From: Candidatus Buchananbacteria bacterium
GTDB taxonomy: Bacteria > Patescibacteriota > Patescibacteriia > 2-01-FULL-39-33
Length of the DNA: 37,905 nt
Direction of reading: 5' to 3'
Assembly: GCA_017992755.1 (NCBI GenBank)
Contig: JAGONZ010000001.1
Location: 1-37,905, forward strand
The notes below the pieces were generated by a model. The model saw only the letters and a list, made by a program, of their open reading frames with translations, was not told the origin of the DNA and did not search any database. Made by a program: the position numbers and the translations under genes. Every line of letters starts with the position of its first letter. Positions within the stretch are counted from its first letter, which is position 1. Shown in pieces: positions 1-37,905 of the stretch.

Positions 1-1
1 A

Positions 2-70
2 GTGGAGGCGCAAGCTTGTCTTGAAAGTGAAAAGATACTAGCTACTATGGACAGTGAAATTGGCACATAA
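2..70 (+). CDS. C-terminal end of an upstream gene (partial)
   Basis: Frame 2 is open from the first bases of the window to a TAA at 68-70 and encodes about 22 residues ending SEIGT. The next gene starts 64 bases later, behind its own promoter. The fragment is too short to identify. It could also be a chance open frame, since nothing but its openness and position supports it. Confidence 0.4.
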   Translation: MEAQACLESEKILATMDSEIGT

Positions 71-76
71 TGCTCG

Positions 77-105
77 TTGTCTATTTTCAGCTTTCGAGCT
101 ATAGT
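77..105 (+). promoter_or_regulatory. Sigma-70-type promoter of the first C39-like gene
   Basis: TTGTCT (77-82) and TATAGT (100-105) are separated by 17 bases. Transcription would start near 112, leaving a leader of about 22 nt with AGAGG and TAGGA as possible ribosome-binding sequences before the ATG at 135. Confidence 0.5.
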
Positions 106-134
106 AAAGCCATCAGAGGTAATTAGGATACGAT

Positions 135-746
135 ATGTTGCGATTTATTCCTTCATTTATCCGCCTACCGCTTCCAAACGGGACATTTGTCATTGACAAT
201 GTCCCGTTTTTTTCACAGCAAATGGACCGTCAGAATTATCTGACTGAAGGCTTCCATACGTTTAATCAGGTGCATTATTGGCAGTACCGGATGAGTCCGA
301 TCGTTTGCCTGAAGATGGCGATCGCCTATTATGGGCAGAAGATTTATACTCTGCGCGAATTAATTGATTATGGAATATACATCAACGCCTATCGCGAAGA
401 CATTGGCTGGATTCATCGAGGCCTCGTTCAAATCGCCCGTCACTACGGAATCCGTGCCAGTCGGATGTCGCTTGGCGGTCATATTAATCACATTGCGCGG
501 CATATCATGCAACATCATTTAGTCATGGCTTCGGTGGCTGGAGGTTTTGAATGGGGGAATGCTGGCCAGTTGGTGGTCGTCTTTGGGGTTAAGGTTGAAA
601 ATCACCAAGTTAGTCATTTTCTCGTCCATCACTCAGGTCCCGTGCCTGAGCGCGAATTGCCGGAGCACTGGGTCAGTCGCGAGCAGTTTTTGCAAAGCTT
701 TTCGAAAGCGGGGAATATTATCGTTTTGGCAAAAGAGGCGGGATAA
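135..746 (+). CDS. C39-like papain-fold protein, catalytic His replaced by Gln
   Basis: This 203-residue protein has no signal peptide and resembles the C39-like (Peptidase_C39_2) family. The segment around VPFFSQQ (23-29) is typical of the N-terminal edge of that fold, and Cys58 in SPIVCLKM is the expected nucleophile. It is clearly a paralogue of the protein encoded at 6041-6637 (shared INAYRED-GWIH and GNII near the C-terminus). The paralogue has GGHLVVVYG, with the expected catalytic His. Here the same segment reads AGQLVVVFG, so Gln145 replaces the His. I infer loss or change of peptidase activity, perhaps leaving a binding protein. The last 44 bases overlap the left copy of the island-flanking direct repeat. 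Confidence 0.7.
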   Translation: MLRFIPSFIRLPLPNGTFVIDNVPFFSQQMDRQNYLTEGFHTFNQVHYWQYRMSPIVCLKMAIAYYGQKIYTLRELIDYGIYINAYREDIGWIHRGLVQIARHYGIRASRMSLGGHINHIARHIMQHHLVMASVAGGFEWGNAGQLVVVFGVKVENHQVSHFLVHHSGPVPERELPEHWVSREQFLQSFSKAGNIIVLAKEAG

Positions 747-748
747 TG
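705..748 (+). repeat. Left copy of 44-bp island-flanking direct repeat
   Basis: Bases 705-748 match 5376-5419 at 43 of 44 positions (G at 735 against C in the other copy). This copy is the authentic 3' end of the C39-like gene, including its stop codon. The matching ends abruptly on both sides. Confidence 0.85.
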
Positions 749-755
749 GTACGAT
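726..755 (+). promoter_or_regulatory. Junction promoter of the peptidase E gene
   Basis: TTGGCA (726-731) lies 18 bases before TACGAT (750-755), which is preceded by an extended TG (747-748). The -35 and the TG lie inside the flanking repeat, while the -10 lies just inside the island. The promoter therefore appears to have been created by the insertion junction. Confidence 0.4.
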
Positions 756-787
756 AGCTGGTAACATAGAATAATATCACCATGATT

Positions 788-1396
788 ATGAATACGGGAA
801 AATTATTATTAACATCCACTGGCTTATCTTCTGAAAATGTTGCTAAAGTATTTCAAAGTTTTTTTCCTAATCCTGAGACCAAGGCTGTTGCCATAGTGAC
901 AACGGCGGCAGAAGATAAGGATCAAAATAAATATTCGCAGTTGGCAAAAAAACAGTTCGAGGAAATGGGATTCGCTAGGGTAGATTTTGTTGATCTTGAA
1001 ACAGAACCAGCTAAAAGTTTTTCATCTTATGCAGTTATTTACGTGTGTGGTGGAAACACGTTTAAACTACTTAAATTTGCACGAACTGCAAACTTCCAGT
1101 TATCAATCGATGATCTTCTGATGCGCAATGGGGTATATGTTGGTGTTAGTGCTGGAAGTATTATCGTTGGCCCATCAATTGATATAGCTAACGAAGTTGA
1201 GCCTGACGCAAATATTATTGGCTTGAAGGACTTTACAGGGTTTAACATTATCAATCTTATTATCCATCCACACTATTCTATAGAGGTCGATGAAGAAATA
1301 AAAAATTTTGAGAAAAAGTATGGAGTTGCCGTAGAACGTTTGAACGATCTCCAAGCTATCCTCATAGAAAACGGAGAGAAAACTATTATTGGATAA
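788..1396 (+). CDS. pepE: Peptidase E-like serine peptidase (family S51)
   Basis: The protein is about 202 residues (alternative ATG at 782). The family includes cytoplasmic dipeptidases that cleave after N-terminal aspartate, and cyanophycinase-like enzymes. The family pattern is visible: an N-terminal beta strand KLLLTSTG, VCGGNTFKLL, the nucleophile elbow GVSAGS (Ser at about 121) and HPHY near residue 160, where the family usually has its catalytic His. The sequence is clearly more AT-rich than the genes around the island. The ATG at 788 is favoured because family members usually start a few residues before the first strand. It converges on the minus-strand operon across a shared hairpin. 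Whether it works with that operon, for example in processing a peptide, is unknown. Confidence 0.75.
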   Translation: MNTGKLLLTSTGLSSENVAKVFQSFFPNPETKAVAIVTTAAEDKDQNKYSQLAKKQFEEMGFARVDFVDLETEPAKSFSSYAVIYVCGGNTFKLLKFARTANFQLSIDDLLMRNGVYVGVSAGSIIVGPSIDIANEVEPDANIIGLKDFTGFNIINLIIHPHYSIEVDEEIKNFEKKYGVAVERLNDLQAILIENGEKTIIG

Positions 1397-1404
1397 ATAA
1401 AATA

Positions 1405-1428
1405 GGAGGCACACTTTCGTATGCCTCC
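1405..1428. terminator. Hairpin between convergent genes
   Basis: GGAGGCA (1405-1411) pairs with TGCCTCC (1422-1428). It lies between the convergent stops at 1396 and 1432. There is no long T run, so it is a plausible bidirectional terminator but not a strong one. Confidence 0.5.
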
Positions 1429-1431
1429 ATG

Positions 1432-2187
1432 TTAGAGTGATTTCCTAATTCTACCTACCACATCCTTAACCTTTTTTCTTTCTGAGAGTTCCAAGGCAAG
1501 TTTGTAAATGAATAGGTCAGTGGGTCTAAGGAGTTTCGCCTGCTGTTCCAATGATCGGTACCCACGAAAGTATTTCCGACTCCGCGCAAACGCGAGCCGA
1601 ACCATCGAAGCTGTTACATCCGCGAGACATAGTTCTCGTTCGATAGTTGCATGTGCATCCAGCTTGTCGAGCACTAAGAGTTTTTGACTGATCTCATCAG
1701 CGCACAGTTCGATGATATTTCTCGAGAGAGATGCGGGATAGGGGGAAAGCAACTTTTTCAACCGCTCGCTGGTCTGAGTTGTGTCATGTAAAGTCTTGGC
1801 TGTAGCCAAGTCTCCACATAACGCCTCTGGCAACCAGTAGCCTGCAGCCCACGGACGATGTTGGCCGCCAAGATTCTTGCCCTGAATCCATTCTTCAACC
1901 TGTTGAACAAGGAAAGCTGCATCGCAAACTGCGACGCCGCCAGAACTTGTTTGCAGATCAAAGCGAACGCTGTCGTCGCACACAAAGAAATTCCCGTCCG
2001 GCCACCGCTTTTTCAGTGCAGACTTGATGAGGGGTGAATATGTTTCAATTCTCCCTTCGTCGCAGCCCACCAATAGATCAATCTTGCCTTTCAAGGAGTT
2101 TCTTTTTAAGCCAACCTGCAAAAGCACTTTCATGCCCTGCAACTCACGCAGAATGTGAGCCAGATCAGAGACCACACTATTATTCAT
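1432..2187 (-). CDS. Unrecognised protein, possibly nucleotidyltransferase-like
   Basis: This 251-residue protein is the last gene of the island operon. Its ATG overlaps the stop of the AlaRS-like gene by 4 nt. The N-terminal stretch GKIDLLVGCD (about 34-43) is reminiscent of the G...D.DLLV strand of the nucleotidyltransferase fold. A conserved-looking segment, LPEALCGDLATAKTLHD, lies near residues 118-135, and the C-terminal half is helical and Arg/Lys-rich. I do not recognise the family with confidence, and the nucleotidyltransferase idea is only a weak motif impression. Tight coupling to the other three genes argues for a shared pathway. A fold prediction would settle it. Confidence 0.6.
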   Translation of the reverse strand: MNNSVVSDLAHILRELQGMKVLLQVGLKRNSLKGKIDLLVGCDEGRIETYSPLIKSALKKRWPDGNFFVCDDSVRFDLQTSSGGVAVCDAAFLVQQVEEWIQGKNLGGQHRPWAAGYWLPEALCGDLATAKTLHDTTQTSERLKKLLSPYPASLSRNIIELCADEISQKLLVLDKLDAHATIERELCLADVTASMVRLAFARSRKYFRGYRSLEQQAKLLRPTDLFIYKLALELSERKKVKDVVGRIRKSL

Positions 2188-3302
2188 AGTGCCTCCTCGC
2201 TCTGTTTCGATTCTTCAAGTTCAATGTGAACCCTCGGAAAGCCGAATGTGGATACGAGATAGTTAATGTCTGGTTCAGTTAGTGAGTTATTTCTGCGAGA
2301 GGAGAGCTTTTTGTACTCTTTTCTTCCGCGTTCCAGGCCCTTCTCAAACTTTGACACCTCTTCGGTAAATACGGCTTGCACCTTATCAGCCGAAGACCAT
2401 TGATTTCCTGATATTAGAACAAACTCATCGAAAGGGATGGAAGTTTGTTGGCAAAGGATGTATGCCTCTCGAATGAGTTTTCGAAGGACGTAATTTGCCG
2501 CCTTGTTTCCAGGCCGAAGTCCTTGTGACGCCAGGAGCGTTGCCGCTTTGCCGAGATCGGCTAAGCGACACGTGATGGCTCGTTCCTTAACTTCGGAATG
2601 TTCAGTGATGGAGTCGACGACATCTTTCCAATTGGAGTTTTCATAGTCGCTTCGGCTACACTCAGCTGCAGTAACAATGCGATCAATACTTGCTCCAGAA
2701 TCGGCAGCGATTATCTCTAGCGGAGACTCAAAGAGAGTGTCACCTTGAAACTCGGTAAAGACTAAGTTCCAGAGCTCCATGATTCTCTTTGTGTCTGGGT
2801 TTTCCCAGACAATTTCCGTGCGAACACCACATCGGTTCCGAGTTGGAGTTAAGGTGATATTTCTATCATCAATCACGGTCTTTACGCCGATCCTTCTCCA
2901 GATTTTTTGGGATGTCGCATCTTGCGGATGTACAGTTGCTGACAACGTGCTTGGGCTAATACTTAAACTCTGCGTCAGATACTGCCAAGCGCTTTCGATC
3001 ATTACAGCTTTCACTTCGGCTTCTTTGTCCTCGTAGAGAGAAAAGTGGCCGAGCATGTCGAATGCAACATGGTGTCTTCCCGAGTAGCCAATTCTATCCC
3101 AGTTATCTGTTCTCAGACAGGTCTGCACCGAAACGACACGTCTGTTCTCAGGGATTGCTCCGTGAGAGATGGTGTCCTCGAATACGACCCCGCCCGAGAT
3201 GTTGAACAAGAGTTTCGGATTTGAACTCACGATCGGAGCACTGCCTTGCCACTTAAAACCCGAGGTTCTGAAGTGGCGTTTGATCTCATCATACGACTTC
3301 AT
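2184..3302 (-). CDS. Stand-alone AlaRS catalytic-core homologue
   Basis: The 372 residues align along the N-terminal half of alanyl-tRNA synthetase. LLFNISGG (31-38) matches the LLFTNAGM region. QTCLRTDNWDRIGYSGRHH (60-78) followed by DMLGHFS (82-88) matches class II motif 2. CGVRTEI (158-164) corresponds to GPCGPCSEI, ELWNLVF (176-182) to the next helix, and DSGASIDRI (201-209) to motif 3. LRPGNKAANYVLRKLIREA (262-280) matches the tRNA-recognition helices (LPSNEGRGYVLRRIIRRA). The editing domain, the DHHA1 domain and the rest of AlaRS are absent. The protein could activate an amino acid or charge a carrier or a tRNA; substrate and acceptor are unknown. It overlaps both neighbours by 4 nt, so it is translationally coupled within the operon. 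The homology is strong, while the function is inference. Confidence 0.8.
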   Translation of the reverse strand: MKSYDEIKRHFRTSGFKWQGSAPIVSSNPKLLFNISGGVVFEDTISHGAIPENRRVVSVQTCLRTDNWDRIGYSGRHHVAFDMLGHFSLYEDKEAEVKAVMIESAWQYLTQSLSISPSTLSATVHPQDATSQKIWRRIGVKTVIDDRNITLTPTRNRCGVRTEIVWENPDTKRIMELWNLVFTEFQGDTLFESPLEIIAADSGASIDRIVTAAECSRSDYENSNWKDVVDSITEHSEVKERAITCRLADLGKAATLLASQGLRPGNKAANYVLRKLIREAYILCQQTSIPFDEFVLISGNQWSSADKVQAVFTEEVSKFEKGLERGRKEYKKLSSRRNNSLTEPDINYLVSTFGFPRVHIELEESKQSEEAL

Positions 3303-4525
3303 GCGGGAACTCCCATTGCTAAGTGTTTGAATACCGTCTGCCTGACGGCGTAGGTGAACTTACTCATGTCGGGGTGAGTGGTAAGCCCTAGTTGAGGATC
3401 CCAGCTGACGACGTGTGCGGGGATGCCGAGATTATCCAATATCGCTTGGGCACGCTCAGTGGTCATGGAATATGCTGACCCGTGACTACATAACTGTCGC
3501 TGACTAGGATCACAACAAGATTCCTCGCACTCGTTTCTGGCAAATGCCTGAACCGAGGTGATGCTTGGGATCTTAAGCATCCGAGTAAGCGCACACGACG
3601 ACTTCAGATACACAGGAACACCAGGGAAGTGTTCTGCGCTCAAGGAGAAGATATAGTCTACAAGATCTTGAGGCAGCATTTTCACGTTGTCATTCTGAGG
3701 GATGTTTGGCATGGGGAGCTTATGAATCTCTACCAAGCCGTTCTCGATACCTTCAGTCCAGCGCAGGCCACCAGGGATGATCATGTCGATGACATCGCCG
3801 TAGTTCTTTTTGACCCACAGCATCATCATTTCGATGCGATCTCGATTGCCGCTCCACTCAGGAACAATTGGCCTCATGTACCAGGCGATAGTGGCGCCCG
3901 CTTCCTTGGCCTCTTCGGCATTCAAAAAACGGTTGTTGTGGGCAGGTTCTATCGTATCAGGGTTATCTGCCCAGCACAGTGATAGCATCAATCCTCTCGT
4001 TGCATTTGTAATGCGAGCGATGTCGAGCTTTCTTCCTTTGGGGACACCACCTTTAGTGACGATCCAGAAGGGATTTCGCAGGCCACGTTGTACAAAGGCT
4101 TCCATAATTTCGAACGTACTGTCTGTGACCGGTCCAGGGGCGAACGGTTCAGTACTCGCCGTTCCGATGCTGATGATTGTCTCATTGGCAACGAAGAAGG
4201 GATGCTGGATCAACTCACCGATGATTTGGTTCACGGTGAACTGATTGCGCCGCCTCGGTTTCTTTGGCATCGTGCCTTGGTCAGCAAGATCTTGCTTAGT
4301 GTCTTGAACATGGCAATATCTGCACTGCCATGAACATCCGATCCATAGATCGATGCTCAAGGAGCTGTTAGATACACTGACGCACGAGAGTGGATGGTTA
4401 CTGTCGGGTACGAGAACTCCATAGGTGTATTCGCGCACAGAAAATTGTCGGCCCGTAGTCATCCCAAGGATTGCGGCACGAGGTTCCGAATTGGCTGCCG
4501 CGAAGTATTCCTCTTTGAGATTCAT
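3299..4525 (-). CDS. Radical SAM enzyme with C-terminal cysteine cluster
   Basis: This 408-residue protein has the canonical radical SAM CX3CX2C motif, GCSWQCRYCHVQD, with Cys64, Cys68 and Cys71 for the SAM-binding 4Fe-4S cluster. Strands that follow fit the partial TIM barrel (IISIGTASTEP, PFWIVTKGG, GLMLSLCW, ATIAWYMRPIVPEW). Near the C-terminus a second group, CEESCC (333-338) plus Cys346, could bind an auxiliary cluster. The overall plan recalls spore photoproduct lyase-like radical SAM proteins, but I cannot assign a reaction. It is the second gene of the island operon, overlapping the aldo/keto reductase start and the AlaRS-like gene by 4 nt each. Confidence 0.8.
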   Translation of the reverse strand: MNLKEEYFAAANSEPRAAILGMTTGRQFSVREYTYGVLVPDSNHPLSCVSVSNSSLSIDLWIGCSWQCRYCHVQDTKQDLADQGTMPKKPRRRNQFTVNQIIGELIQHPFFVANETIISIGTASTEPFAPGPVTDSTFEIMEAFVQRGLRNPFWIVTKGGVPKGRKLDIARITNATRGLMLSLCWADNPDTIEPAHNNRFLNAEEAKEAGATIAWYMRPIVPEWSGNRDRIEMMMLWVKKNYGDVIDMIIPGGLRWTEGIENGLVEIHKLPMPNIPQNDNVKMLPQDLVDYIFSLSAEHFPGVPVYLKSSCALTRMLKIPSITSVQAFARNECEESCCDPSQRQLCSHGSAYSMTTERAQAILDNLGIPAHVVSWDPQLGLTTHPDMSKFTYAVRQTVFKHLAMGVPA

Positions 4526-5259
4526 GTGTCAACTCCTTTCAAGTAGCTAATGTTGTGGGTTATTTGTTCTTCAGATGTCATGCCAATCACTATGGATGTT
4601 TTGAGTCGCAGGGCATTTTTGACGAGTAATTCAGCAGGGTGACTGGCAAGCAGCTTACCCTGACAGAAAAGACTTCTCAGAAGGACTTCCTTTTTCATCG
4701 CGAGCAAATTAGGGAGCTGATTTAGTATCCATTCCTGGTTCGGATTGAAAGGGGCTTCGATAACATCAATGTAGGGTAGAGCCTCAGCATGGATAGTGCT
4801 TAAAAAGCTATCCGGCAGAGAAATCCCTACTTTTAGAGCGATGCCTTTATTCTTCATCCCTTGCAGGTGATTAAGAATAGATACTGCCTCCGACGACCAT
4901 GTAGGGAGCCAGTTATGCAGTAAAACGGTATCGACTCGTGTTCTCTTGAGTCTGTTCAGCGAGTTCTCTACGCTCTGATCAAGGTGATCGAGTGAGTAAA
5001 ACTCAGAGATTGGCGCAGGAGATCCCAAGTCAGGCTTTCTAATGGCGGGAATTTTAGTCACGATAGTCGCATCTATGGGTGCGCATAAACCGAGTACAGT
5101 TTCGACACTACCTCCGCCGTAGACCGCTGCCGTATCAAAACAACGAATACCGGACTCGAGAGCGAAAAGTAGCAGTGATTCGATTTGAGCCGAGGATAGA
5201 TTTTTAAACTGTCCTCCTAGTTGCCACGTACCGAAGTATAACCGTTCAAACCATTCCAT
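4522..5259 (-). CDS. Aldo/keto reductase family protein
   Basis: The 245-residue protein is an NAD(P)H-dependent aldo/keto reductase TIM barrel, somewhat shorter than typical members. The catalytic tetrad is present: Asp42 and Tyr47 in CFDTAAVYGGG, Lys69 in IVTKIP and His115 in VLLHNW. The C-terminal SIVIGMTSEEQI (about 222-233) is the family's cofactor-phosphate segment. It is the first gene of the four-gene island operon. The start is supported by an AAAGGAG Shine-Dalgarno sequence about 7 nt upstream of the ATG and by a promoter further up. In the pathway it would reduce or oxidise a carbonyl/alcohol on an unknown intermediate. Confidence 0.85.
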   Translation of the reverse strand: MEWFERLYFGTWQLGGQFKNLSSAQIESLLLFALESGIRCFDTAAVYGGGSVETVLGLCAPIDATIVTKIPAIRKPDLGSPAPISEFYSLDHLDQSVENSLNRLKRTRVDTVLLHNWLPTWSSEAVSILNHLQGMKNKGIALKVGISLPDSFLSTIHAEALPYIDVIEAPFNPNQEWILNQLPNLLAMKKEVLLRSLFCQGKLLASHPAELLVKNALRLKTSIVIGMTSEEQITHNISYLKGVDT

Positions 5260-5317
5260 GGTTTTCTCCTTTCATTAAGTTGTAAACGAACATCCAATTA
5301 AAATTGTTCCTGGAATA

Positions 5318-5346
5318 AAAGTACAATAAAAACAGTTTTATGTCAA
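5318..5346 (-). promoter_or_regulatory. Promoter of the island operon
   Basis: On the minus strand a perfect TTGACA (5341-5346) is followed, after exactly 17 bases, by TACTTT (5318-5323), a weak -10. The surrounding 5280-5375 segment is very AT-rich and holds no gene. The short minus-strand open frame through it lacks coding character. Confidence 0.5.
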
Positions 5347-5375
5347 TAAAAGTAGCTTCAATATTTGTGTGTACT

Positions 5376-5419
5376 AAAGCGGGGAATATTATCGTTTTGG
5401 CAAAACAGGCGGGATAATG
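5376..5419 (+). repeat. Right, orphan copy of the 44-bp direct repeat
   Basis: This is a copy of the 3' end of the first C39-like gene (705-748) with one mismatch, but no C39 sequence precedes it. Homology stops sharply at 5376 on the island side and at 5419 on the hisI side. It marks the right edge of the island. Confidence 0.85.
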
Positions 5420-5430
5420 ACACGGAATCA

Positions 5431-5459
5431 TTGACCCAAAGCTAATTATGTGCTAGTTT
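5431..5459 (+). promoter_or_regulatory. Promoter of hisI
   Basis: TTGACC (5431-5436), 17 bases, then TAGTTT (5454-5459) with an extended TGC just before it. It begins 12 bases outside the right repeat. A strong AAAGGAG Shine-Dalgarno lies at 5469-5475, before the ATG at 5483. Confidence 0.6.
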
Positions 5460-5482
5460 AGGGCTACGAAAGGAGTTGTTAC

Positions 5483-5908
5483 ATGAACATTTTAAAACCA
5501 CGTTTCCGACGGACACTGCTCAAGCAAAGGCCAGGCCAGATTGAAGATCAATTCCATGATTTGGTTACGGTTGTTACCCAAGATGCCACGAGTCGCACCG
5601 TATTGATGGTGGCTTTCACAGATGAGGCTGGCTACCTCGAGACAATCCGTACCAAACGCGCCGTTTACTATTCGACTTCTCGCCATGAACGCTGGTGCAA
5701 AGGTGAGACCAGCGGCGATTATCAATATGTCGTTGACGTCTTGATTGATTGCGACGGCGACGCGCTCATTTATCTGGTAGAGCAGCAAGGTGAAGGCGCC
5801 TGTCATACGAAGGCCGACAGCTGCTTTTACCGAAACGTCAACGGCGGAATGTTGATGCTGGCTCCGGGCGCCACGTCCAAAGATGACCTTGAAACAATCG
5901 AAATCTAA
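5483..5908 (+). CDS. hisI: Phosphoribosyl-AMP cyclohydrolase-like protein
   Basis: The 141-residue protein matches HisI, which opens the adenine ring of phosphoribosyl-AMP in the third step of histidine synthesis. Visible signatures are VLMVAFTDEAGYLET, YYSTSRHERWCKGETSG, the metal-binding DCDGDAL, and GEGACHTKADSCFYR with the paired Cys and His ligands. Length and domain content are those of a single-domain HisI with no HisE fusion. It is monocistronic, with its own promoter, Shine-Dalgarno and terminator, and no other his gene is in the window. It may therefore serve a truncated pathway, salvage, or an unrelated nucleotide substrate. The family assignment is secure; the pathway is not. Confidence 0.9.
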   Translation: MNILKPRFRRTLLKQRPGQIEDQFHDLVTVVTQDATSRTVLMVAFTDEAGYLETIRTKRAVYYSTSRHERWCKGETSGDYQYVVDVLIDCDGDALIYLVEQQGEGACHTKADSCFYRNVNGGMLMLAPGATSKDDLETIEI

Positions 5909-5930
5909 ATCTAAACCAGTCTAAACTAAA

Positions 5931-5962
5931 AGCCTCCTGAACGTTCAGGAGGCTTTCTTTTT
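5931..5962 (+). terminator. Intrinsic terminator after hisI
   Basis: An 11-bp perfect stem (5931-5941 with 5944-5954, AGCCTCCTGAA and its complement) is closed by a CG dinucleotide, so the tip pairs probably open. It is followed by a T-rich run to 5962. Confidence 0.85.
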
Positions 5963-6017
5963 CTAGTTAGGCACCAAGATGTGAAATATCATTAATCTGG
6001 CGAAAGCTAGTGAGTAA

Positions 6018-6026
6018 TGGTATGAT
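6018..6026 (+). promoter_or_regulatory. Extended -10 promoter of the C39/hydrolase/murF operon
   Basis: TGG followed by TATGAT (6021-6026) forms an extended -10 element. No good -35 is visible. The ATG at 6041 is about 15 bases downstream, so the leader would be only several nucleotides long, and no Shine-Dalgarno is seen. Confidence 0.45.
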
Positions 6027-6040
6027 GCCAAAACCCACCT

Positions 6041-6637
6041 ATGTTTAATTTCCTGAAAAAGAAGGTAGTAATTCCTGACGGAACGTACCTCATTGAAAAC
6101 GTTCCTTTTTTCTCGCAACAGCTTACTGAGCAGACGTATGTGCAGGAAGGATTTGCATCGCTCGAAGAAGCTAACTATTGGGCGCCTCGGATTTGTGGGT
6201 TGGTGTGTCTGAAAGAGGTTATTAACTTTTATACTCAGCAAACGATTCCATCGAAACAATTATTAGATTACGGTTTGAGTATCAATGCATATCGCGAGGA
6301 TGTTGGTTGGATTCATTCGGGCTTGGTAGCGATTGCCAATCATTATGGAATTAATGGTAAACCGCAATCGATTAAAAAGAATCTGGAAGAGCTTGTTCCG
6401 CACTTACAAAAACAAAACCTGATTGTGGCCTCAATTGGTGCTGGTTTTAAATTTGGTCGTGGTGGGCATTTAGTGGTTGTATATGGCGCAGTGGTTTCTA
6501 ATAATAAAGTTGAGAAATTGTATGTGCACCATTCAGCTTCAACGCCCAGCTATGAGTGGCCAGCATATGAAATTGATCGGAAGAAGTTTTTAAAGTATTT
6601 TTCTAAGCGGGGGAATATTATAACTTGGCAAGTATGA
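6041..6637 (+). CDS. C39-like papain-fold peptidase, intact catalytic pair
   Basis: This 198-residue paralogue of the gene at 135-746 has the C39-like fold pattern with VPFFSQQ (21-27), Cys56 in CGLVCLKEV and His143 in GGHLVVVYG. The acidic or Asn residue that usually completes the triad is not clear; the strand reads LYVHHSAS. There is no signal peptide, so it probably acts in the cytoplasm unless exported in an unusual way. It is the first gene of an operon: the hydrolase ATG overlaps its stop as ATGA. Its final bases (around 6603-6630) resemble the 44-bp island repeat, because both are the same conserved protein end. Confidence 0.75.
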   Translation: MFNFLKKKVVIPDGTYLIENVPFFSQQLTEQTYVQEGFASLEEANYWAPRICGLVCLKEVINFYTQQTIPSKQLLDYGLSINAYREDVGWIHSGLVAIANHYGINGKPQSIKKNLEELVPHLQKQNLIVASIGAGFKFGRGGHLVVVYGAVVSNNKVEKLYVHHSASTPSYEWPAYEIDRKKFLKYFSKRGNIITWQV

Positions 6638-7305
6638 AAACACTTATAATACTGCATGGTTGGGGGCGCAGTAGAACTGATTGGGAGTATTTCCTTAATC
6701 AAGCTATTGATGGATATACGGTGATCACGATTGACTTGCCTGGATTCGGTCAAGAGTCATTAGTCGACGCTACTTGGGGTATTCCAGAATATGCGAAATG
6801 GACAGTAGCAAAAATTGAAAGCTTTAATGTGACTGACGTAGCTCTGCTTGGGCACTCCTTCGGTGGTCGAATTGCAAGTTATATCGCTGCTCAGCGTCCA
6901 CCTTGGCTGAAGTCTCTAATTCTTTATGCTACGCCGTCTATTTATCGCCCAAGTGGCATGATTAAGGCAAGAAATAAGGCGGCTCACCTGGCTCGCAGAT
7001 TAGGATTGAAACGCAGCGTATCATCTAATCAAGAATTAGCAGTGGCGGATCAACAGGGATTGGGCGCGATTTTTCGTCGCGTGGTATCATTTGATCAAAC
7101 CGCCACCTTGCCGCAGATTAATGTCCCGACACTATTGATTTGGGGTAACCAGGATGGGGCTGTGCCGCTTCGTATTGCCGCGGAGACGCAGTGTCTTATT
7201 CCTGATAGTGAATTGCAAGTCCTCGACGGTTTAACGCACGACGCCCATCATGAAAATCCTTATTTATTTTATGGCCTGGTCAAAAAGTTTATCGAACGTG
7301 TTTAA
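6634..7305 (+). CDS. Alpha/beta hydrolase
   Basis: The 223-residue protein has the alpha/beta-hydrolase layout: the oxyanion-hole HGWGRS near the start, the nucleophile elbow GHSFGG with Ser at about residue 76, GNQDGAVP carrying the acid, and DGLTHDAHHENP carrying the catalytic His. The ATG at 6634 is chosen over an upstream TTG because it forms the standard ATGA overlap with the C39-like gene and places HGWG at the usual distance from the N-terminus. Substrate unknown; an esterase or amidase acting on envelope material would fit the company of a Mur ligase, but that is inference. Confidence 0.85.
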   Translation: MKTLIILHGWGRSRTDWEYFLNQAIDGYTVITIDLPGFGQESLVDATWGIPEYAKWTVAKIESFNVTDVALLGHSFGGRIASYIAAQRPPWLKSLILYATPSIYRPSGMIKARNKAAHLARRLGLKRSVSSNQELAVADQQGLGAIFRRVVSFDQTATLPQINVPTLLIWGNQDGAVPLRIAAETQCLIPDSELQVLDGLTHDAHHENPYLFYGLVKKFIERV

Positions 7306-8644
7306 AGTTATTTTTCCGTTTGCAGACTTTCTTTATATTCTGCAGCTCGAAGAATATGACTCGAAGCGTTACCTTCACTGGTTACCGCGATTTTTTTGGC
7401 GCCGGAATTTTCAGCGGCGCGATCATGTTGTGTACACACAGCGAATTAAAAGTGTGTTGCTTGTTACCATTGGTTTGTTGTTAATCGTGACTCTGATTTC
7501 ATGGCATTTTATTGGACTCGGTTGGATTGCAGTTGCAGCTGTCTCAATAATATTCATTCCGGCATATATTCTGGCGGCCAATATTTTATTGTCGCCGTGG
7601 TATCGGTATCTAAAGCACGTTTTATTTGCTCGTGCCGCAGCCAAGATTCGCAATCAGGGCACAGACTTGAAAGTAATTGCGGTTGCTGGTAGTTACGGCA
7701 AGACCACGACCAAGAACTTCATCGATCAACTTGTTCGGTATCACCATCGCACTCAAATGATCCCGGGTAATATTAATACTCCATTGGGGATTGCTCACTG
7801 GATAATGACAAAATTACAGCCAGGCACAACATTACTAATCGTGGAGATTGATGGACATAGTCGCCGGGAGATGATTCAAAGCGCTCGGATGGTAACTCCT
7901 GATATTGCGGTTATCACTAATATCGGTGATCAACATCTCGAACGATTCGGATCAGTATTGAAACTCAAAGAGGCGTTACAGGAAATATTTATTAATGCTA
8001 AACCAACAGCCGATCTAATTTGTGATAGTGAGACAGCCCAGCAAATACCAACATTGGCAGTAGCCGGAAAGAAACTCCAGGTGCTTGATATAAACACTGA
8101 AATATCATATCAAGGCAAATCACTTGCAGAGATCGAGTTGTCAGCATCTAATCTTATTAATCTGCAGTTGGCCTTGGCTGTGGCAGAAATTCTCAATATT
8201 CCGCACCACATAGTTAGTGACACTATCCAGCAATTAGAGCTACCGGGACGACGACAAAAAGTGTCTCAAATGCTAGGTTATGAAGCTATTGATGACTCAT
8301 ATAATATTAGTAGCACTACTGCTCGTGCTGGCCTGGCTCAAGCTCGTATCATTGCCGATGCCGCTCATAAGAAACTGTTAGTAATCACGGCCGGTATTCC
8401 CGAGCTTGGGCCACAGAACCTTGATGGTAATATTATTTTGGGTAAAGAACTAAAAAGCACCGCTGATCACATTGCGGTGCTCGGGAGCGTGTTTGCAGCT
8501 GACCTTACTACCGGCATCGCTGATGAAACCAAGTTTACACAGTATACTGATTATCAAACCATGGCGACACAGCTCCATGAAAAATTTGACCCCGCCACCT
8601 GGTTCTTGCTTGTTCAGCCAGAGCTTGGTGATTTGTACTATTAG
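7298..8644 (+). CDS. murF: Membrane-anchored MurF-like ligase
   Basis: From the GTG at 7298 the protein is 448 residues. It resembles UDP-MurNAc-tripeptide--D-Ala-D-Ala ligase (MurF), which adds the dipeptide to the peptidoglycan precursor. The Mur-ligase P-loop GSYGKTTT lies at about 132-139, with the metal-binding IVEIDGHSRREM and the ITNIGDQHLERFGS signature further on. The usual N-terminal UDP-binding domain is absent; instead there are two transmembrane segments at about 52-98. The start is uncertain: ATGs at 7250 and 7274 are in frame but overlap the hydrolase more. The gene ends tail-to-tail with ddl, overlapping by 4 nt, so the two ligases for the D-Ala-D-Ala step are convergent neighbours. 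Confidence 0.75.
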   Translation: MFKVIFPFADFLYILQLEEYDSKRYLHWLPRFFWRRNFQRRDHVVYTQRIKSVLLVTIGLLLIVTLISWHFIGLGWIAVAAVSIIFIPAYILAANILLSPWYRYLKHVLFARAAAKIRNQGTDLKVIAVAGSYGKTTTKNFIDQLVRYHHRTQMIPGNINTPLGIAHWIMTKLQPGTTLLIVEIDGHSRREMIQSARMVTPDIAVITNIGDQHLERFGSVLKLKEALQEIFINAKPTADLICDSETAQQIPTLAVAGKKLQVLDINTEISYQGKSLAEIELSASNLINLQLALAVAEILNIPHHIVSDTIQQLELPGRRQKVSQMLGYEAIDDSYNISSTTARAGLAQARIIADAAHKKLLVITAGIPELGPQNLDGNIILGKELKSTADHIAVLGSVFAADLTTGIADETKFTQYTDYQTMATQLHEKFDPATWFLLVQPELGDLYY

Positions 8645-9777
8645 GATCGAATAAACTTTTCGACGATGTCGGATTGATAATCAAGACCCATGCTTGCCGC
8701 CGTTTGCGCGGCGGTGACCGCTTCTTCAATCAGGTCAGTGATTTGTTGTTTGAAAGGAATGCCAGAGGCTTCCCAAAGATAAAACGCCATTGATCCAGGA
8801 ATCGAGTTGATCTCGGTCAGGTATAGTGTGCCATCGGGCGTTTTCATGAAATCAATTCGGACCATCCCACGACACCGGCAAGCACTAAACGCTCGTTTAG
8901 CTGTCTCTTGGATTTGGAGTTTGAGTTTAGGCGATATCTTGGCGGGCAATTCTCGAGAGAGCGAGGCCATACCATTACTATTTGTTTTCTTGCCACCGCG
9001 CTCATATTTATCGGCAAAACTTAGAATTTGGTCATGTGAAATTGGTTGTTCAATCTCACTCGCTTCAAGTTTTCCATTAATCAACCTGACAGCGCAATTA
9101 TATTCAATAAATTCTGGAAGATATTTTTCAACCAATATCTCTGAATCAAGCTGGGACGCAGTCAGGAGCTTTTTTTCGAGCTCAATGGCGGTTGTCGCCA
9201 CTTCAATACCGATACTCGAGCCTAGGTGCACGGGCTTAATAATTACTGGTAGACCCAACGTGTCGATAACACGCTTGATAGCAAGTTCTGTCTTTGTCAG
9301 CTCTGAGCTATACAGACTAAGGCCAGTAACAGTACGAATATCGTGAGTGGCTAGCACGTCCTTGGTTAGCTTTTTATTGAGGGTGATTGCGGCTGCTTCA
9401 ACACCGACGGAGGTGAAAGCAATATGGAGTGATTCAAGTAATCCTTGAATTGCCCCCGATTCACCAGTACCACCATGCAAAGCGAGAAAGACGGCATACG
9501 GGTATTGTTTTTTGGTGAGCGGGCCTGGAATTTTAATGTAGCCGCCGCGTATGTCGGTTCCAAAAACGATTGATTTTCGCGATGTTGATAGGAAATCCTT
9601 CTTTGATTTGAGCTTAGGTAGTAACCGATACTCACCTTTTTTAGTTAGGTAAATGACTAGCGGTTCGTAGTGTGCGGTATCAATATTTTCGAATACCTGC
9701 AGCCCGGTGATGATTGAGACTTCATGTTCCGGCGAGGTGCCACCACAGATAATTAGGATCTTTTTTCGCGGGTTCAT
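8641..9777 (-). CDS. ddl: D-alanine--D-alanine ligase
   Basis: This 378-residue ATP-grasp enzyme joins two D-alanines for peptidoglycan. Visible motifs are IICGGTSPEHEVS at the N-terminus, HGGTGESGAIQG (family HGxxGEDGxxQG, here with Ser for Asp), KPVHLGSSIG in the ATP-grasp domain, and EINSIPGSM, the metal- and substrate-binding E.N..PG motif. I start at 9777 rather than the ATG at 9822, because 9777 lies 1 nt after the SET gene's stop and places the first strand correctly. It is the third gene of the thrS operon. Confidence 0.9.
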   Translation of the reverse strand: MNPRKKILIICGGTSPEHEVSIITGLQVFENIDTAHYEPLVIYLTKKGEYRLLPKLKSKKDFLSTSRKSIVFGTDIRGGYIKIPGPLTKKQYPYAVFLALHGGTGESGAIQGLLESLHIAFTSVGVEAAAITLNKKLTKDVLATHDIRTVTGLSLYSSELTKTELAIKRVIDTLGLPVIIKPVHLGSSIGIEVATTAIELEKKLLTASQLDSEILVEKYLPEFIEYNCAVRLINGKLEASEIEQPISHDQILSFADKYERGGKKTNSNGMASLSRELPAKISPKLKLQIQETAKRAFSACRCRGMVRIDFMKTPDGTLYLTEINSIPGSMAFYLWEASGIPFKQQITDLIEEAVTAAQTAASMGLDYQSDIVEKFIRS

Positions 9778-9778
9778 A

Positions 9779-10195
9779 TCAAGAAGTCTTTTTCTCGCGA
9801 CACTTCTCACACTTGCAACCATTTGGCTTCACGCAATGGTCTTCCCAATATTCTTTTCCGTAGTGATACGTAATTTCTTCACCAGGTTTAATCTTTCGCT
9901 TGGCCATGATAAACACGCGCTGTTTGCGAATTTCGGGTTCGGCGTTGGGTCGACATGAGTGATTGATGTAGCGAGCGGTGTTTGATCGCGCTTGGCCATC
10001 GATCGTAATCTTCGAATTAATCCCAAATAAATATTTGCTGCGCGAGGTGTAGTGTTCTTCGTCGCTAATGACACGGCCAACGTACTCAATAATACACGCG
10101 CCTTTAGGAATTATTTCTTCAGCGAACAGACCTAAACCCGAGAGGCCGCGTTTGACTTTGAGTTTGAAATCTCCAGGGATAAATTTAGATGACAT
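9779..10195 (-). CDS. SET-domain lysine methyltransferase with post-SET cysteines
   Basis: The 138 residues form a minimal SET domain that transfers methyl groups from SAM to protein lysines. Motifs in order are GLGLFA (20-25), IEYVG (36-40), RYINHSCRPN (75-84, the pseudoknot and SAM-binding core) and EEITYHYG (106-113). A post-SET zinc motif follows, with Cys121, Cys127, Cys129 and Cys132. All catalytic elements look intact. It sits 2 nt after thrS and 1 nt before ddl, so it is cotranscribed with both. The target is unknown; a ribosomal or translation protein is a reasonable guess from context. Confidence 0.85.
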   Translation of the reverse strand: MSSKFIPGDFKLKVKRGLSGLGLFAEEIIPKGACIIEYVGRVISDEEHYTSRSKYLFGINSKITIDGQARSNTARYINHSCRPNAEPEIRKQRVFIMAKRKIKPGEEITYHYGKEYWEDHCVKPNGCKCEKCREKKTS

Positions 10196-10197
10196 GG

Positions 10198-11934
10198 CTA
10201 CTGACGGTTAGTAATCTCAAGGGTGAGATTGGCGATGAAGTCACTTGTTGCTAAAGCACCCAAGTCACCTTCACCACGTTTGCGGACAGCAACCGTGCCA
10301 GCTTCAACTTCTTTTTCACCGACGACAAGGATGTAAGGAGTCTTTTGTTGTTCAGCGTTACGAATGCGTTTGCCCAAAGTTTCGGCGCTGTTATCAAGTT
10401 CAACGCGGATAGCGGCGGCTTTGAGTTCCTTGGTAATCTTTTGAGCGTACTCATCGAATTTCTCCGATACTGGAATCACAACAGCTTGTACTGGCGAGAG
10501 CCACAAGGGGAAGACACCGGCATAGTGCTCGATCAAGAAAGCAAAGGTGCGTTCTAATGAACCAATAGCTGAACGATGAATCATTACCGGTCGTTTCTTT
10601 TGGCCATCCTGATCGATGTACTCGATATCAAATTTTTCAGGCAATAGGAAATCAATTTGTGCTGTGAAAAGTGTATCTTCTTTGCCATTAGCATTCTTCG
10701 CCTGCACATCAATCTTCGGTCCATAAAAGGCCGCCTCATCTTCAGCTTCAATGTAGTCAATACCAACTTCATCTAGGGCTGTCTTCATCATGCTCTCAGC
10801 TTTATTCCAGAGCTCGTCGTTAGGATAATATTTTTCTTTGTTATTAGGATCGCGCTTTGAGAATCGATAGCTTACAATTTGATCAAGTCCCAATCCGCGC
10901 ATGCCAGCTTGAATCAAGGCACATACTTGCTTGAATTCATCTTTTAAGCCTTCGGGAGTGACGAAGATATGCGCATCAGTGAGTTGGAATTTACGAACAC
11001 GGATCATTCCCATAAGTTCACCAGACTTTTCGTATCGATTGTAATCAGCAATTTCTGCATAGCGAATTGGCAAATCACGGTAACTCCAAGCGCGGCGCTG
11101 GAACATGCGAATATGGTGCGGGCATGCCATTGGGCGTAGGTAAAATAGATCGCCGTCCATATCGATCGGGGCATACATATTGCTAGCATAGTGCTCCAAA
11201 TGACCTGAAGTTTTATACAAAGCTTCAGCACCAAGATACGGCGTTGAAACATGCTCGTAGCCATATTGGCGTTCAAGTTCTCGAGTAAAATTCTCAAGTT
11301 CAAACTTAATAGCAGTACCTTTCGGCGTCCACATTGGCAATCCTTGACCTACTTGTTCATCGATGAAATACAAATCTAGCTCTTTGCCAAGTTTTTTGTG
11401 ATCTCGTTTCTCAGCTTCTTCGCGCTGCACCAAAAACGCATCCAATTCTTCTTTAGATTCAAATGCTAAGCCGTAAATGCGTGTGAGCATCGGATTCTTT
11501 TCATCGCCGCGCCAATATGCACCCGCTACGCGATCGAGCTTGAACGCATCGGCATTGATTGCTTTCGTTTCATCAACGTGGCCACCGCGGCAGAGATCAG
11601 TAAACTGACCTGAAGTATAGAGGGTAATCTTTTCACCCTTGCTTTCGATCTCATCAATCAATTCTAATTTGAATTGATTGCCAGCAAACTTCTCGCGCGC
11701 TTCAGCCGCCGAAACTTCGACACCTTCAAACGTTTTCCAATGCTTTAAAATTTGCTTCATCCGTTTTTCAATCTTCGGCAATTCTTTATCCGAAATCGGC
11801 GTTCCAAATTGGAAATCATAATAAAAACCATTCTCGATCGCTGGACCGATGGTTGGTTTGGTGTCTGGATACAGTTCGAGAATTGCAGCTGCGAGCAGGT
11901 GAGCGAGTGAGTGGCGAAGATGATCGATATTCAT
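10198..11934 (-). CDS. thrS: Threonyl-tRNA synthetase lacking the TGS domain
   Basis: The 578-residue class II synthetase attaches threonine to tRNA-Thr. It begins directly in the editing domain (RHSLAHLLAAA, with the HxxxH metal site, then DLCRGGH). The catalytic core follows, with RPMACPHHIRMF (zinc Cys and motif 2 region), DAHIFV, and GSLERTFAFLIEH (motif 3). The anticodon-binding domain closes the protein (VQAVVIPVSE to the end). Relative to the approximately 640-residue E. coli enzyme, the N-terminal TGS domain is missing. The ATG at 11934 has no clear Shine-Dalgarno and lies about 60 nt after the T-box terminator. It heads the operon thrS-SET-ddl. Confidence 0.95.
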   Translation of the reverse strand: MNIDHLRHSLAHLLAAAILELYPDTKPTIGPAIENGFYYDFQFGTPISDKELPKIEKRMKQILKHWKTFEGVEVSAAEAREKFAGNQFKLELIDEIESKGEKITLYTSGQFTDLCRGGHVDETKAINADAFKLDRVAGAYWRGDEKNPMLTRIYGLAFESKEELDAFLVQREEAEKRDHKKLGKELDLYFIDEQVGQGLPMWTPKGTAIKFELENFTRELERQYGYEHVSTPYLGAEALYKTSGHLEHYASNMYAPIDMDGDLFYLRPMACPHHIRMFQRRAWSYRDLPIRYAEIADYNRYEKSGELMGMIRVRKFQLTDAHIFVTPEGLKDEFKQVCALIQAGMRGLGLDQIVSYRFSKRDPNNKEKYYPNDELWNKAESMMKTALDEVGIDYIEAEDEAAFYGPKIDVQAKNANGKEDTLFTAQIDFLLPEKFDIEYIDQDGQKKRPVMIHRSAIGSLERTFAFLIEHYAGVFPLWLSPVQAVVIPVSEKFDEYAQKITKELKAAAIRVELDNSAETLGKRIRNAEQQKTPYILVVGEKEVEAGTVAVRKRGEGDLGALATSDFIANLTLEITNRQ

Positions 11935-11950
11935 ATTTCAAATTAATTTA

Positions 11951-11975
11951 TTGTAGGGGCGCGATTTATCCGCCC
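11951..11975. repeat. REP-like palindrome, divergent copy
   Basis: It opens with TTGTAGGGGCG, as does the palindrome at 20058-20084, and closes with CGCCC, giving a short imperfect stem. It lies between the T-box terminator and the thrS start codon. Confidence 0.4.
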
Positions 11976-11985
11976 ACCTAATGTA

Positions 11986-12166
11986 AAACAAAAACTCCCG
12001 TCACAAATACATATCAAAGATACATACTTGGGACGAGAGCCAATCTCCCGCGGTTCCACCCAGTTTTCCCGCCGTTGGCGGGACACTCTTTCGACAACTT
12101 AGTGCCAGTTGGCAACCCTCCGCCAGCTGGCGGAGAGGTAAGCGGTTGGTGGCCGCTTCAATCGTT
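11986..12166 (-). promoter_or_regulatory. Threonine T-box riboswitch (ultrashort stem I)
   Basis: Read on the minus strand, TGGGTGGAACCGCGG (about 12049-12063) is the T-box consensus, with the tRNA-end-binding bulge TGGA. Near the 5' end, AGCGG/CCGCT (12153-12157 with 12141-12145) forms a 5-bp hairpin whose 7-nt loop contains ACC, a Thr codon, followed by A. Two further GC-rich hairpins lie between. An antiterminator can form with ACTGGG/CCCAAGT around the bulge and GCGGGAG/CTCTCGT above it. The competing terminator pairs 12032-12039 with 11995-12002 and is followed by a T run (11986-11994). Uncharged tRNA-Thr should stabilise the antiterminator and switch on thrS-SET-ddl. Confidence 0.9.
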
Positions 12167-12172
12167 ACCTGT

Positions 12173-12200
12173 AGTATAATAATTTCTAGGATAAATGCAA
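12173..12200 (-). promoter_or_regulatory. Promoter of the thrS operon
   Basis: On the minus strand TTGCAT (12195-12200), 16 bases, then TATACT (12173-12178). The predicted start near 12166 places the specifier hairpin within about 10 nt of the transcript's 5' end. Confidence 0.65.
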
Positions 12201-12270
12201 GTGATTGACAAATAGTTCGGTTACTATAGGATTCATTATAACGTTCATTTCAACAAAGGGAGTGTTACTC

Positions 12271-12978
12271 ATGTCATCTAAAAAGAAGATTGTCAAAGTC
12301 ACGCTGGGCCCGCTGACACTGGGGCCACTGACGCGATCATTGAATAACGTTCGTGGTGCTCAGCAAGTGTTGGAGAAACACACATCCCAGGCTAGGCGGC
12401 TGTGGTTGTGGCGGCAGGACGGTATACAAAAAGGTGGGACCACGGGCCAACCCGCAATGGACTGGCTCCTTCGAGCCTTTCAAACCCAAGATGTCCAGCA
12501 GTTAGTTCGGTGTGATGCTATTGGCGTTCTTGATGCTTTAGGTAAGGTGATTGACAAGCATCAGGGAGAATTGATCGCTGTCGCTACGATCTTGACTACT
12601 CGGTATGATGACCAGGGCGCGAGGTTTGATTGGGGATACAATGCTGCCTGCGGCCGAATCTGTGGACCGCTGCAGTTCCCGACCCCAGATGGGTTCAGTG
12701 CAAGGTTAGCAGTCCCGGTCACGTCTTTGTACTCAGACCACCGCGGTATTGACCAAGAGATTGCTGGGTATAATCGCGGTAAATCCGGAGACATTCACTT
12801 GAGTTCGCAATTACTGCTCGGTGAAGGTGACTGGACGGCCGGGCGCCAGTATCACGACGCGTACATCGCAATTATTGGCCAAACAGCAATCCAACACTGG
12901 GCCCGACAAAATCATGGCGAAAATTACTTGAATGAAGTCGCCGAAAACTTTGCTGACTGGGCAGACGACTCCAACTAA
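12271..12978 (+). CDS. Hypothetical protein, 235 residues
   Basis: I do not recognise this protein. The ATG at 12271 is chosen because AAGGGAG lies about 9 nt upstream; the upstream in-frame TTG at 12205 coincides with a TTGACA that is more likely a -35 box. The sequence has no signal peptide or membrane segment. The N-terminus contains a short internal duplication, TLGPLTLGPL, and the rest is of mixed composition with many Trp, Gln and Asp/His pairs (for example YHDAYIAIIGQTAIQHW). It is transcribed divergently from thrS. No good -10 sits at the right distance from TTGACA. A strong terminator follows, so it is probably monocistronic. Confidence 0.7.
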   Translation: MSSKKKIVKVTLGPLTLGPLTRSLNNVRGAQQVLEKHTSQARRLWLWRQDGIQKGGTTGQPAMDWLLRAFQTQDVQQLVRCDAIGVLDALGKVIDKHQGELIAVATILTTRYDDQGARFDWGYNAACGRICGPLQFPTPDGFSARLAVPVTSLYSDHRGIDQEIAGYNRGKSGDIHLSSQLLLGEGDWTAGRQYHDAYIAIIGQTAIQHWARQNHGENYLNEVAENFADWADDSN

Positions 12979-12994
12979 CATCAAATTTCAACCC

Positions 12995-13016
12995 AAGGCC
13001 TCCCCGGAGGCCTTTT
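12995..13016 (+). terminator. Intrinsic terminator after the 235-residue protein gene
   Basis: AAGGCCTCC (12995-13003) and GGAGGCCTT (13006-13014) form a stem around CC, followed by T residues. Confidence 0.8.
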
Positions 13017-13019
13017 TCA

Positions 13020-13048
13020 TTGATTTTTTGGCTTATCTTCGCTACACT
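13020..13048 (+). promoter_or_regulatory. Promoter of argS, leaderless arrangement
   Basis: TTGATT (13020-13025), 17 bases, TACACT (13043-13048). The argS ATG at 13055 lies 6 bases after the -10 box, that is, at the expected transcription start. Confidence 0.6.
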
Positions 13049-13054
13049 ACCCCC

Positions 13055-14758
13055 ATGCAATACGCAATTGCCCATATTAAAGACCAGATTTTAGACCTGG
13101 TAATTCAAGTGGTCGGGGTTGATGTTGATCGGACTCAACTCGAACTTGATGTGCCGCCGAGCTCTGAGCTCGGGGATTTGGCGTTGCCGTGTTTTTATTT
13201 GGCGAAATTATTGCGCCGCTCACCAAACCAGATCGCTCAACTGCTCAAAGATGGCATTCATCCTGCAGGTATCATTTCTGCAATTAATGTGGCGGGGCCA
13301 TATCTTAATTTCACACTTAACTCAGCCATCGTCGCTGCTGACGTTATTGGCGAAGTTGTTGCTCATAAAGGAAAATATGGCAGTGATGACAAAAAATCAG
13401 ACAAAGTTTTGATCGAGTATTCTGCGCCGAACACTCACAAAGAATTTCACGTCGGGCATTTGCGCAACAACTTGATTGGTAGTACCTTAGTTCGATTATA
13501 TGAAGCCCAAGGATACGCACCCATTCCACTTAATTACATCGGTGATATCGGTGCTCATGTCGCGAAGTGTTTGTGGGCGCTCGACGCTTTTCACAAAGAT
13601 GAGCCGTTACCCAAAAACAAAGGTAAATATTTAGGTAGTGTGTACACCGATGCTGTGCGTCGTTTAGAAGTTAACCCCGAACTCAAATCAGAAGTTGATG
13701 AGGTGTTGCGGAAGCTCGAGGCCGGCGACAAATATTGGACCAAGCGTTGGAAAGAAACTCGTGCTTGGAGCCTTGAGGAATTTGCGGAACTCTATAAAAC
13801 CTTGGGTATTACCTTTAAGCACACGTTTTACGAAAGTGAAGTTGAAAAAGCTGGCAAAAAGATCGTGGCCGAGCTCCTGAAGAAAGGTGTCGCCAAGCAC
13901 TCCGAAGGCGCGGTGGTGATCGACCTTGAACAATACGGTCTCAAAACATTTTTATTGCTCAAATCCGACGGCTCATCGCTGTATTCAACAAAAGATCTAG
14001 CACTCGGCGGCTTGAAACTCAAAAAATATCCAGCCAGCCAAAGTTTATACGTGATTGATACGCGGCAGTCATTTTACATGCAGCAGTTGTTTAAGACGCT
14101 CGAGATTATCGGGATCACGACACCTTTGATTCACGTGCCGTATGAAATTGTTACGCTTAAAGATGGCGCCATGTCATCGCGCAGCGGCAATATCATTAGT
14201 GTCGAAGACTTTTTGACTACCGTCAATGAGCGTGCTCGCACTGAAACTGCTAAGCGCCATCAAGACTGGACCCCTAAGCAACTCGATGACACATCAAAAG
14301 CGATTGCGATGGCGGCAATTAAATTCAACATGCTGCGGGTCAGTAACAACAACATTGTCGTTTTTGATATTGACGAAGCCTTGAGTTTTGAGGGCATGAG
14401 CGGGCCGTACTTGCTGTATACAATTAGCCGCATCAACAGTCTAGTCAAGAAGGCCGGTCGTCAGCGAACGACCCCTGATTATAGCCGGCTTGATAGTTTG
14501 GTGGAGAAAGAATTATTATTGGCCCTGGCTGAATTCCCGGCTGTTTGTAGTCGAAGTTGTGAGAATCGTGACCCAAGCGAGGTCGCTCGGCACTTGTTCT
14601 CAGTTGCTCAATTGTATTCAACTTTTTACCAAAAGCAACCAATTTTGACGGCCGAGCCACCGGTAGCTGCGGCACGCTTAGCGCTCTCGCGTGCAACCCA
14701 ACAGGTGCTCACTAACGGTCTCAAACTCCTCGGAATCACCGCCGTCGAACGCATGTAG
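13055..14758 (+). CDS. argS: Arginyl-tRNA synthetase
   Basis: This 567-residue class I synthetase charges tRNA-Arg. The order is: N-terminal Add-1-like domain (1 to about 110), EYSAPNTHKEFHVGHLRNN with the HIGH signature as HVGH, the connective region with YIGDIGAH, the KMSKS-equivalent GAMSSRSGN (Lys replaced by Ala, a position often degenerate in ArgRS), and a C-terminal DALR anticodon-binding domain with HLFSVAQLYSTFYQ. The ATG at 13055 is chosen because upstream in-frame codons run through the preceding terminator and promoter. There is no Shine-Dalgarno, which fits leaderless translation. Confidence 0.95.
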   Translation: MQYAIAHIKDQILDLVIQVVGVDVDRTQLELDVPPSSELGDLALPCFYLAKLLRRSPNQIAQLLKDGIHPAGIISAINVAGPYLNFTLNSAIVAADVIGEVVAHKGKYGSDDKKSDKVLIEYSAPNTHKEFHVGHLRNNLIGSTLVRLYEAQGYAPIPLNYIGDIGAHVAKCLWALDAFHKDEPLPKNKGKYLGSVYTDAVRRLEVNPELKSEVDEVLRKLEAGDKYWTKRWKETRAWSLEEFAELYKTLGITFKHTFYESEVEKAGKKIVAELLKKGVAKHSEGAVVIDLEQYGLKTFLLLKSDGSSLYSTKDLALGGLKLKKYPASQSLYVIDTRQSFYMQQLFKTLEIIGITTPLIHVPYEIVTLKDGAMSSRSGNIISVEDFLTTVNERARTETAKRHQDWTPKQLDDTSKAIAMAAIKFNMLRVSNNNIVVFDIDEALSFEGMSGPYLLYTISRINSLVKKAGRQRTTPDYSRLDSLVEKELLLALAEFPAVCSRSCENRDPSEVARHLFSVAQLYSTFYQKQPILTAEPPVAAARLALSRATQQVLTNGLKLLGITAVERM

Positions 14759-14771
14759 CTTGACGAGAATC

Positions 14772-14800
14772 TTGCGCCGCGGTAAGGGACAGCGTATACT
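14772..14800 (+). promoter_or_regulatory. Promoter of the receiver-domain gene
   Basis: TTGCGC (14772-14777), 17 bases, TATACT (14795-14800). The ATG is at 14814, so the leader is at most about 7 nt. Confidence 0.55.
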
Positions 14801-14813
14801 GTGGATATTGTTT

Positions 14814-15194
14814 ATGAATCAATTATCTTCCATTTTGTTGTGTGAGGATGAGCCAGAACTGGCCCACATGTTTAGTACCCAGCTGACAAAAGCGGGGTAT
14901 GACGTGCGCGTGGCGCGCGATGGTAATGAGGCGATGATTGCTTTGCATGAGCGTCGGCCGGATCTGATGTTGCTTGATCTCGTCATGCCGGATAAAGATG
15001 GCTTTCAAGTGTTGAGAGACATCCAAGCTGACCCATCACTTCAAGGGATTCGGATTTTTGCCTGGAGCAACCTCACTCAAGAGTCGGAAATTAAGCAGGC
15101 CAAAGATCTTGGAGTTGAAGATTATCTGATCAAATCTAATTACACGCCGTCCAAGCTCGTTGAGCATGTGGCGGCGCTTTTGCAAAAGAAATAA
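14814..15194 (+). CDS. Receiver-only response regulator (CheY-like)
   Basis: The 126-residue protein is a single receiver domain. The acidic pocket CEDEPE (10-15), phospho-acceptor Asp55 in LLDLVMPDKDG, Ser85 in FAWSNLT and Lys107 in YLIKSN are all in place. There is no output domain and no histidine kinase nearby, so it is an orphan that would act by protein contact or as a phosphate sink. The start at 14814 is chosen because it directly follows a good promoter and begins just before the first strand; the longer in-frame extension overlaps argS. Confidence 0.9.
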   Translation: MNQLSSILLCEDEPELAHMFSTQLTKAGYDVRVARDGNEAMIALHERRPDLMLLDLVMPDKDGFQVLRDIQADPSLQGIRIFAWSNLTQESEIKQAKDLGVEDYLIKSNYTPSKLVEHVAALLQKK

Positions 15195-15263
15195 AGTCGT
15201 GCTAAGCTAAGGCCAGGAAGGGAAGCAATTGTCGTGCCGGGGCGTCTCTCGTAGACGCCTTTT
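15195..15263 (+). ncRNA. ffs: Probable small SRP RNA (4.5S type)
   Basis: The segment AAGGCCAGGAAGGGAAGCA (about 15209-15227) resembles the conserved apical part of bacterial SRP RNA (AGGTCCGGAAGGAAGCA), with a GGAA-containing loop and the AAGCA strand of the asymmetric internal loop. It is followed by GTGCCGGGG, as in the family's GTGCCGGGA, and then by a terminator. The lower stem is not obvious by eye and no separate promoter is seen, so the 5' end is uncertain. Confidence 0.55.
15241..15263 (+). terminator. Intrinsic terminator of the SRP RNA/receiver unit
   Basis: GGCGTCT (15241-15247) pairs with AGACGCC (15253-15259) around CTCGT, followed by TTTT. Confidence 0.75.
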
Positions 15264-15294
15264 GCATCTACGATAGACTTGCTCAATTATTGTC

Positions 15295-15350
15295 ATCCCG
15301 GAAAATTCGCAAGAGCGAGCTACTGCGAGCGGTGCGGATTTATCCGGGAT
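15295..15350. repeat. Long imperfect palindrome (REP/MITE-like)
   Basis: ATCCCGGA (15295-15302) pairs perfectly with TCCGGGAT (15343-15350), and the adjoining AAATTCGCA pairs with TGCGGATTT apart from one wobble. The result is a near-continuous stem of about 17 bp around a GC-rich core. It codes for nothing and lies between a terminator and a promoter, as mobile intergenic palindromes often do. Confidence 0.6.
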
Positions 15351-15357
15351 CTCCAAG

Positions 15358-15386
15358 TTGACTGTCAGCTCCAGACGATATACACT
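15358..15386 (+). promoter_or_regulatory. Promoter of the ileS operon
   Basis: TTGACT (15358-15363), 17 bases, TACACT (15381-15386). The transcript would start near 15393, just before the T-box specifier hairpin. Confidence 0.7.
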
Positions 15387-15392
15387 ATCTTT

Positions 15393-15550
15393 AAAGCAAT
15401 AATCTCAGCTATCACTGGGAGCGCTGTCGGAAGAAATGCGCCTAGCGCACGTAGACCCGGCCGGTTGGACCGTAATCTCCAGTAATTAAGTATTCGCCCA
15501 AGATGGTACCGCCCGCGAGGGCTCTTGGCCGCCCTATTAGGGGCGGTTTT
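15393..15550 (+). promoter_or_regulatory. Isoleucine T-box riboswitch (ultrashort stem I)
   Basis: A 6-bp hairpin, TCTCAG/CTGGGA (15403-15408 with 15415-15420, one wobble), carries the loop CTATCA with ATC, an Ile codon, followed by A. Downstream, CCAAGA (15498-15503), the bulge TGGTACC (15504-15510), GCCC-GCGA-GGGC (15511-15522) and TCTTGG (15523-15528) form a textbook T-box antiterminator. Bulge TGGT would pair with a tRNA ending A-CCA. A terminator follows: CCGCCC/GGGCGG (15529-15534 with 15541-15546) plus TTTTATTTATTTT. ACCGCC within the T-box could also pair with the same GGGCGG, which would give the exclusive switch. Intermediate hairpins lie at 15440-15475. Confidence 0.88.
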
Positions 15551-15559
15551 ATTTATTTT

Positions 15560-16135
15560 ATGAGTTTAGCGCCAATAAATGAAGTTGATGATGAGTGGTT
15601 GCTGGCCGGTATTAGATTTGTGATATCTTTTATAGCGGCGCAATTTCTGGGTGTGGCGGTTGTCGCTATGATTCTCCCGATATTAATGTTTGATGTCACG
15701 CTGGCGCATGATCATATATTTGGATCCCTCATAAGCTTTGGAGGGATCATCAATGCCTGGAATCCGGAGGGGGACTCTATTGATTCAGGCGATGTTATGT
15801 ATATGTTTTCAATTCTCTCCCTTATATTTTTTGCTGGGGTGAGTGCAATCACTTGGGGTATTAAGATGCTGTTCAAAAATCAACCCAAATTTACCACCAA
15901 AGCTAGGTTTTTGAACGCGGCAATTGTAACAGCCATAATTTACGGTTTAGGTTTTCTGGCAATTGCCTATGATCAGAAAGATTTTGAAGGATTTATCTTG
16001 ATTCTACTGCTCTTTTACGCCATAAGTATGGGGTTACTATCTATCTACTACGGCTTAAGTTATATAAAAGATAATTTAATTCTCATTAAACAAACCATCT
16101 TCGATAAAATCTCAAAAGCATATGAAATCAAATAA
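15560..16135 (+). CDS. Four-helix membrane protein cotranscribed with ileS
   Basis: The 191-residue protein has about four strongly hydrophobic segments (near 17-45, 78-100, 120-140 and 146-170) and a short charged tail, with no motif I recognise. The ATG at 15560 directly follows the T-box terminator run; the upstream extension would be read from the riboswitch and is rejected. Its end overlaps the ileS start by 14 nt, so the two are translationally coupled and both should respond to isoleucine charging. A role in uptake of an amino acid or peptide is conceivable from that control, but nothing in the sequence shows it. Confidence 0.75.
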   Translation: MSLAPINEVDDEWLLAGIRFVISFIAAQFLGVAVVAMILPILMFDVTLAHDHIFGSLISFGGIINAWNPEGDSIDSGDVMYMFSILSLIFFAGVSAITWGIKMLFKNQPKFTTKARFLNAAIVTAIIYGLGFLAIAYDQKDFEGFILILLLFYAISMGLLSIYYGLSYIKDNLILIKQTIFDKISKAYEIK

Positions 16136-19103
16136 TCCAACACAGTCAAAAAAACACCCACTCGTTCTCGCCGAAGAAGAAACTCAGAAGCAGTGGCAGG
16201 CCAAACAAATATTTGAAAAGAGCGTAGCGAAAGATGCGCCAAAAGGCGATTACGTGTTTTATGATGGCCCACCATTTGCGACGGGCATGCCGCATTATGG
16301 TCACCTACTGCCGGGTATTATGAAAGATGTGATGCCTCGCTATCAGACGATGCGCGGGTATCGCGTGGAACGGCGCTGGGGTTGGGATTGCCATGGGTTG
16401 CCAATTGAAAATATTGTTGAAAAAGAACTCGGCTTTAAACACAAAAAAGAAATCGAGGAATTTGGTGTGGCCAAATTCAATGAGCTCTGCCGGAGTAAAG
16501 TCTTAGGCTACGTCGAAGAATGGAAAACCGCCATGGGCCGCTTTGGGCGCTGGGCTGATATGGACAACGCCTACACCACGATGAGTCGGGAGTATATGGA
16601 AAGTGTGTGGTGGGTGTTTAAATCACTCTGGGACAAAGACTTGATCTATGAAGGCTACAAATCAATGCATATCTGTCCGCGCTGCGAGACGACGTTGTCG
16701 CAGCAGGAGGTAAGCGAAGGGTATAAAACGATTAAAGATTGGTCAGTGACGGTTAAGCTCGAACTGGTTGATGAACCAGGAACATTCTTACTGGCCTGGA
16801 CTACTACGCCGTGGACATTACCAGCCAATGTTGCACTTGCTGTTAGTAAAACGGCAGAATATTCGTTATGGGAAGTAAAGAAGATGACACTTGATAATTA
16901 TGAGATTATTGATGAAAAGATAGAAAAATATATATTATCGACAGACGCGGCTTTAAAGCTATTTGGATTAGATGATCTTAAGCCTATTACTCGAGGAGGT
17001 CCTGGGCCAAATGATGAACAAATCGCATACAATATTCTTGAAAGGTTTAACGGGTCTGAAATCATTGGGCAATCTTATAAGCCTTTATTTGATTATTATC
17101 CCGACTTAAAAGATATTTGGAATAAAGATATTACAGATATTGGTACAGGCAGAAAGGTTTATGGAGCAGAGTTTGTAACCAACAATGAAGGTACAGGCAT
17201 AGTTCATATTGCCCCTGCATTTGGTGAGAATGACTATCAATTAGGATTAAAAGAAGGTTTGCCATTTGTTCAGAATGTGGGTATGGATGGGAAATATGAT
17301 CAAACAGTCACCGATTTTGCAGGGATGTCAGTGAAGCCAATCGATGATCACATGGCGACCGATGTTGAGATCATCAAGTACTTAGCCAAGCGAAATTTAT
17401 TATTCGCCAAAGAAAAAATCGAACACAGTTATCCGCACTGTTGGCGCTGTGATACGCCCTTGCTTAACTACGCGACGAGCTCGTGGTTTGTGGCGGTGAC
17501 GAAAATCAAAAATGATTTACTGTCAAACGCGAAGCAGATTAACTGGTTCCCGGAGCACATTAAAGAAGGCCGCTTTGGTAAGTGGCTCGAAGGCGCGCGT
17601 GATTGGTCGATTTCGCGCCAGCGTTTTTGGGCATCGGTCATGCCGGTTTGGAAATGTTCGTGCGGTGAAACCAAGGTGTTTGGTTCAGTGGCCGAGTTAG
17701 AAGCGGCCAGTAATCAGCAAATTAATGATTTGCACAAACACATCGTGGATGAAATTACGATCCAATGTGAAAAATGCGGTGAAACGATGCACCGAATTCC
17801 AGATGTCCTCGACACCTGGTTCGACAGCGGCTCGATGCCGTACGCGCAATTACAGTATCCGTTTACCAATGAAGACAAATTGGCTGAGCGCTTCCCAGCA
17901 GATTTCATTGCCGAAGGTCAGGACCAAACCCGGGCTTGGTTTTATTATCTACATGTACTGGCTGGCGCTTTGAAAGGCTCAGTGGCATTCAAGCAGGTGA
18001 TTGTTAACGGGATTGTACTGGCTGAAGATGGCAAGAAAATGTCCAAAAAGCTCCAGAATTATCCGCCGCTTGATACAGTCTTGGATCAATATGGTGCTGA
18101 TGCGTTGCGGTATTATTTGGTGACCTCGCCAGGGGTGGCGGCTGAGAATTTAAGCTTCTCAGAAAAAGGGGTCAAGGAAGTATTCCAAAAAGTCGTCATG
18201 CTAACAAGCAACGTCGTCAGTTTTTATGAAATGTATAAAACTGAAACCGTTGGCCTGACACCGAGCGAGCACATTCTCGATCGCTGGATTATTGCCAAGC
18301 TCAATGTATTGATTAGCGACGTCGAAACGAGCATGGCTAGCTATGATTTAGCGCGCGCTTCCCGACCAATCCAAGAATTTATTGATGAGCTCTCAACGTG
18401 GTGGTTGCGTCGTTCACGTGATCGCTTTAAAGGTGCTGACAAAATGCCAGCGCTAACGACCTTGCGCCAAGTATTACTTGAACTGTCAAAAGTAATGGCG
18501 CCGTTTACGCCGTTTATGGCTGAGCGCGTGTATGCAGCGGCTTCAGGTGAATTAGAATCAGTGCATCTTGATGCCTGGCCGGTCGCGCAACCAGTTGACC
18601 GCGAAGTAATTGAGCGAATGGATCGCGTGCGTGAAATTGTTGAATTATCTTTGGCTAAGCGCGCCGAGACCGGAATTAAAATTCGCCAACCGCTTTCTGA
18701 ATTGGCAGTAACTGGCCCCAAAGTCACCGAACTCCAAGGTGAGCTCGCGCAGATTATTATGGATGAACTAAATGTAAAAAATGTCACCTTCGCTGATAAT
18801 GAAACATTAGCTGTTGCGCTTAATACTGAACTAACTCCTGAATTACAGCGCGAAGGGTTATTGCGTGAACTCATCCGCAGTGTTAACGATCTCCGCAAAA
18901 AGATGGGCCTGACAATTCAAGATCGAGTGGTGATTAGCTGGCAGAGTGACAGTGTTGTCATTCAAGAAATGTTGGCTGATGACACCTTACTCAATGAATT
19001 ATTAGACTCAACATTAGCTGACGAATATCGCCAAGCCGAAACCGAAGGCGAAGTCTTAAAGTTGAATGGCGAGCAAATAACGATTGCGATTGTAAAAAAA
19101 TAA
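16122..19103 (+). CDS. ileS: Isoleucyl-tRNA synthetase, type 2 (eukaryote-like)
   Basis: This 993-residue class I synthetase charges tRNA-Ile. FYDGPPFATGMPHYGHLLPG holds the HIGH signature as HYGH, the form seen in eukaryote-like type 2 enzymes. The CP1 editing domain spans about residues 200-410, with AWTTTPWTLPANVALA and GTGIVHIAPAFGENDY. Next come HCWRCDTPL, DWSISRQRFW, a zinc-ribbon segment (CSCGETK, CEKCGET), DTWFDSGSMPY, and KMSKKLQNYP as KMSKS. The anticodon-binding and C-terminal domains follow. The bases at about 16861-17280 are markedly AT-richer than the rest of the gene, which suggests a mosaic editing domain. The gene is under an upstream T-box and overlaps the membrane-protein gene. 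Confidence 0.97.
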   Translation: MKSNNPTQSKKHPLVLAEEETQKQWQAKQIFEKSVAKDAPKGDYVFYDGPPFATGMPHYGHLLPGIMKDVMPRYQTMRGYRVERRWGWDCHGLPIENIVEKELGFKHKKEIEEFGVAKFNELCRSKVLGYVEEWKTAMGRFGRWADMDNAYTTMSREYMESVWWVFKSLWDKDLIYEGYKSMHICPRCETTLSQQEVSEGYKTIKDWSVTVKLELVDEPGTFLLAWTTTPWTLPANVALAVSKTAEYSLWEVKKMTLDNYEIIDEKIEKYILSTDAALKLFGLDDLKPITRGGPGPNDEQIAYNILERFNGSEIIGQSYKPLFDYYPDLKDIWNKDITDIGTGRKVYGAEFVTNNEGTGIVHIAPAFGENDYQLGLKEGLPFVQNVGMDGKYDQTVTDFAGMSVKPIDDHMATDVEIIKYLAKRNLLFAKEKIEHSYPHCWRCDTPLLNYATSSWFVAVTKIKNDLLSNAKQINWFPEHIKEGRFGKWLEGARDWSISRQRFWASVMPVWKCSCGETKVFGSVAELEAASNQQINDLHKHIVDEITIQCEKCGETMHRIPDVLDTWFDSGSMPYAQLQYPFTNEDKLAERFPADFIAEGQDQTRAWFYYLHVLAGALKGSVAFKQVIVNGIVLAEDGKKMSKKLQNYPPLDTVLDQYGADALRYYLVTSPGVAAENLSFSEKGVKEVFQKVVMLTSNVVSFYEMYKTETVGLTPSEHILDRWIIAKLNVLISDVETSMASYDLARASRPIQEFIDELSTWWLRRSRDRFKGADKMPALTTLRQVLLELSKVMAPFTPFMAERVYAAASGELESVHLDAWPVAQPVDREVIERMDRVREIVELSLAKRAETGIKIRQPLSELAVTGPKVTELQGELAQIIMDELNVKNVTFADNETLAVALNTELTPELQREGLLRELIRSVNDLRKKMGLTIQDRVVISWQSDSVVIQEMLADDTLLNELLDSTLADEYRQAETEGEVLKLNGEQITIAIVKK

Positions 19104-19390
19104 GTCCAGCGCGGGGCGCTGGACGTGGATGTGGCGGTTTATTCCGCCTAAGATTTCAATATTTTCCGGGGGTTGTATGGGCATTGCCCATGCGGGTATT
19201 GCGCATTGGCTGGCAATGGGTAATCCTCCGGAGGGGGCATTGCTGTCTTCCCCTGCGTCCTGCGTTCCCGATCGAGTCTCAGAACTTCCTGGACCATCGA
19301 ACATTCCAAGGCTGTGTGTATTCCTGCATGCGGCATACTTCCTAAATTCCTCCGTTTTTCCGCCGTTTTCTTGCCAATATATAAGGGACA
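19094..19390 (-). ncRNA. Free-standing short transcript of unknown function, GGA-rich
   Basis: A near-consensus promoter and a strong terminator, both minus-strand, bracket about 290 nt between ileS and ruvA. The predicted RNA contains 15 GGA triplets by my count, 12 of them in its first 180 nt, often as AGGA or CGGA. It also has several small hairpins, such as GGCGG/CCGCC (about 19133-19148). I find no match by eye to tmRNA, RNase P RNA or 6S RNA. It contains one open frame, 19148-19336 (62 codons, starting MPHAGIH, rich in Pro and Arg), with GGAGG 12 nt upstream of its ATG. The unit could therefore encode a small protein instead. Confidence 0.55.
19104..19124 (-). terminator. Terminator of the short minus-strand unit
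   Basis: GTCCAGCGC and GCGCTGGAC form a 9-bp stem around a 3-nt loop. Read on the minus strand it is followed by TTATTTTTTT (19103-19094). On the plus strand there is no T run, so it does not look designed for ileS. Confidence 0.75.
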
Positions 19391-19396
19391 GTCCAC

Positions 19397-19425
19397 ATGA
19401 TAGCACGGTGCAAAGAATATGTCAA
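19397..19425 (-). promoter_or_regulatory. Near-consensus promoter of the short minus-strand unit
   Basis: On the minus strand a perfect TTGACA (19420-19425), exactly 17 bases, and TATCAT (19397-19402). It is divergent from the ruvA promoter. Confidence 0.75.
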
Positions 19426-19447
19426 CCATGACGCTCAAGGTCTAAAA

Positions 19448-19456
19448 TGCTATAGT
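19448..19456 (+). promoter_or_regulatory. Extended -10 promoter of ruvA, leaderless arrangement
   Basis: TGC followed by TATAGT (19451-19456), with a weak ATGACG 17 bases upstream. The ruvA ATG at 19464 is at the expected transcription start. Confidence 0.55.
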
Positions 19457-19463
19457 TGTCTAT

Positions 19464-20042
19464 ATGATCGGTTACCTTAAAGGCACTATTCTCTATAAAT
19501 CCCAGCAATTAAAGAAAGATAATCATTTGATTATCGAGGTTTCGGGTGTTGGCTATAAAGTGTTTGCGCTCAATCGCACGCTCAATGACGCTCGATTAGG
19601 CGATAGCTTGGAAATGCACATCTATACACAAGTCGGTGAAGCGGTGCTTGATCTGTATGGCTTTAGCTCACGTGATGAGTTGGAATTTTTCGAGCTGCTT
19701 ATTACTTTGCAAGGCATTGGCCCACGATCAGCCCTAGATATTTTGCAAAAAGCTAAAATTGACGACATTCGCCAGGCGGTTTTGGGCGGTAACCATGAGT
19801 TACTGGCCAAGGTCTCGGGCTTGGGTCCAAAGACGGCTCAAAAGATTGTGGTGGGCTTGAAAGATAAGATCGGCGGCGTCGATGTGGCTGCTGGTTGGAG
19901 CGCACCGTACCAAGATGCGCTCGAGGCATTGGTCGGCTTGGGCTACAGTGCCGGCGAAGCACGACAAGCGCTGGAGTCGGTTGAAGGTGCAAGCGTTGAG
20001 GAGCAAGTGAAAGGTGCGTTGAAGGCCTTGAGCAAAAAGTAA
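19464..20042 (+). CDS. ruvA: Holliday junction DNA helicase subunit RuvA
   Basis: RuvA binds four-way junctions and loads the RuvB motor for branch migration. The 192-residue protein has the full family plan: an N-terminal OB-fold (MIGYLKG to about 65, including VSGVGYKVF), two helix-hairpin-helix motifs (LQGIGPRSALDIL near 83-95 and VSGLGPKTAQKIV near 117-129), and a C-terminal RuvB-binding domain (DALEALVGLGYSAGEAR). ruvB and ruvC are not in the window. The ATG is set by the family's MIG start and by the promoter just upstream. Confidence 0.95.
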   Translation: MIGYLKGTILYKSQQLKKDNHLIIEVSGVGYKVFALNRTLNDARLGDSLEMHIYTQVGEAVLDLYGFSSRDELEFFELLITLQGIGPRSALDILQKAKIDDIRQAVLGGNHELLAKVSGLGPKTAQKIVVGLKDKIGGVDVAAGWSAPYQDALEALVGLGYSAGEARQALESVEGASVEEQVKGALKALSKK

Positions 20043-20057
20043 TTATTAAACGTCACC

Positions 20058-20084
20058 ATTGTAGGGGCGGTTCGCGAACCGCCC
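20058..20084. repeat. REP-like perfect palindrome
   Basis: GGGCGGTTCGCGAACCGCCC (20065-20084) is a perfect 20-bp palindrome introduced by TTGTAGG. It sits between ruvA and the MurE-like gene. The same TTGTAGGGGCG opening occurs at 11951. Confidence 0.6.
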
Positions 20085-20097
20085 GCATAATATCCCG

Positions 20098-21405
20098 ATG
20101 TTACATCAAATCAAAAAACTCATCCCCGCCCCGTGGTTCCAGTACTACCATTTATTTTTGGCGTACTTGGCTGCGTGGCGATATGCCAACCCGTCTAACG
20201 AATTAATCGTCATCGGCGTCACCGGTACGAATGGTAAATCGACGACGGTAATGATGATCGCACGGATGTTGGAGGACGCCGGCTTTCGGGTTGGCGCGAC
20301 ATCGACAGCGCTATTTAAAATCGGCGAGCGCGAATGGCTCAATAATCAAAAGATGACGATGCTCGGTCGGTTTCAATTGCAAAAGATGTTGCGAGCGATG
20401 GTCAATGCCAAATGTCAGTATGCAGTGATCGAAACTTCGTCGCAGGGGATCGAACAGTTCCGTCACATCGGGATTAATTTTGATGTGGTGGTGTTTACGA
20501 ATCTGACACCTGAGCACATCGAAGCGCATGGCGGGTTTGAGAATTATAAAAAAGCGAAACTGAAACTGTTTAAAAAGATTTCAGTTGATAAGCATAAATA
20601 TTTAGGCGGTGAGAAAATTGAAAAAGTAATTATTGCGAATCGCGACAGTGACCATGCCGATGATTTTCTAAACTTTAGTGTTGATGAAAAAATAACTTTT
20701 GGTATTAATTCGGACGCCGATGTTAAGGCTGAAGATATTGTTGCTGATCAGGAAGGAATTTCATTTGTGGTTGATAGCCAGCAAGTTGATCTCCAATTGT
20801 TTGGGCGGTTTAATATTTATAATGCGTTGGCAGTATTGGCTGTAGCGGAGTCGCAAGATATTGATTTGCCAATCGCCGCCGAGGCCTTAGCCAAGATTGA
20901 AACGATGCCGGGTCGCTTTGAATTTGTCACGCACGAACCGTTCGCGGTGCTGGTTGATTATGCATATGAACCAGAAGGGTTACGGCAGTGTTATCAGGCG
21001 ATTAAAGATCACCAATTAGTGGCGCCCAGCAATAAATTAATCCATCTCTTAGGTTCATGCGGTGGCGGCCGCGATGTCGCCCGCCGACCAACCCTCGGTC
21101 AAATGGCCGGCGAAACGGCTCAGATTGTGATCGTGACCAACGAAGATCCGTATGATGATAATCCGGAAGAGATTATTACTAATGTCGCCAAGGGTGCCAT
21201 TGATGCTGGTAAAATTATTAATCAAAATTTGTTTACAATTACCGATCGTCGTGAAGCGATTGCTAAAGCCTTTTCATTGGCTCAGTCCGGTGATTTAGTA
21301 TTGTTAACCGGTAAGGGCTCAGAGCAGGTGATTTGTGTTGCTGGTGGGAAGAAGATTAAGTGGGATGAGCGGCAGGTGGCGAGGGAGTTGTTGAGCAAGA
21401 AGTAG
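20098..21405 (+). CDS. murE: MurE-like Mur ligase lacking the N-terminal domain
   Basis: The 435-residue protein resembles UDP-MurNAc-L-Ala-D-Glu--amino acid ligase (MurE), which adds the third stem-peptide residue. It has the P-loop GTNGKSTT (43-50), ETSSQGIEQFRH, FTNLTPEHIEAHG with the metal-binding His, MPGRFE before the C-terminal domain, and LLGSCGGGRD. The usual N-terminal UDP-recognition domain (about 90 residues) is reduced to a short hydrophobic stretch. DYAYEPEGL replaces the family DYAHTPDAL. Where diaminopimelate-specific enzymes have DNPR this protein reads EDPY, so the added residue is probably not read in the usual way. A CATAAT 6 bases before the ATG suggests a leaderless message. 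Confidence 0.8.
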   Translation: MLHQIKKLIPAPWFQYYHLFLAYLAAWRYANPSNELIVIGVTGTNGKSTTVMMIARMLEDAGFRVGATSTALFKIGEREWLNNQKMTMLGRFQLQKMLRAMVNAKCQYAVIETSSQGIEQFRHIGINFDVVVFTNLTPEHIEAHGGFENYKKAKLKLFKKISVDKHKYLGGEKIEKVIIANRDSDHADDFLNFSVDEKITFGINSDADVKAEDIVADQEGISFVVDSQQVDLQLFGRFNIYNALAVLAVAESQDIDLPIAAEALAKIETMPGRFEFVTHEPFAVLVDYAYEPEGLRQCYQAIKDHQLVAPSNKLIHLLGSCGGGRDVARRPTLGQMAGETAQIVIVTNEDPYDDNPEEIITNVAKGAIDAGKIINQNLFTITDRREAIAKAFSLAQSGDLVLLTGKGSEQVICVAGGKKIKWDERQVARELLSKK

Positions 21406-21426
21406 AAAATATAAAGTAAAAAGAAG

Positions 21427-21458
21427 AGCCCCGAACGAATATCGTTCGGGGCTTTTTG
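21427..21458 (+). terminator. Intrinsic terminator after the MurE-like gene
   Basis: A 12-bp perfect stem, AGCCCCGAACGA (21427-21438) with its complement (21442-21453), is closed by a 3-nt loop and followed by TTTTT. Confidence 0.9.
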
Positions 21459-21469
21459 TTGTGTGTTGG

Positions 21470-21679
21470 TTAAGTGAAGAGAATAATGCGGCGCAAGTAT
21501 ACATCCTTGCTCTGACTGGCGATCTCATAGCACTGTTCGAGGAAATCAGCATAGTGCTCCTGATCAGCGCGGGCAATGGCGAGGGCGTCACGGAGCGTTT
21601 CCTCATCATCGAGCAATGCTAGTCCTACAGCACCTGAAAGATCGCCGCCTTGTTTGAAGAACTCAAGTAGTGAGTTCAT
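21470..21679 (-). CDS. Small acidic helical protein
   Basis: The 69-residue protein is translated from the ATG at 21679, which lies inside the last codons of the zinc-ribbon gene (17-nt overlap). AAGGA lies about 10 nt upstream of it. The composition is acidic and helical (LALLDDEETLRDALAIARADQE), with one Cys and no recognised motif. A longer reading from 21802 would run through the zinc-ribbon gene in another frame and is rejected. Coupling to that gene suggests the two proteins act together, for example as a regulator pair; that is inference. Confidence 0.55.
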   Translation of the reverse strand: MNSLLEFFKQGGDLSGAVGLALLDDEETLRDALAIARADQEHYADFLEQCYEIASQSKDVYLRRIILFT

Positions 21680-22544
21680 TTCGGGGAGTTCCTTTCCGTT
21701 GTTTGGGTTTCGGGGCCTGGCGGAATGCTTCGTGCGTACTGATTCCCTTTCTCTTAGAATAGAGGTATAGGTACATCCTGCAGGTGCTGCAGATTGGTTC
21801 ACCGTTGGGACCGCGAGCCACGCTTATTCTTTTGCCGTTGCTCCACGTCGCATCGTTTTTAATTTCGCGGCCACACCAAGGTAAGACGCATTTTTCAGAA
21901 TCGTGCGGTGATGGCACGCGACCCGTTAGTGCTTCCAGCGCCCATTCTTGCCACGTTCTTTCAGCAAAGATGGGCAGTCGATACTTAACTCGCTTTAAGT
22001 ATTTTCTGCATGGCTTACAGACAAACAAATTCTCGCTGAGCTTATTGTTTTCGGTATCAAATGTTTCGCTCGAGCACCATGGCATGCAACAGGGAACGGC
22101 CATTGCCACGGGTTTGGGTATAAAGTTGCGCCACACACCCTTAGGCGGTAGCTGTGCAAATGCCTCGATCAGGCTAATGCCTTTTTCTTGTGACACTTCC
22201 AAGGCAGTTTGACGACATGTGTGACAGACTGGTTTGCCTCCGATGTATGTTCGCCCATGTTTGCCATCTTTGGTTTTACATCCCTCACCCGCTTTGAAAA
22301 TCACTGGGCAATTTTCACGAGCACACTTCGTTTCTATACGTGGCGGAACGCGATGGGGCAGGGGGACCTGAAATAATACTTCATGAACTTTCTTTCCCAT
22401 TTTCTTGGCCTGATTCCAAACGTGTTGATTGCAAGCTTTGCAGACTTCAACTTTGCCGACCTTTATGCTTGTTCCGTGAGAGGCTTTCCTTGTTGGACGA
22501 TTGCACCAAGGAGCCCCACATATCTGCGAATCTTTGGCAGTCAT
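21663..22544 (-). CDS. Protein of four tandem CX4C...CX2C zinc-ribbon repeats
   Basis: The 293-residue protein consists of four related units, each with a CX4C knuckle (three of four with Trp before the second Cys) and a later CX2C knuckle: Cys9/14 with 35/38, Cys74/79 with 107/110, Cys152/157 with 176/179, and Cys219/224 with 252/255. Each unit ends in a helix such as KGISLIEAFAQLP (122-134) or KGISTHEAFRQAP (266-278). The protein is basic, with no signal peptide. It probably binds zinc and perhaps nucleic acid, but I do not recognise the family. The ATG at 22544 has a strong AAAGGAG Shine-Dalgarno and a near-perfect promoter, and it is divergent from the TrmB-family gene. Confidence 0.8.
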   Translation of the reverse strand: MTAKDSQICGAPWCNRPTRKASHGTSIKVGKVEVCKACNQHVWNQAKKMGKKVHEVLFQVPLPHRVPPRIETKCARENCPVIFKAGEGCKTKDGKHGRTYIGGKPVCHTCRQTALEVSQEKGISLIEAFAQLPPKGVWRNFIPKPVAMAVPCCMPWCSSETFDTENNKLSENLFVCKPCRKYLKRVKYRLPIFAERTWQEWALEALTGRVPSPHDSEKCVLPWCGREIKNDATWSNGKRISVARGPNGEPICSTCRMYLYLYSKRKGISTHEAFRQAPKPKQRKGTPRNELTT

Positions 22545-22617
22545 TTATCACTCCTTTCAAGGTTGATATTGTTCAAAGAACAGTTCTGATCAAGAAGCTT
22601 TTGCATCTCGACAACAA

Positions 22618-22646
22618 AGTATACCGCTATTTTTTAAAAGTGTCAA
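22618..22646 (-). promoter_or_regulatory. Promoter of the zinc-ribbon gene
   Basis: On the minus strand a perfect TTGACA (22641-22646), 17 bases, and TATACT (22618-22623). The predicted leader is about 67 nt. Confidence 0.8.
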
Positions 22647-22707
22647 TATATCCGGCACTAAATTAAGCTAAATAATCCCGACATTTTCACATATAAATAG
22701 GTATGTA

Positions 22708-22736
22708 TTGACAATAGTAATTACTTCTGATATTAT
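22708..22736 (+). promoter_or_regulatory. Promoter of the TrmB-family gene
   Basis: A perfect TTGACA (22708-22713), 17 bases, and TATTAT (22731-22736). The -10 box forms the left end of an 18-bp palindrome. Confidence 0.8.
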
Positions 22737-22748
22737 ATTAATATAATA
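22731..22748. promoter_or_regulatory. Perfect AT palindrome, likely operator
   Basis: TATTATATTAATATAATA is a perfect 18-bp inverted repeat. It overlaps the -10 box and the predicted transcription start of the TrmB-family gene. A smaller GTCG/CGAC inverted repeat follows at 22752-22766. The position suits autorepression by the encoded regulator. Confidence 0.55.
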
Positions 22749-22788
22749 TACGTCGGAAAAAACGACATATGAACCAAACTGTTTCCCC

Positions 22789-23523
22789 ATGAAGCGTTAT
22801 ATAGATAATCTTCAACAACTCGGTTTGGGCGATAAAGAAGCCCGGCTCTATTTAGCTGCCTTGGAGCATGCTCCTGCTTCTGTCGTCACCCTGGCGAAGT
22901 ATTCAGGCGTTAAACGCGGCACAATTTACGAGTTTCTCGAGCAATTAGTTCAAAAGGGAATCATTGAGGTTGAAGTTTCGGGGAAGCGTCGATTGTATCG
23001 TGGCACTGACCCGAAGAATCTCAAGCGCTTAGTTGAGCGCCAGCAAGCTATTGTCGATGAGTTAATTCCTGACCTGTCTTTGTTATTGCCAACGATCAGC
23101 GCGAAGCCAAAAGTACGATTCTTTGAAGGAAAAGAGGGGATTTTATCGTTGTATGATGAAATCTTAGAATTACCCAGTGGATCAGAAGTTATTGGGTATG
23201 CCACATTTAACGGCGTATATGAAGTGTATTCTGAACACGCGATTCGTGATTACATTCGTCGGTGCGTCGCGGGCAAGATTACCCAACGGTTAATTATGCC
23301 AATAGACGATCGTGCCCAAGCTCATTCCAATGAATCTGAGTTGCGTGAGGTAAAAATGGTGCCATCCGACCAGTTTCCGATCAAAAACGAAATTAATATT
23401 TACCAGAACAAAGTTGCTATTGTTTCATTAGGGCAAGAAAAGATCGGGATGATTATCGAATCGGCTCAGGTAGCCGATACTCAGCGAGCCATATTTGAGC
23501 TATTATGGAGAAATCTAGAATAG
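22789..23523 (+). CDS. TrmB-family transcriptional regulator
   Basis: The 244-residue protein begins with a winged helix (QLGLGDKEARLYLAALEHAPASV through RGTIYEFLEQLVQKG, about 10-60) of the TrmB type. A helical linker (KNLKRLVERQQAIVDELIPDL) and a C-terminal regulatory domain follow (VRFFEGKEGILSLYDEIL, GYATFNGVYEVY, INIYQNKVAIVSL). TrmB proteins are best known in archaea as sugar-sensing repressors but occur in bacteria too. The effector cannot be read from sequence. Its own promoter is overlapped by a perfect palindrome, suggesting autoregulation. It lies 380 nt upstream of rpoB and divergent from the zinc-ribbon gene, so either could be a target. Confidence 0.85.
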   Translation: MKRYIDNLQQLGLGDKEARLYLAALEHAPASVVTLAKYSGVKRGTIYEFLEQLVQKGIIEVEVSGKRRLYRGTDPKNLKRLVERQQAIVDELIPDLSLLLPTISAKPKVRFFEGKEGILSLYDEILELPSGSEVIGYATFNGVYEVYSEHAIRDYIRRCVAGKITQRLIMPIDDRAQAHSNESELREVKMVPSDQFPIKNEINIYQNKVAIVSLGQEKIGMIIESAQVADTQRAIFELLWRNLE

Positions 23524-23640
23524 TTGTGGACAATCTGTGTATCACTGTTCGAATATGATCTCAATTTAGAAGATAATCAGCTACTAAGTTTAGGATCGGA
23601 TTTTAAATTATTTATCTAAGTTTAGATATAAAATAACAAT

Positions 23641-23669
23641 TTGACACACTAAATCTTTTCCTTTATACT
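23641..23669 (+). promoter_or_regulatory. rpoBC promoter P1
   Basis: A perfect TTGACA (23641-23646), 17 bases, and TATACT (23664-23669). The AT-rich 117 bases between the TrmB-family stop and this promoter hold nothing else I can identify. Confidence 0.75.
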
Positions 23670-23697
23670 AATGAGATCGTTTTTACCACCTGGTCAC

Positions 23698-23727
23698 TTG
23701 ACTTGGAGATAGCGATTCTGGTATTAT
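23698..23727 (+). promoter_or_regulatory. rpoBC promoter P2
   Basis: TTGACT (23698-23703), 18 bases, then TATTAT (23722-23727) preceded by an extended TGG. Transcripts from P2 would start near 23735. Confidence 0.65.
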
Positions 23728-23734
23728 AACCATA

Positions 23735-23903
23735 TTAGTTACAACTTACCTCGAATGAGGATAAGTCCCACTATATAAACTATTCAGCTTAAGTGGAGTG
23801 CGTTGTAACACAATTATAAATAACTGAAACTCATTTTACCGGTTTCTGATAGCTTGCTCACTGGAGCTGTTGTCGGAAATGACTGCAAAATGAGCGCTTT
23901 TTT
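23735..23903 (+). promoter_or_regulatory. Structured rpoB leader with attenuator-like 3' end
   Basis: The 170-nt leader has no open frame of note and no Shine-Dalgarno before rpoB. CTCATTTT (23830-23837) can pair with AAAATGAG (23887-23894). After that strand come CGC and six T residues directly against the rpoB ATG. This is the layout of a terminator or of a hairpin masking the start, so rpoBC may be attenuated or translationally controlled. Confidence 0.4.
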
Positions 23904-27131
<3,228 letters not shown>

Positions 27132-27138
27132 GCGCCAT

Positions 27139-30100
27139 ATGTACACCCAACCAGATACCAATCTCAATTTCAGTGCTATCAGACTGCGCTTAGCGTCGCC
27201 TGATGACATTCACGACTGGTCGCACGGTGAAGTCACCCGACCAGAAACCATTAACTACCGCACCCAGAAGCCAGAAAAAGATGGTTTGTTTTGCGAACGT
27301 ATTTTCGGACCAATCAAAGACTGGGAATGTTACTGTGGCAAATACAAAAAAGTTCGCTACAAAGGCATTGTCTGTGATAAGTGTGGCGTTGAAGTCACCC
27401 GCTCAATCGTCCGTCGCGAACGGATGGGTCACATTGATCTCGCCGCACCAGTATCACACATTTGGTTCTTGCGTGGCGTGCCCTCAAAAGTTGGTTTGGC
27501 GTTAGATATCTCATTGCAGTCACTTGAACGCGTGACGTATTTCGCTGATTTCATCATCACTTCAGTCAATGAAGACTTGAAGGTTGAAGCGGTCGGTCAA
27601 TTGAAAGCCGAGTACAAACAGTACCGCAACCAGATTGAATCAGAATTTGATCGCAAGATTGAAGCCGCCAAAGAGAACCCAGCCGAAGCTACTAAGCTTG
27701 AAGATTTGAAAGCGGAAAAAATTGCGGAATTGGAAACAACGCTCGCAACTGCTGAAACTGAACTCAAAGATTTGAAGCCGCTCAAGATTATTTCTGAGCA
27801 CAATTTCCACGACCTCTCAATGAAGTATGGTCACATCTTTGAAGCGGGGATTGGCGCTGAAGCCATCCGCGAACTCTTGACCCGCCTGGATCTCGAAGCA
27901 ACCGTCAAAGAATTAGAAAGCCAAATTGAAGAAGCGACAACACTAAAGCGCGATCGCTTGATTCGCCGGATGAAGTTTTTCAACCAACTGATCAAAAACG
28001 GCTTGCGCCCTGAATGGATGATTTTAAACGTCATTCCAGTCTTGCCACCTGATTTGCGCCCAATGGTGCCATTGGATGGTGGTCGTTTTGCGACTTCAGA
28101 TTTGAATGATTTGTATCGCCGAGTTATCAATCGCAACAACCGCTTGAAGCAATTACTCGAGCTCAACGCTCCGGAAGTTATTACGCGCAACGAAAAGCGC
28201 ATGCTCCAGGAAGCGGTCGATGCCTTGATCGATAACAATGCCCGTCATGGTAAGACGGTAGTGGCCTCAACTGGTCAGAAGCGCATGCTCAAGAGTATCG
28301 CCGATGTCCTCAAGGGTAAGCAAGGCCGTTTCCGTCAGAACTTGCTTGGTAAGCGTATCGATTATTCTGGTCGTTCAGTTATCGTTGTTGGTCCGTCATT
28401 GGCGCTTGACCAGTGTGGTATTCCAAAGATTATGGCGCTTGAACTGTTCAAGCCGTTTATTATTGCCAAGCTGATTCAGCGTGGTGTCGTTCATAACATC
28501 CGCAGTGCCAACCGCTACATCGAAGCCGGTCACGAAGATGTTTGGGATATGCTGGAAGAAGTGGTTAAAGACGCCTTCGTGCTCTTAAACCGCGCTCCGA
28601 CCCTGCATCGCTTGGGTATCCAGGCGTTCCGACCAATCTTGATCGAAGGTCGCGCCATTCAAGTTCATCCACTTGTCTGTACTGCCTTTAACGCCGATTT
28701 TGACGGTGATCAGATGGCGGTCCACGTACCGCTCACTGAAGGTGCTCGCACGGAAGCGCGCGACTTGATGCTTTCAACTCACAACTTACTCAAACCAGCT
28801 CATGGTCAACCAGTACTGACACCATCACAGGATATCGTGTGGGGTTGTTACTACTTAACCAACATGGTCGGCGATAAGATTAAGGGCGTCTATTCATCAC
28901 GCGACGAAGCGATTTTGGCCAAAGATAAGCATATTATCAATTACCAAGACCGGATTAAGATTTTGTACGCCAAAGGTCCTAAAGTTAAGCCGGTAATCAT
29001 TGAAACAACTCTCGGCCGGATCTTCTTTAACGAAGCGCTGTCTGACCAGTATGAATTTATCAACGAGCGTGTCGGCAAAAAGGATCTCAGCCGTATCCTC
29101 CAAGAAATTCTACACCGCTTTGGTCCAGAAGAAACAGTTGTTGTTCTTGACGCCCTCAAGGAACTTGGATTCAAGTATCTGACCTACTCGGCACAATCCC
29201 TCGGCGTTGCCGATTTGGTTGATGTTGTTGGTCGTGATGAGCTGATTGCTGAAGGTAATGCAGCTGTTGATCAAATCGAACAACAATTCCAAATGGGCTT
29301 GCTCACTGACGATGAACGTTACGACAAGATTAAGAAAGTCTGGGAAGGCATCAACAACAGTATTTTGAGCCGGGTCAAAACTTCACTCCCAGAATCGAAC
29401 CCAATTTTCACCATGATTGATTCGGGTGCCCGTGGTTCATGGGGTCAGCTCAGTCAGATGATAGGTATGAAAGGTTTGGTAGTTAACCCAGCCTACGAAA
29501 TTATTGAGCTGCCAATTAAATCCAACTTCAAAAAAGGATTTGATGTTCTTGAATACTTCATCTCGACTCACGGTGCCCGTAAAGGTTTGACTGATACGGC
29601 GTTGCGTACCGCTTCGGCTGGTTACTTAACTCGTCGTTTAGTAAACGTGACTCAAGACGCGGTTATCCGCGAAGCTGATTGTGGCGACAAGCAAGGCACG
29701 ATCATTACCCGTGAAGAAAGCGAATTGATGGGTGAGAAATTAGCTATTCGCTTAATGGGTCGTTATCTGGCCATCGATTTAGTTCATCCAAAAACTGAAA
29801 AAGTCCTGGTTGAGCGCGGTGAATTAATTACTGAGGAAATTTCGGCTAAACTCGAATCTGTTGATCTTAAAGAAGCCGCCATTCGTTCCGCACTGACCTG
29901 CCAGAGTCCTCGTGGCTTGTGCCAAAAGTGCTACGGCTACGACTTGGCCTACAATAAATTGGTTAAGACGGGTACTGCTGTCGGTGTGGTTGCTGCCCAA
30001 AGTGTCGGTGAACCGGGAACCCAGCTCACTATGCGTACCTTTCATACCGGTGGTGTGGCTTCAGAAAGCGATATTACCCAAGGTTTGCCGCGCGTTGAAG

Positions 30101-31005
30101 AAATCTTTGAAGTCCGCACACCAAAAGCGAAAGCGGTGGTGGCTGAAGTTTCTGGTGCGGTCAAAATTGTTTCTGGTCAGCGCGATGTCACTGACAGCAC
30201 CGGCAAGGTCCTGATGTCCACCAGTTCACGCGAAAAGATCATCCAGATTTCTCATCAAGAAGTGGTTGAAAAGAAAATTCCATTCCCAGCCAAGAAAGCT
30301 GAACTCGAATTTGCCGTTGAAGATGGTGACAAGGTGACCGTTGGTCAGGTCTTGTTTACCCATGATAAACAGCAAGTGACGAGCACGGTTGAAGGTACGG
30401 TTAAGATTGACCGCACGAGCTTGACCCTTAAGGGTGAAGAACTCGGCGTCCAAGAATACGTCGTGCCATCATCGAAGGGGATTTTGATCCAAGACGGCGA
30501 CGTCGTTGAGGCTGGTGATCAGCTCACTGAAGGCAGTCTCGACTTGCACCAAATCTTTAAGCTCAAAGGCCAAGAGTTTACGCAAAAATACATCATGCGT
30601 GAAATTCAGCACATCTATTCCTCACAAGGTCAGAAGCTCAACGATAAACACGTTGAAATTATCGCCCGTCAAATGTTCTCGAAAGTCTACATTACAGACG
30701 CTGGCGACAGTGACTTGATGCCAGGTGAAGTTGTTGAATACATGGATGTGTATACTGCCAACAAAGAACTGAAGAAGACCAGCAAGAAACTTGTTGAGTT
30801 TGAGCGCATGTTGCTCGGTATCACCAAGGTTTCACTGGCGGTACGCAGTTGGTTAGCCGCGGCGTCATTCCAAGAGACATCAAAAGTACTCATCAACGCT
30901 GCCATTAGTGGTAAGGTTGATGACCTCTCAGGTCTCAAAGAAAACATTATTATCGGTCGGTTGATTCCAGCTGGAACTGGATTCGATATCAACTCGAAGA
31001 AATAA
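27139..31005 (+). CDS. rpoC: RNA polymerase subunit beta'
   Basis: The 1288-residue largest subunit carries the active-site NADFDGDQ (518-525), whose three Asp residues hold the catalytic magnesium. The N-terminal zinc site is seen as CYCGKYKKVRYKGIVCDKC, and a second zinc site as CQSPRGLCQKCYGYDL. The bridge-helix/trigger-loop region includes GEPGTQLTMRTFHTGG. A charged coiled coil of about 70 residues follows the clamp head (around 150-220: QIESEFDRKIEAAKE and on). The ATG at 27139 lies 7 nt after rpoB; an upstream in-frame start inside rpoB is rejected because the protein family begins near FSAIRLRLASP. Confidence 0.98.
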   Translation: MYTQPDTNLNFSAIRLRLASPDDIHDWSHGEVTRPETINYRTQKPEKDGLFCERIFGPIKDWECYCGKYKKVRYKGIVCDKCGVEVTRSIVRRERMGHIDLAAPVSHIWFLRGVPSKVGLALDISLQSLERVTYFADFIITSVNEDLKVEAVGQLKAEYKQYRNQIESEFDRKIEAAKENPAEATKLEDLKAEKIAELETTLATAETELKDLKPLKIISEHNFHDLSMKYGHIFEAGIGAEAIRELLTRLDLEATVKELESQIEEATTLKRDRLIRRMKFFNQLIKNGLRPEWMILNVIPVLPPDLRPMVPLDGGRFATSDLNDLYRRVINRNNRLKQLLELNAPEVITRNEKRMLQEAVDALIDNNARHGKTVVASTGQKRMLKSIADVLKGKQGRFRQNLLGKRIDYSGRSVIVVGPSLALDQCGIPKIMALELFKPFIIAKLIQRGVVHNIRSANRYIEAGHEDVWDMLEEVVKDAFVLLNRAPTLHRLGIQAFRPILIEGRAIQVHPLVCTAFNADFDGDQMAVHVPLTEGARTEARDLMLSTHNLLKPAHGQPVLTPSQDIVWGCYYLTNMVGDKIKGVYSSRDEAILAKDKHIINYQDRIKILYAKGPKVKPVIIETTLGRIFFNEALSDQYEFINERVGKKDLSRILQEILHRFGPEETVVVLDALKELGFKYLTYSAQSLGVADLVDVVGRDELIAEGNAAVDQIEQQFQMGLLTDDERYDKIKKVWEGINNSILSRVKTSLPESNPIFTMIDSGARGSWGQLSQMIGMKGLVVNPAYEIIELPIKSNFKKGFDVLEYFISTHGARKGLTDTALRTASAGYLTRRLVNVTQDAVIREADCGDKQGTIITREESELMGEKLAIRLMGRYLAIDLVHPKTEKVLVERGELITEEISAKLESVDLKEAAIRSALTCQSPRGLCQKCYGYDLAYNKLVKTGTAVGVVAAQSVGEPGTQLTMRTFHTGGVASESDITQGLPRVEEIFEVRTPKAKAVVAEVSGAVKIVSGQRDVTDSTGKVLMSTSSREKIIQISHQEVVEKKIPFPAKKAELEFAVEDGDKVTVGQVLFTHDKQQVTSTVEGTVKIDRTSLTLKGEELGVQEYVVPSSKGILIQDGDVVEAGDQLTEGSLDLHQIFKLKGQEFTQKYIMREIQHIYSSQGQKLNDKHVEIIARQMFSKVYITDAGDSDLMPGEVVEYMDVYTANKELKKTSKKLVEFERMLLGITKVSLAVRSWLAAASFQETSKVLINAAISGKVDDLSGLKENIIIGRLIPAGTGFDINSKK

Positions 31006-31020
31006 TCGTCTTACAAATAA

Positions 31021-31047
31021 ACTCGTTCAGTTAATCACTGAGCGAGT
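31021..31047 (+). terminator. Intrinsic terminator after rpoC
   Basis: ACTCGTTCAGT (31021-31031) pairs with ACTGAGCGAGT, with one wobble, followed by TTTTTT. Confidence 0.85.
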
Positions 31048-31136
31048 TTTTTGTTTGTGCAAATAGTATGTAATCGGTAATTTGGAGTAATGAATCAAAT
31101 CTCGTTGTAATATAATCTTACTTATCCACAATTAAA

Positions 31137-31165
31137 TTGATGATGCTTGAAAAATATTGTATAAT
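31137..31165 (+). promoter_or_regulatory. Promoter of the surface-protein cluster
   Basis: TTGATG (31137-31142), 17 bases, and a perfect TATAAT (31160-31165). A second TATAAT (31111-31116) lacks a partner at the right distance. The transcript would start near 31172. Confidence 0.65.
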
Positions 31166-31202
31166 TAATGAGATTTATAGATTAAGTTGGTTTAGTAAAG
31201 CA

Positions 31203-31895
31203 ATGAAGGTATTACTGCAAAAAATTAAGCATCACAGCAGGGTTGTAGTGACTTCACTAATGATCCCGATGTTGCTTGTGGCCGCATTTCCGATTGTTGA
31301 GCCGTTAGTTGCTAGCGCCATTGAGGACCAGTTTACGATTAAGCAGACAATAACTGCGGAAATTTCTTTTCAAACTCCAGCTACAGATGTGGTCATGAGT
31401 GGCTCATTAGCTGGTATTACTGGTGGTACTTCAAATGGCGGCACCCAAGTCAACGTTCTGACCAACAACATCCTTGGGTATACCATGACGATTAAAGCTA
31501 GTTCATCACCAGCAATGCAGGGTGATACGCAAGGCGGTACAATTCCAGACTATACACCAGCAACTACTGGCGTCCCAGACGCAGCCTTCAGTGTCGCTGC
31601 TAATCAAGCTGAATTTGGGTATACTTTTGAAGCCTCCAGTACCTCTGATCTAGCACTAAAATTCAAAGATAACGGCTCCGGAACTTGTAACACGGGTTCA
31701 AGTGATACTGCTGATACCTGTTGGTATAGCTTAAGTACAGCTGCTACCAGTACAATCGTGAGCTCAGCCGCGACTGCGGCTTCAGGCTCAACCTCAACGA
31801 TTAAATTTCGCCTGACGATTAACGCCAATCCATCGCCAGCGATTCCTCAGGACACATATACGGCGACAACGACACTCACCGCCACCACTAATTAA
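31203..31895 (+). CDS. Secreted surface protein, WxL-like beta domain
   Basis: From the ATG at 31203 the protein is 230 residues. A positively charged start is followed by a hydrophobic signal sequence (VVVTSLMIPMLLVAAFPIV, cleavage probably after ASA near residue 39). The mature part is Thr/Ser/Ala-rich with only two Cys (CNTGSSDTADTCW), a possible disulphide. It shares the segment GITGGT-NGGT-V-VLTNN-GY-M-IK with the protein at 32988-33806, so the two are paralogues. The fold resembles WxL-type cell-surface domains, an impression strengthened by the DUF916-like gene 6 nt downstream. The longer open frame starting at 31137 overlaps the promoter and is rejected. Confidence 0.7.
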   Translation: MKVLLQKIKHHSRVVVTSLMIPMLLVAAFPIVEPLVASAIEDQFTIKQTITAEISFQTPATDVVMSGSLAGITGGTSNGGTQVNVLTNNILGYTMTIKASSSPAMQGDTQGGTIPDYTPATTGVPDAAFSVAANQAEFGYTFEASSTSDLALKFKDNGSGTCNTGSSDTADTCWYSLSTAATSTIVSSAATAASGSTSTIKFRLTINANPSPAIPQDTYTATTTLTATTN

Positions 31896-31901
31896 TTCCC
31901 C

Positions 31902-32918
31902 ATGCAACGTCTCTCTGTCCTGGTTGTTCTGAGCGTTATTCTGGGTTTGAGCATTGCCTCAACCACTCACGCGTACACCCTAGAGAAAATTGGGTTGGAT
32001 CCGGCGCGCCAGGATTTTGTAGTTGGGCCAGGTAAGGAAGAGGTTAAGCTGAATCCTGGTGAGTCAAAAACTGTTAACATCCTAGTGTCGAACCGAACCG
32101 GGAAAGACCAAGTATTCTCAATTGAAGTTGAAGATTTTTCCGGCTCAACTGATCCCAAAATCCCCGTAGTGTTATTGGGCGCTGATCGCGGTCCGTACTC
32201 ACTAAAGGACTACCTACATTTTGAAAACCCAACATTTAAGTTGCCTAATGGTACTCGAGCTATCGTGCCCGTGACAGTCACTGTTCCGGCAGATGCCGAA
32301 GCGGGTGGTTATTACGGGAGTGTTTTATTTTCGGTGACTCGCCAGCGCGACCCAAACTCTGATGCTGGGGCGCCGGTGGTGAGTCGTGTTGGCAGCTTAT
32401 TTTTTGTGACTGTCAATGGTCCAGTGAAAACCGAGGGCCAACTGGAAACCTTTGATACCATTGGCTCAAAACGTATTTTTATTTCAACTGGTAAAATTCC
32501 AGTGCAGTTGCTGTTTGCCAACACGGGCGCGATTCACTTAACTCCGTATGGTACGATCACCGTTAACAATATCTTGGGTGAACAAGTAGAGCAGGTGATC
32601 GTCGACCCGTGGTTTGTGATGCCAGGTAGTAAACGGGTACGAGAATTTGACCTCACTAATCAAGTTAGACTTGGCCGATATACTCTGACCGCAGAGATTA
32701 ATCGCGGGTATAATGACCAGGTTGATACGCAATCAGTGACAATCTGGGTATTGCCTTGGAAATTGATTCTAGGGGGCACCTTGCTAGTGCTGGTGTTTAT
32801 CTGGCTGGTTCGCAATTTCCGTTTTACCCGACGTGGCGGCCCAAGTGAAAGAAGCGCTTCACTTCAAAAACCATTCAGCCGCAAGCCAGCGGCGCGTCAA
32901 TCAAGAACTACTAAATAG
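31902..32918 (+). CDS. DUF916-like membrane-anchored surface protein
   Basis: The 338-residue protein has a signal peptide (1-24, ending THA), two Ig-like beta domains, one transmembrane helix near 287-308 (LILGGTLLVLVFIWLV) and a short basic cytoplasmic tail. VKLNPGESKTVNILVSNRTG and the VTVTVPADAEAGGYYGSVLFS segment are characteristic of the DUF916/WxL-interacting family, which in Firmicutes partners WxL proteins at the cell wall. It follows a WxL-like gene by 6 nt, as those partners do. I infer an anchor or assembly factor for the neighbouring secreted proteins. A terminator follows. Confidence 0.75.
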   Translation: MQRLSVLVVLSVILGLSIASTTHAYTLEKIGLDPARQDFVVGPGKEEVKLNPGESKTVNILVSNRTGKDQVFSIEVEDFSGSTDPKIPVVLLGADRGPYSLKDYLHFENPTFKLPNGTRAIVPVTVTVPADAEAGGYYGSVLFSVTRQRDPNSDAGAPVVSRVGSLFFVTVNGPVKTEGQLETFDTIGSKRIFISTGKIPVQLLFANTGAIHLTPYGTITVNNILGEQVEQVIVDPWFVMPGSKRVREFDLTNQVRLGRYTLTAEINRGYNDQVDTQSVTIWVLPWKLILGGTLLVLVFIWLVRNFRFTRRGGPSERSASLQKPFSRKPAARQSRTTK

Positions 32919-32929
32919 AAAAAAAACAT

Positions 32930-32957
32930 AGCGCTCGGTGATGAGCGCTCTGTTTTT
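32930..32957 (+). terminator. Intrinsic terminator within the surface cluster
   Basis: AGCGCTC (32930-32936) pairs with GAGCGCT (32943-32949), followed by CTGTTTTT. Confidence 0.75.
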
Positions 32958-32987
32958 AAGGCAGGACTACAAATATCATGTAGCCAC

Positions 32988-33806
32988 GTGAGTTTCAAAA
33001 AAATATTTAAAACCACAGGTCAGTATTTACAGACGGCGAAATCCTTGCCGCCGGCTTTTGTGGTTGCTGGTCTATTGTTGTTACTTTTCTCCCTAGTAGC
33101 CGTGGCAACCGTTAATGCCGCGGTCATGTCGAGCCCGAGTTATGAACTTGAAGCGGATTCAATCAATATCGGCGGCGACGAGCTGGCCAGTTCTTCGCAA
33201 TATCTTATCCAAGATACTGTTGGTGAAGCAGGTACGGGTGCGAGCACTGGCGGTGCGTACAGTATTGAAGCCGGCTATCGATCATCAATAGTCAACACTT
33301 TTATCTCAATGAGTGATTCCGGAGACTTTGAACTTTCCCCGCCGCTCGGCGGTATCACTGGCGGTACGGCCAACGGTTCGACTACGGTGTCAGTCTTAAC
33401 CAATAATCCATCAGGTTACGCTCTTTATATTAAAACGGAAACTACGCCAGCATTAACTTCGGATACTGATGAGATTAGTGACTATGTACCGGCTGGGGCG
33501 GTACCGGATTATAATTTCAGCATACCTTCAGCCGCGGCGGTATTTGGGTTCTCCCCCGAAGGCGCTGATATTGTGGCTGATTTTCTAGATGATGGCAATG
33601 ATTGCGGCGTCGGCAGTAGTGATGCTGTTGATCGTTGCTGGCAAGGATTGGATACTGTTGACCAATTGATTGCGTCACGTCCAACAAGTAATAATCCGAC
33701 TCCAAGTGAAACTGTAATTAAATTTCAGGTCGGTATCGACAGTGGTCGTAATCTAACGGCAGAGATTTATCGGGCCACAACAACGGTGACAGCGATTGAA
33801 TTATAG
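32988..33806 (+). CDS. Secreted surface protein, paralogue of the 31203 gene
   Basis: The 272-residue protein starts at a GTG and has an N-terminal signal/anchor (FVVAGLLLLLFSLVAVATV, about 24-42, then NAA). A short beta region (SYELEADSINIGGDELASSSQYLI) precedes the domain shared with the 31203 protein: GGITGGTANGSTTVSVLTNN, GYALYIKT, PDYNFSIPSAAAVFGFSPEG, and a paired Cys segment CGVGSSDAVDRCW. A TATCAT box 8 bases before the GTG suggests a leaderless start after the preceding terminator. Probably secreted and held at the surface with the neighbouring DUF916-like protein. Confidence 0.7.
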   Translation: MSFKKIFKTTGQYLQTAKSLPPAFVVAGLLLLLFSLVAVATVNAAVMSSPSYELEADSINIGGDELASSSQYLIQDTVGEAGTGASTGGAYSIEAGYRSSIVNTFISMSDSGDFELSPPLGGITGGTANGSTTVSVLTNNPSGYALYIKTETTPALTSDTDEISDYVPAGAVPDYNFSIPSAAAVFGFSPEGADIVADFLDDGNDCGVGSSDAVDRCWQGLDTVDQLIASRPTSNNPTPSETVIKFQVGIDSGRNLTAEIYRATTTVTAIEL

Positions 33807-33808
33807 GT

Positions 33809-35356
33809 ATGGGGGCTTTTTCATGTCGAAATTGGCGCTGGTGGCTCGTCATATTTTTATTTTGCATTGTCGGTGTTCAGGCTCAGGGCGTGGCCGCGCT
33901 CACGAGCACTTTTCAGATTAAGGCTTCAGTGTTGGGGGCGGATGTCACGCCGCCATCGCGACCAACTGACCTGAATGCGACCGTCATTTCAACTTCACAA
34001 GTTAATCTGACGTGGACAGCGTCGACGGATGATTTCAATGTTGCCGGGTATCAAGTGTTTCGTGACAACGTCCAAATTGCTACGAGTACGAACACCTCGT
34101 ATATTGATACTGGCCTGACCCCAGCCACAACGTACACCTATACGGTAACCGCATTTGACGCCACGCCCAATATTTCTTCAGCTTCGGATCCAGCTGTAGC
34201 GGTTACTCAAAGCGTTCCGTCCCCAACCCCAACTCCATCCGGGGGCGGAGTTTTACCTTCTCATCGAGCACTCGAAGCCCTGGTACTACAAGAGATTACG
34301 GTAACTGCGGGAATTAATCGTCTTGATGTTGATGTACAAACAAATCACTACAGTGTGGCGCGCCTGGCGTGGGGTGTAACTTCGACCTACGAACAAGGCA
34401 CAATTTCTGGTATTGCGTACCAAACCAATCATCAGTTTATACTGTCCACACTTGATGCGGCCACAATTTACTATCTCAAGATCGAATTAATTGATCTGCA
34501 AGGGCAGGCAATTACGGTTGAGCGCATCGTGCAAACATTGCCCGGCGCAGACACAACACCACCACCAAACGTTACGGAGCTCACAGCGGTTGTTGCTAAC
34601 CAAAAGATATATCTTCATTGGCAAAATCCAGTGACAGCAGACTTTGCTGGAGTGCGTGTAGTTCGTTCGAGTAATGTATTTACGCCGTCACCGTACGGCG
34701 GCTTGGTGATGTATCAAGATAAGGGTACGAGTTTTACTGATTCAAAAGTGGTGCCGGGCCATTGGTATTTTTACAGCGTCTTTAGTTATGATTCCACTGG
34801 TAACTATGCCTCTGGTGCCTTAGTTAGTGTTGCTTATAATGTCAGCAGTGCGACCGCTATTCCAGTGGTGACCGGGAATAGTACGACGACTAAGCCGTTA
34901 CTGAGCCCGCAAGTTAATCTTGAACTGGTCACTGATGCACTGACGACTCAGGCATCTAGCACGCCGTGGCAACTAGTGTCAGGGGAAGAGTTCGCCCTGA
35001 GAGCTCAGAAAAAGAATTCGTTTAACACTACGTTTGGGGTAGTTATAATTAGAAATCAAGACGGTAGTACGACAAGTTATTTCTTGCAGCCGCAGGAGGA
35101 TGGCTCTTTGAGAACGGATGCACTGGTAATGGCAGCGGCTGGTGCGTACGAGGTGGAAATTCAATGGTATAGCCAGCGGCAAGAATTGCTCGGGGTTACT
35201 CAACAGTTGCTTATCGTTCAGGCGATACCAGCTGTTTCGTTGATTACTCAATTGATGCGGCTTTTGATTCAGAAAGCGGATTATATTTTAATGGCATTGA
35301 TCGCGGGATTCGTGATTATGCTCCTGATTCGTAATGTGATTTTAGGAAAGAAATAA
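33809..35356 (+). CDS. Membrane-anchored fibronectin type III protein
   Basis: The 515-residue protein has a signal peptide (1-30), a clear FN3 domain (about 48-133: PTDLNATVISTSQVNLTW through TYTYTVTAFD), a Pro/Thr/Ser/Gly linker (PSPTPTPSGGG), and a second FN3-like domain. A third FN3 unit follows (VTELTAVVANQKIYLHW through FYSVFSYD), then a further beta region and a C-terminal transmembrane helix (YILMALIAGFVIMLLI, about 490-505). It begins 2 nt after the preceding gene. The layout suggests a surface stalk or adhesin; FN3 modules give spacing and protein contacts, and the ligand is unknown. Confidence 0.8.
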   Translation: MGAFSCRNWRWWLVIFLFCIVGVQAQGVAALTSTFQIKASVLGADVTPPSRPTDLNATVISTSQVNLTWTASTDDFNVAGYQVFRDNVQIATSTNTSYIDTGLTPATTYTYTVTAFDATPNISSASDPAVAVTQSVPSPTPTPSGGGVLPSHRALEALVLQEITVTAGINRLDVDVQTNHYSVARLAWGVTSTYEQGTISGIAYQTNHQFILSTLDAATIYYLKIELIDLQGQAITVERIVQTLPGADTTPPPNVTELTAVVANQKIYLHWQNPVTADFAGVRVVRSSNVFTPSPYGGLVMYQDKGTSFTDSKVVPGHWYFYSVFSYDSTGNYASGALVSVAYNVSSATAIPVVTGNSTTTKPLLSPQVNLELVTDALTTQASSTPWQLVSGEEFALRAQKKNSFNTTFGVVIIRNQDGSTTSYFLQPQEDGSLRTDALVMAAAGAYEVEIQWYSQRQELLGVTQQLLIVQAIPAVSLITQLMRLLIQKADYILMALIAGFVIMLLIRNVILGKK

Positions 35357-35403
35357 ATTTAATTTTGTACGCACCATCAGCGCCGCAGGCTGTTTTTTTG
35401 TGT

Positions 35404-35433
35404 TTGGAAGACCTGCTCTGTTTGTGGTATAAT
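35404..35433 (+). promoter_or_regulatory. Promoter of the large tail-fibre-like gene
   Basis: TTGGAA (35404-35409), 18 bases, then a perfect TATAAT (35428-35433) with an extended TGG in front. The leader contains a CATCAT/ATGATG inverted repeat (about 35441-35462) and AAGGTG before the start codon. Confidence 0.65.
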
Positions 35434-35478
35434 ATAGCTACATCATCACATATTGTATGATGCGAAGGTGAAAAATAT

Positions 35479-37905
35479 TTGGCTAAATTTGTAGGGTTTA
35501 GAGCTCAACTTACTTTTTCGAGTCAGGTGATATTTTTTTGTATCACAATTCTTTGCGTTGCTTTATGTGTACCACTACAAACTCAAGCGGCCTTTAATCC
35601 GGAAATTAACTATCAAGGTAAGCTGATTGACACTGGTACTGGAGATCCTGTGGCGACTGATGATTATAATTTTGAATTCAAATTATACGATGCTCCAACT
35701 GGCGGTAACTTGGTTTGGACGGAAACACGCACAGGCGGCAATCAAGTGACGGTCACGGACGGCTTATTTAGTGTGATGCTCGGGAGCGTTAACTCACTTG
35801 CAAGTGTTAATTTCAATCAGACCCTATATTTAACGGTTAATGTCGGTGGCACGGGCGCTCCAACCTGGGATGGCGAAATGACCCCGCGCAAACGATTGGG
35901 GGCGGTGACGGCAGCGTTTGAAGCTGACCGATTGGATGGCCTTACTTCCTCAGACTTCCTTTCAACTTCTACCTTTAGTGCGCCAAGCATTGGTTCAGTT
36001 GGATCCTCCTCGGCTACTACGACCGCTGCTGGTAACTTTGTTGTATCAGGTGCTACTCGCTTAGCTTCCTCACTCTCTGGGATTCTTAAAGCCACTGCCG
36101 GTTATGTCACCACTGCTCTGGTAGACCTGGCTAATGATGTAACCGGCATTTTAGGAATTGACAATGGCGGTACAGGTATTGCTACTACCCCCTCCTATGG
36201 GCAACTTCTAGTGGGTAATGGCTCTGGCTACACGCTAACAGCCACATCTTCGCTTGGAGTTGCTATCTCTGATACAACAGGAACACTTGCAGTGGCGAGA
36301 GGGGGAACTAATGCCACTGCTCAAACTACAAATGGCGTATCATATTTTAATGGCACCGCTATTACCTCCGGATCTAGTCTCGTATTTAATGGGACTAATT
36401 TAGGAGTAGGGACATCGACTCCAAGCTACACCTTATCAGTGGAAGGTACGGTTGGTTTTCAAGGTAATAATTTCGCCACTACTACAATCGGCAATTTCAC
36501 GAGCAACGTAACTATCGGAGCCATTGATTCTTTTATTGGTAAGATTCCGTTTATACGTTCTTTGGCTGAAGATGGTACAGCTTTACTTGTGAATAAGGGA
36601 GCTTTCTACGTTCAAGAAGACTTGGCCACTAATGCTTTACCTATTGTTGGGTTTATTAGTGACGACCTAAGCTCATCAGCTACGATTACCTATGCCACAA
36701 CCACAGGTGCACTTGCTATTAGTTCCACAGCTACAACAACATCCAACGTGGGCTTTGATATTTCGTCCGGTTGTTATGCAATAAACGGAACATGTATTAC
36801 TGCTAGTGGCAGTAGTCAATGGACGACTAGTGGCGATGATGTATTTTATATAAACAGTAATGGTGGTGGCGTTGGCGTGCTCAATGATTTTATGCCGACA
36901 TTCATCCTTGGGAAAGCGGATGCCTCCGATTTCGCAGGATTCACATGGTCGAGCTCCACTGACAGACTTTCGTTTACCGGTGCGATTGGAGGATATGGAT
37001 TTGATGGGCCAATCATTAATAGTAGTAGTACTGCCACTTCAACGTTCGCTGGAGATATTCAAATAGCAAGTGGGAAAAATCTCCAAGTCTCAAATATCTT
37101 TGCGTATAGCCCGCTCAATATCTCAACAAATTTAAATGTAACTGGTGCTGGTACTTCTACTTTTGCTAATGGGATTACTCTGACAACGGGCTGTATCACA
37201 GTTGGTGGTGTGTGTGTAGGAGGGTATGCAACAACCTCAGTTGACTATTGGCTCACCACAAAAACAACTGACGATCTTGTTCAGGGCGCATCAAATTTGT
37301 ACTGGTCAAATACACTTTTCGACAACCGTTTATCAGCCTCAAGTTCGATTGCCGGCATTACTACACTTTCAAATCTGACATCAGTTGGCACGATCACGAG
37401 CGGTACCTGGAGCGCCACCGAAATTGGGATCAGTAAGGGCGGCACTAATGCAACTTCGCAAACTACCAATGGAGTGACTTATTATGACGGTACGTCTATT
37501 ACTTCGGGAACGACGTTAGTTTTTAATGGCACAAATCTGGGCGTGGGCTCATCAACTCCTGGGTTTAAGCTGTCGGTTGCTGGTGACGCTTGGTTTGATG
37601 ATGGTGGTGGAACAACTAATATCTGGGCCGAGCAAAGTGAAATTATCAGAAACGATGGCGTGACTAATTATTTTGGTAACGTCTCGGGAGTTAGTTTGCC
37701 AGTAGTGATTCGTGCTGGTGGTGCGGATCGGATGTATATAGATAATTCCACGGGTTTCGTCGGGATCGGCACGAGCAGCCCAACACAATTATTGGAATTA
37801 CGAACATCTGGTGCGTTGGGTCCAGTGATCAAATTAGATGCTGCTGAAAGTGGAGCTGGAGCGTGGGCTCTGGTAGCTAAAGCATCTGGTAATTTAGCGA
37901 CCGGA
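35479..37905 (+). CDS. Large secreted tail-fibre-like surface protein (partial)
   Basis: The frame is open from a TTG at 35479 to the window edge (809 codons, no stop). It is preceded by AAGGTG and by an in-frame stop at 35458. The product has a signal peptide ending near QTQAA. Next comes a domain (INYQGKLIDTGTGDPV, YNFEFKLYD, WTETRTGGNQVTVTDGLFSVMLG) common at the start of bacterial tail-fibre-like surface proteins. Long Gly/Thr/Ser-rich repeats follow, including GGTNAT, LGVGTSTP and VGIGTSSP, and DDLVQGASNLYWSN. The repeats resemble those of phage tail fibres with a C-terminal peptidase S74 chaperone, which would lie beyond the window. I infer a fibrous adhesin for host contact rather than a prophage, because no phage genes surround it. 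Confidence 0.75.
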   Translation, partial: MAKFVGFRAQLTFSSQVIFFCITILCVALCVPLQTQAAFNPEINYQGKLIDTGTGDPVATDDYNFEFKLYDAPTGGNLVWTETRTGGNQVTVTDGLFSVMLGSVNSLASVNFNQTLYLTVNVGGTGAPTWDGEMTPRKRLGAVTAAFEADRLDGLTSSDFLSTSTFSAPSIGSVGSSSATTTAAGNFVVSGATRLASSLSGILKATAGYVTTALVDLANDVTGILGIDNGGTGIATTPSYGQLLVGNGSGYTLTATSSLGVAISDTTGTLAVARGGTNATAQTTNGVSYFNGTAITSGSSLVFNGTNLGVGTSTPSYTLSVEGTVGFQGNNFATTTIGNFTSNVTIGAIDSFIGKIPFIRSLAEDGTALLVNKGAFYVQEDLATNALPIVGFISDDLSSSATITYATTTGALAISSTATTTSNVGFDISSGCYAINGTCITASGSSQWTTSGDDVFYINSNGGGVGVLNDFMPTFILGKADASDFAGFTWSSSTDRLSFTGAIGGYGFDGPIINSSSTATSTFAGDIQIASGKNLQVSNIFAYSPLNISTNLNVTGAGTSTFANGITLTTGCITVGGVCVGGYATTSVDYWLTTKTTDDLVQGASNLYWSNTLFDNRLSASSSIAGITTLSNLTSVGTITSGTWSATEIGISKGGTNATSQTTNGVTYYDGTSITSGTTLVFNGTNLGVGSSTPGFKLSVAGDAWFDDGGGTTNIWAEQSEIIRNDGVTNYFGNVSGVSLPVVIRAGGADRMYIDNSTGFVGIGTSSPTQLLELRTSGALGPVIKLDAAESGAGAWALVAKASGNLATG
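36301..36447 (+). repeat. Coding repeat unit A of the tail-fibre-like gene
   Basis: This segment encodes GGTNATAQTTNGVSYFNGT and on to LGVGTSTPSYTLSVEG. It recurs at 37435-37584 with high protein identity but many silent differences. Confidence 0.75.
37435..37584 (+). repeat. Coding repeat unit B of the tail-fibre-like gene
   Basis: This segment encodes GGTNATSQTTNGVTYYDGT and on to LGVGSSTPGFKLSVAG, the second copy of the 36301-36447 unit, about 1.13 kb downstream. Confidence 0.75.

Follow-up and report, generated by a model that had tools for sequence, protein, structure and literature searches.

A threonine T-box upstream of thrS in Candidatus Buchananbacteria with a probable junction-type decoding domain

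T-box riboswitches have been divided into at least four classes according to the architecture of stems I and II (PMC10482949). Those acting on transcription generally require a long stem I with an elbow-binding module, which grips the tRNA elbow and so allows binding while the polymerase is still short of the terminator (PMC7583486, PMC10482949). In the Class III ileS T-boxes, exemplified by Nocardia farcinica, stem I has a K-turn at its base, stem II contains an S-turn, and a IIA/B pseudoknot is present; these T-boxes mostly control translation (PMC10482949, PMC10651847), and their specifier loops comprise 5–6 nt (PMC10482949). In an early survey, most T-boxes came from Firmicutes and Actinobacteria, whereas Chloroflexi, Deinococcus, and Proteobacteria contributed only a few (PMC2494555). 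Our literature search found no paper linking T-box riboswitches to Patescibacteria or Parcubacteria, and nothing relevant on T-boxes with an ultrashort stem I or in candidate phyla.

Identity of the thrS leader and its gene context

We analyzed a window of 37,905 nucleotides from Candidatus Buchananbacteria, which the NCBI taxonomy places within the Patescibacteria/Parcubacteria group. An initial annotation had proposed a threonine T-box controlling thrS. The covariance-model search that it suggested identified RF00230 (T-box) as the best Rfam match to the leader, at window positions 12170–12026 on the minus strand, with 42.1 bits and an E value of 1.7e-8 over the whole 776-kb genome, where it is the sole T-box match. 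A default Rfam scan is silent at the leader because this score lies well under the RF00230 gathering score of 93 bits, which is a threshold set by the curators and not a biological feature. The whole leader folds better than shuffled sequences (z −5.0) and is located 92 nt upstream of thrS. It shares with RF00230 stem III, an AA spacer, an antiterminator with a UGGN bulge, a terminator that uses one of the antiterminator strands, a codon-like specifier, and a synthetase gene downstream, whereas it lacks the long stem I and places its specifier hairpin inside a junction closed by a helix termed P1. The T-box at the thrS leader is real, and the proposed ACC hairpin, antiterminator, terminator, and UGGA bulge were all found where the initial annotation had put them, on the minus strand. 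A second T-box candidate, at G000:C45 (GGATGGAACCGCG), was rejected as a chance near-match to the bulge motif inside a comEC-like gene.

To collect homologous leaders, we trained a covariance model, R1, on five thrS leaders of this type; RF00230 had detected some T-box in 24 of 57 relatives. R1 matched in 145 of the 381 genomes of the class, in some cases to the antiterminator alone. Among the fully examined R1 hits, 95 of 98 lie upstream of a ThrRS gene, a linkage that is independent of the model, as the thrS gene was no part of the search. The final set comprises 99 leaders (alignment A5, model R2), which share the layout [P1]-GAUUG-[hairpin with ACC]-[hairpins]-CUAA-[P1′]-stem III-UGGAACC.

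The gene downstream of the leader encodes a threonyl-tRNA synthetase of 578 amino acids (10198–11934, minus strand; Pfam tRNA_SAD, tRNA-synt_2b, and HGTP_anticodon). This ThrRS begins at the second additional domain, and Pfam reports no N-terminal TGS domain. On the same strand, 2 nt after thrS, follows a gene for a SET-domain protein of 138 amino acids (9779–10195; Pfam SET, E 1.1e-24), which is overlapped, as called, by ddl, encoding a d-Ala-d-Ala ligase of 393 amino acids (8641–9822; Pfam Dala_Dala_lig_N and _C). The initial annotation treated thrS-SET-ddl as an operon. The three genes are present, and their spacing alone suggests that they may be co-transcribed in the window genome. A Pfam search of six same-family relatives, at partial coverage and with some of the downstream ORFs giving no match, found neither SET nor ddl after thrS; the proposed operon is therefore local. 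In relatives, thrS is followed by an HD-domain gene (L276 and L278) or by a Trp-repressor-like gene and HisRS (L281, genome G006). At two loci (L280 in G008 and L281 in G006), a GNAT acetyltransferase gene is situated between the T-box and thrS.

Antiterminator, terminator, and tRNA partner

The 3′ half of the leader, on the minus strand throughout, contains the elements expected of a T-box acting on transcription. Stem III (12067–12083; UCCCGCC-AAC-GGCGGGA), defined by the RF00230 alignment, is flanked by AAGAGUG on its 5′ side and by AA on its 3′ side, and 95.3% of its cells are paired in the homologues. The antiterminator (12029–12062) consists of helices A1 and A2, identified by the RF00230 alignment, folding, and covariation, and carries the T-box bulge UGGA (12055–12058, within UGGAACC at 12058–12052), whose expected partner is the tRNA end U73-C-C-A. 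According to the fold, an intrinsic terminator spans 12039–11995, with its U tract beginning at 11994 (11990–12039 in all). Folded alone, the antiterminator UGGGUGGAACCGCGGGAG...CUCUCGUCCCA reaches −11.7 kcal/mol, and the terminator CUCUCGUCCC...GACGGGAG-UUUUU reaches −25.4 kcal/mol (z −7.3 versus shuffles). Because CUCUCGUCCC is common to both, the two structures are mutually exclusive, as had been proposed from the sequence. A terminator drawing on the 3′ strand of the antiterminator was detected by a strict test in 88 of the 99 homologues versus 18 of 99 when the downstream DNA was shuffled, and several of the 11 homologues failing this test show a terminator by eye.

A terminator before thrS would also be compatible with ribosome-mediated attenuation through a threonine-rich leader peptide. 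However, no leader ORF with threonine runs is present in the 250 nt upstream, and the absence of a suitable ORF refutes this explanation, which would in addition leave UGGA and the conserved helices unaccounted for; we regard it as barely conceivable.

The identity of the predicted tRNA partner follows from two elements. The specifier codon ACC (12148–12150), followed by A at 12147, is the complement of the tRNA-Thr anticodon GGU, and the synthetase gene downstream is thrS. All 99 homologues have ACC, and in all 99 the next base is a purine; since the search models were seeded with ACC-bearing leaders, the conservation of ACC is partly built in, and leaders specific for other amino acids may have escaped detection, whereas the linkage to thrS is not affected by the seeding. 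Loss of the loop codon in relatives had been named in advance as an observation that would speak against a T-box, and the codon proved to be conserved. The A at 12147 could pair with U33 of the tRNA, a contact also made in known T-boxes. Directly 5′ of ACC, 73 of 99 homologues have U, whereas the window has C; where present, this U could add a pair with A37 of the tRNA. The bulge reads UGGAACC in 93 of 99 homologues and UGGACCC in 3 more, so that UGGA occurs in 96 of 99.

From the bulge, the initial annotation had predicted a tRNA-Thr with U at position 73. ARAGORN found tRNA-Thr(GGU) and tRNA-Thr(CGU) in the genome, and the discriminator is U73, as both end in ...GGC-U before the CCA position; the prediction thus holds for tRNA-Thr(GGU) and likewise for tRNA-Thr(CGU), so that the second refuting observation named by the initial annotation, a discriminator incompatible with UGGA, did not materialize either. 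Of the remaining tRNAs examined, only those for Cys and Gly have U73, as read from the acceptor stems. Together, ACC and UGGA therefore single out tRNA-Thr(GGU).

These data agree with the original annotation of a threonine T-box that precedes thrS and acts on transcription: the RF00230 match, the fit of ACC to GGU, U73, and the terminator all point the same way, and the leader most likely senses uncharged threonine tRNA. We also considered that ThrRS itself might bind the leader and exert protein feedback on thrS, as in E. coli, where the thrS operator is a tRNA mimic bound by threonyl-tRNA synthetase. The nearly invariable position of the leader upstream of thrS would suit such feedback, as would the finding of the junction in threonine versions only. 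The loop, however, presents the codon ACC, where a mimic would have the anticodon, and the UGGA bulge, stem III, and the strand common to antiterminator and terminator are hallmarks of T-boxes, which makes direct binding by ThrRS highly improbable.

Architecture of the decoding domain

The 5′ half of the leader (minus strand) departs from the known classes. Its specifier hairpin, P2 (12140–12158; AAGCGG-CCACCAA-CCGCUU), is defined by pairing and covariation: in the homologues, 97.4% of its cells are paired, all 5 of the modelled pairs vary on both sides, and the loop comprises 7–9 nt. The initial annotation correctly placed ACC in the loop of this hairpin and gave it 5 bp; it has 6 bp. Two further hairpins are visible in the sequence: P3 (12118–12135; CUCCGCC-AGCU-GGCGGAG) and P4 (12103–12114; UGCC-AACU-GGCA). 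P4 lies directly 5′ of the junction motif CUAA (12099–12102), and at its position 91.2% of the cells are paired in the first model, with 5 of 5 pairs varying on both sides. On the other side of P2, the motif GAUUG occupies 12159–12163. Both motifs are conserved: GAUUG is exact in 78 of 99 homologues, with AAUUG in 9 more, and CUAA is found in 75 of 99, with CCAA in 10.

In the homologues, the strand 5′ of the specifier hairpin pairs ~35 nt later, beyond one or two hairpins and CUAA. In the window, which was aligned to a model containing P1, the two strands are GGUAAC (12164–12169) and GUUGUC (12093–12098), and two of the six pairs are G-U. In alignment A3, which was made by a model with P1 unpaired, the covariation of P1 over five pairs was 0.539, a value reached in 0 of 500 shuffles, versus 0.244 after shuffling, and the score of P1 is lowered because some A3 rows misplace CUAA. 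Shifting the partner strand gave a covariation of at most 0.109. A permutation test yielded 4.30 of 6 pairs versus 2.94 ± 0.10, with a maximum of 3.32 among 2000 permutations. After refitting (R2, A5, 99 rows), 85% of the cells are paired and 6 of 6 pairs vary on both sides, figures that are descriptive only, as P1 was part of the fitted model. The alignment rows are related by descent, an objection that the slide control and the failure of an alternative helix answer in part. This alternative is a stem AGGUAA/UUACCU enclosing the specifier hairpin; it suits only the window sequence and shows no covariation in relatives.

Because the 5′ strand pairs downstream of the hairpins, the specifier hairpin comes to lie inside a junction closed by P1. 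Predicted folds of the interval between P2 and CUAA contain two helices in 65 of 99 homologues and one in 30, and the domain is therefore mostly a four-way and sometimes a three-way junction; in a few homologues, such as L237, there is too little space for junction hairpins. The comparative data thus favor a three- or four-way junction, closed by P1, in which the specifier hairpin is flanked by GAUUG and CUAA. The term "ultrashort stem I" captured the short hairpin with its apical specifier but overlooked the covarying closing helix (12169–12164 with 12098–12093), and the likeness to actinobacterial ileS leaders was not borne out, as K-turn and S-turn signals are nearly absent.

A –10-like sequence with overlapping TATTAT and TATACT is located at 12173–12181. 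An automatic scan reported no minus-strand promoter because the –35 element is weak. Across the family, a TATAAT-like hexamer (5 of 6 matches) occurs no more than 20 nt from the RNA 5′ edge in 76 of 98 loci, compared with 15–28 of 98 in more distant 20-nt bins. The closeness of this hexamer to P1 suggests that the RNA most likely begins at or near the 5′-terminal base of P1 and contains no hidden long stem I.

Compared by their descriptions, none of the four published classes fits this leader family. It resembles Class I (B. subtilis tyrS type) in acting by transcription termination through an antiterminator-terminator switch, but there is no room for a long stem I with a distal double T-loop, as only a few nt separate the –10-like hexamer from the start of P1. 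Class II (B. subtilis glyQS) is likewise transcriptional and has no S-turn stem II, whereas glyQS is glycine-specific, with a long stem I and a single-stranded linker for stem II (PMC10482949). Class III is the nearest, sharing the short specifier hairpin, the apical codon, and the lack of an elbow-binding module. The junction family differs in P1, GAUUG/CUAA, the near absence of the S-turn, and its control by termination, with terminators in at least 88 of 99 homologues as opposed to the mostly translational Class III.

An ordinary Class III-type T-box, with a short stem I, a separate stem II, and a IIA/B pseudoknot, placed on a transcriptional platform would also have its specifier in a small apical loop, and the two hairpins that follow are placed as stem II and IIA would be. 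Moreover, true short-stem T-boxes with K-turn and S-turn exist in related genomes (L038, L040, and L042). The contiguous stem that such a design would have directly below the specifier hairpin shows no covariation in the homologues (0.188 versus 0.186 shuffled). The K-turn signal, a GA just 3′ of the hairpin, was found in only 7 of 99 homologues, and an S-turn-like signal (AGUA plus GAA) in 1 of 99. A IIA/B-type pairing, CAACU/AGUUG, can be drawn in the window; we consider it less likely than P1, since across the family its 3′ strand covaries with the RNA 5′ end as part of P1. A Class III T-box is thus improbable here, and we favor the junction closed by P1.

In the mechanism that we propose, the transcript would start at about P1, which would close a junction holding P2 with its loop CCACCAA, P3, and P4, with GAUUG and CUAA lining it. 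ACC and the next A would pair with the anticodon GGU and U33 of tRNA-Thr. When this tRNA is uncharged, its U73-CCA end would pair with UGGA and hold the antiterminator, so that the polymerase reaches thrS; the 3′ end of charged tRNA-Thr would not fit, and the terminator would form. In other T-boxes, an elbow-binding module in stem I or an S-turn in stem II does the work that the junction would take over here. It is very probable that the leader is a tRNA-Thr-sensing T-box that acts through transcription termination and whose decoding domain has a new architecture.

Distribution and significance

Among the matches inspected, ~95 of the 381 genomes of the class, about a quarter, have a leader of the junction type; this count refers to the leaders that were read individually. 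A phylum-wide sample of 380 genomes contained only three strong members outside the class (L253, L254, and L255; 70–76 bits), each of them preceding thrS. Across 36 genomes from other groups, chiefly Bacillota, Chloroflexi, and Bacteroidota, the best score was 51.8 bits, and the top matches inspected proved to be ordinary S-turn T-boxes. Most true members score 55–100 bits with R2, and one (L248) scores 49.8 bits, so the ranges touch.

Other T-box designs were observed in the phylum. Three leaders upstream of thrS (L258, L262, and L272) have the T-box discriminator domain and a different 5′ domain (GAGAAAAAGCC...GGCUGAAAGC-like), which indicates several decoding-domain designs for thrS. Within the same class, L032–L037 are long-stem T-boxes, four of them above the Rfam cut-off, so that the class contains long as well as short designs. 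Two short-stem leaders, L038 and L042, precede genes for class I aminoacyl-tRNA synthetases; they have GUC (Val) in the loop, a K-turn-like base, and an S-turn, and terminators follow. They combine decoding of the Class III type with a transcriptional platform. L040 (G017:C6:33384-33536) is a short-stem transcriptional T-box with a K-turn-like base and an S-turn stem II; its loop CUAACAG reads AAC (Asn), and the gene downstream is AspRS-like with a GAD domain, as might be expected if this AspRS were non-discriminating and able to charge tRNA-Asn as well. With the K-turn and S-turn signals of L038, L040, and L042, both forms coexist in Patescibacteria. One genome (G062, bacterium isolate WY2.bin139) has six T-box matches (L149, L153, and L155–L158), many for its size of 1.3 Mb.

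The sequence comparisons suggest that the junction family breaks the rule that transcriptional T-boxes generally need a long stem I. It probably represents a fifth architectural class of T-box, in which a junction replaces the elbow-binding module and the S-turn for fast transcriptional sensing of tRNA-Thr in many Patescibacteria. About 100 apparently transcriptional T-boxes with no elbow module, and with the S-turn nearly absent, suggest another route to a fast tRNA sensor of ~140 nt, a compact system in which its minimal requirements may be studied. They would form a well-populated patescibacterial branch of the T-box family that the Rfam cut-off has missed.

What the first reader, a model, noticed from the sequence alone, without database searches (positions are those of the whole stretch)
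15393..15550. Isoleucine T-box with the same ultrashort architecture ahead of a membrane gene and ileS
A second leader in the same window has ATC in the loop of a 6-bp hairpin and a perfect antiterminator around TGGTACC with a GCGA tetraloop. Two independent operons with the same reduced stem I suggest a lineage-wide compact T-box class. The terminator lies directly after, not overlapping, the antiterminator, so the switch may use an alternative pairing of ACCGCC (15508-15513) with 15542-15547.
Basis: partly seen in the sequence, partly recalled or inferred. Interest (0 to 1): 0.7.

Follow-up and report, generated by a model that had tools for sequence, protein, structure and literature searches.

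The report
Compact isoleucine T-box in Patescibacteria
This stretch of leader RNA very probably senses whether the cell's isoleucine tRNA is loaded and switches the isoleucyl-tRNA synthetase gene on when it is not; it belongs to a compact T-box design, known so far mainly from Actinobacteria, that turns out to be widespread in the tiny Patescibacteria and is often joined there to transcription terminators in layouts that the textbook switching model does not explain.

Summary
Window 15402-15559 holds an isoleucine T-box. The specifier AUC sits in the 6-nt apical loop of a 6-bp Stem I, followed by an S-turn Stem II, a IIA/B pseudoknot, a UGGU T-box antiterminator (AT) and an intrinsic terminator. 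A 4-TM orphan ORF comes next and overlaps ileS. Rfam's T-box model misses this leader. A covariance model built here finds relatives in 69/380 genomes of the class and 133/379 of the phylum sample (Patescibacteria; named hits include Ca. Buchananbacteria). All 17 tested pairs covary. The specifier tracks the gene: ileS AUC, valS GUC, aspS GAC or AAC, thrS ACC. The UGGN base fits the tRNA discriminators checked. Architecturally this is the known class III T-box, here coupled to terminators rather than to Shine-Dalgarno sequestration. In 30 of these the terminator lies directly 3' of the AT, with gap exactly 0 in 28; in 29 the AT is nested inside it. How uncharged tRNA blocks an abutting terminator is inferred, not shown. 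New variant of a known kind.

The parts
15358..15386 (+). promoter-like site TTGACT-17-TACACT just upstream of the leader (weak evidence alone)
   Evidence: 5 such sites in the region, 2.5 expected by shuffling
15403..15420 (+). Stem I: 6-bp hairpin, 6-nt apical loop CUAUCA
   Evidence: register confirmed in homologues
15411..15413 (+). specifier AUC (Ile), followed by the conserved A15414
   Evidence: codon-gene tracking
15426..15461 (+). Stem II: lower helix 15426-30/15457-61, S-turn strands AAGAA (15431-35) and GUAGA (15451-55), upper helix 15437-41/15445-49
   Evidence: lower helix: all 5 pairs covary, 98.3% paired over 97 sequences
15462..15480 (+). Stem IIA/B pseudoknot: IIA 15462-64/15470-72, IIB 15467-69/15478-80
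   Evidence: IIA 99.7%, IIB 86.7% paired with compensatory changes; IIB was not in the model
15481..15497 (+). 17-nt linker AGUAAUUAAGUAUUCGC with no evident Stem III
15498..15528 (+). antiterminator: A1 15498-503/15523-528, T-box bulge UGGUACC 15504-510, A2 15511-514/15519-522, GCGA loop; terminal A2 pair is G-C
   Evidence: A1 covaries, 96.5% paired; A2 pair types
15527..15559 (+). intrinsic terminator 15529-35/15540-46 (two further G-U pairs possible into A1) and U-tract from 15547
15560..16135 (+). 191-aa orphan ORF, 4 predicted TM segments; its end overlaps the start of ileS by 14 nt
   Evidence: no Pfam hit; only one weak match, E 0.002, among the relatives searched
16122..19103 (+). ileS, isoleucyl-tRNA synthetase (993 aa)
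   Evidence: PF00133 1.9e-133; TIGR00392 848 bits
12026..12170 (-). second T-box, thrS leader: specifier ACC in apical loop CCACCAA, UGGA, Stem III, canonical terminator
   Evidence: (RF00230 42.1 bits, below the gathering score of 93)

Best explanation
The region 15402-15559 is a transcription-attenuating T-box riboswitch of class III architecture (ultrashort Stem I) that reads tRNA-Ile. Its AUC specifier pairs with anticodon GAU, Stem II and the IIA/B pseudoknot clamp the codon-anticodon helix, and the UGGU bulge pairs with the ACCA end of uncharged tRNA-Ile. Uncharged tRNA stabilises the antiterminator and allows read-through into the membrane ORF and ileS; charged tRNA does not. Shown by sequence and comparison: fold, covariation, specifier and discriminator matches, terminator, gene order. 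Inferred: the direction of control. Inferred and less certain (about 0.45): because the terminator starts at the base immediately after helix A1 and its lowest pairs can only form by taking A1's outermost nucleotides, a tRNA-locked A1 keeps the terminator stem from closing against the U-tract (junction competition plus steric blocking), rather than by the classical sharing of a whole strand.
For: R1 covariance model: hits in 69/380 class and 133/379 phylum genomes. All 17 pairs have compensatory changes, 96% of cells paired versus at most 44% when slid; the IIB pseudoknot was not modelled yet covaries. Specifier tracks gene. UGGN base: ileS U 52/56, valS U 32/35, thrS A 8/8, aspS C 12/18 and U 6/18, against tRNA discriminators A73 in Ile-GAU of relative G003, A73 in Val and U73 in Thr-GGU of this genome. 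Terminator available with the AT formed: 11.9 kcal/mol in the window. AT-compatible downstream terminators in 30 leaders of at least 13 families, gap 0 in 28 (shuffles 24%), potential overlap of 2 nt in 21.
Against: Thermodynamically the AT and the terminator coexist in the window (MFE), so nothing in base pairing alone makes them exclusive. No Stem III is evident, whereas without Stem III the AT alone did not bind tRNA appreciably in the work reviewed in PMC7583486, and the A2 terminal pair is G-C instead of the G-U wobble described there as the aminoacylation sensor. tRNA-Ile(GAU) was not found among the tRNAs examined in this 87%-complete draft (only Ile-UAU). No expression data exist.
Confidence: 0.8

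Rival explanations
1. T-box with the first reader's switch: with no uncharged tRNA, ACCGCCC of the T-box/A2 5' strand (15508-14) pairs with GGGCGGU (15541-47), competing with the AT.
For: The pairing is perfect over 7 bp in the window and a closely related pairing appears as a suboptimal fold (-23.9 versus -26.9 kcal/mol). In sister leaders (G002, G003, G009, G015, G024) the terminator 3' arm does pair with the AT 5' strand including part of the T-box bulge.
Against: The local hairpin 15529-46 uses the same GGGCGG and is more stable, so the pairing would not relieve termination; the pairing is not enriched in 30 abutting leaders.
Confidence: 0.15
2. Ile-responsive T-box whose aptamer is intact but whose expression platform has decayed in this lineage: the terminator acts constitutively as a leaky attenuator, or the T-box acts on mRNA stability or translation.
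For: AT and terminator are thermodynamically compatible; the window's family otherwise mostly shows 5'-strand-exclusive platforms; an orphan ORF is inserted before ileS.
Against: The abutting geometry recurs in 13 families with gap exactly 0 in 28/30, which decay would not produce; no Shine-Dalgarno-like sequence is evident between terminator and ATG for a translational switch.
Confidence: 0.25
3. A geometric version: the tRNA bridging Stem I and the AT leaves no room for a helix stacked on the free end of A1, so the abutting (or nested) terminator is excluded by the shape of the whole complex rather than by 1-3 shared nucleotides.
For: Explains both AT-compatible layouts, abutting (30) and nested (29), with one principle; T-box-tRNA complexes are held together by end-to-end helix stacking (PMC7583486, PMC10482949).
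Against: No structure of such a platform exists; not testable here.
Confidence: 0.3
4. Chance assembly of motifs, not a T-box.
For: Rfam gives no hit for this leader; its fold energy is like that of shuffles; UGGNACCNC occurs 8 times in the window.
Against: Covariation across 97 homologues, specifier tracking and discriminator tracking.
Confidence: 0.01

Closest known systems
Class III (ultrashort Stem I) translational ileS T-boxes of Actinobacteria, e.g. Nocardia farcinica and Mycobacterium tuberculosis (PMC10482949, PMC7583486, PMC1262725)
   Same: Short Stem I with the specifier in an apical loop of about 6 nt, S-turn Stem II, IIA/B pseudoknot, UGGU-type discriminator, ileS target
   Different: Intrinsic terminators instead of Shine-Dalgarno sequestration; also Val and Asp/Asn specificities; a different phylum; no evident Stem III in the window; A2 terminal pair mostly G-C
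Class I transcriptional T-boxes of Firmicutes (Rfam RF00230)
   Same: Stem II, pseudoknot, T-box bulge and antiterminator, transcription attenuation; the long leaders found by RF00230 in the same phylum mostly show the mutually exclusive platform
   Different: No long Stem I or tRNA-elbow contact (IDTM); in the window the terminator does not use the 3' strand of the AT

Membership tests
T-box riboswitch (superfamily) | specifier codon matching the amino acid of the downstream gene | tested here: met
   AUC before ileS; tracking over ileS/valS/aspS
T-box riboswitch (superfamily) | 7-nt UGGNACC bulge between helices A1 and A2, N matching the tRNA discriminator | tested here: met
   UGGUACC at 15504-10; N tracks the gene; A73 in Ile-GAU of relative G003
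T-box riboswitch (superfamily), canonical transcriptional platform | antiterminator and terminator mutually exclusive by sharing a strand | tested here: not met
   Terminator keeps 11.9 kcal/mol with the AT enforced; only up to 2 nt can be shared. This lowers the claim of a canonical platform, not of T-box identity: translational T-boxes have other platforms.
T-box riboswitch (superfamily) | binds tRNA and responds to its charging | not testable with these tools
   needs biochemistry
Rfam family RF00230 | match above the gathering score | tested here: not met
   no match of this leader even at E<=10
Class III T-box | short Stem I without IDTM, specifier in a penta- or hexanucleotide apical loop | tested here: met
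   6 bp, 6-nt loop; fixed register in 54 ileS leaders
Class III T-box | Stem II with S-turn | tested here: met
   AAGAA/GUAGA; flanking helix covaries
Class III T-box | IIA/B pseudoknot | tested here: met
   IIB covaries although not modelled
Class III T-box | Stem III flanked by a purine string | tested here: inconclusive
   17-nt linker with no evident hairpin; AAUUAAG could be the purine string
Class III T-box | G-U wobble as terminal pair of A2 | tested here: not met
   G15511-C15522; G-C is the commonest type in the R1 set, 74 leaders versus 23 G-U
Class III T-box | regulates translation initiation (stated as 'mostly' in PMC10482949) | tested here: not met
   intrinsic terminator, no evident Shine-Dalgarno sequence

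The most novel reading that the evidence does not exclude
Patescibacteria evolved transcriptional class III T-boxes in which the antiterminator does not exclude the terminator by sharing a strand. The tRNA-bound discriminator blocks a terminator that abuts it or encloses it, so the tRNA works as a direct steric gate on termination.
Probability: 0.4. Interest if true: 0.8.

Novelty: new variant of a known kind. Interest (0 to 1): 0.6.

Why it matters
Reviews state that transcriptional T-boxes generally need a long Stem I to catch tRNA before RNA polymerase reaches the terminator (PMC7583486, section 6.2). A phylum full of ultrashort-Stem-I T-boxes followed by terminators makes that rule directly testable. 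It also gives Patescibacteria, for which the searched open-access library showed no T-box report, a widespread candidate amino-acid starvation sensor for synthetase genes, and it explains why Rfam-based censuses would miss it.

Tried and rejected
Rfam at gathering score and at E<=10: thrS leader only. Duplex-only terminator classification undercounted local hairpins and was replaced by constrained folding with the AT enforced; one search was a first, unconstrained version. The idea that the 191-aa ORF is a conserved partner of ileS: not found in sister genomes. Pattern search for tRNA-Ile(GAU) in the draft genome: no convincing tRNA among the matches. Automatic Stem I picking failed for about a third of ileS leaders and all thrS leaders, so codon tracking was also tested by an anchored register scan.

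Full report
CHECK OF THE OBSERVATION. The sequence contains what was described. TCTCAG-CTATCA-CTGGGA at 15403-15420 is a 6-bp hairpin with ATC (15411-13) in its loop. CCAAGA-TGGTACC-GCCC-GCGA-GGGC-TCTTGG at 15498-15528 is a complete antiterminator. CCGCCCT-ATTA-GGGGCGG-TTTTATTTATTTT begins at the very next base. Both hairpins are in the minimum-energy fold. The fold energy is ordinary (z 0.21), so the case rests on comparison. Rfam finds only the second leader of the window, ahead of thrS (42.1 bits against a gathering score of 93).

RELATIVES. ileS-upstream regions from 95 related genomes gave seven further leaders with the same order of parts. A DNA pattern search in named genomes hit Candidatus Buchananbacteria, Magasanikbacteria and unnamed Patescibacteria, ahead of ileS, aspS and valS. 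A covariance model built from seven ileS leaders, without Stem I pairs, found matches in 69 of 380 genomes of the class and 133 of 379 of the phylum sample at E<=0.01. The window leader is one of the seven seeds, so its own score is not independent. On 97 aligned matches every one of 17 tested pairs has changes on both sides; 96% of cells pair, against at most 44% when the partners are slid; and the IIB pseudoknot pairs, which the model did not contain, are 87% paired.

SPECIFIER AND DISCRIMINATOR. Downstream genes were grouped by BLAST and representatives named with NCBIfam. In 54 of 56 ileS leaders AUC plus a purine lies just 5' of the S-turn, and complementarity around it peaks sharply at loops of 6 and 7 nt. 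In a cross-table of best hairpins, ileS loops carry 36 Ile and 0 Val codons of 55, valS loops 28 Val and 0 Ile of 31, and aspS loops 13 of 15 GAC or AAC. The unresolved rest are mostly cases where the automatic picker chose another hairpin. The variable base of UGGN also follows the gene: U before ileS (52/56) and valS (32/35), A before thrS (8/8), C (12/18) or U (6/18) before aspS. This fits A73 of tRNA-Ile(GAU) in the complete relative G003 and A73 of tRNA-Val, U73 of tRNA-Thr(GGU) and G73 of tRNA-Asn and -Asp in this genome. tRNA-Ile(GAU) itself was not found among the tRNAs examined in this 87%-complete draft.

EXPRESSION PLATFORM. For each leader I enforced the complete antiterminator (with the T-box bulge blocked) and asked how much terminator stability remains. 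Of 141 leaders with a U-tract, 67 lose it (mutually exclusive), 15 have no strong terminator by this measure, and 59 keep at least 4 kcal/mol, against 24 on average when linker and downstream segment are shuffled (38 versus 7 at 6 kcal/mol). All 8 thrS leaders, an internal control with the canonical layout, are exclusive. The 59 fall into two layouts. In 30 the terminator lies 3' of the antiterminator; the gap is exactly 0 in 28 and the stem could borrow exactly 2 nt of helix A1 in 21; hairpins in shuffles have gap 0 in only 24%. These come from at least 13 families, 6 of them outside the class, and they include the window. In 29 the terminator's 3' arm pairs with the linker 5' of the antiterminator, so the antiterminator is nested in the terminator. 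A further layout, in sister leaders G002, G003, G009, G015 and G024, pairs the 3' arm with the antiterminator's 5' strand including part of the T-box bulge; canonical T-boxes use the 3' strand (PMC7583486).

HOW IT MOST LIKELY WORKS. Shown: the parts, their conservation, the match of specifier and UGGN to the gene, and the predicted terminator. Inferred from the T-box family: uncharged tRNA-Ile stabilises the antiterminator and allows read-through to the ORF and ileS, which overlap by 14 nt. Inferred with less confidence: because antiterminator and terminator share at most 2 nt, exclusion must come from competition at the junction and/or the bulk and stacking of the tRNA-bound helix directly against the terminator stem. 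The alternative that the platform has decayed is weakened by the recurrence of the zero gap.

COMPARISON WITH KNOWN SYSTEMS. Architecturally it is class III (PMC10482949: short Stem I, specifier in an apical penta- or hexaloop, Stem II required), known from Actinobacterial ileS leaders that sequester the Shine-Dalgarno box (PMC1262725). Differences tested: terminators instead of sequestration; Val and Asp/Asn specificities as well; no evident Stem III in the window; terminal A2 pair G-C rather than the G-U wobble described as the aminoacylation sensor (G-C 74, G-U 23 in the R1 set). A review describes a long Stem I as generally required for transcriptional T-boxes (PMC7583486), so this group is an exception. 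TBDB looked for short T-boxes in the Actinobacteria and among class I hits with a truncated Stem I (PMC7778990). I found no report of T-boxes in Patescibacteria in the searched open-access library, which does not hold most subscription papers.

LIMITS. All energetics are ViennaRNA models of short segments at 37 C; no kinetics were computed. Leaders are related, so counts of leaders are not counts of origins. The AT detector required at least 4 bp of A1 and missed some real leaders (for example G004, which has a bulged A1). The classification by family uses the anonymous family codes of the genome collection. That terminators in these genomes terminate transcription is assumed from sequence.

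Noticed in passing
window 12026-12170 (-): thrS leader: T-box with ACC in the apical loop CCACCAA, UGGA matching U73 of tRNA-Thr(GGU), no S-turn Stem II found, Stem III present, canonical terminator using the AT 3' strand.
   Followed up: partly
L178, L177, L192, L207, L217, L251 versus L011, L181, L194, L210, L249, L269: T-boxes ahead of aspS use either the Asn codon AAC or the Asp codon GAC, suggesting that some sense tRNA-Asn (indirect Asn-tRNA synthesis through a non-discriminating AspRS).
   Followed up: no
L123 (7083 down to 6778, -), L032 (4531 down to 4154, -), L153 (1692-2036): Other leaders also have a small unrelated ORF between T-box and synthetase or right after the T-box: a membrane-like ORF before valS (L123) and ORFs that look like four-helix-bundle/S23-type proteins (L032, L153; resemblance judged by eye only).
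   Followed up: no
L280 1500-1573 (-); L327 1594-1667 (-): A tRNA-Ile with anticodon UAU is predicted in this genome and in relative G003.
   Followed up: no
L265; L233; L223 and L224: T-boxes of this type ahead of genes other than synthetases: an aminotransferase (loop CTGACAA), a 93-aa acidic protein (Ile-type loop), and an ORF resembling a carbohydrate kinase (Val-type loop CTGTCA), possibly first genes of operons.
   Followed up: no
Patescibacterial leaders of the R1 set: The terminal pair of helix A2, a G-U wobble described as the amino-acid sensor in canonical T-boxes, is mostly G-C here (74 versus 23 G-U), so aminoacylation sensing may differ.
   Followed up: partly
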